From Ensifer sp. IC4062 (GTDB taxonomy: Bacteria; Pseudomonadota; Alphaproteobacteria; Rhizobiales; Rhizobiaceae), in the NCBI RefSeq assembly GCF_020193575.1, contig NZ_JADYVD010000009.1:62001-126000 (forward strand): a stretch of 64,000 nt of DNA, read 5' to 3'. Below are positions 1-64,000 of the stretch, piece by piece. The notes under the pieces are model-generated. The model did not search any database. It had not been told where the DNA came from and worked only from the letters and a program-made list of their open reading frames with translations. The translations under genes were made by a program, and so were the position numbers. Position 1 is the first letter of the stretch. Every line of letters starts with the position of its first letter.

Positions 1-225
1 CAACGCCCGCTGAAGCACATCGAGCGTGCCATCAGTAGAGCCGTCATCATAGAGATGAAAATGTCGAACACCGACGGCCTGGTGAAAACGTGCCCACTCC
101 TCGATGTAGCTAGCTTCGTTTTTCACGCAGGCGACAATCGCAATGCCCTGTCGGTTTAACTCTGCTGCCGGAGGCGTGATGGCAAGTTCTCTCGTAAGAT
201 GCCGTTTAGCCTTCAATCCAAACAT
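1..225 (-). CDS. Glycosyltransferase (GT92/GT2-like), N-terminal part, runs off window
   Basis: Seventy-five codons are visible before the window edge. The ATG at 225 follows an AAGGGA-type ribosome site (minus strand). Residues 29-37 form a hydrophobic strand ending in KNE (IAIVACVKNE) and residues 58-66 read LYDDGSTDG, the strand plus aspartate-rich nucleotide-sugar site of GT-A fold transferases; the spacing and the EEW following the KNE resemble the GT92/DUF23 and Glyco_tranf_2_4 groups, which transfer sugars onto surface glycans. The C-terminal catalytic part is not in the window, so donor and acceptor cannot be told. It reads out of the window, divergently from the gene at 459, and is the left boundary of the polysaccharide locus seen here. 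Confidence 0.75.
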   Translation of the reverse strand, partial: MFGLKAKRHLTRELAITPPAAELNRQGIAIVACVKNEASYIEEWARFHQAVGVRHFHLYDDGSTDGTLDVLQRAL

Positions 226-458
226 CTACGTCCCTTGGTTGCTAAACATGAAGTCGGCTCCTTATTCTTCGCGACCTAAGTCGGCGCAAAGGATGGAGAC
301 TTTCAGGACTCTTGAACATGCATTTCCCCGACTTATCAAGCGTGCCTGCTTTGATTTGGAACGCATCACCCTTTATAGAGGGAGCGAGCCGAACTTGGAA
401 TCCAAGGCTCAGCAGTCTGGAGAAGTCGCGCGCTGAAAGCACGCTGAGGTTGGGATGA

Positions 459-1295
459 GTGTGCATGGACTTTCCCGCATCCGGAGCGACGGAGAAGTTG
501 ACGACAACGGAACAATGGCGTGCTCTGTTTTCCGCTTTCTCACATATCATCCTTGTCGCCAACAGCGACGAGGTTAGCGTCAGGGAACTTCAGGCGGAAT
601 ATCCGCGGACGGCTCTCTTTATATTCTTCAACAAGGTGTACAAGGTTCTTGATGAACAATTTTCCGGCCGTTCTCTGCTGATATCACGCGCCCAGCCGAG
701 AGGCGCCAACATTGTCTACCGACAGGAGGTCGCCGACGTCGTCAAGCTGTTCGCGCCCCAAGAGTTCCTGGGCATCATGAACATCCGCCTGGCGGCGAGC
801 GAGAGATTGAACACAAGCTCGGACTATTTGGGGACGCCCACCGGGCACTTGGATTTGACGGGCTTTTGCGCTGACTTTTACCCGCAGGCTAAAGTCCCCA
901 CGAGTGGCTTCGCCATAGCCCTGTGGCTGGTGGACCAGGCGCTTCCGGCCGAGATCGTTCTGGCGGGGTTCTCGGCAAAGCGAAGCGAAAAATGGCGGGT
1001 GGTGTCTGTTCACGACTGGACTTTCGAGCAGGTCTTCTTGCGCCTCTTTGCAAGAGTGGGCAAGCTGACGATGCATGGTGGTATCGCGACAAACAGTTAC
1101 ACATCGCTTGCTTCGCGTTTCCCGGAGTTGCCCGCGGCCGAAATCTCCTCGACGATCGCTGAAGTCCTGTCATCGCGACTGAGCCAGACCGACGCGCAAG
1201 TCGACAAATTGACCTCTCTAACAAACGTATTGCGGTCCATTGACGAGCTATTACGGCGGCTGAAGCCGAGGTTTCTAAAGAAAACGAAGGCGTAG
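459..1295 (+). CDS. Putative glycosyltransferase, sialyltransferase-like motif pattern (278 aa)
   Basis: Cytoplasmic protein without signal peptide or membrane segment. Visible landmarks are a hydrophobic strand at 29-34, a PTSG turn followed by a helix at 147-160, a strand IVLAGFS at 166-172, and HDW at 185-187. The TSG-helix-strand-GFS arrangement is also seen in the three transferase-like neighbours (1336, 2129 and 4057) and resembles bacterial GT29/GT42-like and DUF115-like proteins; assignment to a named family is inference. GTG at 459 is chosen because a GAGG lies about nine bases upstream; ATG at 465 in the same frame is an alternative. The next gene starts about 40 bases downstream on the same strand, so they are probably co-transcribed. 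The C-terminal 50 residues are helical and basic. Confidence 0.6.
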   Translation: MCMDFPASGATEKLTTTEQWRALFSAFSHIILVANSDEVSVRELQAEYPRTALFIFFNKVYKVLDEQFSGRSLLISRAQPRGANIVYRQEVADVVKLFAPQEFLGIMNIRLAASERLNTSSDYLGTPTGHLDLTGFCADFYPQAKVPTSGFAIALWLVDQALPAEIVLAGFSAKRSEKWRVVSVHDWTFEQVFLRLFARVGKLTMHGGIATNSYTSLASRFPELPAAEISSTIAEVLSSRLSQTDAQVDKLTSLTNVLRSIDELLRRLKPRFLKKTKA

Positions 1296-1335
1296 TAGCA
1301 TCAAATTTCCGAGTAGAGATTTCCGGTGAGGATAA

Positions 1336-2067
1336 ATGGGGTCATGGATCTCCGACGCGCGCAAGCGCATATACCGAAATGTGAAGTACCGTATAATGCG
1401 CCCGGATCCGCCGGCTGCCCCATTTCGATTCAATAACCCAGTCGTGGTCGTCGGATCCGCTCCTATATCCCATAAGCCGGCCGGATTGGACGCGAGCTTC
1501 AGGATCATTACCGTGAATGGCTCCCAATCGGTCATCAGCAAGTGGGGCGTCGATGCGCCCGATATCACGATGATGATGTTCAACCAGGTCGAAGGAACGA
1601 CTCCGAACGCGGTTGAAGTCAGGCGTGTGCTAACGGGACAACGCACCGGGACGCTCTATGTCTTTCTCTGGCGAAAGGATGACCGCGCGCGGCTGGAAGA
1701 AGGATTGCGGGCGTTCGATTACCAGTACGACCGGCTGGAAATCGTTGATCGGTACGAGCGGATGGCGTTGCTGGACCGCGTGGCCAATTTACGTTCCCTT
1801 GAGATGGACGCAGATTCTAAATGCTCAAATGGAATGAACGCGGTTCTCTTTGCCCTTTATAATGGCGCTCCTGCCGTCATCATCACTGGGGTAAACCCGA
1901 ACTCAACGGGCCATGCCTACAATTCAGCGGGTTTGACACGACTTCATGTCCACATGGATAAAGTACTCGTTTCCAGGCTGATTAGTGAGGGTCGTCCGAT
2001 CTTCACGGCGGATCCGCCGGTTTCGGAAGAGCTCGGTATTCCATTGTGGACCGGGCCAAGCCGCTGA
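1336..2067 (+). CDS. Putative glycosyltransferase, sialyltransferase-like (243 aa)
   Basis: Soluble protein with an N-terminal nucleotide-binding-like strand VVVGSAP (37-43), VNGS (60-63), a CSNG turn opening a helix that ends LYNGAP (163-179), and a strand ITGVNPNSTGHAY (183-195). This order matches the minus-strand protein at 4057-4812 (LILGSAPS, INNSG, TNG...GVP, LAGFS, GHSYDD), so the two are paralogues by eye, and it is shared more loosely with 459 and 2129. Family knowledge: this motif order is seen in sialyltransferase-like GT29 and DUF115 proteins of surface-glycan loci. The sugar transferred is unknown. It lies within the same-strand group 459-3034. Confidence 0.6.
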   Translation: MGSWISDARKRIYRNVKYRIMRPDPPAAPFRFNNPVVVVGSAPISHKPAGLDASFRIITVNGSQSVISKWGVDAPDITMMMFNQVEGTTPNAVEVRRVLTGQRTGTLYVFLWRKDDRARLEEGLRAFDYQYDRLEIVDRYERMALLDRVANLRSLEMDADSKCSNGMNAVLFALYNGAPAVIITGVNPNSTGHAYNSAGLTRLHVHMDKVLVSRLISEGRPIFTADPPVSEELGIPLWTGPSR

Positions 2068-2128
2068 ATTTCTTGATACTCGCGCTCTTGCCATCTTGGC
2101 CTACTCAACGCCTGCGATAGAGAAGTCA

Positions 2129-3034
2129 ATGGGTAACCGTCCCTTTTCCCGTTCTTGCATCAAGATCGCCGTTCGTCTGCTTTTAGGACGCTCCAGGGCG
2201 CATGTGCAGGACTGGTTTCCCGGCCTCAAGCTCGAGCGTGCAACTGCAGATCGAAATGGCATGATCCAGTATCGCGGCATGGCGGTGGGACACCTCACGA
2301 GTCCCTCGCGCGCCCTGAAGGCAAGACCATCGAGGGTACTTATCGTCGGGTCCGGCCCCTCGATCAGGCAATGCGATCTCACCCGAGCGGATGAGTCTTC
2401 CTGCCTTCTCCTGAACGGCGCGTTGCATCTTTTTCCCGGCGTAATACCAAAGCCGTTGGCGGTGGCAATTGAAGACGAGCGGTTTATCTGGAGGCACTTC
2501 GATATCGTGAAGCGGATCACGGCCGGATGCGTGTGTCTCCTGTCGGTGAGCGTCATAAGGGCGATCTGTGAGCTGGACAGCACATGGTTGCGAGACAAAC
2601 CGATCGTATTGATCGATAACTTGCGAAAGCCATATGGGCTGGTGCGCCGAGACACCGTGGAACTGCGCAAGCTATCCTATGTGCGGCTGAGCGAGGACGG
2701 TGACATCGGCTTTTCTGAAGACCCCTCTGCCGGCATCTTCCAAGCAGGTTCGGTCGCCGTTTCAGCGGCACAGTTTGCCGTCTCCTGGGGGCCTAGCTCG
2801 ATCGGGCTCTTGGGGATCGATCTTAGTAATGCCAATGAACCCAGGTACTACGAAACAACCGATAAAGCCTACTCGGGAATCGTCGCGGCCCAAAGGCGGA
2901 TCGTCGACCACCTGGTAATGGCTCGGAGTATTGCCGCAGAAAGCGGCATCGAGATCGTAAATTACTCGCCTGTCTCGGCTCTTGCCGGGATGGGATTTGG
3001 CTACGACGCCACCTTTGCCAAAACTGACGTTTGA
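2129..3034 (+). CDS. Putative transferase, DUF115/MptE-like (301 aa)
   Basis: The open frame extends back to 1985, overlapping the previous gene, but ATG 2129 follows a GAGAAG and avoids the overlap, so it is preferred. LIVGSGPS at 71-78 is a glycine-rich Rossmann-type loop. A long central region follows, then AGSVAVSAAQFA (206-217) and the strand IGLLGIDLS (225-233). That is the layout of DUF115/MptE-like proteins, which occur as transferases in glycan and pterin pathways; the gene neighbourhood favours the glycan role. No signal peptide or transmembrane helix is visible. It is the last gene of the plus-strand trio and is followed by a converging glycosyltransferase. Confidence 0.55.
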   Translation: MGNRPFSRSCIKIAVRLLLGRSRAHVQDWFPGLKLERATADRNGMIQYRGMAVGHLTSPSRALKARPSRVLIVGSGPSIRQCDLTRADESSCLLLNGALHLFPGVIPKPLAVAIEDERFIWRHFDIVKRITAGCVCLLSVSVIRAICELDSTWLRDKPIVLIDNLRKPYGLVRRDTVELRKLSYVRLSEDGDIGFSEDPSAGIFQAGSVAVSAAQFAVSWGPSSIGLLGIDLSNANEPRYYETTDKAYSGIVAAQRRIVDHLVMARSIAAESGIEIVNYSPVSALAGMGFGYDATFAKTDV

Positions 3035-3155
3035 GCAATTTCAGGAAAAGCGTGCTGGGATTGGGCGCTGAAGGTGCGTCGGAGCACCTACATCGAGGCG
3101 TGAGGCAACCAGCGGCGCCACCGCCCCGATAAGATTGGCTCGTGGTCTCGAGCGA

Positions 3156-3848
3156 TTAAGCAGAGCGCTGCGTTACATGAAGAACGCGATCACGTGCAGC
3201 GAACCATTCCTCGGCGTAGTCATCGTTCTTATATTCGTCGAAATAAGGCCCGCCATCCGTGAAATGGACGAGCTTTGCATCCGGCGAATATTCGTACTCG
3301 TTGACGAGCCAGTTCCAGCTCGCTGGCAGCTCGCCGATGAGGTCGTCGGAATCCAGCCATTTGAACTGATGCAACTCCAGCCCAGTCGCTGTATTGACGT
3401 AATCCAGATTCAGCTTTCGGCACTTGGCATTGTTGAACAGGATCACGCTCGACCAGTTCTTCTTTTCGTACTTGGTTTGGACTTGCCCTAGGAACTTCGT
3501 TTCGATTTTTGGAACGTAGTTGTGTTTCACGCACATCGCCGCGTAGCGATCGTCTCTTAGTTCCCACAACTGGGCGATGTCAGTTCGCATCAGCATGTCG
3601 CAGTCGACGAACAGCGACCAACCGTCGTAGCCGCTCAGATAAGGCACAAGGAATCGAGAAAAGGAAAATTCGGTAGATTGGAGAGGATTCCGCTCGCGCG
3701 TAAAAATCCTCTCGACGCTGTTCAAGGATATCGGCGTGAACGAGACCGGGATGGAGCTCTTTTCCAGAATACTTTGGCAAAGAACATGATAGGCAACGAC
3801 TTCCTTGCTATCGAAGCCGATGTAAATATTGGCACTTTGCGTCATCAC
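3156..3848 (-). CDS. Glycosyltransferase with DxD motif (GT8-like, 230 aa)
   Basis: The N-terminus begins with a short beta strand (IYIGFDS, 8-14) as in GT-A transferases. FVDCDM at 80-85 gives a DxD metal/nucleotide-sugar site following a hydrophobic strand, and HFTDGGPY near residue 195 resembles the second conserved histidine/glycine segment of GT8-type enzymes. About 230 residues is short but within range for bacterial GT8-like proteins. It lacks a signal peptide, so it should act in the cytoplasm on a growing glycan. It converges on the 2129-3034 gene and shares orientation with the 4057-4812 transferase, from which it is separated by about 210 bases. Confidence 0.7.
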   Translation of the reverse strand: MMTQSANIYIGFDSKEVVAYHVLCQSILEKSSIPVSFTPISLNSVERIFTRERNPLQSTEFSFSRFLVPYLSGYDGWSLFVDCDMLMRTDIAQLWELRDDRYAAMCVKHNYVPKIETKFLGQVQTKYEKKNWSSVILFNNAKCRKLNLDYVNTATGLELHQFKWLDSDDLIGELPASWNWLVNEYEYSPDAKLVHFTDGGPYFDEYKNDDYAEEWFAARDRVLHVTQRSA

Positions 3849-4056
3849 ACCTCCGATTATAGGCAGGCTTCAAAGAGTCTCGGGCCCGGCTTGTTCCTCT
3901 GAGCGGCGAAAAAACTTGAACTGACTTTTGATCTGCGTCTCAACGCGATGCTTGGTTTAACCAAAAAAGGCGTCGCCGTGAAGCCATTCCCATCGGATTG
4001 GCCGACTTGAAGCCGACGATGATCTCAGTTCCGTACAAAGACGTCTACGCTCTTGC

Positions 4057-4812
4057 CTATGTTTGGGCGGACTTCCGCTGAAGCCGTTCCCGGCCGATCG
4101 AACCGCCCGTGTTGCCGACGATATCGCCCCTACCACGAACGAACGGCAGGCCGATATGCTCAGAGAGTTCCAACTCGGTCGTGAAGACATTTCCTCGATC
4201 TCTCAAACGCGTCAGAACGAAGGTGTCTTCGGCGATCTGCCGCCGAATTTTCCCCTTGTCGTCGTAAGAATGCCCCATCTTGGTGACTGAGAACCCAGCG
4301 AGGGTCGCAGACGGTACGCCCGTGAAAAGTGCGTAGCAGAGGGCGGCAACTCCGTTCGTTACCTTGCCGACCTCTCCAATGTCGGAGGGAACTCCGCCAC
4401 TCACGATATCGACGATCGCCTCGCGCTCTACTTTGGTGGCACGCACTAGGCTCTTGTAACGCACATGCGGCTTTGCCAGGAGTTGCAGGTACATCACCCA
4501 AAGAGGCTTCGTATGGAGCCGTAGGAGACCTCGCGTCCGTACATAGGGATGCTCATCCCACGGTTTCTTCCGCTTTCGGAACGTCAAATCGGCGGGCGGG
4601 AGACCTAGTGCGTTGGCCGTCTTGCCTGAGTTGTTAATGTCAACGCGTGCGCAATGTCCAATCAGGTCCGGTGGAATCGTGGGTGACGGCGCGGAGCCGA
4701 GAATCAACCAGGGCCTATCCAGAATGCCAAGTCGTGAGAGCCAGCGACGGTGCTTTTCTCGCAATGTTTCGAGCGCATCAGGTTCAATCCTCATCGCGAA
4801 TCCATTGACCAA
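4057..4812 (-). CDS. Putative glycosyltransferase, sialyltransferase-like (251 aa)
   Basis: This copy shows the motif set most clearly: LILGSAPS (36-43), VDINNSGKT (57-65), VTNG leading into a helix that ends FTGVP (151-167), LAGFS (171-175) and GHSYDD (180-185). The order resembles the L/S-type motif layout of sialyltransferase-like families and closely parallels the protein at 1336-2067. Which nucleotide sugar is used cannot be read from sequence; sialic-acid-like or Kdo-type donors are possible because rhizobial capsules contain such sugars (inference). An internal Met at residue 7 is an alternative start. It faces the acyltransferase gene divergently across about 325 bases. Confidence 0.6.
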   Translation of the reverse strand: MVNGFAMRIEPDALETLREKHRRWLSRLGILDRPWLILGSAPSPTIPPDLIGHCARVDINNSGKTANALGLPPADLTFRKRKKPWDEHPYVRTRGLLRLHTKPLWVMYLQLLAKPHVRYKSLVRATKVEREAIVDIVSGGVPSDIGEVGKVTNGVAALCYALFTGVPSATLAGFSVTKMGHSYDDKGKIRRQIAEDTFVLTRLRDRGNVFTTELELSEHIGLPFVRGRGDIVGNTGGSIGRERLQRKSAQT

Positions 4813-5138
4813 GTAGCGAGGCGAGATTTACTTAGCGGTTGCGATTTGTTCTCGCACAAGCTCGGCTACGTGTCCATTCGCCGTTGGGATCATCGTCTTC
4901 GGGGGCGGTGTGCAAATTTCTCGATTCGTCTGTGATCACGCGCCAGAGAGCGTGGAAACACTCTCTAAACGCAATTTGGCCATCTTGATTTGATTTCGAG
5001 GGTTTCACCGCCGTGCAACACCCGGCGCAGTCTCGAAGATACCTGGCCGAGCGGATGGTTGCGAGCCGGTGTCCTAAGTAGAGCACCATATTATTCTAAG
5101 GTGAACGTAAGTACCACGCTGGCTTTCGGCGAGGGGTC
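4813..5138. other. Intergenic region, no supported gene
   Basis: Divergent space between the transferase at 4057-4812 and the acyltransferase at 5139. A minus-strand open frame at 4832-5089 is present but shows no recognisable motif and no good ribosome site, so it is not called. Promoters for both flanking genes should lie here; no confident -35/-10 pair was identified. Confidence 0.4.
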
Positions 5139-7190
5139 ATGGAAATGGGGAGCAGCGTGGCAGTAGCCCACCGAGACTTCGAATATCGGCCGGACCTGGA
5201 CGGTTTGCGAGCCGTTGCGATCTTGCCGGTGCTCCTCTTTCACGCAGGCTTCAGGTCGTTCTCGGGAGGATTCGTCGGAGTTGACGTTTTCTTTGTCCTG
5301 TCCGGGTTTTTCATGGCGAGGATTATCCTAACCGAGCTCGAGCGCGGCAGCTTCAGTTTTGGGGCGTTCTACGTTCGGCGGATGAGACGCATCTTCCCGG
5401 CTCTGTTCTCGATGATCGCTGTTTCGACGGTGGCTGGGTGGTTTTTGCTCATGCCGCAAGAGTTCCGCTATTTCGGCGATAGTGTCCAAGCCGCGGCCTT
5501 ATTCATTTCGAACATTCTGTTCCGTAGCGAAAGCGGTTATTTTGATGTCGCCGCAGAGATGAAGCCATTGCTTCATACCTGGTCTCTGGCTGTTGAAGAG
5601 CAGTTCTACCTGATTTTTCCCGTCGCGGTGTTTCTTTGCTTCAAATTCGCACGCAGGCACATTCTCACGATTGTGTTGGCGGTGGCGCTCCTGTCCTTCG
5701 GGGCAAGCACTTGGGGAATCGCACACGCTTCGGAAAAAGCCTTCTACTTGCTTCATTTTCGCGTTTGGGAGTTGCTAATCGGAGTTCTTGTTGCCATTGC
5801 TCCGCGACCAGCCTATGCCGCCCGCTGGTCGCAGGTACTGGCGGCACTCGGACTGTTCGCAGTTTTCCTCGCGGTTTTTACCTATACTTCCGAGACGCCC
5901 TTTCCCGGTGCTTATGCCGCAGTGCCCTGCCTTGGCACAGCTCTTGTTATCCACGCGCATTGTCGGGGCGGGTTGATTGCGCGGTTCCTAAGTAATTCGG
6001 TTTCTGTGTTCATCGGACGCATTTCATATTCTCTCTACCTCTGGCATTGGCCCATAATCGTGTTCTTGCGTTATGGCCTTGGCCATGAACTGACAACCGC
6101 ATGGGCGCTGGCCGCCGTGGTGATGTCCTTCGCGCTAGCCTATGTTTCGTGGAGGTTCGTCGAGCAGCCTGCGCGTTATGGCGGACTGATTTCCTCGCGC
6201 CGCGCGATCGTCGGCGTGAGCGGTGCTGCGATATCCTCGGCGGTCGCTTTCGGAGCCATCGTCAACGGTCTGCAAGGCATTCCCCAAAGGTTGCCCGAAG
6301 ACGCCCGCGCGCTTTACCAAGCCACTTATGATGAGAGCCAATTCTCCTCGGAGCGGTGTTTCGCCGATTCAAATGGAGAAGGTCTGACACCGGCTCAGAT
6401 AAGGAGAGGCAATCTTTGTCGGGTGGGCGTCGAGACTGCAAGGGAGCCGCAGTTCCTTGTATGGGGAGATTCTCATGCCGCGGCCATCGCTCCTGCTATC
6501 GACGTCGCAGCTCGTCAAATGGGCATGTCGGGCATGTTCGTGGGCCGGGGATCGTGCCCGCCTTTGCCAAATACGGAATTCGGCCGTCCGGCAGCGGTTA
6601 AGCGGTGTAGCGAGCACAATTCCGCCGTGATGTCGCTAATCGCGCAGAAGAGGTTCGCCTTCGTTTTCATGGTGGGCTATTGGCCGAAGTATGTTCACAG
6701 GGCAGAACTTCCGGGCGAGGGCGTCTTTTTTGATCCTCGCGTCGAACCCTCCAGGACAGATTGGTCCGCGCCGGTCAAGACGGGGCTCGACGCGACGTTG
6801 ACTAAGCTCGCCCGGCAGGGAACAACGGCGGTTCTGGTGATGGATGTGCCAGAGATGGGACACGAGGTCCCCGAAGCCCTCGCACGAGCCGTTGTTTCGG
6901 GGCGCCCGCTCGACATAGCTCCTCCTCTTGAATACACGAAGACGCGGCAAGCGTTGGCTCGGCGGGTTTTGGAGGAAGCGGCAAAATCCAGCGGAGCTTT
7001 GGTCGTGGATCCGATGAGCGTGATATGCGACGCCTCGAAGTGTCATGCTATGCGCAACGGCACGGTTCTCTACAGGGACGGAGATCACCTGTCAGCGAAA
7101 GGTGCGGAAAGTCTCTCAGGGCTCTTCCTTCCCGTCCTGAACATAGTGCGAGCGGGTCCCCAATCTTTGATCGCCGAACCGAGATCTTGA
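5139..7190 (+). CDS. Acyltransferase-3 / SGNH fusion, polysaccharide O-acetylase (OafA-like)
   Basis: 683 residues, typical of full-length OafA/YrhL-type enzymes. The N-terminal half is an acyltransferase-3 membrane domain: RPDLDGLRAVAIL (17-29), the conserved His in LLFHAGF (35), FVGVDVFFVLSGFF (45-58) and about ten hydrophobic segments. The C-terminal half is a periplasmic SGNH domain with GDSH near 443-446 and DGDHLS near 647-652. Such proteins move acetyl groups from cytoplasmic acetyl-CoA across the inner membrane onto extracytoplasmic sugars. Both active-site sets are intact. ATG 5139 has a GAGGGG just upstream. Its place among glycosyltransferases and a pyruvyltransferase indicates decoration of a surface glycan. 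Confidence 0.92.
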   Translation: MEMGSSVAVAHRDFEYRPDLDGLRAVAILPVLLFHAGFRSFSGGFVGVDVFFVLSGFFMARIILTELERGSFSFGAFYVRRMRRIFPALFSMIAVSTVAGWFLLMPQEFRYFGDSVQAAALFISNILFRSESGYFDVAAEMKPLLHTWSLAVEEQFYLIFPVAVFLCFKFARRHILTIVLAVALLSFGASTWGIAHASEKAFYLLHFRVWELLIGVLVAIAPRPAYAARWSQVLAALGLFAVFLAVFTYTSETPFPGAYAAVPCLGTALVIHAHCRGGLIARFLSNSVSVFIGRISYSLYLWHWPIIVFLRYGLGHELTTAWALAAVVMSFALAYVSWRFVEQPARYGGLISSRRAIVGVSGAAISSAVAFGAIVNGLQGIPQRLPEDARALYQATYDESQFSSERCFADSNGEGLTPAQIRRGNLCRVGVETAREPQFLVWGDSHAAAIAPAIDVAARQMGMSGMFVGRGSCPPLPNTEFGRPAAVKRCSEHNSAVMSLIAQKRFAFVFMVGYWPKYVHRAELPGEGVFFDPRVEPSRTDWSAPVKTGLDATLTKLARQGTTAVLVMDVPEMGHEVPEALARAVVSGRPLDIAPPLEYTKTRQALARRVLEEAAKSSGALVVDPMSVICDASKCHAMRNGTVLYRDGDHLSAKGAESLSGLFLPVLNIVRAGPQSLIAEPRS

Positions 7191-7930
7191 TCGTCCTTCC
7201 TCAAAGAACGAGCTGAAACGGTACTCGTGCGCGCGTTGTCGTCCGATGGTCGACCGAACGGGGCCGTCTCGGTCATCTAAGGGCTGATTGCACCCATCAA
7301 GACTGCGAGTTTAAATTGCAAACAATAAACGCTGCTGTTAATCTAACAGCAAAAGTGCAATCAACCGGGGACGGAAGTTTGCATATCGACGATGACCGGC
7401 TACGGGTCGCGACCCTCTAGTTTCTGGTAAGAGTCCTTGTAACCAGCAAAGTCAGGGACAACTCTTTTGCTGACCTGAAGCATGACGTTCTCAGTGCACT
7501 TGAACGTATACCGCTGCAATCCGCTGCCAGCGAAGTTGAGCGGGCCGAGGTCAGAGCAAGGATGCATGCCGAGGCTGATGCAATTCTGAGCTGGGCAGAG
7601 CGTGGTCCGACGACCACGATTTCACCGATTGAGGGTAGGCCATTGTCAGGTTCGCACTATCGCCAGTGGCGTTAGTTGGTACTGCTGCTGCAGCCTGAAA
7701 ATTTACGAACACTTCTCCCTGCAAGCTCTGTAGAATGATCACTGCCGGTCCCATCTCACATGAAGCCAATGCGACGTAAGTGCTGCCGGTCAAATCTTGG
7801 AGTCGTCGGCGGAGCTCGCAGGGCAGTGCTCGCCTATGAGTGGTAATTTCATCACCAGCTTCGGCGATTTTTCCCGCAGACGCTCGTCATTTCAAAAAAC
7901 GACAGGTTGGCTTGACTAGGAAAAACGCAC
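7191..7930. other. Long intergenic region with possible gene remnants
   Basis: About 740 bases between the acyltransferase and the pyruvyltransferase. It contains a 7-bp inverted repeat GCTGTTA/TAACAGC at 7333-7349 and two mutually overlapping open frames on opposite strands (plus 7417-7675, minus about 7551-7890), each protein-like but neither with a convincing ATG start. No mobile-element hallmark was seen. Confidence 0.4.
7417..7675 (+). pseudogene. Possible remnant ORF, helical C-terminal fragment
   Basis: A frame opens after a TAG near 7418 and runs about 85 codons to TAG at 7673-7675 without an ATG or GTG at its head. The translation is helix-like and charged (for example KHDVLSALERIPLQ, EVERAEVRARMHAEAD), as expected of a real protein tail. 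This could be the 3' end of a decayed gene, or chance. The opposite strand carries a competing open frame over part of the same bases, which weakens the call. Confidence 0.25.
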
Positions 7931-9001
7931 TTGAAGACGGCGGTTCTCATCAACGATACATCCACGAAAGCCCATCTGGGATGTCGCGTTGTTGTCAGTC
8001 AGATAGCCCGATTGGCGGCATCGGCAGGCATCCAGATCGCCGCATCCGCCTCGGTTCATACCGACTGGCGAGAGCATCAAGGCCTAATTGCCACTATGCG
8101 CACGGCGGATATTGTGATCGTCAATGGCGAGGGAACTCTTCATGATGCCAGCAGGCAGGCCAAGGCGCTGGCTGAAGTCGGACCATTCTGCCGAGATGCC
8201 GGTGTACCAAGCGTTCTTATAAACAGCGTCTTTGAACGAAACGATAGCGAGATCGCAACGGCTTGCCAGGCTTTCGATAGGGTCTATGTCAGGGAGTCTA
8301 TCAGGGCCCAGAAAGCGAGAGAGGCCGGCCTGAGAGTTGAAATCGTTCCAGACCTCACGTTGTCGAGCGAAGTCATGCGTGTTTTCCAATCGGCGCCGAG
8401 GGGGTCCGGGATAGTTGTCACTGACAATGCAGACCGGGTCGTCGGACAACGTGCGCTGGAAGAGGCCCTGTTGAGGGAGAACGTCTCCTTACTGCACCTC
8501 GAAACATCGGAACCCAACAATCCGTTCATGGGGAATGCGCTATCACCAGAGTTCGTATTTATCAGCACGGGACGCGTAGCCCGGCCGCCTTCTCCTCTTC
8601 CAAGAAAGATCACAGCATTTCGAATATTTCGAAAGTCGTTGTTTAAGCCGCAGATGCTCAGACGCATGAAGATGCTGCACGAATTAAACAAGCCTCTTTC
8701 GTCCGCGCAGATACTTTCGCGGATTGCCACTTCTAGAGGTGTCGTAGCTGGACGCTTCCACGCGGTATGCATGTCGATGTTGTCAGATACGCCCTTTGCT
8801 GCGATGTCATCGAATACTTCCAAAATGAAAGGCTTGTTGACCGACGCCGGAGTTGCACGGTTCCTCACCGACGATCCGAAAGCAGCCTTCTGTGCAGTAG
8901 ATGACTGGAAGGATGCCGACAATATTGCTGTCGCGGCTTACGTTCAAAAAGCTAGGCGAGACGCGAAAGCGATGTTCGATGATATTGCAAGCTTGACGTA
9001 A
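7931..9001 (+). CDS. Polysaccharide pyruvyl transferase family protein (356 aa)
   Basis: Belongs to the CsaB/WcaK/ExoV-type pyruvyltransferase family, which adds ketal pyruvate from PEP to sugars of surface polymers. Evidence is the strand-loop IVIVNGEGTLHD (61-72), the diagnostic N/GxGT segment, and GRFHAVCMSM at about 274-283, the conserved R-x-H near the C-terminus. The length matches the family. The start is TTG at 7931 with AGGAAA about seven bases upstream; there is no ATG in a better position. Cytoplasmic, without signal peptide. With the acyltransferase at 5139 it suggests the glycan carries both acetyl and pyruvyl groups. Confidence 0.82.
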   Translation: MKTAVLINDTSTKAHLGCRVVVSQIARLAASAGIQIAASASVHTDWREHQGLIATMRTADIVIVNGEGTLHDASRQAKALAEVGPFCRDAGVPSVLINSVFERNDSEIATACQAFDRVYVRESIRAQKAREAGLRVEIVPDLTLSSEVMRVFQSAPRGSGIVVTDNADRVVGQRALEEALLRENVSLLHLETSEPNNPFMGNALSPEFVFISTGRVARPPSPLPRKITAFRIFRKSLFKPQMLRRMKMLHELNKPLSSAQILSRIATSRGVVAGRFHAVCMSMLSDTPFAAMSSNTSKMKGLLTDAGVARFLTDDPKAAFCAVDDWKDADNIAVAAYVQKARRDAKAMFDDIASLT

Positions 9002-9328
9002 TCATCACGCTCTAGCTGCCGACGCGGATGCTGATCTGCCTCCACGGATCTAAAATCGAACAATAGTGGAGTGACCGGCAGTCCCCCTGGCGGAGAGACG
9101 ACTGCGGGTACCCCGATTTAGACATGGAACACGCACCAATTCAGTGCAATGGCGTTCTTTGCGCATCTGATAAGACGCGCGGCGCCGTATGAACTTGTGC
9201 CAAGCGGCTTTGGTGTTGCAACTAAGGAACGTCGCTTCCGACGCTGAGCGATAGGGCTCCGCTAAGACTCGCCAAAATTGCTGTGTGGCACTATAGAGAT
9301 CCAGAGCAGTGCCAGTGCACAGAACGCT
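9002..9328. other. Intergenic region with a degenerate palindromic element
   Basis: Space before the ABC exporter. It holds a decayed copy of the dispersed mosaic element (about 9135-9192; GCGCATCT/AGACGCGC arms). Nothing else recognisable was seen. Confidence 0.5.
9135..9192 (+). repeat. Degenerate copy of dispersed palindromic mosaic element
   Basis: Arms GCGCATCT and AGACGCGC around a short loop, followed by GGCGCCGTA, match the terminal hairpin module of the better preserved copies at 16192 and 24031. The upstream module is hard to recognise here. Confidence 0.5.
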
Positions 9329-11158
9329 ATGGATGGTGGCAGGGACGGCTTTTTGAACGTCAAGGATCGAAAACAGCGCGAGGTCGATTCCGAGACGACC
9401 ACCGGGATCCTAAAGCGTGTCATTACCGAAAACGGCCGCGACCATATCCGCGGCTATGCTTTTGCCGTGGCCTGCCTGATGGTCGTGGCTGCGACGACGG
9501 GCTTCATCGCCTGGATCAGCGAAACTGTGGTTAACGAAGCTTTCGCCAACAGGCGCGGCGACACCGTCCTTCTTATCTGCTTTGCGATTTTTGCTGCCTT
9601 CGTGTTGAGAGGCTTGGCGACTTACGGACAAGCCGTCACTTTATCAAAAATCGGCAACAGTATTGTCGCACGTTATAAGCGCCGGCTTTATGTGCACCTA
9701 ATGGCGCTCAGCGTTGGCTATTTCCAAGAGAAGCGCTCGGCACAGCTTATCGCCAAAATCAACCAGAACGTCTCCGGCATCCGCGACGTGCTCAATATGA
9801 CAGTCACGTCGATCGCCCGCGATTTGCTGACGTTGATCGGCCTCGTAGGCGTCATGGTCAGCAAGGATTGGCTGTTGTCGCTTATCATCTTTCTCGTGGC
9901 TCCGCCGTTGCTCCTCGGGCTTCGCTACATTTCCAGGCGGCTGCGTCTGGCGACGCGCGAAGCAGTCGAGGCCAACAGCAACGTGCTAGGAGCAGTGCAG
10001 GAAACCATTCAGGGCATTTCCATCGTCAAAGCCTTCACGATGGAAGATGAGCTGCGCCGCAGGGTCGAGGGGATCATCGGACGCGCGGAAAGCCGCGCCA
10101 ACCGTATCGCGCGCTTGAGCGAGCGCACGGCGCCATTGACGGAGACCTTGGCAGGGCTAGCAATCTCGAGTGTGCTTGCCTATGCCGCTCTCCGCACGAT
10201 CTACAGCAACGTGCCCCCGGGTGCCCTGTTTGCCTTTGTAACCGCACTTCTCATGGCCTATGATCCCGCCCGGCGCCTGGCTCGCCTGCAGTTGTCGCTG
10301 GAGCGCGCCGCTGTCAACGCCCGCATGCTCTATGAAGTTCTGGATACGGTTCCGCATCAGCGAGACCTGCCCGGCGCCAAGGAGCTGACCTTCAGCAAAG
10401 CGACCGTCGAGTTTCGGAACGTACGGTTCTCCTATGGCAATAGCGAGGAGATCCTGAAGGGGGTCAGCTTCCAAGCGGAAGGTGGCAAGACGACCGCGCT
10501 CGTTGGGCCATCCGGCGCCGGCAAGTCGACGATCATCAGCCTCATTCCGCGCTTCTACGATCCGCAGTCGGGTGCGATCCTGATCGACGGGCAAGACATA
10601 GCAACCGTTACCAAGCAGTCTCTGCGCAGCGGACTCGCGTATGTCTCGCAACAAGCTTATCTCTTCGAAGGTTCAATACGCGACAATATCCGCTATGGCC
10701 GACCGGAAGCGACGGATGCGGAAGTCGAAGAAGCGGCGCGGCTTGCGTATGCGGATGATTTCATCCTCGCGCAACCACAGGGCTACGATACGCCCGTCGG
10801 CGAGCAGGGCATGACTCTTTCCGGCGGCCAGCGCCAGCGCCTCTCGATCGCCCGTGCGCTCCTACGCAACGCGCCCGTCCTGCTTCTGGACGAGGCCACC
10901 TCGGCCCTTGATACCGAATCGGAGGCGGCTGTCCAGAAGGCACTCGATCAAGCGATGAGCGGCCGCACTGTCATCGTCATCGCCCACCGGCTTTCCACTG
11001 TCATCAATGCGGACAAGATCGTCGTGATGAAGGAGGGCATCGTCGTCGAGGAGGGGACGCACGAGGAACTCGCGCACCGTCCAGGCGGTCTCTACGCTCG
11101 CCTCCACAAGCTACAAGGTGGTGCGTTGGAATTGACGATGGGAGCCGATGTCACTTAG
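9329..11158 (+). CDS. ABC exporter, fused membrane/ATPase (MsbA-type half transporter)
   Basis: 609 residues from ATG 9329; an in-frame TTG at 9278 would add 17 poorly conserved residues. The N-terminal half has six hydrophobic segments (exporter type 1 fold); the C-terminal half is an ATPase with Walker A GPSGAGKST (about 393-401), signature LSGGQRQR (about 497-504) and Walker B VLLLDEATS (about 517-525), plus the switch His in IAHRLST. Architecture and length fit homodimeric lipid or polysaccharide exporters of the MsbA group. The substrate is not readable; adjacency to the glycan genes suggests export of a glycan or lipid-linked precursor (inference). It is followed by the tRNA-Glu pair on the opposite strand. 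Confidence 0.88.
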   Translation: MDGGRDGFLNVKDRKQREVDSETTTGILKRVITENGRDHIRGYAFAVACLMVVAATTGFIAWISETVVNEAFANRRGDTVLLICFAIFAAFVLRGLATYGQAVTLSKIGNSIVARYKRRLYVHLMALSVGYFQEKRSAQLIAKINQNVSGIRDVLNMTVTSIARDLLTLIGLVGVMVSKDWLLSLIIFLVAPPLLLGLRYISRRLRLATREAVEANSNVLGAVQETIQGISIVKAFTMEDELRRRVEGIIGRAESRANRIARLSERTAPLTETLAGLAISSVLAYAALRTIYSNVPPGALFAFVTALLMAYDPARRLARLQLSLERAAVNARMLYEVLDTVPHQRDLPGAKELTFSKATVEFRNVRFSYGNSEEILKGVSFQAEGGKTTALVGPSGAGKSTIISLIPRFYDPQSGAILIDGQDIATVTKQSLRSGLAYVSQQAYLFEGSIRDNIRYGRPEATDAEVEEAARLAYADDFILAQPQGYDTPVGEQGMTLSGGQRQRLSIARALLRNAPVLLLDEATSALDTESEAAVQKALDQAMSGRTVIVIAHRLSTVINADKIVVMKEGIVVEEGTHEELAHRPGGLYARLHKLQGGALELTMGADVT

Positions 11159-11226
11159 CTCGTGCTCAAAATTTCGCTGACGAGCGATGTCGGGGGCACG
11201 TCTCTAAGTCTTTGATTAATAAGGAT

Positions 11227-11353
11227 AGTGGCACGCCCAACGGGACTCGAACCCGTGTTTCCGCCGTGAAAGGGCGGCGTCCTAGACCGCTAGACGATGG
11301 GCGCCCAAGACGAGGTGGCTTATAGAGAAGCCTTTGGGTTCCCGCAAGTGATC
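11227..11353. repeat. Direct repeat unit 1 containing tRNA-Glu
   Basis: About 125 bases, almost identical to 11477-11603 (offset exactly 250). The repeat covers the whole tRNA gene plus roughly 45 bases on its 5' side, with scattered differences in the flank. Confidence 0.85.
11229..11304 (-). tRNA. tRNA-Glu (TTC), copy 1
   Basis: 76 nt including an encoded CCA. The acceptor stem pairs GCGCCCA with TGGGCGT, with a G-U at the first pair. The anticodon loop CTTTCAC is read on the minus strand with anticodon TTC, and the T loop is standard (GTTCGAG). Identical to copy 2. Confidence 0.95.
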
Positions 11354-11476
11354 AGCTGTCGCCAAATCAATTTTTCTTGCGGAAAAGTTCTTGAAAGTTT
11401 CCCGTCTGATTCAGGTAAGCATAAACGCGATGCGGCGCCGCAGCACTGAAGTATCCGGCAACTATATCGAAGAAGG

Positions 11477-11603
11477 AGTGGCACGCCCAACGGGACTCGA
11501 ACCCGTGTTTCCGCCGTGAAAGGGCGGCGTCCTAGACCGCTAGACGATGGGCGCCCAAGACGAGGTGGCTTATAGAGAGGCCTTTGGATTCCCGCAAGCG
11601 GCT
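11477..11603. repeat. Direct repeat unit 2 containing tRNA-Glu
   Basis: Second member of the 250-base-offset duplication. The flank shared with unit 1 continues past the tRNA 5' end and then diverges toward the M15 peptidase gene. Confidence 0.85.
11479..11554 (-). tRNA. tRNA-Glu (TTC), copy 2
   Basis: Same 76-nt sequence as copy 1, with encoded CCA and anticodon TTC. Being the promoter-proximal copy on the minus strand, it may be transcribed together with copy 1. Confidence 0.95.
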
Positions 11604-11696
11604 AAATTCATTTTTCTTCAAAAAAATGACAGCGCGATCGAACGAGCTTTCTTAATGCTCCGTCAGCGCCCTTGGCACCTTACTGTTCGGCAGCCG

Positions 11697-13031
11697 TCAG
11701 CCCTTGCGCCGGCGGCAGCGCCAGTTCCAGTCCCGCTCGGGGCCGATATCGATGTGAACCGATTCCGTGTGGCAATAGGTGCCGACGCCGCCGCGGCCCG
11801 GAATGCTGCGCAGGAAGCTCGCGAGTTCCCACTTGTTGACACCCTTGACCTGAATGTCGGCGGCTTCGCATCGCGTGTGGAGAGATTGGCGTTTCCGGTT
11901 GACCTTGATCGCCCTCAGTCCGGAGGTCACCATGACCTTCTGTCCGTAGTGCCGCTCGACCGTCTTCAACATCTCAAGAAGTTCCGGCTTGAAGCAGCCG
12001 GTTTCCACTCTCTCCGTCTGCAGGATGAGACCGTTTGGTGCGAGACGGGCGAGACCGGATAGTGCTGCCGTTTCGACCGGTGCGTCCTCCTCGTCGGCGA
12101 CGTGATCTTCGTGCTCCATACTAAAAAGCGGATTCATGTTGACGCCGGGCAACGAGGTGTAGGCGAGCGAGGCGACTTGCGGCCTGCTCGCATTGCTAGC
12201 CGTGATGGTCTTCTTCTCCGTCTGCCGGACAGCACGTTCGTCGCCGGCGCGCGGCTTCTGTTTTCGCTTCGGCGCAAAGAGGCTCGCGAGCGTCCAGGTC
12301 TTGGTCGTTTGCTGTGTCTCGCTCTCTCTTTTCACCGGATCGACAGGTCGATCGGAGTTCGCTTTCTGAAGCGTTGCTGGATCCACGGAGGCAACTTCCA
12401 CCGGCTGCAGTTCGACCGGCATTTTACCGGACAATGCCGCTTGCGCGCTGAGTGGCAGCGGAACGACGAGCGGGAGCTCGTCTCCGGCCGTTGTCGTCGG
12501 CTCGCTTGCGACGGTCTGCGCTGCCGCTGGCGTCTCGTTGCTGGCGCCTTGCTGCGGCGGAGCGGCAGGCTCGATCGTGGTTTGCCCTTTGCTGAAGAGG
12601 CTGTTGCTCGTCGCGTTGATCGTTGTTGGTTGCGGCAGGATGGAATTGCTGGGCGCTGCATCCGCCGCCTGGTTGGCATCCGTTTGGACATCAGGCGTGG
12701 TCGTGGGGGTTTGCCCGTAGATGCTGGACGAGGTGGCGCGCAGGCCGGTGCTCTGCATCGTCAGGGATTGCTGTGTCGCCGCCGGATCAGTCTGGATAGC
12801 AACGCCGGCGGCTTGCAGCGCGGCAGGTCCGGAGTTGGTCGCGACTTGTTCTTCGCCGGCAGTGCCTTCGGTCTCCGCCTTCTCAGATGCTGTCGCCGAT
12901 TGTTGCGGCTTCAGGGAAGCGGCCTCGTCGCCAGTCGACGACATACAACCTGCCAGCGCAAACAAGGATACGGATAATGCAGCCGCGCGTCCGAACACTA
13001 CGAACGCGCATTTCCCCTCCAGATGTTGCAA
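11697..13031 (-). CDS. Lipoprotein with M15-type peptidase domain (DUF882/VanY-like)
   Basis: 444 residues. The N-terminus is a lipoprotein signal with lipobox LAGC, the acylated Cys being residue 29, so the protein is anchored in the envelope. Residues about 30-300 are low-complexity, rich in Thr, Ala, Gln and Pro, probably a flexible stalk. The last 110 residues form the M15-like domain: VTSGLRAIKVNRKRQ, then SLHTRCEAAD and VHIDIG, giving a His/Asp/His set expected to bind zinc. M15 enzymes cut the peptide side chains of peptidoglycan. Two tRNA-Glu genes lie just downstream on the same strand. Confidence 0.8.
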   Translation of the reverse strand: MQHLEGKCAFVVFGRAAALSVSLFALAGCMSSTGDEAASLKPQQSATASEKAETEGTAGEEQVATNSGPAALQAAGVAIQTDPAATQQSLTMQSTGLRATSSSIYGQTPTTTPDVQTDANQAADAAPSNSILPQPTTINATSNSLFSKGQTTIEPAAPPQQGASNETPAAAQTVASEPTTTAGDELPLVVPLPLSAQAALSGKMPVELQPVEVASVDPATLQKANSDRPVDPVKRESETQQTTKTWTLASLFAPKRKQKPRAGDERAVRQTEKKTITASNASRPQVASLAYTSLPGVNMNPLFSMEHEDHVADEEDAPVETAALSGLARLAPNGLILQTERVETGCFKPELLEMLKTVERHYGQKVMVTSGLRAIKVNRKRQSLHTRCEAADIQVKGVNKWELASFLRSIPGRGGVGTYCHTESVHIDIGPERDWNWRCRRRKG

Positions 13032-13439
13032 CGTCTTATCCCCGCTCTCCGTGCACGTCGGAGGCTTTCGCCATCACGCATGCATTAAGTCTCAGTTCCG
13101 AAACATCGCCCCAGAACAAACAACTCATTTTCCTCGCGGTGAGCAAAAGCCGCACCACGGGAAAAGTCAGGCCAAGTAAAGGGCTTTGACGCCGCAATTG
13201 ATTGCGAAGCAGAACCCCGTTTCAACGTCTGGTGCGCAAAGTAATGAACATCGCGCAATTTGTAAACCTGCACTAACCTTTTTGTGCCTTCGCAATAGAT
13301 ACGCAAAGGCCCGGCTTCCTGACCGGGCCTAAGATCATTCGTCGAAGTTTCCGATCTTTGGGCTTCGCCTTGGGCGCCGCGCCAGACGGACCGAGCAAAT
13401 GGCACGGCTGAACGCTAGTCAGCCCAAATTGCGCGGAGC
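13032..13439. other. Intergenic region with a GC-rich hairpin
   Basis: About 400 bases between the M15 lipoprotein start and the gloA stop. It includes the hairpin at 13304-13331. Several open frames are present but lack start signals and motifs. Confidence 0.45.
13304..13331 (-). terminator. Hairpin, possible terminator downstream of gloA
   Basis: AGGCCCGG at 13307-13314 pairs with CCGGGCCT at 13323-13330. Read on the minus strand it is followed by TTTGCG, a weak T tract. It lies about 110 bases beyond the gloA stop codon. Confidence 0.4.
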
Positions 13440-13880
13440 TTACCAACTGCCCGTATTGGCCATCGAAGCCCAGGGCTCCTGCGCGGGCAGATGCTCGCCC
13501 TTTTGCAGGATCTCGATCGAAATTCCGTCCGGTGAGCGCACAAAAGCCATGTGCCCGTCGCGCGGAGGACGATTGATGGTCACGCCATTGTCCATCAGAT
13601 GTTTGCAGAAGCCGTAGATGTCGTCCACTTCATAGGCGAGATGGCCGAAGTTGCGGCCGCCGGTATAGTCCTCGGTGTCCCAGTTATAAGTGAGCTCGAC
13701 GCAGGGGGAGCCTCCGTTCTTGGCCTGGTCGATGTCGCCGGGCGCAGCAAGAAAGACCAGCGTGAATCGGCCTTTTTCGTTTTCGTACCGGCGGATTTCC
13801 TTGAGGCCGAAGAGCGTGCAATAGAAGTGAAGAGCCTTGTCCAGGTCCTTTACACGAACCATCGTGTGCAGATAGCGCAT
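13440..13880 (-). CDS. gloA: Lactoylglutathione lyase (glyoxalase I)
   Basis: 146 residues from ATG 13880, the usual size of bacterial GloA; the longer open frame to 13970 adds unconserved sequence. The start [19 protein letters not shown] is the classic glyoxalase entry, with a metal-ligand His near residue 5. VELTYNWD supplies a Glu ligand, GHLAYEVDD the second His, and ISIEILQKG the second Glu, so all four metal ligands are present. It converts the methylglyoxal-glutathione hemithioacetal to S-lactoylglutathione in the cytoplasm. Divergent from the cold-shock gene at 14075. Confidence 0.93.
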
Positions 13881-14074
13881 TGGGTTGTCCCTGTTTCTGA
13901 GAATATGGCGTATACTTAGCCTGCAGCAAGCCAGAGGCAAGGCTGCGTCCCCATAAATGACCCCGGCCAAAATATGTCGAGGGACTTGCGCAGGCGCGGC
14001 GGGACGATGTTATTCTGGTCACTAAGAATCAGTTAACCGTATCAAGAGTTGCGCGTAAACGAGGGGCTGGGAGA

Positions 14075-14653
14075 ATGGCGGATAGAACATCTTCGAAAGA
14101 CGTCATCCATAATGACGACTTTGGCAATGACGCCCTTGACCTCATCGAAATTACCGGCGTTATCAAGTGGTTCGACGTTGCTAAGGGCTTCGGCTTCATT
14201 GTGCCCGACAACGGCATGCAGGACGTATTGCTGCACGTTACTTGCCTGCGGCGCGATGGCTATCAGACTGTTCTCGAGGGAGCGCGCGTCGTTGCCCTTG
14301 TTCAGAAACGGGACCGCGGATACCAGGCTTTCCGCATTCTTTCCATGGACCAGTCGACGGCCGTTCATCCTTCGCAGCTCCCGCCGGTCAGAACACATGT
14401 TCAGGTCACGCCGACCAGTGGCTTGGAGCGCGTGCTCGTCAAGTGGTTCAACCGCACCAAAGGTTTTGGCTTCCTGACAAGGGGCGAAGGGACCGAAGAC
14501 ATCTTCGTGCATATGGAGACGCTGCGTCGTTTCGGGCTCACGGAACTGCGGCCCGGGCAGGTGGTGCTGGTTCGCTTCGGCGACGGCGAAAAGGGTCTCA
14601 TGGCTGCAGAGATTCATCCCGACGGCCCGACGCCAACCAACCGGTCGCACTGA
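14075..14653 (+). CDS. Cold-shock protein with two CSD domains
   Basis: 192 residues with two cold-shock domains instead of the usual single 70-residue one. The first (about residues 27-90) has GVIKWFDVAKGFGFIVPD; the second (about 118-185) has LVKWFNRTKGFGFLTRG followed by DIFVH. The first domain's RNP2-like segment reads DVLLHV, slightly altered. Such two-domain forms are common in alphaproteobacteria and bind single-stranded RNA or DNA. ATG 14075 follows GGGAG. The stop overlaps the ATG of the DUF192 gene (TGATG), so the two are translationally coupled. Confidence 0.9.
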   Translation: MADRTSSKDVIHNDDFGNDALDLIEITGVIKWFDVAKGFGFIVPDNGMQDVLLHVTCLRRDGYQTVLEGARVVALVQKRDRGYQAFRILSMDQSTAVHPSQLPPVRTHVQVTPTSGLERVLVKWFNRTKGFGFLTRGEGTEDIFVHMETLRRFGLTELRPGQVVLVRFGDGEKGLMAAEIHPDGPTPTNRSH

Positions 14654-15132
14654 TGGTTTCCTCTCGCCGCATATTTGCAAGAAGCGCCGTCGCGGCGCTT
14701 TTTTTGTTATCGCTGTTCGCTTCGGCCGTGTTCGCCGATGTTTCTTTTGGGCGCGACAGGGTCCGTCTTTTGACAGGGGCGGGTGCCCACGACCTGACGG
14801 TCGAACTCGCGGTCGATCCAGGCCAGCGCGAGCAGGGGCTCATGTACCGTCGCCAGATGGCGCCCGATCACGGCATGCTGTTCGATTTTGGCGAGACGCG
14901 CCGGGTGATGATGTGGATGAAAAATACCTACCTGCCGCTTGATATGCTTTTTGTCGCGCGTGATGGAACGGTTCGCACGATTCACGAAAATGCGGTGCCG
15001 TTGTCCGAAACGATCATCGATTCCGGAGAGCCGGTGGCGTTTGTGCTCGAGCTCAACGCCGGTACGGTCAAACGGCTCGGCATAAAGCCAGGCGATCGTC
15101 TCGAGGGTTCCCTGATCCCGGCCGCAAACTGA
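14653..15132 (+). CDS. DUF192 family secreted protein (159 aa)
   Basis: Starts at the ATG overlapping the csp stop codon. Residues 1-28 are a Sec signal peptide (RR-hydrophobic core-ASAVFA). The body carries DUF192 hallmarks: EQGLMYRRQM (about 58-67), the MLFDFGE segment, MWMKNTYLPLDMLF (about 87-100), and a C-terminal GIKPGDRLE. The length is typical. The function of DUF192 is unknown; the protein should sit in the periplasm. The translational overlap suggests co-expression with the cold-shock protein. Confidence 0.87.
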   Translation: MVSSRRIFARSAVAALFLLSLFASAVFADVSFGRDRVRLLTGAGAHDLTVELAVDPGQREQGLMYRRQMAPDHGMLFDFGETRRVMMWMKNTYLPLDMLFVARDGTVRTIHENAVPLSETIIDSGEPVAFVLELNAGTVKRLGIKPGDRLEGSLIPAAN

Positions 15133-15222
15133 GCGCGCTGGGGACTGCCGCGCCGTTCCGCTCGGCGCAAAATTCATGTTGCAGGCAAGAGGCGAAGCGT
15201 GTATCTCCGGGCCTCGTTGGTG

Positions 15223-15299
<77 letters not shown>

Positions 15300-15689
15300 T
15301 CTAACTGGCGAAAATCATTGATATTTCAACGTTTATTCGCGCGCTCGAATTTTTGCCTTGTGGGTGCATTGCGGGTGCAAAGAGCTGCCTCGTGGCCCGC
15401 TTTCGCTGGTTCGCAGACAATCGATTCGCCGTGCGTGCGGCGCATTTTCAATGCTGCACGGCACACCGTCGGAAAAGCGTCATTTTCCCATCATCGGTCA
15501 TTCCGTTTTACATCAATCTGCGCTAAGGGAAGACGCACAGCCGCCCAAAGCCGGCTGCGCTGCTGCACAATTCCTTAATTGGTGTCGATCTAAACTCAGG
15601 AATCATGCAGCAAGCAAAACATGTTTCAGCGATCGTTGGCTTGTGAAAGCCGCGGCGCTGCGATGGATAAACGGGAGCCGTTCGTAACA
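15300..15689. other. Intergenic region after tRNA-Pro
   Basis: About 390 bases, noticeably AT-richer than its surroundings. There is a small hairpin CAGCCG/CGGCTG near 15538-15559. No integrase, attachment-site duplication or credible gene was seen. Confidence 0.4.
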
Positions 15690-15995
15690 ATGTCCGCGAA
15701 GATCTATCGTCCCGCAAAGACGGCCATGCAATCCGGCAAGGCCAAGACGCATCTGTGGGTGTTGGAGTTCGATCAGGAAAAGCCGCGTACCATTGATCCG
15801 ATCATGGGATATACAAGCTCTGGCGATATGCGCCAACAACTGCGGCTCACCTTCGAAAGCGCGGAACAGGCAATCGCCTACGCTGAACGCAATGGCATCG
15901 ACTACCGCGTGATCGCGCCGAAAGATTCGACGCGCAAGAATGTGTCCTATTCGGACAATTTCCGTTTCAACCGGATGCAGCCCTGGACCCATTAA
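15690..15995 (+). CDS. NADH dehydrogenase accessory subunit, NDUFS4-like (ETC complex I subunit region)
   Basis: 101 residues from ATG 15690; upstream in-frame residues are not conserved in character. It begins SAKIYRPAKTAMQSGKAKT, followed by WVLEFDQE, GYTSSGDM, an LTFESAEQAIAYAERNG helix and the C-terminal SDNFRFNRMQPWTH, all characteristic of the ETC complex I subunit conserved region shared with mitochondrial NDUFS4. In alphaproteobacteria this small protein is an accessory of NADH:ubiquinone oxidoreductase on the cytoplasmic side. It is a lone gene between two tRNA genes, far from any nuo cluster in this window. Confidence 0.88.
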   Translation: MSAKIYRPAKTAMQSGKAKTHLWVLEFDQEKPRTIDPIMGYTSSGDMRQQLRLTFESAEQAIAYAERNGIDYRVIAPKDSTRKNVSYSDNFRFNRMQPWTH

Positions 15996-16030
15996 GGTTC
16001 CTAGCAGTCCGGAAGAGGGCAACGCCCGAC

Positions 16031-16107
<77 letters not shown>

Positions 16108-16191
16108 TCTACCTTCTTGATTTGGCAGGGAAATCGCTGAAATGTGCCGTGAAGTCCACGGTGGACAACCGCAGGCGCTACTGCATTCCAT

Positions 16192-16280
16192 AGATCGGAA
16201 TCGACCTCACGACAAAAGCATACAGTAGTTCAAGGTGTTACAGCGATCTTTGCGCGTCCAATTAGACGCGCGGCGCTGTG
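16192..16280 (+). repeat. Dispersed palindromic mosaic element (full copy)
   Basis: Two modules. One is an upstream segment beginning ATCGGAATCGACCT and GACAAAAGCAT, the other a hairpin TTACAGCG..TGCGCGTC/GACGCGCGGCGCTGT. It ends two bases before the stop codon of the minus-strand exonuclease gene. It matches copies at 16871, 24031, 37671 (inverted) and 59651. Confidence 0.75.
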
Positions 16281-16282
16281 GA

Positions 16283-16819
16283 CTACTTCAATGCCAATGA
16301 AGCGGCCTCTTTCTGAATGCGTTGCCACCGCTCCAGTTCGAGCCTTGCGTCCGGTAGGGCGCGATGGGGAGCGACTGCGGGCTCCATGGCCTTGACGACC
16401 GTTGATACGAGCTCAGCGACAACCACGTCCGCGATGTCGTGACCAAGGATCGCGCGAGCAGCGTCGGCGAAGGCCTCATGGGAATGGTTGAGCCTAAGAG
16501 CATGACGGGGAAAGCCCGCAGCGCGCAGGAGCACGCTTAGCCACTTTCCGTCCCAAGACGGCGCGCTCGCATACAGTTGATGATCGGACAGGCTCTCGAC
16601 CATTTCCTTGGCGATGATTTCAACGGGTACGCCCTCTGTCTCGAGCAGGCTCTTCGATATGCCATGTATCGATTCAGCATCGGCGGACCAGTCGTCCCAT
16701 CCGGAAGCTGGCCGGATGAGGCTGGTGCGGGCCGCGCCGTTCTGGAACACCCACGCGACTTCAACCGGAAAGCTTGCTTTGGCGAGAGACGATGCTTCAA
16801 AATCCACGAATACGATCAT
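16283..16819 (-). CDS. 3'-5' exonuclease-like protein (DEDD fold, 178 aa)
   Basis: The ATG at 16819 opens directly into IVFVDFEASSL, the DxE ExoI motif of DnaQ/RNase T-type exonucleases; the much longer open frame to 17161 runs through a repeat element and is not believed. HGISKSLL (about 51-58) is the usual Hx(I/L) motif after the first strand pair, SAPSWDGKWL (about 87-96) the ExoII Asp segment, and HRALPDARLE near 156-165 the ExoIII H-x4-D segment. The key acidic residues are therefore present. Substrate is unknown. It stands alone, framed by mosaic repeats on both sides. Confidence 0.7.
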   Translation of the reverse strand: MIVFVDFEASSLAKASFPVEVAWVFQNGAARTSLIRPASGWDDWSADAESIHGISKSLLETEGVPVEIIAKEMVESLSDHQLYASAPSWDGKWLSVLLRAAGFPRHALRLNHSHEAFADAARAILGHDIADVVVAELVSTVVKAMEPAVAPHRALPDARLELERWQRIQKEAASLALK

Positions 16820-16870
16820 GCTTATGACGTAGAGCGGTTTTCCCGCGCAGCCACTGTGGAGGATTTGTCT

Positions 16871-16960
16871 CCAAATCGGAATCGATTTGAGGACACATCG
16901 GGCAGCGATTCGAAGTGTTGCAGCGAGCTTTGTGTGTCTCAAAAGACGAACGGCGCTGTA
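16871..16960 (+). repeat. Dispersed palindromic mosaic element (full copy)
   Basis: Begins CCAAATCGGAATCGATTTGAGG (a short hairpin AAATCG/CGATTT) and ends with the ACAGCG...GGCGCTGTAG hairpin module, whose inner arms are partly decayed (GTGTCT/AGACGA). It lies about 50 bases upstream of the exonuclease start. Confidence 0.7.
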
Positions 16961-17168
16961 GTGCCACCAGCACGGCCCGCCTTCGCGGGCTCCGTTCCCA
17001 ATCAGAGGCGAGCTGGAAACGTCCGGTGGACGATCTGGTGTATGATTCCACGACGCCGCCGACAAAGCTGCGAGATGTCCGCGCCGGCAGCATTCCGTTG
17101 AATTAAGCATCTTTTTGTTAGCCGGCGCGTTCGGAATAGAACAGCCGTACATCGAAGGCATCTACCGC

Positions 17169-18056
17169 ATGGAGGACAAAGCAGACACACATCACGAGGA
17201 CAGCGACGGCAAGGTTGGTGAGACTGTCAGCTTTCCATTTGATCGGATAACCGTCCAACGCTTTCGCGAGACGTTTCCGCGCGCTCGATGGAGCGAGGAG
17301 CGCAAAGCCTGGTTTGTTCCCGGATCCACCGCAGCGCGCAGGATCGATCGCTGGCTCGCGAGAGAAACATCGAGAAGAGATCCCTACGCAGATCAGAAGG
17401 GCCGCGATGCTTACGCCTTCGAACCCATTCTCAGCCCTTACCTGAAGGTCGACAACAACGGCTTCCGGGTGCGCACACCGTATTCACGGAAGATCGTCGA
17501 CGAACTCCGTCAGGTGCCGTTTGCACAATGGCAGCCGGAACTCAAAGCATGGCGGTTGCCGTTCGGCTCCTACGACGACCTTCGGCGACATTGGCAGGTG
17601 ATCGAGGAAGAGGCAAAGCGCAACGAACCTGAAGAACGGCGCAAACGCGCTGAGGCGCGCAAGGGAACGGTGGAGGAGAAGGCGACACGACGCCGATCTG
17701 CGGAGAGGCGGCGTCGCCGTATCCCGCTGTCTGCCGGCGATTTGCCACCAATCGGTAAGCCGGTCTCGACCGCCAGCTATGGCATCATTGTCATCACCGA
17801 GGTTACCGGAGAGGTCGTCGATCGAGATCTCGTCGCCGATGTTTACCGCGAGGTCACCGAGGAGCACATTTGGGGAAGATGGCGTGCGCCCAGCCTGGAC
17901 GAGCTCGTCCGAACCTGGCCTTCGAAAACCAGGCCTGGAACCTATGAGGTTGAACGCGGTTGGTGGCAACCAACGATCGAGGAACTGCGCGAGGCCAGGA
18001 GGCAGGCGAGGGCGAAGGAACGAAAAGCTCGAACTGCGCAGCGACCGATAGGATAG
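17169..18056 (+). CDS. Protein with two HARP-like repeats, no helicase domain (295 aa)
   Basis: Two similar units of about 45 residues are visible: 18-64 (VSFPFDRITVQRFRETF, WSEERKAWFVPG) and 98-142 (FRVRTPYSRKIVDELRQV, WQPELKAWRLPF, then YDDLRR). The pattern W-x4-KAW-x-(L/V)P resembles the HARP domain of SMARCAL1-type annealing helicases, which binds branched DNA. Residues about 144-197 form a highly charged Arg/Glu/Lys helix, probably coiled coil. No ATPase follows. The C-terminal 100 residues contain W-rich segments (HIWGRW, RTWPSK, GWWQP) of unknown role. DNA binding is inference. ATG 17169 is preferred to the non-ATG start at 17115. Confidence 0.65.
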   Translation: MEDKADTHHEDSDGKVGETVSFPFDRITVQRFRETFPRARWSEERKAWFVPGSTAARRIDRWLARETSRRDPYADQKGRDAYAFEPILSPYLKVDNNGFRVRTPYSRKIVDELRQVPFAQWQPELKAWRLPFGSYDDLRRHWQVIEEEAKRNEPEERRKRAEARKGTVEEKATRRRSAERRRRRIPLSAGDLPPIGKPVSTASYGIIVITEVTGEVVDRDLVADVYREVTEEHIWGRWRAPSLDELVRTWPSKTRPGTYEVERGWWQPTIEELREARRQARAKERKARTAQRPIG

Positions 18057-18131
18057 AGCGTTCCCAGAATCGTTGTCGAAATGGGCCTCGTTCGTTGTCA
18101 CCTGGCATTGAGCGGCAACGCGACGCCCGGG

Positions 18132-18383
18132 CTATAAACCTCTTCGAGCCGGCAGATTTGCACTTTCCACCTCCGGCAGCTCTCGTATCGCCAACAGGCA
18201 GCTCGTCACCTCGGAATGCTCTCTTAGTCGAACGAAGTGAATCCGTTGCAAGGTCTCGCTGCTACTATCGCGCTTGATTGGGCCTGCCAGCTCGACGTCT
18301 GGCATAGCTTGAATCTTGCTGAGCACGCGAGCTCGCTGCTCCACGCTCACGCCCGCCCGGATGGTGAACACGATGTCCGTCAT
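18132..18383 (-). CDS. Small propeptide/inhibitor-I9-like protein (83 aa)
   Basis: Starts with ATG overlapping the stop codon of the upstream subtilase (4-base ATGA overlap), so translation is coupled. The sequence suggests a ferredoxin-like alpha-beta fold: a strand TDIVFTIRA, a helix SVEQRARVLSKIQAMPDV, a strand RIHFVRL, a helix EVTSCLLAIRELPEV and a final VESANLPARR. This resembles detached subtilisin propeptides and I9 inhibitors that fold or block the protease. There is no signal peptide, matching the protease, which also lacks one. The inhibitor role is inference from fold pattern and coupling. Confidence 0.6.
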   Translation of the reverse strand: MTDIVFTIRAGVSVEQRARVLSKIQAMPDVELAGPIKRDSSSETLQRIHFVRLREHSEVTSCLLAIRELPEVESANLPARRGL

Positions 18384-19924
18384 TGGTTTATGCCGGCGAT
18401 GAGCTGTTCCAGGTTTAGACGACCATACCCGAAATCGGGCGTGAAGTCTTGGTTACCCATCGCGGGCACCTTGTCGGCGCTTGAAGCCAGTGCGCTTCGA
18501 ATCACGGCAGGGTTTCGTTCGCCACCATTCGCGATGTAGAGCGCTACAGCCGCTGCAACATGCGGCGTTGCCATCGAGGTGCCTGGCCATGCGTCATAGC
18601 CCGTTTCGCGAATGTCGGCCTTTCCCTGTCTCCAACGCCCGTCCGATCCTCGTTCTGCCTTCCAACCCATCTGCCCCGGATAGGTCGGGAGCGTCGACCA
18701 GATTGCCTCACCTGGAGCTGCGATCGTTATGTGATTGCCACGGTTGGAAAAGTTGGTGACGCGATCCTGCAAGTTTGTTGCACCGACGGCGATTACGCCC
18801 GGGATGGCTGCAGGATATGAGATCGGACTACCTTCACGTCTGTCATTCCCCATGGCCGCAACAACGGTCGTTCCATTCGCCAGCAGCTCCTCGAAGGCAG
18901 CGCTCTCTGTCGGGTCGGGCGCTCCCGCACCACCGATCGAGAGATTGATGACGTCGATGCCCGCATCCGCGCAGTCGAGAAGCGCTCGTAGATACATGAC
19001 CGGATCTACGAAATAGGCATACTCCGCCGTTCCATCCGGGTACGTGAGCAGGTCGGGGCGGTCATCGAAGATCTTCCAGGCATGGATTCTCGCCCGCGAT
19101 ATCCCATTGATGCCGAGATCGTTGTTGATGGTTGCCGCAATGGTGCCCGCTACATGGGTGCCATGTCCGATGAAATCCTGAGACGAGCTGGCGCCGGGAA
19201 GATCCGGATGCTCATAAGTGTACTGAGCCACCTGCTCAATGAGGTCGGGATGGGCGGCGTCTATCCCGGTATCGAGGACCGCCACCTTAACGCTGCCCGC
19301 ATCGTCGTATCCGTTCAGATTTCTCGCCTCATCCCACCTGATCTTGCGCAGATTCCACATGGTGTGGGCTGGGGGAGGTACCACGGCAATCCGGCCGCGA
19401 GGCCCTGCCGCCGATGTTTTCTTGGCCGAACCAGCCGATCTGCGCGGTGACCTCGCGGCAAGATAACGAAAGGGGACCCTGGAAACAGATGCGACGCTCG
19501 GATCGCCAGCGAGAGCAAGCTGAAGCTGTCTAATGTCCGCATCGCTTGCGAGCTCAATGAGACTGGTCGCTCCGCCCGGAGTCCGTCCATCTAGGGCAGC
19601 GTTAAGACTCAACGCCGATGCAGACGCCCCTTCTTCATCGCTGACAGGAATTGTCCGTGGCCCCAGTTTGAAGCCCGGCTCCCTTGCCGGTCGCACCAGC
19701 ATGCGACTGAAGTAGTGAGGGGACGAACGAGAGACGGGCGTCACACGCTTTACCAGTCCAGCCCGCTCACAGAAGATCAAAGCCTCCAGACCCGCGGTAA
19801 GTGGAGAGCGGGAAGCAGCAATGGCGGCTTCCAAGCTTCGGTGATGCGGCTGAGGCTTCATTCGCACAAACAGCATTGCCTCGTGATACGCTGGCAGTCC
19901 GGCATTTATGAACAACGGTCCCAT
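18380..19924 (-). CDS. Subtilisin-like serine protease (S8, 514 aa)
   Basis: All catalytic parts are present: Asp218 in VAVLDTGID, His254 in GHGTHVAGT, oxyanion Asn360 in AAMGND and Ser450 in GTSMATPH. The N-terminal 190 residues form a long pro-region that includes a propeptide-like unit (DADIRQLQLALAGDPSVASV). The start at 19924 is preferred over 19948 because an AGGAGGA lies just upstream and contains the earlier ATG. No Sec signal peptide is visible, so it may act inside the cell or leave by another route. It overlaps the small I9-like gene downstream by four bases. Confidence 0.88.
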   Translation of the reverse strand: MGPLFINAGLPAYHEAMLFVRMKPQPHHRSLEAAIAASRSPLTAGLEALIFCERAGLVKRVTPVSRSSPHYFSRMLVRPAREPGFKLGPRTIPVSDEEGASASALSLNAALDGRTPGGATSLIELASDADIRQLQLALAGDPSVASVSRVPFRYLAARSPRRSAGSAKKTSAAGPRGRIAVVPPPAHTMWNLRKIRWDEARNLNGYDDAGSVKVAVLDTGIDAAHPDLIEQVAQYTYEHPDLPGASSSQDFIGHGTHVAGTIAATINNDLGINGISRARIHAWKIFDDRPDLLTYPDGTAEYAYFVDPVMYLRALLDCADAGIDVINLSIGGAGAPDPTESAAFEELLANGTTVVAAMGNDRREGSPISYPAAIPGVIAVGATNLQDRVTNFSNRGNHITIAAPGEAIWSTLPTYPGQMGWKAERGSDGRWRQGKADIRETGYDAWPGTSMATPHVAAAVALYIANGGERNPAVIRSALASSADKVPAMGNQDFTPDFGYGRLNLEQLIAGINQ

Positions 19925-20227
19925 ACTTAAGATCCTCCTGAGGAACACCGCTTTGCCCCTCGCAATACTCTTCTCAACCGCTCAGCTGGTCGCAACGACT
20001 CAGTTGGTCTCCTTGCCACTGGCTGGCACTTGCCGACGTCGATGGTGGCAAGGTCCTCTGCTCCAGGCCGATATATCCGAGATCATGGTGCATGAAGCTC
20101 ATGAGCCAATGCCGAGTTTTGGCCTGCCAGCACCGATGTTGATTTTCTTGCGAGGGATGCGCATGCGGCCGCAATCGGTCAGGGGCGCGTTTCTGTAATG
20201 CAGAAATGTTCGATCCCCGGCAGGCTG
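19925..20227. other. Intergenic region, no supported gene
   Basis: About 300 bases between the cupin stop and the protease start, both on the minus strand. It should contain the protease promoter. A plus-strand frame at 19908-20198 has no ribosome site and is not called. Confidence 0.4.
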
Positions 20228-20716
20228 CTATAGCGCCGCGCCCTCCGAGCCTGCCAATCCGAGAGCCAACGTCACATCGTTGATTATTCCAAAGCGGGCT
20301 TCAATCACTGCAATTTTCGCGGGAGTGTCGGCACAAGACGCCTCGATTTCCATGAACAATTGCTCGAAACCTCCTGGCGTGACGGTGCCGAACATCTGGC
20401 CCGGTTCGTCGCCTATGTTTCGCCAACTGTGTCGCACATGCGGCGGCAGAACGACCACTGTCCCTGGGGGTGCGTCGAACTTCTCATCACCGCATTGGAA
20501 ACGATAGAGTCCCCGGATAACGCGAAACACTTCGGTCTCTCGTGTGTGAGTGTGAGGAGCCGGGCCGTGCCCCGGCGGCGTGAAGGTTTCCCACATTCCG
20601 AATGCGCCGGAGGTCTCGGCGGCCGTGACATGGATAACAACCTTGGCCCCGAAAGGCGTTCTCGCTGTGCGCTCTCTGCCAGGCAAGGAGACAACTGCAG
20701 TCCGAAAAGACGACAT
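20228..20716 (-). CDS. Cupin domain protein (162 aa)
   Basis: A single cupin beta barrel. Motif 1 is HTHTRETEVFRVIRG (about 55-69) with two His and a Glu as metal ligands, and motif 2 is PPGTVVVLPPHVRHSWRN (about 82-99) with the final His. Both metal-binding motifs are complete. It could be a small-molecule dioxygenase, isomerase or sugar-binding protein; sequence alone does not choose. ATG 20716 lies seven bases after GGAGAG on the minus strand, better placed than the GTG at 20722. It is transcribed in the same direction as the protease but 300 bases upstream. Confidence 0.8.
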   Translation of the reverse strand: MSSFRTAVVSLPGRERTARTPFGAKVVIHVTAAETSGAFGMWETFTPPGHGPAPHTHTRETEVFRVIRGLYRFQCGDEKFDAPPGTVVVLPPHVRHSWRNIGDEPGQMFGTVTPGGFEQLFMEIEASCADTPAKIAVIEARFGIINDVTLALGLAGSEGAAL

Positions 20717-20912
20717 GGCCACCCTCTCCAGTCGGTTGTAATATGTATAGCAGGTTGCGGAACGGTAGTTAATCCACCGGTGCGGCCAGGCACGTAGGCA
20801 GCCTTCGCGAGACGCGTTTATCCATGTGCTCGGCCTCGACCACTAAAATCTGAGAGTTGAGCCCTGGCGATCGAACCGCCAATATATCTTCCGCCTAATT
20901 CGGGAGATGACC

Positions 20913-21047
20913 ATGGACGCCGATCTGACCGAGTTGTTTATGGGAATAGGTGCGGCATTGCTCGTGCTTGTAACATTGGTCGCAATCGCACCGGAGGTTG
21001 GGGCCCCGACCGACTCCATCGCGGTCTCTATCGCATCGGCCTCGTAA
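20913..21047 (+). CDS. Small single-span membrane protein (44 aa)
   Basis: A short frame: ATG 20913 (an in-frame ATG at 20907 is also possible) lies six bases after CGGGAG and ends with TAA at 21045-21047. The product starts MDADLTELFMG, continues with a hydrophobic segment of about 19 residues (IGAALLVLVTLVAIAPEV) and ends in a short Ser/Ala tail, i.e. one membrane helix with an acidic N-terminus. No family recognised. It sits just upstream of a group of small envelope proteins. Confidence 0.45.
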   Translation: MDADLTELFMGIGAALLVLVTLVAIAPEVGAPTDSIAVSIASAS

Positions 21048-21633
21048 AAAGTCGCTGGCATTTCGATCTGTTGGTCGGCGTCAAACCGCCCCGTCTGTAG
21101 CGTGGTTCAGCTCCGGTTTTTCGCTTATGTCCTTTACGCGCTGCTGAACCGTGGTCGCACGATCCATTCTGCGCCGTGGTTTCATGAATTGCGCGAGGAC
21201 GGCGGCGCGACGATGGGGCGTCATCTGTGATCACTCTGCCAGCGGCACCCACCAATCAACAAAAAAGGCCGGGCTAAACCCGACCTTCCTGCAGCCATTG
21301 CCAGTACATCCGTGGTCAATGGCGATAGGCCTATATCCTTAGTGGCGGAACGTGACGAGAGCGTGACAATGCGTGATGCGATAAGTCGTCCCCTGGGGAC
21401 TGTTGGGGCGTCGCCTTGGATCACCGGAGTTTAGGCAATCCGCGCCTTGGGCTCAACTGCTGCAAGATGTGTCGAAAGGGAAATTCCGCAACGCGATCGG
21501 ACCTATGGCTGTGCCGCGTCGGACTTAGGTCCGATACCTGCCCCTATTTGGGCCGCCTTCGCCCACGTCGCCGGAACACTCTTGAACCCAGCGGGTTCGG
21601 CATAGGAAGGGATTTTTACTTGGAGTACTTCCG
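21048..21633. other. Intergenic region holding candidate small RNA A
   Basis: About 590 bases without a credible protein gene. The notable content is the minus-strand hairpin plus terminator at 21261-21330. The rest presumably carries the promoter of the DUF1236 gene. Confidence 0.5.
21261..21330 (-). ncRNA. Candidate small RNA A with conserved hairpin and terminator
   Basis: Read on the minus strand: a stem CCATTG/CAATGG (21295-21322) enclosing a loop with ACCACGGATGTACTGG, a short linker, then a Rho-independent terminator GGTCGGGTTTAGCCCGGCC followed by six T (21261-21287). The loop and terminator recur almost unchanged in candidate B at 40302-40400 on a different but still paired stem. 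Expected length is about 70-75 nt. Rfam families such as suhB/mmgR and the rhizobial alpha-r sRNAs are the natural ones to compare; identity with any is not established here. Confidence 0.6.
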
Positions 21634-22377
21634 ATGAAAGGTATTCTCATAAAGAGTGCAATTGCGTTGAGCCTGGGTGTAACCTACACGCCGGCTCTAG
21701 CGCAGACCGAGCAGCCGGCACAGGGGCAATCCACCGAATGCCCGGCAGGCACTGAATGTCCGCAAGGCGGTGCGCAGGGCCAGCAGCCCGATGCACAGGG
21801 CGGCGTAGAGCAGCCGGGTGGCGAAACCACCGGGCAGGGCCAGCAAGATCAGCCCGCGGACCAACAACAGCCTGACGCTGAGCAAGGCGGGACTGAGCAG
21901 CAGCAGCAACCCGATACAGGTACCTCGCAGCAACAGCAGCAGCAAGATCAGGCCGCTCCTGAAACGGAACAGCCAAATCAATCCGACCCCGAACAGCAGC
22001 CTAAGGAAGGACAAACAGACAGTCAGCAACCCGATCAGGGCCAGACCGAGCAGCAGCAGGGCGGAACCAGTCAGCCCGCTGAGGGTGAATCGCAGCAGAC
22101 CCAGCAGGGCCAAGCCGGTAGTGATGTCAACGTGACGGTTGAACAGAAGACGGAAATCACTCAGATCGTCAAAGAAGAGAATGTCGAGCCCGTCGAGGTT
22201 GATTTCAACGTGACGGTCGGTGCGGCCGTCCCCGAGACCGTAGAGCTGAGACCTCTGCCGCCGCGTATCGTGAAGATCGTGCCAAAATACGAGGGCTATC
22301 GCTTCTTCGTCTTGGCCGATGGCCGGATCGTAATTGTCGAACCCTCGACGCTTAAGGTCGTCGTGATCCTGGCATAA
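21634..22377 (+). CDS. Secreted Gln/Pro-rich protein with C-terminal DUF1236 (247 aa)
   Basis: Residues 1-24 are a Sec signal peptide ending ALAQ. Residues about 25-165 are extremely rich in Gln, Gly, Pro, Asp, Glu and Thr with runs of up to six Gln, so probably unstructured. Residues about 170-205 contain two strands with valine alternation (VNVTVEQKTEITQIV, VDFNVTVGAAVP). The last 45 residues (ELRPLPPRIVKIVPKYEGY, then FVLADGRIVIVEP) match the DUF1236 domain common in rhizobial exported proteins. Role unknown; surface or periplasmic location follows from the signal peptide. The expanded Gln tract is unusual. Confidence 0.75.
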   Translation: MKGILIKSAIALSLGVTYTPALAQTEQPAQGQSTECPAGTECPQGGAQGQQPDAQGGVEQPGGETTGQGQQDQPADQQQPDAEQGGTEQQQQPDTGTSQQQQQQDQAAPETEQPNQSDPEQQPKEGQTDSQQPDQGQTEQQQGGTSQPAEGESQQTQQGQAGSDVNVTVEQKTEITQIVKEENVEPVEVDFNVTVGAAVPETVELRPLPPRIVKIVPKYEGYRFFVLADGRIVIVEPSTLKVVVILA

Positions 22378-22499
22378 CGCTTCCGAACGACGAGGTCGTT
22401 ACAGTTTGCAACGAACCTACCATTCCTCTGCCTTTGTGGCAGTCGCGGGCCGGAGACCTTCCGGGGCTGTAGTCTTGTTAGTCTAGTCAGGAGGAGCGC

Positions 22500-22733
22500 A
22501 TGCCCCCGCCAAAAGAGATGGATTTCGTATTGGCCAGTCTTCCTTTGCGGATAGGGACCTACGTCCCCGATGACCTCATTGAAGACTGGTTTGGTCCGGG
22601 CATGGGAATGAATCCGCCGGCCCAAGCGGCACTAGCCGAAGCTGCGTCTTACGGTCGGCGGTTCGAGTGTGAATTCAAGCATTATCCCGAGCGGAAGGAA
22701 GGCGTTTTCTGGAAATGGGTACCAGCGATTTAA
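22500..22733 (+). CDS. Hypothetical protein (77 aa)
   Basis: Preceded by a strong ribosome site (AGGAGGAGCGC before ATG 22500). The product is acidic to neutral with no signal peptide; it ends in an aromatic, basic segment (CEFKHYPERKEGVFWKWVP). No family recognised. Its 3' end overlaps the next small gene by 19 bases in another frame, suggesting translational coupling. Confidence 0.55.
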   Translation: MPPPKEMDFVLASLPLRIGTYVPDDLIEDWFGPGMGMNPPAQAALAEAASYGRRFECEFKHYPERKEGVFWKWVPAI

Positions 22734-22915
22734 ATCAGACCACGCTAGAGGCGAAAGCGGTCGCTGCGGTTACCGAGGAGCTTGAACGGCAGGCAGCCGA
22801 AAATCCCTCGAAACTCAGTGTCCGCCGAACCACAGGCAAACTCACCGTCAATGGTGAAGTCGATGTCGACGCGGTGGTGATGGTGGTTGTCGGATCGATG
22901 GCGGGTGGCCCGTAG
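22715..22915 (+). CDS. Hypothetical protein (66 aa), overlaps 22500-22733
   Basis: Starts inside the end of the preceding gene. The N-terminal half is an acidic helix (LEAKAVAAVTEELERQAAEN) and the C-terminal half a strand-like VNGEVDVDAVVMVVVGSM. Soluble, no family recognised. The ribosome site is weak (GGAAGGAAGG is rather far), as expected for a coupled gene. Confidence 0.45.
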   Translation: MGTSDLNQTTLEAKAVAAVTEELERQAAENPSKLSVRRTTGKLTVNGEVDVDAVVMVVVGSMAGGP

Positions 22916-23059
22916 CGCGCGGCATTGAAGGCGGTCCGAGAGGTCGACCCGCCATTGTGGTCTCCACGACCGGGCTTGGGGCGACCGCATGTGGAACTTT
23001 ATCCGCTTCAGCACCGTTCAGCTTTAGCAACATCTTAATAAGGACATGGAGGAGAAGCC

Positions 23060-23395
23060 ATGAACATCGGCAAGGTTCTCGCGACCGGACTAACAATGGC
23101 CGGTGCCCTTATGGTCCTGCCATCTGCTTCGCCGGCCCAGTCTCTAGACTTGTATCTTGGCCCGGGCGGGCCCGACTTGCGAATGCGCGATCGAGATTAT
23201 GACCGCGACGACTATCGCTCGTATCGCGGTTGTAGCGAACGCCAAGCCATTCGCCGCGCCTATAGACTGGGACTAGATGATCCTGAGATTGAATCCGTGA
23301 CCCGCAGGCAGGTCGTCGTTGACGGCGTCGGTCGCAGCGGGCGATACACAACCGTGTACTTCGCAAATCGACCAGGCTGCCCGCGCATAGGCTGA
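23060..23395 (+). CDS. Small secreted hypothetical protein (111 aa)
   Basis: ATG 23060 follows GGAGGAGAAGCC. Residues 1-26 form a Sec signal peptide ending ASPAQ. The mature part has a charged Asp/Arg/Tyr-rich stretch (MRDRDYDRDDYRSYRG, 42-57) followed by a compact region with two Cys (GCSERQAIRRAYRLG; RPGCPRIG) that could form a disulfide. This layout is common among exported rhizobial proteins of unknown function. Part of the run of small envelope proteins between 20.9 and 25.7 kb. Confidence 0.65.
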   Translation: MNIGKVLATGLTMAGALMVLPSASPAQSLDLYLGPGGPDLRMRDRDYDRDDYRSYRGCSERQAIRRAYRLGLDDPEIESVTRRQVVVDGVGRSGRYTTVYFANRPGCPRIG

Positions 23396-23566
23396 GGTCG
23401 TATCCCGATCTCCTACGAGCTGGCCGGTATCGACAAGCCGCGGCGGGTCAAATGGTGCGCCGGCCGCGGCGCTTGCGCCAGGATTACTCTCCGCCAGGGC
23501 CGTTCATGCCAGGTTCAGTCACGGGAAGGAAAGATCGCCCGATCGGAAACAGATTCGGTGATATGA

Positions 23567-24022
23567 ATGAAGAAGATCGGTGTATTGGTCCTCGCGGCGG
23601 TTACAGCATTGACTAGCTACGCACCGGCTCAGGCCATGCCCTTCGCCCCAGTGTCGCAGTCGAACCGGAGCGGGATCGAGTTGGTCCATCACAAGCCCTG
23701 GCACCATGGCGGACCGCGTCACGGTTGGCGCGGGGATGACGGGCCCCGTTACGGTCGTTACAACGGTTATCGCGGTTACCGCTATCGTCGCGACGGATAT
23801 CGCCGACACAGTGACGGATGGTGGTATCCCCTGGCGGCATTCGGAGCGGGCATGATCATTGGAGGTGCGATCGCAGCGCCACCGCCGCGACGCGTCTATA
23901 CCGACGCGAGCCGCGCTCATGTCGATTGGTGCTATGCGCAGTACCGCTCCTACCGAGCGTACGACAACAGCTTCCAGCCTTACTACGGGCCTCGCCAGCA
24001 GTGTGTCTCGCCCTACTACTGA
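23567..24022 (+). CDS. BA14K family protein (151 aa)
   Basis: Signal peptide 1-23 (APAQA). A Gly/Arg/Tyr/His-rich segment covers 44-83 ([28 protein letters not shown]), then a hydrophobic stretch ([19 protein letters not shown], 88-106), then the diagnostic C-terminus [19 protein letters not shown] (about 118-136) ending QCVSPYY. That C-terminus defines the BA14K family, first described as a Brucella immunoreactive lectin-like protein. Two Cys may pair. Expected in the envelope. Two palindromic repeat elements follow directly after the stop codon. Confidence 0.85.
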
Positions 24023-24030
24023 GTTTGCCT

Positions 24031-24111
24031 GAAACTGCTGCATGTTTAAGAACATGCAGCAGTTCAAAACGTTACAGCGCTGCGCGTCTAAATAAGACGC
24101 GCGGCGCTGTA
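24031..24111 (+). repeat. Dispersed palindromic mosaic element with perfect upstream inverted repeat
   Basis: Module 1 is an inverted repeat GAACTGCTGCATGTT-type around 24031-24064 (arms CTGCTGCATGTT/AACATGCAGCAG). Module 2 is ACAGCGCTGCGCGTCT/AGACGCGCGGCGCTGT. It starts nine bases after the BA14K stop codon. Confidence 0.75.
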
Positions 24112-24129
24112 AGTGTCGCCTGATTTTTC

Positions 24130-24190
24130 CTGAAACGAGTGAGCAGTTCAAAGTGACAAGCACTGCACGTCCCAACAGACGTGCAGTGCG
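24130..24190 (+). repeat. Variant palindromic element
   Basis: GCACTGCACGTC and GACGTGCAGTGC (24160-24189) form a 12-bp perfect stem around CCCAACA, preceded by GAGCAGTTCAAAGTG as in the mosaic elements. Stem bases differ from the neighbouring copy while pairing is retained. Confidence 0.65.
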
Positions 24191-24227
24191 GTCTCATGCA
24201 GCAAGCGAATGCAGCGAGAAGTAAGCC

Positions 24228-24440
24228 TTACTGCGCCGGAGCGGGCTGCTGTGGCGTCGCGGGTTGCTGTGGCGTTGCGGGCTGCTCTGGTGCCGCGGGC
24301 TGCTGTGGTGTCGCTGGTTCCGTCGTCGTCGGAGCAGGAGGCGTTTCGGTCGTCTGTGGGCCAGACCCTGGCATTAGATACACTACGGCAAGGATGATGA
24401 GTGCGACAACGATGATGCCGATGACCACATTTCTGTTCAT
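24228..24440 (-). CDS. Small membrane-anchored Pro/Gln/Ala-repeat protein (70 aa)
   Basis: ATG 24440 follows GAGGAGAG on the minus strand; the longer frame lacks a start signal. One membrane helix at 5-23 (VIGIIVVALIILAVVYL) is followed by a low-complexity tail TETPPAPTTTEP and tandem ATPQQP units (three copies within 43-67). The tail should lie in the periplasm (N-in topology, inference). No known family. Tandem repeats of this kind vary in number between strains, so length may be polymorphic. Confidence 0.65.
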   Translation of the reverse strand: MNRNVVIGIIVVALIILAVVYLMPGSGPQTTETPPAPTTTEPATPQQPAAPEQPATPQQPATPQQPAPAQ

Positions 24441-24632
24441 GGCGACTCTCCTCAGGTTGGTCGTCTCAGCGTGAGTATTGGGCCAGCAGTCGGATTTTTC
24501 AACCAGTAGAATTGAAGACGTCCCCAATCTACCGAAGACTGCAGCCGCGTTCGGCATGCGAGTGGTAAAGTGTGGTCCTGCGATTGAACCGCGTGGAACG
24601 TCCGCCGCGGCCGCTCAACCGGAGATAGGCTC

Positions 24633-24896
24633 TCACTCGGTCTTCGGCGGAGCTCGCCGATCCAAGAGTTTCTGGAAGATCTCCGCCTGTTGTTCCGCAG
24701 CTGAACGAATCGCGGCGAGATGGTCGAGCATCGAGCCGAAGGCTACCAGAATGAGTCCGCCGGCTATTGCAGGGAACGCCCAAGGGAGCACGGCCAAGAG
24801 GGTTTTGATATCGAGAGAGGGTATCAGCGTCATTGCAAGCAGTGCGAGCGTGCCGATTGCGATGACACCGCCCAGAATTTCGAGAAACTTTCCCAT
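24633..24896 (-). CDS. Small membrane protein with two helices (87 aa)
   Basis: ATG 24896 follows CGGGAGGAAC. Two hydrophobic segments at about 4-25 and 31-53 are followed by a soluble C-terminal helix (LDHLAAIRSAAEQQAEIFQKL) that looks coiled-coil forming. No family recognised. It lies between the Pro/Gln-repeat membrane protein and the porin, all on the minus strand, but gaps of about 140-190 bases and a terminator argue against a single operon. Confidence 0.65.
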   Translation of the reverse strand: MGKFLEILGGVIAIGTLALLAMTLIPSLDIKTLLAVLPWAFPAIAGGLILVAFGSMLDHLAAIRSAAEQQAEIFQKLLDRRAPPKTE

Positions 24897-24987
24897 TGTT
24901 CCTCCCGTTTTCGATTGCCTTCGTCCGTTGCTCCCGGTCCATCTTGCCTGGCGTATGCCTTCCGACTGGTGGTTCCCGTGTTCTCAG

Positions 24988-25017
24988 AAAAACCCCCCGG
25001 TGATGGGGCCGGGGGGC
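24988..25017 (-). terminator. Rho-independent terminator of the porin gene
   Basis: Stem CCGGGGGG/CCCCCCGG-type (24993-25000 with 25009-25016), followed on the minus strand by TTTTT. It lies just beyond the porin stop codon at 25041. Confidence 0.8.
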
Positions 25018-25040
25018 GTCGATCAAAGCGATCTCAAGCG

Positions 25041-25688
25041 TCAGAATTTCACCCCGACGCCGATTGTGAATTGATGTTGGTCGAGATCGACATCGACGCC
25101 GCCGACATCTTTGTCGCCGAAATCATTGTAGCGATACTCGGCACGACCAAAGACGCTGTTGGTGAAGCCATAATCGACGCCGGCTCCGATGGTCCAGCCG
25201 TTGAAGGTCTCCTTCTCCTTCGGCGCGCCGGCAACATCGACGAAGCCGCGAGTCACCGCCCAGCCGCCGGTCGCGTATAGTAAGGCTTTTTCGTTCAAGG
25301 TGTAGCCGACGCGCCCGCGCACCGATCCCGACACGTCGGTTCCGACTTCGGTGTTCGCACCGAAGACGTTGAAGGTCCTGTCGTTCCAGTTGTAGGCGAC
25401 GTCTCCTTCGATACCGAGAACCCAATCACCTTGCTGGTAATTGTAACCGGCGAAAGCGCCGAAAAGGCCGCCCCTGAAGTCCTTCGAGGCGCTTGCGCCG
25501 GGGATGCTTAAATCGCTGTTGAGCCATCCGCCCCCGCCCTGGAGCCCGACATAGCCGCCGGTCCAGACGAATGTGGGAGCTGCTTCGACAACCGGCGCTG
25601 GCGCTGGAGGCTCCGTCAGGTCTGCTGCGTTGGACGTTCCCGCCAGCAGCGACGCGCCGAAGATCGCAACAAGCACGGTTCTGCTCAT
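25041..25688 (-). CDS. Outer-membrane beta-barrel protein, Omp25/Omp31-like (215 aa)
   Basis: ATG 25688 follows CAGGAGG. Signal peptide 1-22 ends SNAAD. The mature N-terminus is Pro-rich (PPAPAPVVEAAP), then WTGGYVGLQGGGGW opens an eight-strand barrel. Alternating aromatic and hydrophobic strands such as YNYQQGDWVLGIEGDV and AEYRYNDFG follow, ending in a terminal Phe (VGVKF), the sorting signal for BamA. This is the pattern of the Omp25/Omp31 group in Rhizobiales. It has its own terminator. Divergent from a GlxA/AraC regulator, with a candidate small RNA between them. Confidence 0.88.
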   Translation of the reverse strand: MSRTVLVAIFGASLLAGTSNAADLTEPPAPAPVVEAAPTFVWTGGYVGLQGGGGWLNSDLSIPGASASKDFRGGLFGAFAGYNYQQGDWVLGIEGDVAYNWNDRTFNVFGANTEVGTDVSGSVRGRVGYTLNEKALLYATGGWAVTRGFVDVAGAPKEKETFNGWTIGAGVDYGFTNSVFGRAEYRYNDFGDKDVGGVDVDLDQHQFTIGVGVKF

Positions 25689-25782
25689 TCCAGATACCTC
25701 CTGCTGTCTAATTCCGGAGAGTACCAACTAATAGGGAACGAGTCTGCCAAAAATCAGATCGGTGGAATCGCACGCATCGCGC

Positions 25783-25822
25783 AAAAAAAACGGACCGGCG
25801 GGTTTGGGTTCCGACCGGCCCG
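25783..25822 (-). terminator. Orphan Rho-independent terminator upstream of the porin
   Basis: On the minus strand CGGGCCGGTCGG and CCCGCCGGTCCG pair (about 11 of 12 positions, including G-U), followed by eight T. It lies upstream of the porin start and downstream of no protein gene, so it should end a short minus-strand transcript starting within 25830-25960. Confidence 0.7.
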
Positions 25823-25950
25823 TCCCGGAAAAATCGCGGAAAGGGGAACGTCTCTGCGCGGGGCTGCAAAATGCCGCGCGAAGGGAGATCGATTGCCCGC
25901 CGATAATGCCTCAACGGCGATTTCGGAATTGACATATCACGCACAAAATT
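25783..25950 (-). ncRNA. Candidate small RNA ending at the orphan terminator
   Basis: Inferred only from the strong terminator with no coding region ahead of it. The minus-strand region contains pyrimidine-rich CTCCC and TTCCCC stretches that could pair with ribosome-binding sites. The 5' end is not defined; no clear promoter was read. It lies in the divergent space between porin and AraC-type regulator. Confidence 0.35.
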
Positions 25951-25963
25951 TGACGTTATCCGC

Positions 25964-27004
25964 ATGTCGCAGCGCATCGAAAAACAATCTCCAATTGAGG
26001 TCGTGGTCGTCGTCCTGCCCGAGTCATCGATCATGTCGCTGGCCTCGGTACTGGATCCGATGCGCGCCGCAAATCGCGTGGCTGGCAGACAGGTCTTTCG
26101 CTGGCGGCTGCTGTCCGGCGATGGAGAGGCGACGATGCTGACCTGTGGCCTTCCGATCAGTGTCGAAGGTCGATTCGTGCCGCCGCTCGGCGGTGATCTT
26201 CTCCTGGTGATCGGAGGCTTCAATCTCCACAAGCACGCCGGCAAGCGGTTTGTCGCGACGCTGCAGGAGTGCGCCCGTCATTTCGATATCGTGGCGGGGA
26301 TCGAATCCGGCTGCTGGCTGCTCGGGCGGTCGGGGCTTCTTAATGGCCGCAAGGCAACTGCGCATTGGGAGGAGCTCGAGGATTTCAGCCAGACTTTTCC
26401 CGCGCTTACCGTCATGGGCGACCGCTTCGTAACCGACGGCAAATACTGGACCTCCGGCGGCGCTTCGCCGACATTCGACATGATGCTGCATCTGATCACC
26501 GAGAGGTTGGGACCGGCTTTGGCGCTCGATGTGGCAAGTATCTTCGTTTACGACCAGATGCACAGCGCCACCGATGTACAGCCTTTCGTGTCGCTTGGCC
26601 GCATCGAGGCGCGCGATCCGGAGCTTGCCGGGGCGATAAGGCTGATGGAACGCACGCTGGAGCGACCGTTGACCGTCGCGGCTTTGGCGCGGCGGCTATC
26701 GATCTCGCGCCGCAAGCTCGAACTCCTCTTCGCGAGGGGGCTCTCGATCAGTCCCGCTGCCTACTATCTCCGCCTTCGGCTTCAGGTCGCGCACCGGCTT
26801 GTTCGCGATTCGGCGATTCCGATACGGGATATCGCCCTGCGTTGCGGCTTCGACAGCCTCTCGGCGTTCTCTCGCGCTTACAGCCGCGAATATCAATCGA
26901 GTCCGTTGAAGATGCGAAGTGTCACCCGCGGAGAAACTTCTCTGCGCGCCGAAGTGGCTGATGCTCGTAAGAGCGTTTCGCTCCCGGTTTCAGACGCAGG
27001 ATGA
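25964..27004 (+). CDS. GlxA-type transcriptional regulator (DJ-1/PfpI + AraC HTH, 346 aa)
   Basis: Residues about 10-180 are a DJ-1/PfpI-like amidotransferase fold (VVVVVLPESSIMSLASVLDP at the start). The segment GIESGCWLLGRSGLLNGR (about 109-126) holds the Cys elbow and ATAHWE follows, as in GlxA family regulators. Residues about 225-320 are an AraC-type double helix-turn-helix (LTVAALARRLSISRRKLEL; IRDIALRCGFDSLSAFSRAY). Family members respond to small nitrogenous ligands such as betaines or arginine derivatives; the ligand here is not known. It may control the divergent porin (inference from position). Confidence 0.85.
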   Translation: MSQRIEKQSPIEVVVVVLPESSIMSLASVLDPMRAANRVAGRQVFRWRLLSGDGEATMLTCGLPISVEGRFVPPLGGDLLLVIGGFNLHKHAGKRFVATLQECARHFDIVAGIESGCWLLGRSGLLNGRKATAHWEELEDFSQTFPALTVMGDRFVTDGKYWTSGGASPTFDMMLHLITERLGPALALDVASIFVYDQMHSATDVQPFVSLGRIEARDPELAGAIRLMERTLERPLTVAALARRLSISRRKLELLFARGLSISPAAYYLRLRLQVAHRLVRDSAIPIRDIALRCGFDSLSAFSRAYSREYQSSPLKMRSVTRGETSLRAEVADARKSVSLPVSDAG

Positions 27005-27008
27005 GGCG

Positions 27009-27308
27009 TCAGCGGGACGATTTGGCTGACACGCTCGCGGCGCAGGCCTGTTCGAACTCCTTGACCGTTTCGGGCGTGTTGTCCTCGGGCAATACGGCAT
27101 CGGCGGCATCGGCCTGTGCAGTGGAATCGCCCTCATATACATAGGACTGAATGTAATAGGCTATCTCACCCTTCCAGACTTTGCGGCCGTCTATCTGCTC
27201 GCAGGCGACGGCGTGTTCGAAGTCCGCCTGCAAGTCTTCCACCGTGGCGCCATTGGAAAACACGGTCGTAGGAGCCAGGAGCGAAGCGAGGAACAGGGCG
27301 GTATACAT
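27009..27308 (-). CDS. Small secreted hypothetical protein (99 aa)
   Basis: ATG 27308 follows AAAGGAC; the frame continues upstream but without start signals. Residues 1-20 (MYTALFLASLLAPTTVFS) form a signal peptide. The mature part contains two Cys (VACEQIDGR and FEQACAASV) that could pair, and a WKGEIAYYIQSYVYEG segment. No family recognised. It converges tail-to-tail with the GlxA-type regulator, with only four bases between stop codons. Confidence 0.65.
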   Translation of the reverse strand: MYTALFLASLLAPTTVFSNGATVEDLQADFEHAVACEQIDGRKVWKGEIAYYIQSYVYEGDSTAQADAADAVLPEDNTPETVKEFEQACAASVSAKSSR

Positions 27309-27650
27309 GATGGCTGTCCTTTTGACGCTGGCTGCGGGGGAAACAGTTGGAGGGTTCGTTGGTTCCATTTGATAGAGAACGGATTGCGCACTCACGGAAG
27401 AGCGAATTTGGTGAATCCGAGCTTTATCCGCCCCGCGATGTGTATGAGCCACAGTTCGAGATTCGTCGAATGTTGGGCATCGCCAAGTGGCCCTGCGGCG
27501 AGGGGTACCAAAGAACTTCCCCGTATTTTGCCTGCGGTGGCGAGGGGCAGCACCCGGTAGCGGTGAAGGCTCGTGGTCACCCAAATGTCGCGCCGATGCG
27601 AAAACAAAGATGACGCTTTACGTGAACTATCTTCGGTAAATTATTGTTTT
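27309..27650. other. Intergenic region, no supported gene
   Basis: About 340 bases between the small secreted protein and tRNA-Lys. Open frames here are short or extend through gene starts. Promoters for both minus-strand units may be present but were not identified with confidence. Confidence 0.35.
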
Positions 27651-27726
27651 TGGTGAGCGCGCAGGGATTCGAACCCTGGACCTACTGATTAAAAGTCAGT
27701 TGCTCTACCGACTGAGCTACGCGCTC
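27651..27726 (-). tRNA. tRNA-Lys (TTT)
   Basis: 76 nt including encoded CCA. Acceptor GAGCGCG pairs with CGCGCTC; the anticodon loop on the minus strand reads CTTTTAA with anticodon TTT, and the T loop is GTTCGAA. Confidence 0.95.
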
Positions 27727-28027
27727 CCGCGCCGCGGCCGCAAAGCCCGGCGGAAGTGGGCGGACATATGCACGCGAGCTTGGCTGCGGTCAACCTAAAA
27801 AATGCATGTACCGCGCTTATGCATTCGGAGCGAAGCGAGCGGAAAGCGAGAATGCAGCCGATTTGCATGAATGGCGTGGCTGTATTCCGCTGAAGCGGCT
27901 TTCCATCGATCAAACTTCGGTCAAAAGCCAGGAGCGTGCGGCAAAATGATCGCCAAAAGGTGATTGGTTTCGCTGTATACGTATACGTATAGAGAGGCCG
28001 ATATGCCGAGTGCCGGAGTGCTAACCG
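27727..28027. other. Intergenic region upstream of ccdA
   Basis: About 300 bases. It contains the self-complementary micro-repeat GTATACGTATACGTATA at 27975-27991, about 37 bases before the ccdA start, which could be an operator or a -10-like region. Nothing else recognisable was seen. Confidence 0.4.
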
Positions 28028-28774
28028 TTGTCGATTGCCGATATTTCCATCTGGACCGCGATCCTTGCGGGCGCTCTGTCTTTTCTTTCGCCCTGCGTCC
28101 TGCCACTGGTCCCACCCTATCTCTGCTATATGGCCGGCGTCTCTGTCGACCAGTTTCGCGGTGGTGATGCCGTCGCAATCGCCAGCACCCGGCGCGCCGT
28201 CCTGCCGGCGGCCCTGTTCTTCACGCTCGGCTTTGCAACCGTCTTTGTGGCGCTAGGGGCGGGGGCATCGTCGATCGGCCTTTTGTTGCGGCAATACGTG
28301 GACCTGCTGTCTCGCATCGGCGGCATCATCATCATCGTCATGGGATTGCATTTCCTTGGCGTTTTCCGGATAGGGCTGCTTGCCCGCGAGGCGCGGTTTC
28401 AGGGCGGCGGCAAGCCTGCGACGCTGTCCGGGGCATATATCATGGGCCTTGCCTTCGCATTCGGCTGGACACCCTGCATCGGCCCTGTCCTCGGTACCAT
28501 TCTGGGGGTCGCCGCCGCGCGCGATACCGTAAGCGACGGCGCTCTGTTATTGGCGATCTACTCGCTTGGCCTTGCCGTTCCGTTCTGGATTGCGGCCGGG
28601 TTTTCCGGAGCGTTCATGCATTTTCTCTCGCGCTTCCGGCGTCATCTCGGTCTCGTCGAGAAACTGATGGGCGCGTTGCTCGTTGTGGCGGGACTTGCCT
28701 TCCTCTTCGGCTTCATCAGTTCGGTCGCGATCTGGTTCCAGCAGACCTTTCCCATCCTGATGCAAATCGGCTAA
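28028..28774 (+). CDS. ccdA: Cytochrome c biogenesis protein CcdA
   Basis: 248 residues with six hydrophobic segments, the CcdA size. The first helix carries SPCVLPLVPPYLCYMAG (about 21-37) and the fourth TPCIGPVLGT (about 150-159), the two Cys that shuttle electrons from cytoplasmic thioredoxin across the inner membrane. Reductant delivered this way keeps apocytochrome c haem-binding cysteines reduced. The start is TTG 28028 with GGAG about nine bases upstream; there is no ATG option. Followed after about 27 bases by an AEC transporter gene on the same strand. Confidence 0.92.
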   Translation: MSIADISIWTAILAGALSFLSPCVLPLVPPYLCYMAGVSVDQFRGGDAVAIASTRRAVLPAALFFTLGFATVFVALGAGASSIGLLLRQYVDLLSRIGGIIIIVMGLHFLGVFRIGLLAREARFQGGGKPATLSGAYIMGLAFAFGWTPCIGPVLGTILGVAAARDTVSDGALLLAIYSLGLAVPFWIAAGFSGAFMHFLSRFRRHLGLVEKLMGALLVVAGLAFLFGFISSVAIWFQQTFPILMQIG

Positions 28775-28801
28775 GCACCGCCGCAGGCGAGGAGAGGGGA
28801 C

Positions 28802-29764
28802 ATGACGGAAATTGCGGGCCTGGTGCTGCCCTTCTTCGGGCTGATCTTTCTCGGCTATCTCACTGCACGCCTAGTCCATCATCCCGGCGAGGCGATGGGC
28901 TGGATGAACACGTTCATCGTTTATCTCGCCTTGCCCGCGCTTTTCTTCAAGCTGGTCTCGCGTACACCGGTCGAACAGCTAACGCGGGCAGACTTTATCC
29001 TGACCAGTGTCGGGACGACCTACGTGGTCTTTTTTCTGATCTTCTCCGTCGGCCTGTTTCTTCGACGGAACACCGTTGCGGAGGCGACGATCCAGGGATT
29101 TGCCGCCGCCTATGGCAATATCGGCTATATGGGACCGGGGCTGGCGTTGCTTGCGTTCGGCGAAGCGGCGGCCGTTCCGGTTGCCCTGATCTTCTGCTTT
29201 GAGAACGCGGCGCACTTTACTGTCGCGCCAGCAATGATGGCTGCTGTGGGCGGTCGCAAGGAGCCGCCCGCCGTCCTCGTGCTCGCCATTGTGCGGAGGA
29301 TCGCGCTGCATCCCTTCATTCTGTCGACATTTGCCGGTGTCGTCGCGGCGTTCCTCGCGGTACAGCCACCAGTGCCGGTTCAGCGGCTGATTGACTATCT
29401 GGCGCAGGCGGCTGCTCCTTGTGCGCTGTTTGCGATGGGCGTTACCCTGGCACTGCGGCCAATCAAGCGAATCCCTGTCGAAATCGGCTACATCGTTCCG
29501 GTTAAGCTCGTTCTCCACCCTGTGATGATGTACTTCGCGCTGAGTCTCGGCGGTGGATATGATCCTGTCTGGCTGCAGACGGCCGTGCTGCTCGCATCGC
29601 TGCCGACCGCGACGAACGTCTTCGTGATCGCGCAGCAGTACCACGTCTGGCAGGAGCGCGCCTCGGCGACAATCCTCATCACGACGCTGCTTTCGGTCGC
29701 GACCGTAACCGCCTTGCTTTTCCTGATTCGGTCAGGCGCTCTTCCGGCCGATCTTTTCCCGTAG
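28802..29764 (+). CDS. AEC (auxin efflux carrier) family transporter
   Basis: 320 residues with about ten hydrophobic helices. A GNIGYMGPGLALLAFG segment (about 102-117) is the conserved helix-break region of the AEC/PIN-like fold, mirrored by a second half ending near VFVIAQQYHV. Bacterial AEC members export organic acids such as malonate or malate; the substrate here is not deducible. Probably co-transcribed with ccdA. Its last 33 bases overlap the 3' end of the converging ubiH-family gene. Confidence 0.85.
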   Translation: MTEIAGLVLPFFGLIFLGYLTARLVHHPGEAMGWMNTFIVYLALPALFFKLVSRTPVEQLTRADFILTSVGTTYVVFFLIFSVGLFLRRNTVAEATIQGFAAAYGNIGYMGPGLALLAFGEAAAVPVALIFCFENAAHFTVAPAMMAAVGGRKEPPAVLVLAIVRRIALHPFILSTFAGVVAAFLAVQPPVPVQRLIDYLAQAAAPCALFAMGVTLALRPIKRIPVEIGYIVPVKLVLHPVMMYFALSLGGGYDPVWLQTAVLLASLPTATNVFVIAQQYHVWQERASATILITTLLSVATVTALLFLIRSGALPADLFP

Positions 29765-30943
29765 GCCCTCCTTGAGCTCATGAATGGCGCTGCCGGGATG
29801 AATGCCTTCACGCATCAGCAGCCCGCGAAGCGGGCCGGCGGACGAGAGCAGGTGCAAGCCGATCGCGCGCAGCGCCTGAACCGGAAGGAATTCGGAGAGC
29901 AGCGAGCGGTTGAGAAGATCCACGCTCGCGGTTCTGCTGACGATATCCATGCGCCTGCGGCTGTCGAACCGATCGCCCGTTTCGGCCGGCAGTCTGCTGC
30001 CGGTCGAAGAGCCGACGAGCTCGACCAGCGTCATAACATCGCGCAGGCTCAAGTTGAGTCCCTGGGCGCCGATCGGCGGAAAAGCATGGGCCGCCTCGCC
30101 AACCAGCATGGTGCGCCCCTTGCCGAAGCGACGGGCCGTCATGCCCGAGAGCGGGAAGGACTGCGGGATACCCTCTGCTGAAACCTTGCCGAGTATCGAT
30201 TGCAGCCGATCCTCGATCGTCCGCGAAAGCACGTCCGGCGCGAGCTTCAGCGTCTCTTCCGCATCGCGCGGCTTCTGGACCCAGACAAGGCTCGAACGAT
30301 TGCCCGGAAGCGGAACCTGCGTGAACGGACCGGCTTCGGTATGGAACTCGGTCGACACGTCGTAGTGCGGAAGCTCATGGGAAAAATTCAAGACGATAGC
30401 CGTCTGCGGATAGGACCATGTGAGCACGGAGATGCCCGCCGCCTCGCGCACGGTAGAGCGCCGGCCATCGGCACCGATGATCAGATCGGCAATAATCGTT
30501 CTCCCGTCGTCGAGCCCGATCCGGACTCCCTCTTCTTCGAAGTCGAAGGTCTTCGCCGCCACAGGCATTCTGTCGAGCGTCGGCAAGCCGGCTTCATGCT
30601 TCTCCAGAATCTCGAGGAAGGGCGCATTCGGAATGTTGTAGCCGAAGGCATCCAGTCCGACTTCCGCCGCCCTAAAATTGACCGGCGGCGCACGGAGCAG
30701 CCGCCTTGTGCCATCGATGATATGAATGGCGACGAGCGGTGCCGTCAGCGACACGGTCTCATTCCAAAGATCGAGCTTCTTGAGGTATTCGATCGATTGG
30801 TCCATGAGCGCCGTCGTGCGTCCGTCGGCGATCGCAGGCTTCGGGCCGATCAGCGCGACCCGGTGGCCGTTTCGCGCCAGCGCGATCGCGGCGAGCGAAC
30901 CTGCAAGGCCCGCTCCGATGATGACGATGTCATAATGATCCAT
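29732..30943 (-). CDS. ubiH: UbiH/COQ6-family FAD monooxygenase (ubiquinone biosynthesis)
   Basis: 403 residues from ATG 30943; the upstream extension lacks conservation. DIVIIGAGLAGSLAAIAL (5-22) is the FAD Rossmann loop, IIGADGRRSTVRE the DG motif, and MLVGEAAHAFPPIGAQGLN the second FAD motif, here G-E rather than the usual G-D. Family members hydroxylate the ubiquinone ring; several paralogues exist and the exact position cannot be read, so the symbol is tentative. Tail-to-tail overlap of 33 bases with the AEC gene. Confidence 0.82.
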   Translation of the reverse strand: MDHYDIVIIGAGLAGSLAAIALARNGHRVALIGPKPAIADGRTTALMDQSIEYLKKLDLWNETVSLTAPLVAIHIIDGTRRLLRAPPVNFRAAEVGLDAFGYNIPNAPFLEILEKHEAGLPTLDRMPVAAKTFDFEEEGVRIGLDDGRTIIADLIIGADGRRSTVREAAGISVLTWSYPQTAIVLNFSHELPHYDVSTEFHTEAGPFTQVPLPGNRSSLVWVQKPRDAEETLKLAPDVLSRTIEDRLQSILGKVSAEGIPQSFPLSGMTARRFGKGRTMLVGEAAHAFPPIGAQGLNLSLRDVMTLVELVGSSTGSRLPAETGDRFDSRRRMDIVSRTASVDLLNRSLLSEFLPVQALRAIGLHLLSSAGPLRGLLMREGIHPGSAIHELKEGLREKIGRKSA

Positions 30944-31202
30944 AGCCGACGCATCCCTGCGCATTCTCTTAAAGTCGGTAGTCGTTCTACTCGCATAGTT
31001 CGTTGAAATAAATGGGCTGAATCGGCGCGGAAGCAAGCGCCGCGTGTCCACAGGACAATTCCTTTGCGATGATTTTGCAGTTGAATTTTGCTGGCGATGC
31101 ATTGCAAACGGTGCATATTACGGCCAAAGCGCCGGCATGCGGTCGAGGTGTGGCCTCTTGGCTGCGAAAAAGGCGGGATGTAGGGGATAGGCGGCGTCGC
31201 CC

Positions 31203-31934
31203 ATGAAGTTCTTTAACTACAGAAGAGTTCCCTATGCGGAAATCAGGGCCTTTTCCGTACACATACTGACGGCCTCCGGTTCCTTCCTGGCATTCCTCGG
31301 GGTCGTGGCGGCCGCTGAACATCGCTTCGTCGATATGTTCTGGTGGCTCGGGCTGGCGCTGCTCGTCGACGGCATCGACGGGCCGATCGCGCGCAAGGTG
31401 CAGGTCAAGGAAGTGCTGCCCAACTGGTCGGGCGACACGCTCGACAACGTCATAGACTATGTGACCTACGTCTTGCTGCCCGCATTCGCGCTCTATCAAA
31501 GCGGCATGATCGGCGAGCCTTGGTCCTTCGTGGCCGCGGGCGCCATCGTCGTGTCGAGCGCGATCTACTACGCGGACATGGGAATGAAGACGGACGAGTA
31601 CTTCTTTTCCGGCTTCCCGGTCGTATGGAACATGATCGTCTTCACGCTCTTCGTCATCCAGGCGAGCGAAGTGACGGCGTCGATCGTCGTTTTCCTCTCT
31701 GTCGTGCTGACGTTCCTGCCGATCAATTTTCTTCATCCCGTGCGCGTGGAGAGGCTAAGGCCTCTCAATCTCGGCGTCTTCCTGGTCTGGTCCGCGCTCG
31801 GCATGTATGCTCTGCTTCTGCATTTCGAGACACCCGACTGGGTGGCTGTTGGCGTCGTGGCGACCGGGCTCTATCTCTACGTCATCGGTTTTGTTCTGCA
31901 GATATTTCCCAATCTCGGCCGCACGAGGAGTTGA
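31203..31934 (+). CDS. pcs: Phosphatidylcholine synthase
   Basis: 243 residues with eight hydrophobic segments, the size of rhizobial Pcs (about 241). The CDP-alcohol phosphotransferase signature is present with the longer spacing typical of Pcs: DGPIAR (59-64), then GDTLDNVID (77-85) with its three Asp. HILTASGSFLAF (20-31) and GMKTDEYFFSGFP also fit the family. It condenses choline directly with CDP-diacylglycerol at the inner membrane, the one-step route for making phosphatidylcholine from host choline. The quinone oxidoreductase gene follows after two bases, so they are likely co-transcribed. Confidence 0.95.
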   Translation: MKFFNYRRVPYAEIRAFSVHILTASGSFLAFLGVVAAAEHRFVDMFWWLGLALLVDGIDGPIARKVQVKEVLPNWSGDTLDNVIDYVTYVLLPAFALYQSGMIGEPWSFVAAGAIVVSSAIYYADMGMKTDEYFFSGFPVVWNMIVFTLFVIQASEVTASIVVFLSVVLTFLPINFLHPVRVERLRPLNLGVFLVWSALGMYALLLHFETPDWVAVGVVATGLYLYVIGFVLQIFPNLGRTRS

Positions 31935-31936
31935 CC

Positions 31937-32914
31937 ATGGCACAGGCGATCGTTGTTCGCGAACTCGGTGGACCCGAGGTCCTGAAGATGGAAGGGGTGA
32001 CGCTGTCGGCACCAGGGCCTGGCGAGGTCCAGATCCGGCAGGTGGCAGTTGGCCTCAACTTCATCGACGTCTATTTCCGCACCGGCCTATATAAGTCGGC
32101 AACCGGCTTGCCGTTCATTCCGGGCAAGGAGGGAGCAGGTATCGTCACTGCCGTGGGTGACGGAGTGAACCTTTTCTCGATCGGCGATCGCGTTGCCTAC
32201 GCGTCGGCCGATGGCGCCTATGCAAGCGAACGCAATGTCGAGGCATCGCAATTGGTGAAGGTCCCCGACGGGATCAGCCTGGAGACGGCGGCAGCGATGA
32301 TGCTCAAGGGCATGACTGCCCAATATTTGCTCAATCAAACCTTCAAGGTCGGCCCGGAGACAACATTGCTCTTCCACGCGGCAGCCGGCGGCGTCGGTCT
32401 GATTGCCGGCCAGTGGGCGAAGGCGCTGGGCGCGACCGTGATCGGCACGGCCGGCTCGCAGGAGAAGATCGATCTGGCGCTCGCACACGGCTATGACCAT
32501 GTCATCGACTATCGGACTGACAATTTCGTCGCGCGCGTCAAAGAGTTGACTGGCGGTCGTGGCGTCGATGTCGTTTACGATTCGGTTGGTCGCGATACCT
32601 ACCCGGCATCGCTCGACTGCCTGAAACCGCGCGGGCTCTGGGTTAGCTTTGGCAACTCTTCCGGGGCGGTAGAGGCATTCAGTATCGGTATCCTCGCGCA
32701 GAAGGGCTCGCTCTTTGCCACGCGTCCGACTCTCTTCAGTTATGTCTCGACGAGAGCGGCGTTGGAGGCATGCGCGAATTCCCTGTTTGATGTTGTGCAA
32801 AGCAACAAAGTGCGTATCAATATCAATCAGACCTATCCGCTCGGCGAGGCCGGTCGGGCGCATACGGATCTGGAAACAAGAAAAACGAGTGGAACGACGT
32901 TGTTGATTCCGTGA
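31937..32914 (+). CDS. NADPH:quinone oxidoreductase (zeta-crystallin type)
   Basis: 325 residues from ATG 31937, preceded by ACGAGGAG. It is a medium-chain dehydrogenase/reductase without zinc ligands: LNFIDVYFRTG (about 40-50), PGKEGAGIVTAVG (about 59-71), then the nucleotide loop LLFHAAAGGVGLIAGQ (about 140-155), GTAGS and DVVYDSVG. That set fits QorA-type quinone reductases. It reduces quinones one electron at a time with NADPH in the cytoplasm. Immediately downstream of pcs. Confidence 0.9.
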   Translation: MAQAIVVRELGGPEVLKMEGVTLSAPGPGEVQIRQVAVGLNFIDVYFRTGLYKSATGLPFIPGKEGAGIVTAVGDGVNLFSIGDRVAYASADGAYASERNVEASQLVKVPDGISLETAAAMMLKGMTAQYLLNQTFKVGPETTLLFHAAAGGVGLIAGQWAKALGATVIGTAGSQEKIDLALAHGYDHVIDYRTDNFVARVKELTGGRGVDVVYDSVGRDTYPASLDCLKPRGLWVSFGNSSGAVEAFSIGILAQKGSLFATRPTLFSYVSTRAALEACANSLFDVVQSNKVRININQTYPLGEAGRAHTDLETRKTSGTTLLIP

Positions 32915-32962
32915 TCGAAACCTGAGGTGGGCGGGGATCAATAGAGGGGAAAAGAGGGCAGC

Positions 32963-34537
32963 GTGCCTGGTAAGGGACAAACTGCTAGCGGTCCGTTGTT
33001 GGCCGTGAGCAACCTGACGAAATTGTTCGGCTCGTTCGCAGCCTGCAACGCGATCAATCTGCAGATAGAGCCCGGGGAAATCCACGCCTTGCTCGGCGAA
33101 AACGGCGCGGGCAAGTCTACCCTGGTGAAGATGCTGTTCGGCGTGCTGGCGCCCACGGCCGGCGAGATCGCGTGGCAGGGTGAACCGGTGCGCATCGGCA
33201 GCCCCGGTGACGCGCGCAAGCTCGGCATCGGCATGGTTTTCCAGCATTTTTCCCTGTTCGAAGCGCTGACCGTCGCAGAGAACATCGCGCTTTCGATGGA
33301 TCGGAACGTCTCGCTTGCCCGCGTCGCAGACGAGGCGTCGCGGCTTTCGCACGCCTATGGCCTGCCTCTCGATCCCAAGGCGCATGTCGCGGATCTCTCG
33401 GTCGGCGAGCGGCAGCGGATCGAGATCGTGCGCGCGCTCTTGCAGAATCCACAGTTGATCATTCTCGACGAGCCGACCTCGGTGCTGACGCCGCAGGAGG
33501 CCGACCGCCTGTTCGAGACGCTTTGGAAACTGAAGTCGGAAGGGCGCTCGGTCCTCTATATCAGCCATCGCCTCGAGGAAGTGCAGCGCCTTTGCGACCG
33601 GGCGACGGTTCTGAGACACGGCAAGGTGACGGGCGCTTGTGATCCCCGCGCTGAGACACCGGCCTCGTTGGCGCGGATGATGGTCGGAAGCGATGTCGCG
33701 CCGGTCACCCCGGAGGGCACGAACACCAAGGGCGATGTGCAGCTAGAGGCGCGCCATCTTTCGGTCGCAGCGCGCACGCCCTTCGCAGTTTCATTGAAGA
33801 ACGTCTGCCTCAAGGTTCGGGCCGGTGAAGTGCTGGCAATCGCCGGCGTGGCCGGCAATGGCCAGAGCGAACTTTTCGACGCCTTGTCGGGGGAATATCC
33901 CGTCGCGGACGACAACGCAGTGCTGATACGGCAGAGGCCCGTTGGAACCAGGAATATCAATGCGCGACGCCTGATGGGCGCCGGATTCGTTCCGGAGGAG
34001 CGGCATGGGCATGCGGCGGTCGCAGCGCTTTCCTTGTCGGACAATCTGGTCCTGGCACGCAATCGTTCCGACAAGCGAGCGTTTCTCGGTGGCGGATTCC
34101 TCAGGATCATTCGCCAGAGCGCGGTGAAGGCGGCGACGAGGCGGATTTCCGAAGCGATGGATGTTCGTAAGAGCGGCGAAGACCCTCCGGCGGGTTCACT
34201 CTCGGGCGGCAACCTGCAGAAATTCATTGTGGGCCGCGAACTCGATCGCCAACCATCGGTGCTCGTGGTGAACCAACCGACCTGGGGTGTCGACGCGGGG
34301 GCGGCAAGCCGTATTCGCCAGGCTTTGGTGGACCTTGCCAAGGCAGGTTCCGCGGTGCTCGTCATCAGCCAGGACCTGGACGAAATATTCGAGGTGGCGA
34401 CCGAGATCGCCGTCATCAGCGAGGGGCGCCTTTCCGATCCCTATCCGGCACGGGAACTGTCACGCGAGAAGATCGGGCTATTGATGGGGGGCATGTACGG
34501 CAAGACGGAAGGCGCGGGAGCGGCACATGCGCATTGA
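32963..34537 (+). CDS. ABC importer ATPase, two nucleotide-binding domains (BMP/nucleoside type)
   Basis: 524 residues, duplicated ATPase. NBD1 has Walker A GENGAGKST (45-53), signature LSVGERQRIE and Walker B LIILDEPTS. NBD2 has a degenerate Walker A (AGVAGNGQSE) and LSGGNLQKFIVGREL, as usual for the RbsA/YufO group. It powers the importer made with the two permeases and the BMP-type binding protein that follow. GTG 32963 is the start; the stop overlaps the next gene by 11 bases, so the operon is tightly coupled. Confidence 0.92.
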   Translation: MPGKGQTASGPLLAVSNLTKLFGSFAACNAINLQIEPGEIHALLGENGAGKSTLVKMLFGVLAPTAGEIAWQGEPVRIGSPGDARKLGIGMVFQHFSLFEALTVAENIALSMDRNVSLARVADEASRLSHAYGLPLDPKAHVADLSVGERQRIEIVRALLQNPQLIILDEPTSVLTPQEADRLFETLWKLKSEGRSVLYISHRLEEVQRLCDRATVLRHGKVTGACDPRAETPASLARMMVGSDVAPVTPEGTNTKGDVQLEARHLSVAARTPFAVSLKNVCLKVRAGEVLAIAGVAGNGQSELFDALSGEYPVADDNAVLIRQRPVGTRNINARRLMGAGFVPEERHGHAAVAALSLSDNLVLARNRSDKRAFLGGGFLRIIRQSAVKAATRRISEAMDVRKSGEDPPAGSLSGGNLQKFIVGRELDRQPSVLVVNQPTWGVDAGAASRIRQALVDLAKAGSAVLVISQDLDEIFEVATEIAVISEGRLSDPYPARELSREKIGLLMGGMYGKTEGAGAAHAH

Positions 34538-35621
34538 ACTCGAAAAACGCGCAAAGGTCTCGGCGCTGTTCTCAATCCTGTCGCCATTCATCGCTTTCGC
34601 GCTGACCATCTTCTTTGGCGGCATCATGTTCGCGCTGCTCGGCAAAAATCCGGTGACGGCGCTATACAGCTTCTTCGTGGAACCATTGATTGAGGTCTGG
34701 TCGCTGCACGAATTGGCGATCAAGGCCGCGCCGTTGATCCTGATCGGGGTCGGGCTCTCCGTCTGCTTCCGTTCCAACAACTGGAACATCGGTGCCGAGG
34801 GCCAGTTCATCATGGGGGCGATCGCGGGATCGATCCTGCCGGTCGTTTTCTACGACTGGCAATCGCCGCTGGTGCTGCCGATGATGATGCTTTTCGGCAT
34901 GCTTGGCGGCGCACTTTTCGCGGCGATACCGGCCTTCCTCAAGGCACATATGAACACAAACGAGATCCTGACGAGCCTGATGCTGGTCTATGTGGCCCAG
35001 CTATTTCTTGACTGGCTCGTACGCGGACCCTGGCGCAATCCGCAGGGCATGAATTTTCCCGAAACCCGCACCTTTGCCTCCGATGCGATCCTTCCCGAAA
35101 TGCTCGCTTCCGGACGCACGCATTGGGGCTTCGCCTTCGCCATCATTGCTGCGGTTCTGGTCTGGTTCATGATGCGTTATACGTTGCGAGGATTCGAAAT
35201 CACCGTGCTTGGCCAATCCGCGCGGGCAGGGCGCTTTGCCGGCTTTTCGTCGCGCAAGATGATCTGGTTTTCGATGCTGTTCTCGGGCGCATTGGCCGGG
35301 CTGGCCGGGATCGCGGAGGTAAGCGGCGCCATCCAGCAATTGCGGCCGGTAATCTCGCCCGGCTACGGCTTCACGGCAATCATCGTCGCTTTCCTCGGCC
35401 GCCTAAATCCACTCGGCATCATCGCCGCCGGCCTCGTCCTGGCGCTGACCTATCTCGGTGGCGAGGCGGCACAGCTCTCGATCGGCGTATCTGAAAAAGT
35501 CACGCGTGTCTTCCAGGGGCTGCTGCTGTTCTTCGTGCTGTCCTGCGACACGCTCATTCACTATCGCATAAGGCTCGTGTGGGAGAGACTCGCCGCGATC
35601 AAGACGGATGGAAGCCACTGA
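34527..35621 (+). CDS. ABC importer permease 1 (BMP/nucleoside type)
   Basis: 364 residues with about nine to ten hydrophobic helices. GVGLSVCFRSNNWNIGAEGQ (72-91) is the conserved BPD_transp_2 entry loop and the segment TRVFQGLLLFFVL the terminal helix. It pairs with the permease at 35621. The ribosome site lies within the preceding ATPase gene; the stop overlaps the ATG of the next gene by one base (TGATG). This type imports nucleosides or related purines in other bacteria. Confidence 0.9.
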   Translation: MRIELEKRAKVSALFSILSPFIAFALTIFFGGIMFALLGKNPVTALYSFFVEPLIEVWSLHELAIKAAPLILIGVGLSVCFRSNNWNIGAEGQFIMGAIAGSILPVVFYDWQSPLVLPMMMLFGMLGGALFAAIPAFLKAHMNTNEILTSLMLVYVAQLFLDWLVRGPWRNPQGMNFPETRTFASDAILPEMLASGRTHWGFAFAIIAAVLVWFMMRYTLRGFEITVLGQSARAGRFAGFSSRKMIWFSMLFSGALAGLAGIAEVSGAIQQLRPVISPGYGFTAIIVAFLGRLNPLGIIAAGLVLALTYLGGEAAQLSIGVSEKVTRVFQGLLLFFVLSCDTLIHYRIRLVWERLAAIKTDGSH

Positions 35622-36541
35622 TGGGCATGGTTGAAGCAATCCTGTTGAGCGTCATCACAGCGGCGACGCCGCTCGTCCTTGCCGCTGCAGGCGAACTTGT
35701 TGCAGAGCGATCCGGCGTCCTCAATCTCGGGGTCGAGGGCATGATGATCATGGGCGCCGTCAGCGCCTTTGCCGCGACGCAGCTCAGTGGTTCGCCCTAT
35801 GTCGGCCTGCTTGCCGGCATCGCCTGCGGGTCGCTTTTTTCGCTCCTTTTTGCCTTCCTTACGCTGACGCTTGTTGCCAATCAGGTGGCGACGGGTCTGG
35901 CGTTGACGCTCCTGGGGCTTGGCGTGTCGGGTATGCTCGGGGAGAGTTTCCTCGGGATGCAGGGCATCAAGCTGCAACCGATCGCCATACCGCTCCTCTC
36001 CCAGATTCCGTTTCTCGGGCCGCTGCTGTTTCGACAGGACGCCATTTTCTATCTGTCGATCGCAGTGGTTGCCGGTATCCATTGGTTCCTGTTCCGGAGC
36101 CGCGCGGGTCTGAAGTTGCGCGCCGTGGGCGACAGTCACGCCTCTGCCCATGCACTCGGCGTCGATGTCATCAGAACACGGTATATGGCCGTCTTGTTTG
36201 GCGGTGCCTGCGCCGGCCTCGCCGGTGCGCAGCTGTCACTCGTCTATACGCCGCAATGGGTAGAGAACATGTCGGCAGGGCGCGGCTGGATCGCGCTTGC
36301 CCTGGTGGTCTTTGCGTCCTGGCGCCCCTGGCGCGTCGTCGCTGGCGGATATCTGTTCGGCGCGGTTTCGATCAGCCAACTTCACGCGCAGGCTTTCGGC
36401 ATCGGGATTCCCTCGCAGTTCCTTTCTTCGCTTCCCTATGTTGCGACAGTTGTCGTACTTATCCTTATCTCACACAACCGGCGCATGACCCTGATCAACA
36501 CGCCGGCATCGCTCGGCAAACCGTTTGTGCCGGACCGGTGA
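35621..36541 (+). CDS. ABC importer permease 2 (BMP/nucleoside type)
   Basis: 306 residues from the ATG overlapping the previous stop. ERSGVLNLGVEGMMIMGA (about 28-45) is the hallmark loop of the nucleoside-type permeases, and the LRAVGDSHASAHALGVDV segment the cytoplasmic coupling loop. About eight helices. Together with permease 1 it forms the translocation channel. The binding-protein gene follows after 44 bases. Confidence 0.9.
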   Translation: MGMVEAILLSVITAATPLVLAAAGELVAERSGVLNLGVEGMMIMGAVSAFAATQLSGSPYVGLLAGIACGSLFSLLFAFLTLTLVANQVATGLALTLLGLGVSGMLGESFLGMQGIKLQPIAIPLLSQIPFLGPLLFRQDAIFYLSIAVVAGIHWFLFRSRAGLKLRAVGDSHASAHALGVDVIRTRYMAVLFGGACAGLAGAQLSLVYTPQWVENMSAGRGWIALALVVFASWRPWRVVAGGYLFGAVSISQLHAQAFGIGIPSQFLSSLPYVATVVVLILISHNRRMTLINTPASLGKPFVPDR

Positions 36542-36585
36542 ACAACAACAAGCCAGACGGAAGTTCTCAACCGACAGAGGTAAAA

Positions 36586-37656
36586 ATGAAAAAACTACTG
36601 CTTGCCCTCGCAACCACAACTGCCGTGCTCGGCTTCACGTCGGCGGCAAGTGCCCAGGAAAAGGCCAAGATCTGCTTCGTCTATGTTGGCTCCAAGACCG
36701 ATGGCGGCTGGACGCAGGCGCATGACATCGGTCGCCAGCAGCTCGAAAAGGAACTTGGCGACAAGATCGAAACGCAGTTTCTCGAAAACGTGCCGGAAGG
36801 TCCTGACGCCGAGCGCGCCATCGAACGGCTGGCGCGTTCGGGCTGCGGGCTGATCTTCACGACGTCTTTCGGCTTCATGGATGCGACGATCAAGATTGCG
36901 CAGAAGTTCCCCGACGTGAAGTTCGAACACGCAACCGGCTATAAGACCGCTCCGAACGTCGCGACCTACAACAGTCGCTTCTACGAAGGCCGCTACATTC
37001 AGGGCCAGATCGCAGCGAAGCTTTCGCAGAAGGGCGTCGCCGGCTACATCGCTTCGTTCCCGATCCCGGAAGTCGTAATGGGCATCAACTCCTTCGTGAT
37101 TGGCGCCCGCTCAGTCAATCCGGACTTCAAGATCAAGGTCGTATGGGCGAACACCTGGTTCGATCCCGGCAAGGAGGCCGACGCCGCCAAGGCGCTGGTC
37201 GACCAGGGCGTCGATATCCTGACGCAGCACACCGACACGACCGCGCCCATGCAGGTCGCTGCCGAGCGCGGCATCAAGGCGTTCGGCCAGGCATCCGATA
37301 TGATTGCGGCAGGCCCTCAGACGCAGCTGACGGCCATCGTCGACACCTGGGGGGCCTACTATGTGAAGCGCACACAAGCCTTCCTCGACGGAAAGTGGGA
37401 AACGACGTCGAGCTGGGATGGTTTGAAAGACGGCATCTTGACCATGGCGCCCTATACCAACATGCCGGACGACGTGAAGGCGATGGCCGAGGCAACTGAA
37501 GCCAAGATCAAATCCGGTGAATTGAAGCCGTTCACTGGTCCGCTCAACAAGCAGGACGGCAGCGCCTGGCTGAAGGCGGGTGAAAGCGCCGATGACGCCA
37601 CGTTGCTCGGCATGAACTTCTACGTTGAAGGCGTCGACGACAAGCTGCCGCAATAG
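36586..37656 (+). CDS. BMP-family periplasmic substrate-binding protein
   Basis: 356 residues. The signal peptide 1-23 ends SAASAQ with no lipobox, so the protein is periplasmic rather than lipidated. The BMP (PnrA-like) fold is shown by ICFVYVGSKTDGGWTQAHDIG (29-49 in part), IFTTSFGFMD, GIASFPIPEVVMGIN-like and the C-terminal GVDDKLPQ. Family members bind nucleosides or purines. The order ATPase, two permeases, binding protein is complete. ATG 36586 is preceded by GACAGAGG. An inverted mosaic repeat begins about 15 bases after the stop. Confidence 0.92.
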   Translation: MKKLLLALATTTAVLGFTSAASAQEKAKICFVYVGSKTDGGWTQAHDIGRQQLEKELGDKIETQFLENVPEGPDAERAIERLARSGCGLIFTTSFGFMDATIKIAQKFPDVKFEHATGYKTAPNVATYNSRFYEGRYIQGQIAAKLSQKGVAGYIASFPIPEVVMGINSFVIGARSVNPDFKIKVVWANTWFDPGKEADAAKALVDQGVDILTQHTDTTAPMQVAAERGIKAFGQASDMIAAGPQTQLTAIVDTWGAYYVKRTQAFLDGKWETTSSWDGLKDGILTMAPYTNMPDDVKAMAEATEAKIKSGELKPFTGPLNKQDGSAWLKAGESADDATLLGMNFYVEGVDDKLPQ

Positions 37657-37670
37657 GCGGCGAAATCCTG

Positions 37671-37765
37671 CTCTACAGCGCCCTGCGTCTTTTCAGACGC
37701 ACAAAAGGTCGCTGTAGTGCTTTGAATGGCTGCATGTTTTGTCCTTAAATCGGCAACGATGTATG
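37671..37765 (-). repeat. Dispersed palindromic mosaic element (inverted copy)
   Basis: Read on the minus strand it shows the full order: CCGATTTAAGGACAAAACATG, GCAGCCATTCAAAGCACTACAGCG and the TGCGTCTGAAAAGACGCA hairpin ending GCGCTGTAG. It lies just after the BMP gene stop codon. Confidence 0.75.
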
Positions 37766-37796
37766 AAACACGCAGCAGGCGGTAACGTCATAGCGC

Positions 37797-37905
37797 TCTA
37801 GAGCATCCCGCTTTCAAGTGACATCACTGAAGTCGGATAAGATGCTCTAGAATCAAAGTGCTAGAGCATCCTTTGTGCGTTCATTTGAACGCATGGGGCT
37901 CTAGT
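37797..37905. repeat. Second palindrome family, two hairpins with TCTAGAGCAT arms
   Basis: First hairpin: TCTAGAGCATC (37797) pairs with GATGCTCTAGA (to 37851). Second: CTAGAGCATC...GGGCTCTAG (37861-37905) with an inner TGCGTTCATTTGAACGCA palindrome. Similar arms are common intergenic repeats in rhizobia. Confidence 0.65.
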
Positions 37906-38127
37906 GCCGGCAAACCCCGCGTCGCCACGCGGGGTTTCGCCAATTTGGGCGGTCGTCATAGGTGCGACAAACCGACCTTCGCCATGGTGTCGGACCGACT
38001 TTGAGGAATCGCTTATTCGAATTAGAGTTGAATTACTTTCGCGCCGTGGACGAAGATGGCGGTTGAACGCCACCCACCAATTGACGAGCGCGGCCTCCGC
38101 GGAGGTATTCTTGGGAGGGGGAACGGG

Positions 38128-38874
38128 TTGAGCAAGAGCCTGTTTGAAACTGTGATATCCGGCGCGCCGAAGCGCACGAGCCATGCGCAAGTCGTGGACC
38201 AACTCGGAAAAGCAATCGTTTCAGGGGAATTCCCGGTCGGCAGCATTCTGCCCGGCGACCCGGAGCTGGCGGCTCGCTTCAGGGTCTCAAGGACCGTTCT
38301 GCGCGAAGCGATGAAAACCTTGGCGGCCAAGGGGCTTGTGGTGCCGCGCGCCCGGATCGGCACGCGTGTGAGGCCGAGAAAAGACTGGAACCTCTTCGAC
38401 AGCGACATCCTGACCTGGCATTTCGTAGCCGGCGTCGACGACGAGTTCCTCTATCACCTCAGCGAGGTGCGGCTTGCGTTCGAGCCGCATGCCGCAGCGC
38501 TGGCGGCGCGAAACGCGACCGATGCGGAAATCGCTGGCATGATGCGCCTTGCCGTCGCCATGGGCGACGTGAATCACACCGCGGAAAGCCTCGCTGTCGC
38601 CGACCTCAAGTTTCATCTTTCCGTTCTGGACGCATCCGGAAACCCATTCCTGCGAACGGTCGGCGGCTTGATCGAGGCGGCACTTGTTGGCGTATTCAAG
38701 TTGAGCTCGCCCACCGCCGAGAAAAACGGCATCGACGAGGTTGCCCGCAACCACATTCGAATTGTCGAGGAGATCGGGAGACGAGATGAGGCGGGCGCGC
38801 GTTTGGCAATGGAGCATGTCATCAAGGTCGGGCGCGATCGCGTTCGACAGGCGCTGCACGCGGATACCGCATGA
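38128..38874 (+). CDS. GntR-family (FadR/FCD) transcriptional regulator
   Basis: 248 residues from TTG 38128, chosen because GGGAGGGGG lies just upstream; the ATG at 38056 is an in-frame alternative without a good ribosome site. A winged helix (VVDQLGKAIVSGEFPVG, LAARFRVSRTVLREAMKTL) is followed by a C-terminal FCD domain with metal-ligand candidates (EVRLAFEPHAA, DLKFHLSVLDASGN, RNHIRIVEEI). FCD regulators sense small organic acids. It is downstream of the importer operon but separated by repeats; a regulatory link is possible, not shown. Confidence 0.85.
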   Translation: MSKSLFETVISGAPKRTSHAQVVDQLGKAIVSGEFPVGSILPGDPELAARFRVSRTVLREAMKTLAAKGLVVPRARIGTRVRPRKDWNLFDSDILTWHFVAGVDDEFLYHLSEVRLAFEPHAAALAARNATDAEIAGMMRLAVAMGDVNHTAESLAVADLKFHLSVLDASGNPFLRTVGGLIEAALVGVFKLSSPTAEKNGIDEVARNHIRIVEEIGRRDEAGARLAMEHVIKVGRDRVRQALHADTA

Positions 38875-38993
38875 GGCCGATCGTCGCTCGCCACGAAATT
38901 GTAGCGTGACCTTGCCCGATCTCCGCATGTAGCCTATCTGGGAGATGGCCGTTCCGTGCGGCGCGGCCTTGCATCAACGGCGACCTGGAGACC

Positions 38994-40286
38994 ATGTCCG
39001 AGATTTTTGTAATTTTCGCTTTGCTCTTGATCAACGCTTTCTTTGCGCTTTCGGAAATGGCAATTGTCTCGGCAAGCAAACCGCTGCTTCGCCAAATGGT
39101 CAAACAGGGAAATCGACGGGCGGAGGCCGCATTGAAGCTGGCCGAGGATCCGGGAAAGTTCCTCTCCACGGTGCAGGTCGGTATTACCCTCGTCGGCATC
39201 CTGGCGGGTGCCTATGGCGGCGCAACGATCGCCGCCAAGATAGCACCGTTCTTCGATGAGGTGGCTTGGATCCGGCCCTACGGCCATACCGTCGCCGTCG
39301 GACTGGTGGTGACACTCATCACCTTCCTTTCGGTGGTCATCGGCGAACTCATTCCGAAACAGCTTGCGCTCAGGAATTCCGAGGCGCTTGCGATGTTCGT
39401 TGCAACACCGATGACGTTGCTCTCCCGCATTTCGGCACCCGTCGTCTATCTCTTCGAGACCGCCGCTGCAGTGGCCATCCGCCTGTTCGGCATGCGTCCG
39501 GACGATCCGGATCACGTGACGGAAGAGGAAGTTCAGGCGATCATGGCGGAGGGCGTCGAAAGCGGCGCGATTGAAAAGACCGAGCATGAAATGCTCCGCC
39601 GGATCATTCGGCTTGGCGACCGCAACGTAAAGTCAATCATGACTCACCGGACGGAGATGCGCTTCATCGACGCCAATGACGATCTCGAAACCATCCGGCG
39701 CAAGGTCCGGGAGTTCGGTCACTCTCGCTATCCGGTCGTGGACGGTCCCACAGGCGATGTTCTCGGTGCGATTCTCGCCAAAGAGGTTCTGAACATGCCT
39801 GCAAACGCCTCCTTCGATCTGCATGGCCACATTCGGGATATCCTGACCTTGCCGGAGACCGCCTCGTGCCTAAAGGCGCTCGATGGGTTCAAGACAACGA
39901 GCATCGATATGGCGATGATCGTTGACGAGTACGGCAGCACGGAAGGGATTATCACAACGGCTGATATCTTAGAGGCGATCGTCGGCGTGCTGCCGTCGAA
40001 CTACGATGATATCGAGCATGCGCTCATCCGGGTCCGCGAAGACGGCAGCTATATGGTTGATGGGCGCACACCGATCGACGAGATTCATCTGGCAATTGGC
40101 ATCGAAGGCATCGATGCGGATGGCAATTTCGAGACGATCGCGGGTTTTCTCGTTCAGCAGCTGCGCAAGACGCCGGAGGAAGGCGACATCGCCGAGGCCC
40201 ATGGCTACCGTTTCGAGGTTGTCGACATGGACGGACGACGGATCGACAAGATTCTCGTCTCGCGCTGCGTTGACGATGCAGCCTGA
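38994..40286 (+). CDS. CNNM/HlyC-CorC family membrane protein with CBS domains
   Basis: 430 residues. The N-terminal DUF21/CNNM domain has about four hydrophobic segments (IFVIFALLLINAFFALSEMA at the start, with FALSEMA typical). Two CBS domains (about 215-340) include IMTHRTEMRFID and VDEYGSTEGIIT, and the C-terminal CorC_HlyC domain (about 345-425) includes MVDGRTPIDE. Family members are linked to Mg2+ or Co2+ efflux and tolerance. Haemolysin naming is historical. It ends just before the bidirectional hairpin at 40302. Confidence 0.88.
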   Translation: MSEIFVIFALLLINAFFALSEMAIVSASKPLLRQMVKQGNRRAEAALKLAEDPGKFLSTVQVGITLVGILAGAYGGATIAAKIAPFFDEVAWIRPYGHTVAVGLVVTLITFLSVVIGELIPKQLALRNSEALAMFVATPMTLLSRISAPVVYLFETAAAVAIRLFGMRPDDPDHVTEEEVQAIMAEGVESGAIEKTEHEMLRRIIRLGDRNVKSIMTHRTEMRFIDANDDLETIRRKVREFGHSRYPVVDGPTGDVLGAILAKEVLNMPANASFDLHGHIRDILTLPETASCLKALDGFKTTSIDMAMIVDEYGSTEGIITTADILEAIVGVLPSNYDDIEHALIRVREDGSYMVDGRTPIDEIHLAIGIEGIDADGNFETIAGFLVQQLRKTPEEGDIAEAHGYRFEVVDMDGRRIDKILVSRCVDDAA

Positions 40287-40301
40287 CGCGGAGCGCATCG
40301 C

Positions 40302-40400
40302 AAAAACGCAAAAGGCCGGGCGATACCCGACCTTTCCTCAAACTGTCCTGGCGCCTGCTAGTTCATCCGTAGTCAGCCGCCGGGACAGATGATTGAGCGA
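40302..40400 (-). ncRNA. Candidate small RNA B with conserved hairpin and terminator
   Basis: On the minus strand: stem GGCGGCTG/CAGGCGCC (40350-40381, one mismatch) with loop ACTACGGATGAACTAG, a linker, then terminator GGTCGGGTATCGCCCGGCC plus TTTT (40302-40334). The loop and terminator match candidate A at 21261, while the stem bases differ but still pair. A promoter-like CTTGTC (40435-40440) and GTATAG (40409-40414) lie upstream on the minus strand, with a long 20-base gap. Predicted length is about 100 nt. The terminator hairpin may also serve the plus-strand CNNM gene. Confidence 0.6.
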
Positions 40401-40488
40401 GTTCCTTGCTATACGCTTTGCATGTCTGTCGTATGACAAGGCGGCGGAAATCTCTGGAGAGCGCGACTGCGGGGGGCTCGCTGAGGCT

Positions 40489-41700
40489 TCAGCGCAGCCG
40501 CAGGACGTTGCATGGATCGCCGCTTGAAGCGGCTGCGGCATGCGGCGCGCGAACGATGAGCCCGTCGGATTGCGCGAAGATATTCATCATCGAAGAATCC
40601 TGACGCGCGAATGGATGGGCGAGGAGCGAGCCGTCCGGATCGACCGTCAGTCGCGCGCGGACATAATCCTGGCGGCGGTCGTTGGCGGGCAAGGGGGTCG
40701 CAAGTCGTGCCGTCGTCATCCGCGAACGAGGCGGTAGATGGGCCAGATGCCGTGTCAGCGGCTCAAGAAAGAGCAGCGCGCACACGAGGCTCGAGACAGG
40801 ATTTCCCGGTAAGCCGAGGACGGTCATGCCGGCGAGCTCGCCGACCATCAGCGGCTTGCCCGGGCGCATGGCGATGCGCCAGAAATCCAGCACCATGCCG
40901 CGCGATAGAAGAGTCGATTGAACGAGGTCATGGTCGCCGACGGAGGCTCCGCCGAGCGTCACCAGGACATCTGCGCCGGCCGCTTGAGCCTTGGCGACAG
41001 CAGCCGAAATTGCCGCCTCGTTGTCCGGCACAATGCCAAGATCAAGGAATTCGCCACCGTTTTCGCGTGCAATGGCGGCCACACCATAAGTATTCGATGC
41101 GATGATCTGGTCCGCACCAGGGGAACTTCCCGGTGGCAATAACTCGTCGCCGGTGGCGATGATAGCAATCTTCGGTCTCTCGAACACCCGCAGGCTCTCA
41201 TGGCTCATGCCTGCGGCGAGCGTCAGTCGCCCGGCGTCGAGCACGCTGCCTGCGGCCAGACCGATGTCGCCCTCTACGAAATCCTGCCCCGCAAGCCGGA
41301 TATGACGACCCCTTGCCGGGGCGAACAGCGTGCGGATCTTTCCGCCCGAAAGCTTTTCGGTGTCCTCCTGGATGATGACTGTGTCCGCACCGGCGGGCAG
41401 GGGGGCGCCAGTAAAGATACGAACGGCCTCGCCGGCACGAACCTCTCCCCGAAATCCATGCCCCGCGGCCGACTGGCCGGTCACAACAAGCTGCGCGCCT
41501 ATGTTGACGATGTCCTCGTGGCGAACCGCATAACCATCCATCGCCGAATTGTCGAAAGCGGGATGGGTGACCCGCGCGGTGATATCCTCAGCCAGCACGC
41601 GGCCGAAGCAATCGTGCAGGGCGAGCTTTTCTGTCCGCCGATGCGGGCGAGCTTTGTCAATTACCCTGGCGAGTGCGTCCTCAACCGAAAGCAGCGACAT
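40489..41700 (-). CDS. moeA: Molybdopterin molybdenumtransferase MoeA
   Basis: 403 residues, normal for MoeA. The N-terminus LSVEDALARVIDKA, then HPAFDNSAMDGYAVR (45-59), the GTGDEL/ATGDELLPPG segment (about 183-192) and VTLGGASVGDHDLVQ (about 245-259) are the signature regions. It inserts molybdate into adenylylated molybdopterin, the last step of molybdenum cofactor formation. Its ATG overlaps the moaC stop by one base (TGATG). Last gene of the ppiD-trpD-trpC-moaC-moeA group. Confidence 0.95.
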   Translation of the reverse strand: MSLLSVEDALARVIDKARPHRRTEKLALHDCFGRVLAEDITARVTHPAFDNSAMDGYAVRHEDIVNIGAQLVVTGQSAAGHGFRGEVRAGEAVRIFTGAPLPAGADTVIIQEDTEKLSGGKIRTLFAPARGRHIRLAGQDFVEGDIGLAAGSVLDAGRLTLAAGMSHESLRVFERPKIAIIATGDELLPPGSSPGADQIIASNTYGVAAIARENGGEFLDLGIVPDNEAAISAAVAKAQAAGADVLVTLGGASVGDHDLVQSTLLSRGMVLDFWRIAMRPGKPLMVGELAGMTVLGLPGNPVSSLVCALLFLEPLTRHLAHLPPRSRMTTARLATPLPANDRRQDYVRARLTVDPDGSLLAHPFARQDSSMMNIFAQSDGLIVRAPHAAAASSGDPCNVLRLR

Positions 41701-42194
41701 CAGCTGTTGTCTCCTTGGCGCCGGTAGTCACCGGAACGCCCACCCGATTTGCTGACCAGCCGAACGCCGCCGATCTCCATTTCGCGATCCGCGGCCTTCG
41801 CCATGTCGTATATCGTCAGGCAGGCGATGCTGACGGCGGTTAGAGCCTCCATCTCGACGCCTGTCCGCCCCGTCAGCTTTGCCATCGCCTCGATGCGAAG
41901 TCCCGGCAGGGCGTCGTCCGGCATGATATCCACCGAGACCTTCGTCAGCATCAGCGGATGGCAGAGGGGAATGAGATTGGACGTCTGTTTCGCGGCCATG
42001 ATCCCCGCAAGCCGTGCGGTGCCGATGACGTCGCCCTTCTTGGCATTGCCCTCAAGAATCAGCGCGAGCGTTTCCGGGCGCATTCGCACATAGCCTTCGG
42101 CGACGGCGACGCGCACGGTCTCGGTCTTGTCGCCGACATCGACCATGTTGGCTTCGCCGGCGCTGTCGATGTGGGTGAGGGACGGACCGCTCAT
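41700..42194 (-). CDS. moaC: Cyclic pyranopterin monophosphate synthase MoaC
   Basis: 164 residues from ATG 42194; the frame extends further but overlaps trp[19 protein letters not shown] at the start, [12 protein letters not shown] (about 76-87), the [20 protein letters not shown] segment (about 113-132) and [10 protein letters not shown] at the end are all diagnostic. It converts the MoaA product to cyclic pyranopterin monophosphate. One-base TGATG overlaps with both trpC and moaA-independent moeA tie translation of the three genes. Confidence 0.95.
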
Positions 42195-43009
42195 CACTCG
42201 GCCGCCAATACGTTTCCGGAGCCCGTCAGCAGTGCCCGCGTCGCTGCCTCGACATCGTCCTTTCTCATCAGGCTCTCGCCGACGAGGAAAGTGGTGATGC
42301 CGCTCCGTTCCAATCGCCGGCAATCCTCATGGGTAAAGATGCCGCTCTCACCTACGAGTAGGCGGTCCGACGGAACCATCGCGGCGAGTTGTTCGGACAC
42401 GGCGAGATCGACTTCGAATGTCCTGAGATTGCGATTGTTGATGCCGACGAGCGGAGAGTTCAACGTTAGCGCCCGTTCCATCTCGCGGGCGTCATGCACT
42501 TCGACGAGGACATCCATGCCGAGCTCAAGGGCCGAGTCCTCAAGGCGACGGGCATCATCGTCGCTTAAGGACGCCATAATCAACAGGATGCAGTCGGCCC
42601 CCCAGGCGCGCGCTTCAAACACCTGATACGTGTCGAACATGAAGTCCTTGCGCAACGCCGGTAACGCACAGGCCGCTCGCGCCGCCGTCAGGAACTCCGG
42701 CGCACCCTGGAAGCTAGGCTTGTCCGTCAAGACGGATAGGCAAGCTGCCCCCCCGGCCGCATAGGCTCTGGCAAGCGCCGGGGGATCGAAGTCGGGACGG
42801 ATCAGCCCTTTCGAAGGGCTTGCCTTCTTGATCTCGGCGATCAGGCCGAATTCGCCTTTTTCGCGGCCCAAGGCGAGGGCGGCGTGGAAGCCCCGCGATG
42901 GCGATTGATCCGCGATCTGCGCTTTCAACTCCTCGAGCGGGACGCGCGATTTCGCTGAGGCGATCTCATCGCGCTTGTAGGCTTCGATTTTGCGCAGGAT
43001 ATCCGTCAT
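42194..43009 (-). CDS. trpC: Indole-3-glycerol phosphate synthase TrpC
   Basis: 271 residues, a single-function TrpC (not fused to TrpF). A (beta/alpha)8 barrel with [14 protein letters not shown] (about 57-70, the phosphate/catalytic Lys strand), [11 protein letters not shown] (about 117-127), [11 protein letters not shown] (about 183-193) and LVGESGIF (about 218-225). It closes the indole ring from carboxyphenylamino-deoxyribulose phosphate in tryptophan synthesis. Starts 15 bases after trpD. Confidence 0.96.
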
Positions 43010-43024
43010 GGGACCATCTTCTCC

Positions 43025-44038
43025 TCAAGCGGCATTGGAGACGCTGATCAGCCGCTGCAGGGCAGTTTTCGCCGCACCGCTCGAGAGCGACTGCCGGGCG
43101 AGCGCCATGCCTTCGGTGAGGTCTTTGGCGCGCCCCGCTATCATCAATGAAGCGGCGGCGTTCGCAAGCGAAATGTCCCGATAGGCATTCTCCGCGCCGT
43201 CGAGAACGGCCTGCAGCGCAATGGCATTGTAGGCTCCATCGCCGCCTTTCAGCGCCTCGAGCGTGGCCGTCTGAAGGCCGAAATCGGCCGGCGTCAACTC
43301 GAAGCTCGTGATCTTGCCGTCCTGCAGCGCGGCGACTTTGGTTACGCCGGTCGTCGTGATTTCGTCGAGTCCTTCGCCGTGGACCACCCAGACGTTCTCC
43401 GAGCCGAGATCGCGCAGAACTTCGGCAAGCGGGTCTACCCATTGCGGCGCATAGACGCCGACGAGTTGCCGCTTGACGCCGGCCGGATTCGAAAGTGGGC
43501 CGAGCAGGTTGAAGATCGTTCTTGTGCCGAGTTCGACCCGCGTGGGGCCGACATGCCGCATCGCGGAATGATGCTGCTGGGCGAACATGAAGCCGATGCC
43601 GGCCTCATAGATGCAGCGCGAAATCGCTTCCGGTCCGATCTCGAGATTGATCCCGAGGCAAGAAAGCGCATCGGCGGCTCCGGATTTGGAACTCAGCGCC
43701 CGGTTGCCATGCTTTGCAACCGGCACGCCGGCGCCGGCGACGATCAAAGAGGCGAGCGTCGAGATATTGTAGGTGCCGGTGCCGTCACCGCCGGTGCCGA
43801 CGATGTCGACTGCATCTTCCGGAGCCTCGACCGGCAGCATGCGTGCGCGCATTGCGCCAACCGCCCCGACGATTTCGTCGACGGTTTCTCCGCGCACCCG
43901 AAGCGCCATCAGGAAGCCGCCGATTTGCGAAGGCGTCGCAGCTCCGGACATGATGATCTCGAAGGCGGCCCGTGCGTCTTCACGATTGAGTGCCTCGCGA
44001 GTTGCCACTTTCGCGACGAACGGCTTCAAATCACTCAT
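43025..44038 (-). CDS. trpD: Anthranilate phosphoribosyltransferase TrpD
   Basis: 337 residues from ATG 44038. The PRPP site [14 protein letters not shown] (about 80-93) is followed by [17 protein letters not shown] (about 107-123) and [18 protein letters not shown], all typical. It attaches phosphoribose to anthranilate. A stand-alone TrpD, implying that the TrpE/G synthase is encoded elsewhere. Lies between ppiD (34 bases) and trpC. Confidence 0.96.
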
Positions 44039-44072
44039 GAGTTCGTCCCCCTGTCCGCAGCTTTTTTGTCTG

Positions 44073-45965
44073 TCAGCGTTGCGCCAATGCGGTTTCGGCG
44101 AGTGTCTGGTTGATCGCCACCCCGTAGGCCGTCTGCAGAGTGGAGACCATCTGATCAAGGATGTCGTCTCCGCTGGCGCGAGCAATGGCCTCGACTTGAC
44201 GGCTATCGTTGTCGAGGGCGCTTGCGGGATCGCTATCGTCCACAGCCGTTACCTGGAGGAGGACCTGGCCTTCGCCGCCAATGCCCGGCGCGTTCGCAAC
44301 ATGTCCGTTGGCGCCGCCAAAGGCCGCGGCTACGGCCGCTGGGCTCAATGCAGCATCTTCGGTCGAGCGGGTCAGGCCGGCTTTCGTTTCGACGACCAGG
44401 CCAAGTTCGCTCGCAATGTCGGCAAGCTTCGCACCCTTCTCGACGCGTTGCTTGAGTTCGGCCGCCTTGGTGGCAAGCGCCGCCCGCTGTTGTTCGGCAG
44501 TCCAGTCTGCCGCAACCTCGTCGCGAACCTCATCCAGCGTGCGGTCGCGGGCGGGGATGATCTCTTCAAGATCGAACCACGCAGAGCCGTCACGGCCGAT
44601 GTTGACGGAAAGGGTGTCGAGCCCCACTTCCGCCTTGAAGACTTCCTGGAGAAGTGCGCGCGGCTCAGGAAGCCCCTGAACCTCATCGCCGTTTTGGTCC
44701 TTGCCGGTGGCGTCGATCGCGTCGATCGTGACAAGCTTTAGTTTCATCTGATCAGCCACTTGCCTGACCGTGGCGCCGGCGGCGCGCTCGTCCTCGATCC
44801 GATCGTGAAGGTTGACGACCTCTTCGCGTGCGGCCGACAGCGCGATTTCCTTCCGCAGTTCCTCCTTCACCTCGTCGAAGCTGCGAGTGGTCTCCGGTTT
44901 GATGTTGGTCACGCGCAGAATAACCGGGCCGAAGGCACCTTCCACGACCGGCGTAACACCACCCTCCGCTGGAACGGCGAAGGCGGCATCGGCGATCTTC
45001 GCGTCGGGCATGCGCTCCTTCGTGAATTCGCCGAGGAGAACGTCCGCCGCGGTCTTGCCCTCGGCTTTGACCAGATCGTCGAAGGAGGTGCCGGCCGAGA
45101 GTTTGCTTGCCGCAGCGTCTGCCGCCTCACGGGAAGGGAAGCGGAGCTGTTCGACGGTCCTCATTGCCGCCGAGCGGAAGCTTTCCTTGCGCTTCTCGTA
45201 GTCGGCGCGCAACTCCTCCTCAGACACGGTCTCGGTCGCGACCAGATCTTCCGGCTCCAGCTTGATATAGCTGAACTTGCGATATTCGGGAGCGCGATAG
45301 TTCGCCTTATGGCTTTCGAACCAGGGCGCCAGCACGTCGTCGCCCGGCGCTTTGACCGCATCGATGTTTGCATTCGAGAGCAGCAGGTAGTCGATCGAGC
45401 GCTTTTCGTGGCGATATTTGCTGACGGCGTCGGTCAGTACCTTTGGAGCGGTGTATCCGTCGGACAGCGCGTCAACGATCTGCGACCGGACCGCAACCTG
45501 GCTGCGGTTGTTGATGTAGTCCTGCTCAGTTAAGCCGGCGTTGCGCAACACGCTCGAGAACGTCAGCCGGTCGAACTGGCCGTTGACGCTGTGGAACGCC
45601 GGATCGTCGCCGATGAGCTTCGCAAGCCGATCTTCCGAGAGACCAAGGTTCATATCCAGTGCGAGCTGATCGAGCGCGGCACCGGCGACCAGCTGAGAAT
45701 ACACCTGCGACTCGATGCCGAAGGCACGGGCCTGCTGGCGCGTCAGCGGTGTCCCGAGCTGCCTCGAAAGCAGGCTCAATTGGCGCTCGTATGCCAGGCG
45801 AAAATCGCTTGGAGAGACCTTGATATCACCGACCGTCACCACCGCGTTGGGAGTGCTTGCCACCATCAACGTCTGACCGCCCCATACCATGAACGACATG
45901 ACGAGAATGGCCATCAGGCCTTTTACGATCCATGTCTGGGAAGCTTTTCTGAGCGATTCGAGCAT
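44073..45965 (-). CDS. ppiD: Peptidyl-prolyl isomerase PpiD-like, membrane anchored
   Basis: 630 residues from ATG 45965. One N-terminal transmembrane helix (about 13-32, [17 protein letters not shown]), a SurA-like N-domain (about 40-170), a parvulin region near 245-360 and a long C-terminal part. Length and anchor match PpiD, the periplasmic chaperone docked at the Sec translocon. The order ppiD-trpD-trpC-moaC-moeA on one strand with gaps of 34 bases or less suggests one transcription unit, as seen in other Rhizobiales (inference from general knowledge). Confidence 0.9.
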
Positions 45966-46340
45966 AGGGGCAGAAACCTTGTTGCAGTACGGTGGCATCA
46001 CGCCAAAAACGAATTCGTTCCTTAGAACAAACCAAAGAGGAATTGAAGGGCGCTTCGTGGCAAATTGCGACACCTCCGCTCGGGCCGCCGGCGTTCAATG
46101 CTCGCGAACGATTTGGTGATGCGCAGCATGAGGCGATGTGCTCGCTCAATCGGAAAATCACGCGGCGCAGCAAGATCGGGCGCGAACAAGAAAGTGGATG
46201 TCGGATTCGTTAGCCGGCAACGGAAATCGATCTGCAAAATTGTCAATTTCCGAGCGCGTTGGTATTGCGACGAATTGGGAATCCTGTGCTCGATAATAGG
46301 GTAAAATGTCCTAGTTTCAGTGCCATTACGGGAACATGCC
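45966..46340. other. Divergent intergenic region ppiD / Na-Pi transporter
   Basis: About 375 bases with no credible gene. On the minus strand a TTGACA hexamer is present at 46241-46246, which could be the -35 of the ppiD operon; no clear -10 accompanies it. Confidence 0.4.
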
Positions 46341-47987
46341 ATGCAGTCAACGATCGTGATGATCAATCTGTTCGGTGCGGTAGCGCTGCTCTTGTTCGGC
46401 CTGTCGCTCGTCAAGGATGGCGTCACGCGTGCGTTCGGATCGAGGCTGCGGACTGGTCTCGCACAGGGGACGAGCGGTGCAGTTCGCTCGTTTGTGACAG
46501 GCCTTGTGGCGACCCTTTCCTTGCAGAGTTCGACGGCCACGGCCTTAATGACGGCTTCCTTCGTAGAAAAGGGGCTGGTGCGCGCACGAATGGCGCAGAT
46601 CGTGCTGCTTGGCGCCAACGTCGGAACGGCGATGACGGCCTGGATCGTTGCCATCGGGATCGGATGGCTGTCGCCGGCAATTATTCTGGCGGGCGTCTTC
46701 GTCCACCGGATGAGCCGGTCGAGCGCGCGTCAGGGCGCCGGCTTCGCCCTTGTCGGCATCGGTTTGATGTTACTGTCGCTCGACCTGCTCTCCGCCGCAA
46801 CGGAACCGATGCGGGAATCTCGCGCGCTCGCGGCGTTTCTAGGCATGCTCGACAGCGCCTGGCCGGTTGCCCTGATCATCTCGGCGGGCCTGGCCTTTGC
46901 GTCGTCGTCCAGTCTGGCGATCGTGATGCTTGTCCTTTCGCTTTCGTCTGCGGGGGTGCTTTCCGCGGGGCTGACCGTCGCATTGGTCCTCGGCGCCAAT
47001 CTCGGGGGAGCCATTCCTCCGGTTATCGCCACCCTAGGTTCAGCCCCCCCTGCGCGCCGCGTCACACTTGGCAACCTCGTCGTGCGCGGCATGGGCTGCC
47101 TCATAGCGCTTCCGATCGCAGGGATCGGGGCTGAGTGGCTGCAGGATCTGCCGTTGCCGCGGCAGAACCTGCCGGTCGACGTCCATCTTGTCTTCAATCT
47201 CGTAGTTGCGATTGTCGCCTGGCCCTTCGCAGGACTACTCGCGCGCCTGATGAGCCGGTTCGTTCCCGACGAAGAAGCTGGCGAGACGGGGCCGCGTTAT
47301 CTCGACGAAGCGACGCTTGACACCCCTGTGATGGCGCTTTCCGGGGCGACGCGCGAAGTCTTGCGTGTCGGGGATCTGGTGGAGGCGATGCTGACGCGCG
47401 CATCGAGCGCCTTCAACAACAACGATCTCGCTGAACTGCATGACATCGGAAAAATGGAAAAGCAGGTCGATCTCCTTCAGCAGGAGGTGAAGATATTCCT
47501 GTCCAGGCTCGGACGCGACGGCCTCGGCGCCGAGGACGGTCGCCGATCGATCGTCATCATCGATTATGCGATCAATCTCGAGCACATGGGCGACATCATC
47601 GAAAAAGGCCTCTGTGAGCAGATCGGCAAGAAAGTCACCAATGGATTGAAGTTTTCCGAAGACGGCTATCAGGAGCTGAAAAGCCTGTTCAACCTGACGA
47701 TCGACAATCTGCGCATCGCTCAGACGATCTTTGTCAGCCGCAATGCGGACCTCGCTCGCCATCTGGTCGAGGTCAAGGTCGATGTTCGCCACATGGAGAA
47801 ACGCTCGGCGGAGCGGCATCTCGAGCGCCTTCGTGACGGCCTGCTTCAGAGCTTGCAAACGAGTTCGCTGCATCTCGACATGTTGAGGGACCTGAAGCGC
47901 ATCAACGCGCACATAGCATCCGTGGCCTATCCCATTCTTGAGGAAAGCGGCCTCTTGACGGAAAGCAGGCTGCGTCCGGAGGCTTGA
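46341..47987 (+). CDS. Na/Pi cotransporter family protein with PhoU-like domain
   Basis: 548 residues from ATG 46341 (a GTG at 46320 is in frame). Two inverted Na_Pi_cotrans repeats show the QSST motif: LSLQSSTATALMTASFV (about 54-70) and the ASSSSLAIVML segment near 187-197. Then comes a C-terminal PhoU-like helical domain (about 330-540, for example MEKQVDLLQQEVKIFLSRL). Members move phosphate with sodium; the PhoU-like tail probably senses phosphate status. Divergent from ppiD. Confidence 0.88.
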   Translation: MQSTIVMINLFGAVALLLFGLSLVKDGVTRAFGSRLRTGLAQGTSGAVRSFVTGLVATLSLQSSTATALMTASFVEKGLVRARMAQIVLLGANVGTAMTAWIVAIGIGWLSPAIILAGVFVHRMSRSSARQGAGFALVGIGLMLLSLDLLSAATEPMRESRALAAFLGMLDSAWPVALIISAGLAFASSSSLAIVMLVLSLSSAGVLSAGLTVALVLGANLGGAIPPVIATLGSAPPARRVTLGNLVVRGMGCLIALPIAGIGAEWLQDLPLPRQNLPVDVHLVFNLVVAIVAWPFAGLLARLMSRFVPDEEAGETGPRYLDEATLDTPVMALSGATREVLRVGDLVEAMLTRASSAFNNNDLAELHDIGKMEKQVDLLQQEVKIFLSRLGRDGLGAEDGRRSIVIIDYAINLEHMGDIIEKGLCEQIGKKVTNGLKFSEDGYQELKSLFNLTIDNLRIAQTIFVSRNADLARHLVEVKVDVRHMEKRSAERHLERLRDGLLQSLQTSSLHLDMLRDLKRINAHIASVAYPILEESGLLTESRLRPEA

Positions 47988-48048
47988 GTGTGCGTCGGGC
48001 GACCGTCGCCAGGTTTTAACCGAGGGTTACGCGACGTGATTGTGAGAA

Positions 48049-48078
48049 TTGTCTTTCTCGCAATATCTTGCCTATAAG
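48049..48078 (+). promoter_or_regulatory. Promoter-like element before glmU
   Basis: TTGTCT (48049-48054) and TATAAG (48073-48078) are separated by 18 bases and lie 61 bases ahead of the glmU ATG. Spacing and hexamers fit a housekeeping sigma promoter; it is not proven. Confidence 0.4.
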
Positions 48079-48138
48079 AACACCGTCGAGTCAGGCGATG
48101 GGGCATTCGCCTGCGATCAATACCAAGGAGAAATCAGA

Positions 48139-49509
48139 ATGGAACGGACGTGCCTGGCAATCATCCTGGCGGCTGGCGAAAGCACGCGGATGAAATCGTC
48201 CGTATCGAAGGTGCTGCATCCGGTGGCGGGCAGGCCGATGATCGCCCACGTCGTCGACGCTCTATCGAGCGCCTCTATTTCGGACGTGGCGCTGGTCGTC
48301 GGCCGCGATGCCGAGGCTGTCTCCGACGCCGCCCAAACTGCCGGCGTTACCGTGACCTCGTTCCTGCAAAAGGAACGGCTCGGCACCGGGCACGCCGTGC
48401 TCGCGGCTCGCGAAGCCATCGCCAGGGGGTATGACGACATTCTGGTCGTCTTTGGCGACACACCCCTCATCACGGCAGGGCCGCTCAAGGCGGCGCGAGA
48501 GGGGCTGGCCACAGGAAATGACGTGGTCGTCATCGGGTTCGAAGCCGCCGATCCGACGGGTTATGGACGCCTGATCGTCGAGGACGGCGTGCTGGTCGCG
48601 ATCCGGGAGCACAAGGACGCCTCAGAGGCGGAGCGTCGGATCACCTATTGCAATGGCGGGCTGATGGCGGTCAATGGCCGCAAGGCTCTCGATCTTCTCG
48701 GTCGCATCGGCAACGCCAACGCCAAGGGCGAATACTATCTCACCGATCTCGTTGAAATCGTTCGTACGGTCGGAGGTAGGGCGGTCGCTGTCGAAGCGCC
48801 AGAGGAGGAACTGACCGGCTGCAACACACGGGCGGAACTCGCCTATATCGAGCGTCTTTGGCAGCAGCGCCGGCGGCACCAACTGATGCTGGCGGGCGTA
48901 TCGATGATCGCGCCGGAAACGGTTTTCCTTTCCTGGGATACCGAGCTTGCCCAGGATGTCCTGGTGGAGCCGAATGTTGTCTTTGGGCCCGGCGTCAGCG
49001 TGGAGAGCGGGGCGATCATCCACGCCTTCTCGCATCTCGAGGGCGCGTATGTCCGAGCCGGCGCCACGGTCGGACCGTTCGCACGACTTCGTCCCGGCGC
49101 CGATCTCGGCCCGAAATCGAAAGTCGGCAATTTCTGCGAGGTGAAGAAGGCTGAGATCGGTGCCGGTGCCAAGGTTAACCATCTGACCTATATCGGCGAC
49201 GCATTCGTCGGTGCCGGATCGAACATCGGCGCGGGAACCATCACCTGCAACTATGACGGGGTGAACAAGCATTTGACCCGCATTGGCGAGAATGCCTTCA
49301 TCGGATCGAACTCGTCGCTTGTGGCTCCGGTATCGATCGGCGATGGCGCGCTCGTTGCGTCCGGCAGCGTCATTACCGACGACGTTCCCGCGGACGCAGT
49401 CGCCTTCGGGCGCGCACGTCAGGACATCAAGCTGGGCAGGGCGCGGATCCTGCGCGAGCGCTACGAAACCGACAAGGCCGCCAGGAAGAAGGCGAAGGCC
49501 GCCGAATAG
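48139..49509 (+). CDS. glmU: Bifunctional UDP-GlcNAc pyrophosphorylase / GlcN-1-P acetyltransferase GlmU
   Basis: 456 residues from ATG 48139 with AAGGAG upstream. The N-terminal uridyltransferase starts [11 protein letters not shown] (8-18) with [12 protein letters not shown]. The C-terminal left-handed beta helix shows hexapeptide repeats (for example [20 protein letters not shown]) and the catalytic region [20 protein letters not shown]. It makes UDP-GlcNAc for peptidoglycan, lipid A and other envelope sugars. Next to glmS, which supplies glucosamine-6-phosphate. Confidence 0.97.
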
Positions 49510-49646
49510 ATCTCGTTAAATATTGAAATTGAAAGTGAAATCGCACGGGATTGCCTCACGCGGCAATTTCGCTACCAAAGCCGAGGGGCGGCAAGGTGTA
49601 GGCTAACCACCGCGCCGCGATAGGCGTGAAGAATTCGGAGAGGGAT

Positions 49647-51473
49647 ATGTGCGGTATTGTTGGCATCGTCGGGAATGAGCCGGTATCGGAGCGGTTGGTC
49701 GATGCGTTGAAGCGGCTGGAGTATCGCGGTTATGATTCGGCCGGTGTCGCAACCATCGACGGCGGCCGGTTGAAGCGCCGCCGTGCCGAGGGGAAGCTGT
49801 TCAACCTCGAAGCGAAGCTGGACGAGGAGCCGTTGGCCGGCAACATCGGCATTGCCCACACGCGCTGGGCGACGCATGGCGCACCGACGGAGCGCAATGC
49901 ACATCCCCATTTCACCGACGGCGTTGCCGTGGTCCACAACGGCATTATCGAGAATTTCGCGGAACTGAAAGATGAACTTGCTGCGTCTGGCGCCGAGTTC
50001 CGCACCGATACCGATACGGAAGTCGTGGCGCATCTCCTGGCGAAATACCATCGCGATGGTATGGGACGCCGCGAAGCGATGCACGCGATGCTGAAGCGCG
50101 TTAGCGGAGCCTATGCGCTTGCCGTGCTCTTCGAAGATGATCCGTCGACGATCATGGCAGCGAGAAACGGGCCGCCGCTCGCGATCGGCCATGGCGACGG
50201 CGAAATGTTCCTGGGGTCAGATGCAATCGCCTTGGCGCCCTTCACCAATGAAATCACCTATCTGATCGATGGCGACTGGGCCGTTATCGGCAAGGCCGGT
50301 GCGCACATCTTCGACATTGACGGCAATGTCGTCACGCGCCCGCGTCAGATTTCGATGGCTGCGGCCTATATGGTCGACAAGGGCAATCATCGCCACTTCA
50401 TGGAGAAGGAAATCTACGAGCAGCCGGAGGTCATCTCCCATGCGCTCGGCCACTACATCAACTTCATTGAAAACCGGGTGACGGCCGTTTCCGGTGCCAT
50501 CGATTTCGCCAAAGTACCGAGTCTTGCGCTTTCCGCCTGCGGTACCGCCTATCTCGCCGGGCTGATCGGCAAGTACTGGTTCGAGCGTTATGCACGCCTT
50601 CCGGTTGAAATCGATGTCGCTTCAGAATTCCGCTATCGCGAGATCCCGCTCTCGCCTCAATCGGCCGCTCTCTTCATTTCGCAGTCTGGCGAAACGGCCG
50701 ATACGCTGGCATCGCTCCGGTACTGCAAGGAACACGGCCTGAAGATCGGCGCCGTCGTCAATACCCGCGAATCGACGATCGCGCGGGAGTCTGACGCGGT
50801 CTTCCCGATCCTCGCCGGCCCCGAGATCGGCGTGGCGTCGACCAAGGCCTTCACCTGCCAGCTTGCCGTGCTAGCCGCGCTTGCCGTCGGCGCTGGCCGT
50901 GCGCGAGGCACGGTCAGCGAGCAAGAGGAGCAGGCGCTGGTGAGAAGTCTTGCCGAAATGCCGCGCATCATGGGCCAGGTGTTGAACAGCATCCAGCCGA
51001 AGATCGAACTGCTGTCGCGCGAGCTGTCGAAGTGCCGTGACGTGCTCTACCTCGGCCGCGGTACCAGCTTCCCGTTGGCGATGGAAGGTGCACTGAAGCT
51101 CAAGGAGATTTCCTACATCCATGCGGAAGGTTATGCGGCCGGTGAACTGAAGCATGGCCCGATCGCATTGATCGACGAGAACATGCCCGTCATCGTCATC
51201 GCGCCGCACGATCGTTTCTTCGACAAGACGGTCTCGAACATGCAAGAAGTTGCCGCTCGGGGCGGGCGCATCATCCTCATTACGGACGAGACGGGAGCTG
51301 CCGCGTCGAAGCTCGACACGATGCATACGATCGTGTTGCCGAACGTGGACGAGATCATCGCACCCATGATCTTCGCATTGCCGATCCAGCTTCTTGCCTA
51401 TCACACGGCCGTCTTCATGGGTACCGATGTCGATCAGCCGCGTAACCTGGCCAAGTCGGTAACCGTCGAATGA
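49647..51473 (+). CDS. glmS: Glutamine:fructose-6-phosphate aminotransferase GlmS
   Basis: 608 residues when started at ATG 49647, which places the catalytic Cys at position 2 (MCGIVGIVG) after removal of Met; GGAGAGGG lies just upstream. The N-terminal glutaminase includes HTRWATHGAPTERNAHPH. Two SIS sugar-isomerase domains follow (SQSGETADT near 348-356; YLGRGTSFPLAMEGALKLKE near 474-493) and the C-terminus ends LAKSVTVE. First step of amino-sugar synthesis. The GNAT gene overlaps its stop by four bases (ATGA). Confidence 0.97.
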   Translation: MCGIVGIVGNEPVSERLVDALKRLEYRGYDSAGVATIDGGRLKRRRAEGKLFNLEAKLDEEPLAGNIGIAHTRWATHGAPTERNAHPHFTDGVAVVHNGIIENFAELKDELAASGAEFRTDTDTEVVAHLLAKYHRDGMGRREAMHAMLKRVSGAYALAVLFEDDPSTIMAARNGPPLAIGHGDGEMFLGSDAIALAPFTNEITYLIDGDWAVIGKAGAHIFDIDGNVVTRPRQISMAAAYMVDKGNHRHFMEKEIYEQPEVISHALGHYINFIENRVTAVSGAIDFAKVPSLALSACGTAYLAGLIGKYWFERYARLPVEIDVASEFRYREIPLSPQSAALFISQSGETADTLASLRYCKEHGLKIGAVVNTRESTIARESDAVFPILAGPEIGVASTKAFTCQLAVLAALAVGAGRARGTVSEQEEQALVRSLAEMPRIMGQVLNSIQPKIELLSRELSKCRDVLYLGRGTSFPLAMEGALKLKEISYIHAEGYAAGELKHGPIALIDENMPVIVIAPHDRFFDKTVSNMQEVAARGGRIILITDETGAAASKLDTMHTIVLPNVDEIIAPMIFALPIQLLAYHTAVFMGTDVDQPRNLAKSVTVE

Positions 51474-51967
51474 TCATCCGGCCGGAGCGGAGCGACGATC
51501 ACGAGGCTATCCGCGATGTGACTGCGGCCGCCTTCGCCGGTCATCCGCATAGCGACCAGTCGGAAGCGCTCATCATCGAGCGCTTGCGCGCTGCCGGCGC
51601 GCTTACCATGTCGCTTGTTGCGGAAGATGCGGGCGAGGTGATTGCTCACATCGCCTTTTCGCCGGTAACGATCACCCTCTCCGCTGCCGGTTGGTATGGT
51701 CTTGGTCCAGTTTCGGTGCGGCCAGACAGGCAAGGGCGCGGCGTGGGCAGTGCGCTCATCCGTCATGGCCTTGATATCTTACGTGGATCCGGTGCGTCGG
51801 GCTGCGTCGTGGTCGGCGAGCCGGCCTTCTATCGAAAGTTCGGATTTGCCCACGAGCCGGCTCTTGTTTTTCCGGGTTGTGCGCCGCAATATCTCATGGT
51901 TCTACGCTTGTCGGAAACGCGGGTTTCCGGCACGCTCAGCTATCATCCGGCCTTCGAGGCGGGGTGA
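51470..51967 (+). CDS. GNAT family N-acetyltransferase (165 aa)
   Basis: Starts with the ATGA overlap on glmS. The acetyl-CoA loop is clear: LGPVSVRPDRQGRGVGSALI (about 77-96), with strand 4 before it (HIAFSPVTI). SGCVVVGEPAFYRKFGFAHEP is the usual alpha4-beta6 segment with a Tyr. The acceptor is unknown; small-molecule or protein N-acetyl transfer are both possible. Coupling with glmS suggests an amino-sugar or envelope link, but this is only positional. Confidence 0.85.
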   Translation: MIIRPERSDDHEAIRDVTAAAFAGHPHSDQSEALIIERLRAAGALTMSLVAEDAGEVIAHIAFSPVTITLSAAGWYGLGPVSVRPDRQGRGVGSALIRHGLDILRGSGASGCVVVGEPAFYRKFGFAHEPALVFPGCAPQYLMVLRLSETRVSGTLSYHPAFEAG

Positions 51968-51986
51968 CGGGGTCGATGGCAACGGC

Positions 51987-52676
51987 ATGACGGACGGTTC
52001 CAAACGCGGCATCATCGCAGCCCGGCTGCGCAATTACTTTCTCACGGGGCTGGTCATCTGCGCACCCGTGGCTATCACGGTTTGGCTGGTTCGCTCTTTC
52101 ATCGAGTGGGCGGATAGCTGGGTGAAGCCCTACCTGCCGCGCTTCTACAACCCGGACAATTATTTGCCGGTGGCGATCCCAGGCTTTGGCCTCCTTATTG
52201 CAATCGTCGTCATCACGCTCGTCGGTTTCCTGACCGCGAATCTCGTCGGCCGGTCGATCGTCAATTTCGGCGAGTCGCTCCTCAATCGGACGCCGCTCGT
52301 CCGCACAATCTACAAGTCCTTGAAGCAGATTTTTCAAACTGTGCTCCAGGACCAGTCCTCATCTTTCAAGACGGCGGGGCTGATCGAATATCCGAGCCCG
52401 GGCCTTTGGTCTCTTGTCTTCATCGCCACCGACGCGAAGGGTGAGATCGCCGCCAAATTCAACGAGCGCGGTATGGACATGGTCGCTGTATTCCTGCCGC
52501 CGACGCCGCTTCCGACCGCCGGATATCTCTTATTCGTGCCACGGGAGAAGATCATTCCGTTGCAGATGAGCGCTGAGGACGCAGCCAAGCTCCTGATCTC
52601 CGGCGGTCTCGTGGCGCCAGATCACCGGCCGCTGGCCAATGCGCCACGGCCGGTCGCGCAGCAGAAGACTGCCTGA
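51987..52676 (+). CDS. DUF502 family membrane protein (229 aa)
   Basis: Start at ATG 51987. Two transmembrane helices (about 16-37, FLTGLVICAPVAITVWLVRSF; about 64-85, GFGLLIAIVVITLVGFLTANL) are followed by a cytoplasmic or periplasmic globular domain with LLNRTPLVRTIYKSLKQIFQ and FVPREKIIPLQMSAEDAAKL, both DUF502 hallmarks. Function unknown. Last gene of the glmS-GNAT-DUF502 group; it converges on recG with 12 bases between stop codons. Confidence 0.87.
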   Translation: MTDGSKRGIIAARLRNYFLTGLVICAPVAITVWLVRSFIEWADSWVKPYLPRFYNPDNYLPVAIPGFGLLIAIVVITLVGFLTANLVGRSIVNFGESLLNRTPLVRTIYKSLKQIFQTVLQDQSSSFKTAGLIEYPSPGLWSLVFIATDAKGEIAAKFNERGMDMVAVFLPPTPLPTAGYLLFVPREKIIPLQMSAEDAAKLLISGGLVAPDHRPLANAPRPVAQQKTA

Positions 52677-52688
52677 CCGTCGTTGGTA

Positions 52689-54794
52689 TTAGCCGGCCCG
52701 CAGGAAACGGATCGCCTCGTCGCGTCGGTAAAGATAGAGGAGCGTTCGCAGCGCTTCACCACGCTCTGACGTCAGTTCCGGATCTCGCTCTATGACATAG
52801 GCGGCATCCCTGCGGGCGATTTCCAGAAGATCACCATGCGCCTCAAGGCTTGCGATGCGGAACCCAGGCGTACCGGATTGGCGTGTTCCAAGAAGTTCGC
52901 CTTCGCCGCGTAGTTTCAGGTCCTCCTCGGCAATCAGGAACCCGTCCTCGGTCTCGCGCAGAATGGAAAGGCGCGCGCGGCCCGCTTCGCTGAGCGGGCT
53001 CTTGTAGAGGAGGATGCAGGTCGACGCCTCATCACCTCGGCCGACGCGGCCCCTCAACTGGTGCAGTTGAGCCAGGCCGAAGCGCTCCGCGTGCTCTATC
53101 ACCATGATCGTCGCGTCGGGAACGTCTACGCCGACCTCCACGACCGTCGTCGCCACGAGCAAGCGAACCTCGCCGTTCTTGAAGGCAAGCATCACGGCGT
53201 CCTTGTCCGGACCGGACATGCGGCCGTGAACGAGACCGACGTCATTGCCGAAGCGCTGGACGAGACTCTGATAGCGCTCATCGGCGGACATCACGTCGCT
53301 TTCCTCGGACTCCTCCACCAACGGGCAGATCCAGTAGGCTTTCTTGCCTTGGCCGAGTGCCGCATCGAGCCGGTCGACGATCTCATCGGTGCGCTCGGTA
53401 GGTATCGTCACCGTCTGTATCGGCTTTCGCCCGGCCGGCTTCTCGGTGAGCTTGGAGACGTCCATGTCACCGAAGGCGGCGAGCACGAGTGTGCGCGGAA
53501 TTGGTGTCGCCGTCATGACGAGCATGTGTGGGGAAATGCCTTTCGCGGTGAGGCGCAGCCGTTGGTGAACGCCGAAACGATGCTGTTCGTCGACGATGGC
53601 GAGCACGAGTTGATGATAGTTCACCGCCTCCTGGAACAAAGCGTGCGTTCCGATTACCATCTGCGTTTCGCCGGAAGCGATCCGTTCCAGGATCGCATCG
53701 CGCTCCTTGCCCTTCGTGCGCCCGGTCAGAACATCGATCCCGATACCGGCCGGCGCGGCCATTTTCGAAAGCGTGGCATGATGCTGCCGAGCAAGGATTT
53801 CGGTTGGCGCCATCAGCACCGCCTGGCCGCCCGATTCGATCGCGGCCAGCATGGCCATCAGCGCCACCGCCGTCTTGCCGGAACCGACGTCGCCTTGCAG
53901 CAAGCGCAGCATGCGATCGCTGCCGGACATGTCTGCAAGGACGTCGCGGATCGCGGCCGACTGGCTTGCTGTGAGCGAGAAAGGCAGCGCACGAATGACC
54001 GGCTCACTCAATTTACCTGTCGGATGAACGGGCGTTCCGGCGATCTTGCGCAGCCGCTGGCGGACCAGCGAAAGCGACAACTGCCCAGCGAGGAACTCGT
54101 CATAGGCGAGCCGCCGCCGCGCGGGAGCTTGCGCATCGATGTCGGTTTCATCGCGCGGCTCGTGCAGCCGGTGGAAACTTTCCCTTGCGCTTTGGAAGCC
54201 TTGCTGACGGAGCAGGGCCTCGTCGAGCCACTCCGGTAGATTCGGCAGCCGCTCCACCGCCGCCTCGATGGAGCGCCGCAAGGTTCGCGGGGAGAGGCCG
54301 GCAGTCAGCCCATAGACGGGCTCAACGAGCGGCAGATTTTCCGCCTCGGCGACCCTGACCATATAGTCGGGATGCACCATCGACGCTCGACCGTTGAACC
54401 GATCCACCTTGCCGCTGACGACCACGGTCTCATCGACCGGCAGTGCCTTTTCCAGCCAGTTTCCCTTGACGCGAAAGAAGGTAAGCGCAAGTTCGCCAGT
54501 ATCATCGTGCAGGAAGACCCGGTAGGGTACGTTCGGTCTGCCGCGAGGTGATGGCTGGTGTCGGTCGACGCGGCCGGTGATGGTGACGACCGACCCTTGC
54601 GGGGCGTAGGCAATGCCCGGCTGCTGGCGCCGATCGATCAGCGAATGGGGTGAATGAAAGACAAGATCGATCACCCGGCAATCGTCGATCGTTTCACGGC
54701 CGAGCAGACGCGCATAGAGTTCGCCGGTTTTCGGACCAATGCCGGGCAGCGTATCGAGAGGCGAAAACAGCGGGTCGAGGAGGGTAGGGCGCAT
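52689..54794 (-). CDS. recG: ATP-dependent DNA helicase RecG
   Basis: 701 residues, the RecG size. The N-terminal wedge/OB region (about 1-180) has VTITGRVDRHQPS and LTFFRVKGNWL. Helicase motifs are complete: motif I LLQGDVGSGKTAVAL (about 300-314), motif II DEQH (in AIVDEQHRFGVHQ), motif III MTATPIPRTL and motif VI QLRGRVGRG. RecG remodels branched DNA and stalled forks. ATG at 54794. Divergent from sdhE. Confidence 0.97.
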   Translation of the reverse strand: MRPTLLDPLFSPLDTLPGIGPKTGELYARLLGRETIDDCRVIDLVFHSPHSLIDRRQQPGIAYAPQGSVVTITGRVDRHQPSPRGRPNVPYRVFLHDDTGELALTFFRVKGNWLEKALPVDETVVVSGKVDRFNGRASMVHPDYMVRVAEAENLPLVEPVYGLTAGLSPRTLRRSIEAAVERLPNLPEWLDEALLRQQGFQSARESFHRLHEPRDETDIDAQAPARRRLAYDEFLAGQLSLSLVRQRLRKIAGTPVHPTGKLSEPVIRALPFSLTASQSAAIRDVLADMSGSDRMLRLLQGDVGSGKTAVALMAMLAAIESGGQAVLMAPTEILARQHHATLSKMAAPAGIGIDVLTGRTKGKERDAILERIASGETQMVIGTHALFQEAVNYHQLVLAIVDEQHRFGVHQRLRLTAKGISPHMLVMTATPIPRTLVLAAFGDMDVSKLTEKPAGRKPIQTVTIPTERTDEIVDRLDAALGQGKKAYWICPLVEESEESDVMSADERYQSLVQRFGNDVGLVHGRMSGPDKDAVMLAFKNGEVRLLVATTVVEVGVDVPDATIMVIEHAERFGLAQLHQLRGRVGRGDEASTCILLYKSPLSEAGRARLSILRETEDGFLIAEEDLKLRGEGELLGTRQSGTPGFRIASLEAHGDLLEIARRDAAYVIERDPELTSERGEALRTLLYLYRRDEAIRFLRAG

Positions 54795-54916
54795 GATGAT
54801 GAAATTGCGACGATAATTCCGGCTTTGGCAAGGCTGACAACGCGCGTTCCAGCGTTTATAGACGCCAGTGACTGAAAACCCGCCGCCTTGGCAGCGGGCG
54901 GCAGGAAGGATTTTCC

Positions 54917-55222
54917 ATGACCGGCATCACGCGTACCAGCGCCGATCTCGACCCGCGTCGGCGCAGAATCCTCTTTCGTTCCTGGCATCGCGGCATTCGC
55001 GAGATGGATTTGATTCTTGGGCAGTTCGCCGAAACGGAGTTGGCGAGCCTGACGGATGTGGAACTCGATGAATTGGAAACGATCATGCGCGAGGAAGATA
55101 ACGATCTCGTGCGATGGATCACCGGCGAACAGCCCTTGCCGGAGCGTTATGCGACGCCGTTGTTTAGCCGGATCGCGGCTTATCGTCCCGACTTCGACAA
55201 GCTTCGCCAGGAAACGAAATAG
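54917..55222 (+). CDS. sdhE: FAD assembly factor SdhE (succinate dehydrogenase assembly)
   Basis: 101 residues. RGIREMD (about 25-31) contains the RGxxE motif needed for flavin attachment to SdhA. Five-helix protein with RRRRILFRSWHRG at the front and ELDELETIMREEDNDLVRWI in the middle, typical of the YgfY/SDHAF2 family. It acts in the cytoplasm on succinate dehydrogenase. Followed after nine bases by mfd, an arrangement known in alphaproteobacteria. Confidence 0.93.
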   Translation: MTGITRTSADLDPRRRRILFRSWHRGIREMDLILGQFAETELASLTDVELDELETIMREEDNDLVRWITGEQPLPERYATPLFSRIAAYRPDFDKLRQETK

Positions 55223-55231
55223 ACACGAGCA

Positions 55232-58200
55232 ATGATATCTGGCCTTGATCCGAAAAAGATCCTTTCAGCTGCACGGGAGGTGACGATCGGCCCGGTGCCG
55301 TCCGGCGCCGAGGCACTGATCCTTGCCGAGTTGGCGCGCGCGGGGAGCCCCGTCGCTTATATCCTTTCCGACGGTCAGCGGATCGCCGACCTTGAGCAAA
55401 TCCTCGGCTTCGTGGCCTCGGACATTCCGGTTCTCACCCTGCCGGGCTGGGATTGCCTGCCCTACGACCGTGTATCCCCGAGTGCAGACACGTCCGCGCG
55501 AAGGCTTGCCGCATTGAGCGCGTTGATAGCACACCGGGCGAAGCCGCATCCGGCGATCGTGCTGGTCACCGTCAACGCGGCCCTTCAGAAAATTTCGCCG
55601 CAGGATGTGATCGAGAGCCTCGCCTTTTCGGCAAGGCCAGGCAACCAAGTTCGCATGGATGATATTGCCGCGAGGCTGGAGCGAAACGGATTCGAGCGGG
55701 TGCCGACCGTGCGCGAGGTCGGCGAGTTCGCCGTCCGAGGCGGCATTCTCGACGTTTATGTGCCAGGCAGCGGCGAACCGCTGCGCCTGGATTTCTTCGG
55801 CGACACGCTCGAGACGATCCGCTCCTTCGATCCGGCGAGCCAGCGCACGACCGGCCAGGTGCGCTCGCTCGATCTCAACCCGATGAGCGAAGTGTCGCTG
55901 ACGCCCGAAACGATCAGCCATTTCCGCAAGCAATATTTGTCGCTCTTCGGGGCCGCGACGCGGGACGACGCGCTCTACCAGGCGGTATCGGAAGGGCGCC
56001 GCTACGCCGGCATGGAGCATTGGCTGCCGCTTTTTTACGATGGCCTGGAGACGGTCTTCGATTATCTCGATGGTTTCCGCGTCGTCACGGACCATCTGGT
56101 GCGCGAAGCGGCGGCGGAGCGGTCGAAGCTCATCCTCGACTATTATGATGCGCGCCTTGCCTCCGCATCGCCGGGCAAAAGCCAGATCTCCCAAGGCACG
56201 CCCTATAAGCCGGTGCCACCGGAGTTGCTTTATCTCAGCGCCAAGGGTTTTGGCGCGATGCTCTCTGAACTTAACGCCGTCCGCCTGTCGCCATTTCACG
56301 AGCATGAAGGTGAATCGCGCCAGGTCGTCGCCATCGAGGCGCGACAGGGGCTGCGCTGGGCGAAGGCGGCGGGCGAGATCGAAGGTGACGGCGAACGCGC
56401 GAATGTGTTCGATCAAGCCGTGAAGCACATCGCCGAGAAACGGGCGAGGGGCGCGAAGGTCGTAATTTCGGGGTGGACGGAGGGTTCGCTCGATCGTCTT
56501 CTGCAGGTTCTTGCCGAACACGGGCTTGCGAACATTCGTCCCATCAAGGCTTTGTCGGATGTGCGCTCGCTTAAGCCGGGCGAGGCGGCCTCTGCGGTCC
56601 TCAGCCTCGAAGCCGGCTTCGAGGCCGGCGATCTGGTGATTATCGGCGAGCAGGATATTCTCGGCGACAGGATGGTGCGCCGATCGAAGCGCCGCAAACG
56701 TGGCGCCGACTTCATCGCGGAGGTGACCGGCCTAGACGAGGGCAGTTATGTCGTCCATGCCGAACACGGTATCGGCCGTTTCGTCGGCCTGCGCACAATC
56801 GAGGCGGCCGGCGCACCGCATGACTGTCTCGAGCTTGTCTATGCGGAGGATGCCAAGCTCTTCCTGCCCGTCGAAAACATCGAGCTTCTGTCGCGCTATG
56901 GCTCCGAAGGCACCGATGCGATCCTTGACAAGCTCGGCGGCGTCGCTTGGCAGGCGCGCAAGGCCAAGCTCAAGAAGCGGCTGCTCGATATGGCCGGAGG
57001 CCTTATCCGCATCGCTGCCGAACGACATACCCGCCACGCGCCTGTCCTGGTTGCCCACGACGGGGTCTATGATGAGTTCGCCGCGCGCTTCCCTTACGAT
57101 GAAACCGAAGATCAGATGAATTCGATCGACGCCGTGCGCGACGATCTTGGCAGCGGTCGTCCGATGGATCGCCTGGTTTGCGGCGATGTCGGCTTCGGGA
57201 AGACGGAAGTGGCGCTGCGCGCCGCTTTCATCGCGGCGATGAATGGGGTGCAGGTTGCGGTCGTCGTCCCGACGACGTTGCTTGCCCGGCAGCATTTCAG
57301 GACCTTCTCCGAGCGGTTCCGTGGTTTGCCGGTCCGCATCCAGCAGGCTTCCCGGCTCGTCGGCTCGAAGGAACTGGCGTTGACGAAGAAGGAAGTGGCC
57401 GACGGCAAGACCGACATCGTCGTCGGCACGCACGCGCTGCTCGGCTCCTCGGTCAAGTTTGCCAATCTCGGCCTGTTGATCGTCGACGAGGAGCAACACT
57501 TCGGCGTCAAGCACAAGGAGCGGCTAAAGGAGCTGAAGTCCGACGTGCATGTGCTGACGCTATCGGCAACGCCTATTCCACGTACCCTGCAGCTTGCCTT
57601 GACCGGCGTTCGCGAATTGTCGCTCATTACGACGCCGCCGGCCGACCGCATGGCGGTGCGCACCTTCATTTCGCCTTTCGACGCGCTGGTGATCCGCGAG
57701 ACGCTGATGCGTGAGCATTATCGCGGCGGCCAAAGCTTTTATGTCTGCCCACGCTTGAGCGACCTTTCGGAGATCCACGATTTCCTGAAATCCGACGTTC
57801 CAGAACTGAAAGTGGCGGTGGCACACGGCCAAATGCCCGCAACCGAGCTCGAGGACATCATGAACGCCTTCTACGAAGGGCGTTATGATGTGCTTCTCTC
57901 GACGACGATCGTCGAATCGGGCCTCGATGTGCCGACCGCCAATACCCTGATAGTGCACCGTGCCGACATGTTCGGACTCGCTCAGCTCTACCAGCTTCGC
58001 GGACGTGTGGGGCGGTCAAAGGTTCGCGCCTTCGCGCTCTTCACGTTACCGGTCAACAAGACTTTGACAGGGCCGGCAGAGCGCCGCCTGAAAGTGCTGC
58101 AATCGCTCGACACGCTGGGTGCCGGCTTCCAGCTCGCCAGCCACGATCTCGATATCCGCGGCGCCGGTAACCTGCTTGGCGAGGAACAGTCCGGCCACAT

Positions 58201-58741
58201 CAAGGAAGTCGGCTTCGAGCTTTACCAGCAGATGTTGGAAGAGGCCGTCGCCGAGCTCAAGGGCGAGGAGGAGATCCACGACACCGGCTGGTCGCCGCAG
58301 ATCTCGGTCGGGACCCCGGTCATGATACCGGAAGACTATGTGCCGGACCTGAACTTGAGACTCGGGCTCTACCGTCGTCTGGGCGAATTGACGGACCTGA
58401 AGGAGATCGATGGTTTCGGCGCGGAGTTGATCGATCGCTTCGGGCCGCTGCCGACCGAAGTTCAGCACCTTTTGAAGATCGTCTACATCAAGTCGCTGTG
58501 CCGCACGGCAAACGTCGAAAAACTCGATGCAGGGCCGAAAGGAGTGGTTGTTCAGTTCCGCAACAAGGAGTTTCCGAACCCCGCGGCTCTCGTCGGTTAC
58601 ATCGCCAAGCAGGGAACGCTGGCGAAAATCCGCCCGGACCAGAGCATTTACTTCCAACGCGAACTGGCGACGCCGGACAAGAGGCTTTCCGGCGCCGCCA
58701 TGGTGATGACGCAGCTTGCTGGCCTTGCAAAGCCTGCCTGA
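55232..58741 (+). CDS. mfd: Transcription-repair coupling factor Mfd
   Basis: 1169 residues, full length. UvrB-like N-terminal part (about 1-330, including VREVGEFAVRGGILDV and WLPLFYDGLETVFDYL), a RNA-polymerase-interacting CarD-like domain (about 490-560, YVVHAEHGIGRFVGL), then a superfamily 2 motor with GDVGFGKTEVALRAAF (about 648-663), DEEQHFGVKHKE (about 752-763), SATPIPRTL and QLRGRVGRSK, and the C-terminal D7 TRCF domain. It removes stalled RNA polymerase and recruits excision repair. ATG 55232 is just after the sdhE stop. Confidence 0.97.
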   Translation: MISGLDPKKILSAAREVTIGPVPSGAEALILAELARAGSPVAYILSDGQRIADLEQILGFVASDIPVLTLPGWDCLPYDRVSPSADTSARRLAALSALIAHRAKPHPAIVLVTVNAALQKISPQDVIESLAFSARPGNQVRMDDIAARLERNGFERVPTVREVGEFAVRGGILDVYVPGSGEPLRLDFFGDTLETIRSFDPASQRTTGQVRSLDLNPMSEVSLTPETISHFRKQYLSLFGAATRDDALYQAVSEGRRYAGMEHWLPLFYDGLETVFDYLDGFRVVTDHLVREAAAERSKLILDYYDARLASASPGKSQISQGTPYKPVPPELLYLSAKGFGAMLSELNAVRLSPFHEHEGESRQVVAIEARQGLRWAKAAGEIEGDGERANVFDQAVKHIAEKRARGAKVVISGWTEGSLDRLLQVLAEHGLANIRPIKALSDVRSLKPGEAASAVLSLEAGFEAGDLVIIGEQDILGDRMVRRSKRRKRGADFIAEVTGLDEGSYVVHAEHGIGRFVGLRTIEAAGAPHDCLELVYAEDAKLFLPVENIELLSRYGSEGTDAILDKLGGVAWQARKAKLKKRLLDMAGGLIRIAAERHTRHAPVLVAHDGVYDEFAARFPYDETEDQMNSIDAVRDDLGSGRPMDRLVCGDVGFGKTEVALRAAFIAAMNGVQVAVVVPTTLLARQHFRTFSERFRGLPVRIQQASRLVGSKELALTKKEVADGKTDIVVGTHALLGSSVKFANLGLLIVDEEQHFGVKHKERLKELKSDVHVLTLSATPIPRTLQLALTGVRELSLITTPPADRMAVRTFISPFDALVIRETLMREHYRGGQSFYVCPRLSDLSEIHDFLKSDVPELKVAVAHGQMPATELEDIMNAFYEGRYDVLLSTTIVESGLDVPTANTLIVHRADMFGLAQLYQLRGRVGRSKVRAFALFTLPVNKTLTGPAERRLKVLQSLDTLGAGFQLASHDLDIRGAGNLLGEEQSGHIKEVGFELYQQMLEEAVAELKGEEEIHDTGWSPQISVGTPVMIPEDYVPDLNLRLGLYRRLGELTDLKEIDGFGAELIDRFGPLPTEVQHLLKIVYIKSLCRTANVEKLDAGPKGVVVQFRNKEFPNPAALVGYIAKQGTLAKIRPDQSIYFQRELATPDKRLSGAAMVMTQLAGLAKPA

Positions 58742-58792
58742 AAGCGAAGGTGCCGCCGCGGCTTGCGCGGCGGCATCGCGATCTCACTAATG

Positions 58793-58893
58793 CATGTCGC
58801 CCAGAAGTGTGCAGCGGTTTTGGGACAACGACATGCGTAAAAACAAGGACCTAAAGCGCGTCGCATGAGTCCGATTGAACGCGACGCGCTTTA
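58793..58893. repeat. RIME-like intergenic palindrome supplying a stop codon
   Basis: Two hairpins. ATGCATGTCGCC/GACATGCGT-type arms span 58793-58845, and CTAAAGCGCGTCGC/GCGACGCGCTTTAG spans 58852-58894. The right end of the second hairpin overlaps the TAA stop (58891-58893, minus strand) of the DsbA-family gene. Confidence 0.7.
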
Positions 58894-59556
58894 GTGCGTG
58901 GGGCCGCTGGCTTTCATCTGCGCGATCTCGCGCAATGCATTCGTCAGCACATCGACCGATTGGGCGCCCATCACTGCATATTGCTGGTCAATGATGAAGC
59001 AAGGGACGCCACTGACGCCCATCTCACGGGCAACGTCGATCTCCTGTTTCACCGAATCCTTGTCCGCGTCGGAGGTTAGAAGGGCCGCGATGACCGGAAC
59101 GTCGAGGCCTGCTTGCTCGGCAATCTCCAGAAGCACTGCGTGATCGCCGACATTTCGACCTTCCTCGAAATTGGCCTTGAACAGCAAGCGGACGACCTCC
59201 GCCTGGGTTTCCTCGCCATTGGTTGCTGCCCAGCGGATCAGCCGATGGGCATCGAGCGTGTTGGGGCTGATCTTCACTGCCTCGAAGTTGAAATCGATGC
59301 CATCTTCTCGGCCAAGCCCTTCGAGCGTCTTGTGGGCCCTATCGACAGCGTCCTGGCCGCCGAGTTTTGCGGCAAGGTGACGCTTGTGGTCAACACCTTC
59401 TGCCGGCAGGTCCGGGTTGAGCTGATAGGGGCGCCATTGGATCGTCACATGCACGACGCCGGCGACATTGGCAACGGCTTGATCGAGGCGCCTCTTTCCG
59501 AGGTAACACCACGGACAAACAACATCCGAGACGATATCGATTTTGACGGTTTCCAT
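58891..59556 (-). CDS. DsbA family oxidoreductase (FrnE/2-hydroxychromene isomerase-like)
   Basis: 221 residues without signal peptide, hence cytoplasmic. The CPWC active-site pair is at 14-17 in VVCPWCYLGKRR. The helical insert contains VKISPNTLDAHRLIRWA and the C-terminal thioredoxin strand GVSGVPCFIIDQQYAVMGAQ with a cis-Pro. This is the FrnE-like branch of DsbA, some of which act as thiol-disulfide oxidants or isomerases. Its stop codon is formed by an adjoining palindromic repeat. Converges with mfd. Confidence 0.88.
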   Translation of the reverse strand: METVKIDIVSDVVCPWCYLGKRRLDQAVANVAGVVHVTIQWRPYQLNPDLPAEGVDHKRHLAAKLGGQDAVDRAHKTLEGLGREDGIDFNFEAVKISPNTLDAHRLIRWAATNGEETQAEVVRLLFKANFEEGRNVGDHAVLLEIAEQAGLDVPVIAALLTSDADKDSVKQEIDVAREMGVSGVPCFIIDQQYAVMGAQSVDVLTNALREIAQMKASGPTH

Positions 59557-59650
59557 CGCACCAGCCTTTCTTGGTTCCTAAACCTGCGAGATAGGCCGGT
59601 ACGGCGACAGTTTCAATGCGTTACCAAATGGGAACCTACTGCATGTTTCC

Positions 59651-59744
59651 TTAAATCAAAGCCGATTTGAGGACAAAAAACATGTAGCAATTCAAAGTAC
59701 TATAGCGACCGTTCTGCGTCTGAAGAGGCGCACGGCGTTGTAGT
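59651..59744 (+). repeat. Dispersed palindromic mosaic element (full copy)
   Basis: AAATCAAAGCCGATTTGAGGAC at the left and the TATAGCG...GGCGTTGTAG hairpin (CTGCGTCTGAAGAGGCGCA) at the right. The end coincides with the stop codon of the binding-protein gene on the minus strand. Confidence 0.7.
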
Positions 59745-61564
59745 TACTGCGCGCGCTCGTCCCACCAGGTCGGCAGTTGATAGCCGTAAAGCGGAACCGT
59801 CGCCGGGCGCCCGATATGCTTCCATCGCGCGATCCATTGGGCATCGAGATGGTAGAGGGGCACTACATAGGCATTTGATACTAGCAGCCGGTCGTGGGAG
59901 CGGACTGCGGCTGTGAAATCTTCGGTCGTCCGCGCCTGCAGGATATTGCTGATGAGCTTGTCGACATCCTTGTCGGCGACGCCGGCAAAGTTCTCGCTTC
60001 CCTGCCTGTCCCGCGATTGTGATCCCCAACGCCCGACCTGTTCGACGCCCGGAGAGAGCGAGGACGGGAATGACTTGATGATCACATCGTAGTCGAAAGA
60101 CTGGCTGCGCTGCTGGTACTGGGAATCGTCGACCGTGCGCACGGTTGCCACGATTCCAAGCGGTGCGAGGAACCGCGCGTAGGCGAGGGCGATCTTTTCC
60201 TGTCCGGCGTTCTGGCTCATGATTTCGAAGGCAAGCGGCGTGCCCTTGGCGTCGACCATCTTGCCATCCTTGATGGCGTAGCCGGCTTCGCGAAGCAGCG
60301 TCACCGCCTCCCGCAGCACATTGCGGTCACGACCGGACCCATCGGTGACGGGGAGGCGATAGGTCCCGTCGAGAATGGTCGGATTGATCCTCTCCCTGAC
60401 GTCGCCCATGAGTCCAAGCTCACGGTCGTCCGCGGCGGCGCCGAGGAATGAAAGCGACGAGTTCTGCCAGTAACTCTGCGTTCGCGTGTAGGCACTGTCG
60501 AAAAGGTTCTTGTTCACCCATTCGAAGTCGAAAACGAGCGCGAGGCCCTGGCGCAGCTTGATGTTGTCGAACATCGGCCTGCGCGTGTTGAAGACGAAGC
60601 CGAGCATGCCGGAGGGGGTTCTCGGCGTGAAGGTGTCCTTGATCACATCGCCGGAGCGCACCGCCGGAAAATCATAGCCGCGTGCCCATTTGGTCGCGCT
60701 GCCTTCCGGATAGACATCAACCTCGCCCTTCTTGAACGCCTCGAAGAGGGAGTTCTCCTGCAGGAAATACTCGACGGAGATCTCGTCGTAATTGTCGAAG
60801 CCGATCTTGGAGGGCAGGTCCTTGGCCCAGTAGTCGGGATTCCGGCGGTAGACGATGCGTTCGCCTGGCCTGACGTCGGCAACGCGGTAGGGGCCGGAGC
60901 CGAGCGGCGGCTCGAGCGTGGTCCTGTCGAACGTGTCGACGTTGATCGCATGTCTCGGCAATACGGGTGAAAGCGCGAGCAGCAGCGGGAATTCTCGGTC
61001 GACATCGTCGTTGAAGGTAAAGCGGACACTGCGGTCGCCGACCTTCTCCATCTTGGAGACTTTGGACAGGCGGTTACTGAAGGGCGCACGCCCCTTGTCA
61101 CGCATCAACTCGAAGGTGAACATCACGTCTTCGGGCGTCACCGGCTGGCCGTCGGCCCAGCGCGCCTTGGGGTTCAGGTTGAATTGGATGAAGGTGCGGT
61201 CGTCGTCCCACTCGACGGTTTCGGCGAGCAGTCCGTACATTGTGAACGGCTCGTCCTGGGAGCGCTGCATCAGCGATTCATAGACGAGGTTGCCGAAAGC
61301 CGGGTCCCACATCCCTCGCGCGGTTGTCCGCATGCTCTTCAGGATGAAGGGATTGAGACTGTCGAACGTGCCGACGACGCCATAGGAAATCTTTCCGCCC
61401 TTCTTCACGTTGGGATTGACGTAGGGGAAGTTCTTGAAGTCAGCGGGCAGGGCGGGATCGCCGTGCATGGAAATGGCGTGCACCGGCGCGGCCAGGGCTT
61501 CATTGCCGAATGTGCTGGCGGCCACAAGCATGGCAAGGCCGGAAAGAACTGCGCGCAACTTCAC
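59744..61564 (-). CDS. Extracellular solute-binding protein family 5, YejA-like (orphan)
   Basis: 606 residues with signal peptide 1-25 (ending EALAAP). HAISMHGDPALP and VNPNVKKGGKISYG near residue 30-60, then FDSLNPFIL and a DPAFGNLVYESLM segment, place it in the SBP-5 (peptide/oligopeptide) family, closest in pattern to YejA-type microcin C/peptide binders of about 600 residues. Permease and ATPase genes are absent on both sides. The start is ambiguous: GTG 61564 sits inside the ribosome site GGGAGG; TTG six bases later is better spaced. Divergent from the IalB-family gene. Confidence 0.85.
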   Translation of the reverse strand: MKLRAVLSGLAMLVAASTFGNEALAAPVHAISMHGDPALPADFKNFPYVNPNVKKGGKISYGVVGTFDSLNPFILKSMRTTARGMWDPAFGNLVYESLMQRSQDEPFTMYGLLAETVEWDDDRTFIQFNLNPKARWADGQPVTPEDVMFTFELMRDKGRAPFSNRLSKVSKMEKVGDRSVRFTFNDDVDREFPLLLALSPVLPRHAINVDTFDRTTLEPPLGSGPYRVADVRPGERIVYRRNPDYWAKDLPSKIGFDNYDEISVEYFLQENSLFEAFKKGEVDVYPEGSATKWARGYDFPAVRSGDVIKDTFTPRTPSGMLGFVFNTRRPMFDNIKLRQGLALVFDFEWVNKNLFDSAYTRTQSYWQNSSLSFLGAAADDRELGLMGDVRERINPTILDGTYRLPVTDGSGRDRNVLREAVTLLREAGYAIKDGKMVDAKGTPLAFEIMSQNAGQEKIALAYARFLAPLGIVATVRTVDDSQYQQRSQSFDYDVIIKSFPSSLSPGVEQVGRWGSQSRDRQGSENFAGVADKDVDKLISNILQARTTEDFTAAVRSHDRLLVSNAYVVPLYHLDAQWIARWKHIGRPATVPLYGYQLPTWWDERAQ

Positions 61565-61969
61565 CTCCCGAGGGATATCTACAGGCCGATTCCCGTCAGG
61601 TTACCAATGCGTGCTGACATTTCCAACCTTCGCGGGAGCGGGATCAGGAAAAGTGTGACGCGGTCTCTGTCGGTCGCGCCCTGACTTTGATGCAGATTCC
61701 GTTCGGGGCGACCTTCGTGATGGCGAAGCACCGGCTGAGCGATTCTTGCTGCGCCGGACTGCAACGATCGAAAGACCCGGGATTTCCGCCGTCGGCGGTT
61801 GCAAAAAATGCAACGAAACACTGGATAAACGCCGCGAGCCAATGTAACAGGTGTTTCCGGAAACGGGGCCATTCAAAAGCCTCATTTGGCCAACAGGACA
61901 ACGGCGGCTGACGATACTCACCATCGGAACAGTTTGTTCCCGAACCGGATTTCAGGAGACGGAATCACA
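61565..61969. other. Divergent intergenic region SBP / IalB-family gene
   Basis: About 400 bases with no credible gene; includes a CCGCC/GGCGG hairpin near 61790-61800. Promoters for both flanking genes are expected but not pinpointed. Confidence 0.4.
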
Positions 61970-62593
61970 ATGAACTTCAAGTCGAACTTCACCAATCGCG
62001 CGGCAATGGCAGCGCTGGCGCTTTCTGTTGCAGCCGCCGGTGCGCCAAGTGCTGCTTTTGCGCAGGCAGGCAAGCCGCCGCAGGGTTGGTTCAAGGTTTG
62101 CACCAAGCAGGAAGACAATGACGTCTGCATCGTTCAGAACCTGCTCACCGCCAACAATGGTCAGCTCATCACTGCTGTCGGTCTCATCACCGTCTCCGGC
62201 AAGATCAACCGCAAGGTTCTGCAGGTTTCCGTACCTTCTGCTCGGATGATTCCGCCGGGTGTTCAGATGCAGATCGATGGTGCCAAGGGCGTTAAGCTCG
62301 ACTATGCGATCTGCATGCCCGACAAGTGCGTTGCCGAAGCCCCGCTTTCCGATGCGCTGATTGCCAACCTGAAGAAGGGCAACGAAGTCGTCTTTACGTC
62401 GGTCAACTTCCAGCGCGCCCCGAACCCGATCAAGATGACGCTGGAAGGTTTCACCGGCGTGTTTGACGGCGAGCCGATCGAACAGTCGCAGTTGGAAGAG
62501 CGCCAGCGCCTGCTGCAGGAAGAAATGCAGAAGAAAGCGGAAGATGCCCGCAAGAAGCTGGAAGAGGCCCAGAAGGCCGCTAAGCAGCAATAA
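61970..62593 (+). CDS. Invasion-associated locus B (IalB) family protein
   Basis: 207 residues from ATG 61970, preceded by CAGGAGAC. Signal peptide 1-32 ending AAFAQ. The body follows the IalB pattern: GWFKVCTKQEDNDVC (about 38-52), MIPPGVQMQIDG (about 97-108), CMPDKCVAEAPL (about 117-128, paired Cys) and VNFQRAPNPIKMTLEGF. A highly charged C-terminal helix of Glu, Gln, Lys and Ala (about 165-207) is probably a coiled coil. IalB of Bartonella is linked to host-cell invasion; in rhizobia the role is unknown. A good terminator follows. Confidence 0.9.
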   Translation: MNFKSNFTNRAAMAALALSVAAAGAPSAAFAQAGKPPQGWFKVCTKQEDNDVCIVQNLLTANNGQLITAVGLITVSGKINRKVLQVSVPSARMIPPGVQMQIDGAKGVKLDYAICMPDKCVAEAPLSDALIANLKKGNEVVFTSVNFQRAPNPIKMTLEGFTGVFDGEPIEQSQLEERQRLLQEEMQKKAEDARKKLEEAQKAAKQQ

Positions 62594-62618
62594 GCGCGCT
62601 CGTTTCCTGGATCAAAGG

Positions 62619-62646
62619 ACGCCCGGTATTTGCCGGGCGTTTTTTG
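62619..62646 (+). terminator. Rho-independent terminator after the IalB-family gene
   Basis: ACGCCCGG/CCGGGCGT stem (62619-62626 with 62633-62640) around TATTTG, followed by TTTTT. It lies 25 bases after the stop codon. Confidence 0.85.
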
Positions 62647-62724
62647 TTGGGTGACCCGCGCAACAAGACGCTCCGGGACCGAAGTGCCGGAGCGTCTGAG
62701 TTGGCGATCGAGGGAACGCCCCCT

Positions 62725-63054
62725 TTAGTGCCGATAGCTTGCCTTCGGCTTGTAGTGCCCGACGGCGTCCTTCTTGAACAAGGCACTCACCTGCGGGTGG
62801 CGGATCGGCCTATCACTCTCATCGGAAACGAGGTTCTGTTCGGAAACATATGCGACATACTCGGTGTCGTCGTTTTCGGCGAAGAGATGATAGAAGGGCT
62901 GGTCCTTGCTTGGCCGAATTTCCGGCGGGATGGCATTCCACCATTCCTCGGTGTTGGCATATTCCGGATCGACGTCGAAGATGACGCCGCGGAACGGGAA
63001 GACCCGGTGGCGAACCACCTGTCCGATCTCAAATTTCGCGTTTCTTTGTTTCAT
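62725..63054 (-). CDS. hspQ: Heat-shock protein HspQ (YccV family)
   Basis: 109 residues from ATG 63054; the longer frame has no support. KFEIGQVVRHRVFPFRGVIFD (about 7-27), WWNAIPPEIRPSKDQPFYHL (about 38-57) and the EYVAYVSEQNLV segment are the HspQ/hemimethylated-DNA-binding YccV fold. In enterobacteria HspQ promotes Lon-dependent proteolysis and binds hemimethylated oriC. AAAGGA lies about ten bases upstream. Located between the IalB-family gene (converging) and glnA. Confidence 0.9.
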   Translation of the reverse strand: MKQRNAKFEIGQVVRHRVFPFRGVIFDVDPEYANTEEWWNAIPPEIRPSKDQPFYHLFAENDDTEYVAYVSEQNLVSDESDRPIRHPQVSALFKKDAVGHYKPKASYRH

Positions 63055-63145
63055 GACGCAACACATCCTTTCAGACAGTAATCTGGGTTGCCGCGTGCCG
63101 AACATCAATAGGTCTGCGGTGAACCGTTCTTCGGGCATTGCTCAT

Positions 63146-63176
63146 GAAAACGGCGGGCTTCGAACGAGGCCCGCCT
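63146..63176 (-). terminator. Rho-independent terminator downstream of glnA
   Basis: On the minus strand GGCGGGC/GCCCGCC with loop CTCGTTCGAA, followed by GTTTTC. It lies about 55 bases after the glnA stop codon and before hspQ. Confidence 0.75.
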
Positions 63177-63228
63177 TCTTCCATTGTCGTAAGCGGACCG
63201 GATATGTTTGCCGACCGCTCCATTTTCT

Positions 63229-64000
63229 TTAGACCGAGTAGTACATGTCGTATTCGACCGGATGCGGCGTCATTTCGAAGCGCATGACCTCCTGCATCTT
63301 CAATTCGATGAAAGAATCGATCTGATCGTCGTCGAAGACGCCGCCGGCCGTCAGGAACTTGCGATCCTTGTCGAGGCTTTCAAGCGCTTCGCGCAGGCTG
63401 CCGCAAACGGTCGGGATTTTCTTCAGTTCCTTCGGCGGCAGGTCGTAGAGGTCCTTGTCCATCGCCTTGCCCGGATGAAGCTTGTTCTTGATGCCGTCGA
63501 GGCCGGCCATCAGCATGGCTGCGAATGCGAGGTAGGGGTTCGCGCTCGGGTCGGGGAAGCGGACTTCGACGCGCTTTGCCTTCGGGTTGCTGCCAAACGG
63601 AATGCGGCAGGAGGCCGAGCGGTTGCGGGCCGAATAGGCGAGCAGAACCGGCGCCTCATAGCCCGGAACGAGACGCTTGTAGGAGTTCGTCGAGGGGTTG
63701 GTGAAGGCGTTGAGGGCCTTGGCGTGCTTGATGATGCCACCGATGAAATAGAGGCAGGTTTCCGAAAGGCCGGCATATTCGTCGCCGGCGAAGGTCGGCT
63801 TACCGTCCTTCCAGATCGACAGGTGCACATGCATGCCGGAACCGTTGTCGCCGAAGACCGGCTTCGGCATGAAGGTTGCGGTCTTGCCGTAGGCGTTGGC
63901 AACCTGGTGCACGACGTATTTGTAGATCTGCATCTTGTCGGCGTTGCGAACGAGCGCATCGAACTTGACGCCAAGCTCGTGCTGGGCAGCGGCCACTTCG
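63229..64000 (-). CDS. glnA: Glutamine synthetase type I, C-terminal part (runs off window)
   Basis: Only the last 257 or so codons are inside the window; the frame is open to the right edge. [40 protein letters not shown] (substrate loops) and [15 protein letters not shown] are all GSI signatures. DLYDLP contains the Tyr adenylylated by GlnE, so activity is expected to be controlled by nitrogen status through the adenylylation cascade. It makes glutamine from glutamate and ammonia. A terminator follows the stop. Confidence 0.96.

What the first reader, a model, noticed from the sequence alone, without database searches (positions are those of the whole stretch)
21261..21330. Candidate small RNA A: conserved loop on a paired stem plus terminator
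Seen on the minus strand: CCATTG/CAATGG stem enclosing ACCACGGATGTACTGG, then a GGTCGGG...CCCGGCC terminator with six T. The same loop and terminator recur at 40302-40400 (B) with a different but still complementary stem, i.e. apparent covariation between two copies in one window. No protein gene covers either. That combination is strong evidence of a structured RNA family; its size (about 70 nt) recalls rhizobial trans-acting sRNAs such as MmgR, but identity is untested.
Basis: partly seen in the sequence, partly recalled or inferred. Interest (0 to 1): 0.62.

Follow-up and report, generated by a model that had tools for sequence, protein, structure and literature searches.

The report
Known rhizobial small-RNA hairpin family (ar35)
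The two stretches are copies of a small-RNA element already described in nitrogen-fixing bacteria, a short hairpin with a nearly fixed loop that sits at the ends of many cold-shock messages and of stand-alone small RNAs, and whose job is still unknown.

Summary
A (core 21299-21318, minus) and B (core 40356-40375, minus) are hairpins with nearly the same loop on different, complementary stems, each followed by an intrinsic terminator. It is alpha-r35 (Rfam RF02346, ar35), SmrB35/SmelB053 in Sinorhizobium meliloti. A and B score 39.8 and 34.4 bits, under Rfam's cut-off of 45 (E 2.6e-6, 3.6e-5); a model built here scores them 63.0 and 59.7. The genome holds seven copies, two directly behind cold-shock genes. 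Of 235 exact-core copies examined, 126 have a cold-shock gene upstream. A 2011 paper (PMC3927594) already described the GGAUGUA loop, the multiple copies and the cold-shock 3'-UTR relatives, so A and B are new members of a known kind. Possibly new: copies in phage-like contigs (one behind a DNA primase-polymerase), a recurrent U-G wobble in the terminator stem, and clear covariation in the apical stem. Function is unproven. I favour a 3'-terminal module that contacts a trans partner, with free RNAs such as A and B as a decoy form.

The parts
21294..21323 (-). RNA A, conserved hairpin: stem GCCATTG/CAATGGC, bulged A, CCA/TGG, loop CGGATGTAC (21312-21304)
   Evidence: sequence, fold, RF02346 39.8 bits, model R1 63.0 bits, 92-93% identity over about 120 bases in the two nearest genus relatives
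21261..21290 (-). RNA A, intrinsic terminator AGGAAGGTCGGG-TTTAG-CCCGGCCTTTTTT with a T-G wobble pair in the stem
21324..21371 (-). upstream region of A, conserved in orthologues (TGTCACGCTC..CGT.ACGTTC); presumed promoter
   Evidence: alignment with 6 relatives; the simple sigma-70 scan found 0 promoters
40337..40400 (-). RNA B, conserved hairpin: CTA/TAG apical stem, loop CGGATGAAC (40369-40361), long enclosing stem
   Evidence: sequence, fold, RF02346 34.4 bits, R1 59.7 bits, orthologues in the genus
40310..40336 (-). RNA B, intrinsic terminator GAAAGGTCGGG-TAT-CGCCCGGCCTTTT
40401..40445 (-). upstream region of B with conserved TTGTCATACGACAGACATGG...GTATAG; presumed promoter or regulator site (TGTC-N4-GACA palindrome)
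   Evidence: alignment with 11 relatives, of which L337 and L338 align only in part; the simple scan found 0 promoters

Best explanation
A and B are stand-alone small-RNA genes of the alpha-r35 (SmrB35/SmelB053) family. Each ends in the family's module: a hairpin with a bulged A and a nine-base loop CGGAUG-U/A/G-AC, then a terminator stem GGUCGGG/CCCGGCC. The same module forms the 3' end of many cold-shock mRNAs and lies behind some other stress and phage-like genes. Shown here: predicted structure, covariation, copy number, spread and contexts. Inferred: that A and B are transcribed; and that the conserved loop on a hypervariable stem is the contact site of one trans partner, most likely an RNA-binding or RNA-decay factor. 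At mRNA ends it would act in cis on stability, and free copies such as A and B would compete for the same partner. The confidence given is for the family identification; the partner/decoy mechanism gets about 0.35.
For: Identity: RF02346 is the only credible Rfam match. Three of the six exact copies of this genome pass its gathering score (L001 50.0, L002 45.7, L003 64.3) and L006 reaches 43.8. R1 hits on S. meliloti 1021 pSymB, 577762-577866 and 574655-574761, fall inside published SmelB053 (577730-577873) and SmelB050 (574628-574763). Structure: the apical stem is in the predicted fold of 125 of 144 non-redundant copies, against 29 of 144 after one shuffle of the flanks. Own flanks pair better than swapped ones over the set. 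Context: a cold-shock gene upstream on the same strand within 400 bases in 126 of 235 copies, in 115 of them within 40 bases of the aligned Csp end. Partner idea: in the 33 listed rows that differ from the consensus, the five loop bases GGAUG carry 5 changes in all, while the seventh loop base carries 20. Published co-precipitation did not recover SmrB35 with Hfq (PMC2848018, passages).
Against: A and B fall below Rfam's cut-off, and A shows at most a 4-pair helix where the family has its first stem-loop. For A alone the flank-swap test is not striking (18% of swapped flanks pair as well; B 0%). Partner and decoy role have no direct evidence. Only 4 of 29 csp genes tested (the best-scoring one of each of 29 genomes) carry the module, and 2 of 6 cold-shock genes here, so it is not a general csp feature. 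The genome has no ProQ/FinO-domain protein, an obvious candidate partner. The Hfq paper itself says that the missing SmrB35 signal may mean low affinity. No target complement was enriched, but that test was weak.
Confidence: 0.92

Rival explanations
1. A and B are ordinary base-pairing sRNAs: the loop GGAUGUA is a seed that pairs with a few target mRNAs; the cold-shock 3'-UTR copies are released as 3'-UTR-derived sRNAs with the same seed.
For: Conserved loop on variable stems is the layout of the alpha-r14 (NfeR1) family, whose loops pair with targets (PMC7143759, passages); terminator with U tail.
Against: No enrichment of complementary 7-mers near 716 gene starts in fetched loci (z 0.02 to 0.80; small, biased sample); SmrB35 not recovered with Hfq in one co-precipitation.
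Confidence: 0.35
2. The module is only a strong terminator and stabilising 3' end, copied about because it works well; the loop has no partner.
For: TTTT within 90 bases downstream in 216 of 235 copies (6 of 6, 110 of 123, 100 of 106); copies behind unrelated genes.
Against: A terminator does not need a conserved loop in an upstream hairpin whose stems are free to change.
Confidence: 0.15
3. Dispersed repeat (mobile, REP-like) without cellular function.
For: Seven copies here, up to 14 in a family genome, copies on plasmids and in viral contigs; published association with mobile elements.
Against: Outside core and terminator the copies differ widely while the stems stay paired; A and B keep their places among relatives.
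Confidence: 0.08
4. MmgR/suhB-type sRNA.
For: Size of about 70-80 nt only.
Against: No RF00519 match in the A or B stretch at E up to 5.
Confidence: 0.01
5. Short ORF or leader peptide from the ATG in the loop.
For: Loop holds ATG; in A it opens a frame of 11 codons (read).
Against: In B and two other copies the T-A variant makes the third codon a stop, so no peptide is conserved across the family.
Confidence: 0.01

Closest known systems
alpha-r35 family (Rfam RF02346; SmrB35 = SmelB053 on S. meliloti pSymB)
   Same: Hairpin with GGAUGUA loop, terminator, intergenic stand-alone gene, several copies per genome; A and B hit the model with E 2.6e-6 and 3.6e-5
   Different: A and B score below the gathering cut-off; A has no proper first stem-loop, unlike the 139-144 nt SmrB35; B has loop GGAUGAA
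SmelC691 (S. meliloti chromosome, 83 nt; grouped with SmelB053 in PMC3927594)
   Same: Short form without the first stem-loop, as A seems to be (PMC3927594; length from PMC2873474 table)
   Different: Orthology to A not tested by sequence. A stretch of G406, which I take for S. meliloti because one match has the coordinates of hit H60, shows none of A's neighbour genes
Cold-shock gene 3'-UTR relatives (29 of 33 3'-UTRs in PMC3927594)
   Same: Same hairpin and terminator; two of this genome's copies are of this type (L002, L003)
   Different: A and B are not behind cold-shock genes: A lies between cupin and DUF1236 genes, B between CNNM/CorC and moeA
alpha-r14 family (NfeR1/SmelA075)
   Same: Conserved loop on hypervariable stems, several copies per genome (PMC7143759 and PMC3927594 passages)
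   Different: Loop there is CCUCCUCCC (anti-Shine-Dalgarno); here CGGAUGUAC
MmgR/suhB (RF00519)
   Same: Rhizobial sRNA of similar size
   Different: No match in the A or B stretch

Membership tests
alpha-r35 / RF02346 | Rfam gathering score of 45 bits | tested here: not met
   A 39.8, B 34.4; copies L001, L002, L003 of the same genome meet it. I therefore file A and B as relatives of the family in the wider sense of PMC3927594, not as Rfam members by score
alpha-r35 / RF02346 | significant match over the whole model | tested here: met
   A E 2.6e-6, B E 3.6e-5, both reported as model 1-144 of 144; in A 41 model positions of the first stem-loop have no counterpart
SmelB053 family in the wider sense (PMC3927594) | second stem-loop with loop GGAUGUA | tested here: met
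   A identical; B GGAUGAA, a variant shared with its orthologues, which show A or G there
SmelB053 family in the wider sense (PMC3927594) | third stem-loop = Rho-independent terminator | tested here: met
SmelB053 family in the wider sense (PMC3927594) | first stem-loop (variable, sometimes completely missing) | tested here: inconclusive
   A: only a 4-pair helix upstream in the predicted fold and a short stem in the Rfam alignment; B: a partly mispaired stem in the Rfam alignment; transcript starts unknown
SmelB053 family in the wider sense (PMC3927594) | expressed as a discrete transcript | not testable with these tools
   no RNA data for this genome; relatives detected in S. meliloti
suhB/MmgR RF00519 | match to the family model | tested here: not met

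The most novel reading that the evidence does not exclude
The hairpin plus GGUCGGG terminator is one portable 3'-end signal read by an unknown rhizobial RNA-binding or decay factor. Cold-shock and stress mRNAs use it in cis, stand-alone RNAs such as A and B titrate the factor, and temperate phages have taken the signal over for their own genes (cold-shock genes and a primase-polymerase). If so, one RNA-protein pair sets mRNA fate across much of the order and is a phage target.
Probability: 0.15. Interest if true: 0.65.

Novelty: new member of a known kind. Interest (0 to 1): 0.3.

Why it matters
It settles the finding: very likely a real structured RNA, of a family described between 2007 and 2011 for which I found no proven function. 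The larger catalogue (235 exact copies; 145 of 199 family genomes with a model match) and the covariation show which bases to change first, and the link to cold-shock mRNAs and phage-like genes makes a binding-partner search worthwhile.

Tried and rejected
MmgR/suhB identity: no match. Peptide from the loop ATG: rejected because T-A variants create a stop. Seed-target search by complementary k-mers near 716 gene starts of fetched loci: nothing enriched; weak test. ProQ/FinO protein as partner: none in the genome. Isolated phages: blastn of A against 50,697 phage records gave 51 records; the 30 shown are all 26-base matches at E 10, none from a rhizobial phage. Simple sigma-70 scan found no promoter for A or B. 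Synteny of A with a stretch of G406: none of the 19 window proteins tested matched it. The flank-swap test is support only: median rank 0.09, 37.5% of 144 at or below 5%, but A itself at 18% and L001 at 13%. Viral neighbours: 12 of 20 proteins tested from six viral loci have a PHROG match, several of kinds that hosts also have. PMC5928217 (passages) was looked at for csp 3'-UTR RNAs and not used. Literature: searches found nothing for the names tried; one search listed mostly unrelated papers; two searches found the papers that describe the family; one search listed four papers and two, of which I did not open PMC4347634, PMC7237705 and PMC10503654.

Rows dropped before counts: one search dropped copies with under 30 bases of 5' flank, 24 copies without a terminator by its stricter rule, and near-duplicates, leaving 144 of 235 (101 own or genome, 43 viral). 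One search aligned 86 of those 101; left out were 12 longer than 104 bases and three with odd ends (L024, L027, L124), and the 43 viral ones. The list of 33 differing rows is what one search showed, not all there were.

Full report
What is there. On the minus strand A is a hairpin GCCAUUG-A-CCA-CGGAUGUAC-UGG-CAAUGGC, then three bases, then an intrinsic terminator. B has CUA/UAG in place of CCA/UGG, loop CGGAUGAAC, a longer enclosing stem and the same kind of terminator. Predicted energies are well below shuffles (A z -3.1, B z -5.2). The shared core is TGACYACGGATGWACTRGCA.

Is it more than chance? The core has 6 exact places in the 7.1 Mb genome and the reversed control has none. In 199 genomes of the order an 18-base version with at most one mismatch has 74 places in 40 genomes (62 without mismatch), against 9 places of the reversed pattern. 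In 25 genomes of the genus the 20-mer with at most three mismatches has 179 places against 6 reversed, and all 25 genomes have it. A covariance model built here (R1, from 86 sequences) finds 7 clear copies in this genome; the eighth-ranked place drops to 22.7 bits. It matches 145 of 199 family genomes at E up to 1e-4, with up to 14 copies. R1 was trained on sequences of the same group, so that count is not independent proof; the pattern counts are.

Structure. Among 235 exact copies (6 own, 123 from genome contigs, 106 from viral contigs) the pattern allows four combinations at one stem pair; 232 are C-G, 3 are T-A, none is C-A or T-G. The seventh copy of this genome, found only by the model, has CCG/CGG in the apical stem, a second compensated pair. 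In 144 non-redundant copies the apical stem is part of the predicted fold in 125, and at least six enclosing pairs are present in 123; after one shuffle of the flanks, 29 and 28. The enclosing stems differ between copies while staying paired: own 5' and 3' flanks pair better than swapped ones over the set (median rank 0.09), although A by itself is unremarkable in that test (18%) and B is extreme (0%).

Where the core varies. Of the rows that one search lists, 33 differ from the consensus. Six change only the seventh loop base (T to G), and seven combine the compensated T-A stem pair with an A or G at that loop base. The other 20 change elsewhere, and some break a stem pair (for example ACCGG for ACTGG in two one-mismatch copies, TAACC in two); some of the three-mismatch rows may be chance. 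Counted by position, the five loop bases GGAUG carry 5 changes in the 33 rows and the seventh loop base carries 20. So GGAUG is the fixed part and the loop as a whole is not invariant.

The terminator may be part of the element. The stem GGTCGG...CCGGCCTTTT, with a U-G wobble, occurs 52 times in 939 kb of fetched loci, and all 52 lie within 80 bases behind a hairpin core; the all-Watson-Crick version occurs 19 times, 11 behind the core. Those loci were chosen for holding the hairpin, so the telling figure is the zero elsewhere. In the 86-row alignment that pair is U-G in 64 and C-G in 20. Shared descent of the copies could also explain this.

What it is. Rfam finds one credible match for both, RF02346 ar35, at 39.8 and 34.4 bits against a gathering score of 45. 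Three other copies of this genome pass and one just misses at 43.8. The link to the literature is by coordinates: R1 hits on S. meliloti 1021 pSymB at 577762-577866 and 574655-574761 lie inside SmelB053/SmrB35 (577730-577873) and SmelB050 (574628-574763), as tabulated in PMC2873474. I saw passages of the papers, not whole texts; of PMC3927594 I also read part 1 of section 19. PMC3927594 (2011) describes this family: SmelB050, SmelB053 and SmelC691, a first stem-loop that is variable or missing, a second with loop motif GGAUGUA, a third that is a terminator, several copies per genome, and 33 related 3'-UTRs of which 29 belong to cold-shock genes. It proposes Hfq-dependent 3'-end regulation and an 'interceptor' role for the free RNAs. 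PMC2780559 reports SmrB35 as a 139-nt transcript with sigma-70 promoter and terminator signatures, about 4-fold up with luteolin and not detectable in nodules. PMC2848018 saw no SmrB35 signal with tagged Hfq and reads this as absence or very low affinity. So the finding belongs to a known family, and A resembles the short SmelC691 form.

Context here. A lies between a cupin gene (20228-20722, minus) and a DUF1236 gene (21634-22377, plus); B between a CNNM/CorC gene (38994-40286, plus) and moeA (40489-41700, minus). Both are conserved in place: relatives G415, G401, G418 and G407 carry A and B about 19-20 kb apart as here, and G396 about 29 kb apart (coordinates). The neighbour genes were checked for both loci in G415 and for A in G401, and match. 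By eye, conservation covers hairpin, terminator and an upstream block and falls off outside, as expected of stand-alone genes with promoters; the simple promoter scan found none. Near-identical A copies lie on Sinorhizobium plasmids (up to 98.5% over 68 bases), and 410 of 72,556 plasmid records have a match at E up to 1.

Context elsewhere. A cold-shock gene lies upstream on the same strand, within 400 bases, in 2 of 6 own copies, 74 of 123 genome copies and 50 of 106 viral-contig copies; in 115 of these 126 it ends within 40 bases by the alignment. The reverse does not hold: 2 of 6 cold-shock genes of this genome carry the module, and 4 of 29 csp genes tested, the best-scoring one of each of 29 other genomes. 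In several of those genomes another csp gene does, by adjoining coordinates (for example G206:C93, G023:C1326, G226:C1, G215:C2). Other upstream ORFs, called mechanically, include CsbD, lipocalin, DUF892, RhuM and a Prim-Pol primase-polymerase. The primase case (L221, one of four contigs whose upstream ORFs cluster) sits beside phage-type DNA methyltransferases, and a cold-shock copy (L150) lies in one stretch with an endolysin and an exonuclease. Against this, 8 of 20 proteins tested from six viral loci have no PHROG match, IMG/VR contigs can include host DNA, and no named rhizobial phage record appeared among the rows shown. Phage carriage is likely, not proven. PMC3927594 shows no occurrence of the word phage; I made no wider search of that point.

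How it most likely works. Shown: a module with conserved loop and free stems, placed before terminators. Inferred: transcription of A and B, and a trans partner for the loop. Between a protein or decay factor and an mRNA target I hold the odds about even (0.35 each). For the first: one loop serves both mRNA ends and free RNAs, Hfq did not visibly retain SmrB35, and no target complement stood out (weak). ProQ is absent here. This is close to the 2011 'interceptor' proposal; I add data but no proof.

Verdict. Correctly seen; identity corrected from MmgR-like to alpha-r35; ordinary as a discovery, open as to function.

Noticed in passing
L221:686-705 (minus), also L161, L163, L195: The hairpin and terminator lie 48-51 bases behind upstream ORFs that cluster together; in L221 this ORF is a Prim-Pol primase-polymerase, beside phage-type DNA methyltransferases in a viral contig.
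   Followed up: partly
L130:1007-1026 (minus) and L209:4507-4526 (+): Two viral contigs hold copies that closely resemble A, down to the ATGGCTGCAGGAAGG or ATGGTTGCAGGAAGG spacer.
   Followed up: partly
L056:6605-6710 and L064:6036-6055: Two exact copies 86 bases apart, both counted as behind a cold-shock gene (L056), and one exact copy with two degenerate ones nearby (L064): local duplication of the hairpin.
   Followed up: no
window 14075-14653 (+): A 192-residue protein with two cold-shock domains lies 6.6 kb from A; no module behind it.
   Followed up: partly
window 40420-40439 (minus): Conserved palindrome TGTC-N4-GACA upstream of B, possible regulator site; a LysR-type site is published for the SmrB35 promoter.
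   Followed up: no
window 11229-11304 and 11479-11554 (minus): Two equal-scoring tRNA-Glu(ttc) genes 250 bases apart.
   Followed up: no
loci L007-L126: The GGTCGG..CCGGCCTTTT terminator with a U-G wobble occurred 52 times and always behind the hairpin.
   Followed up: partly
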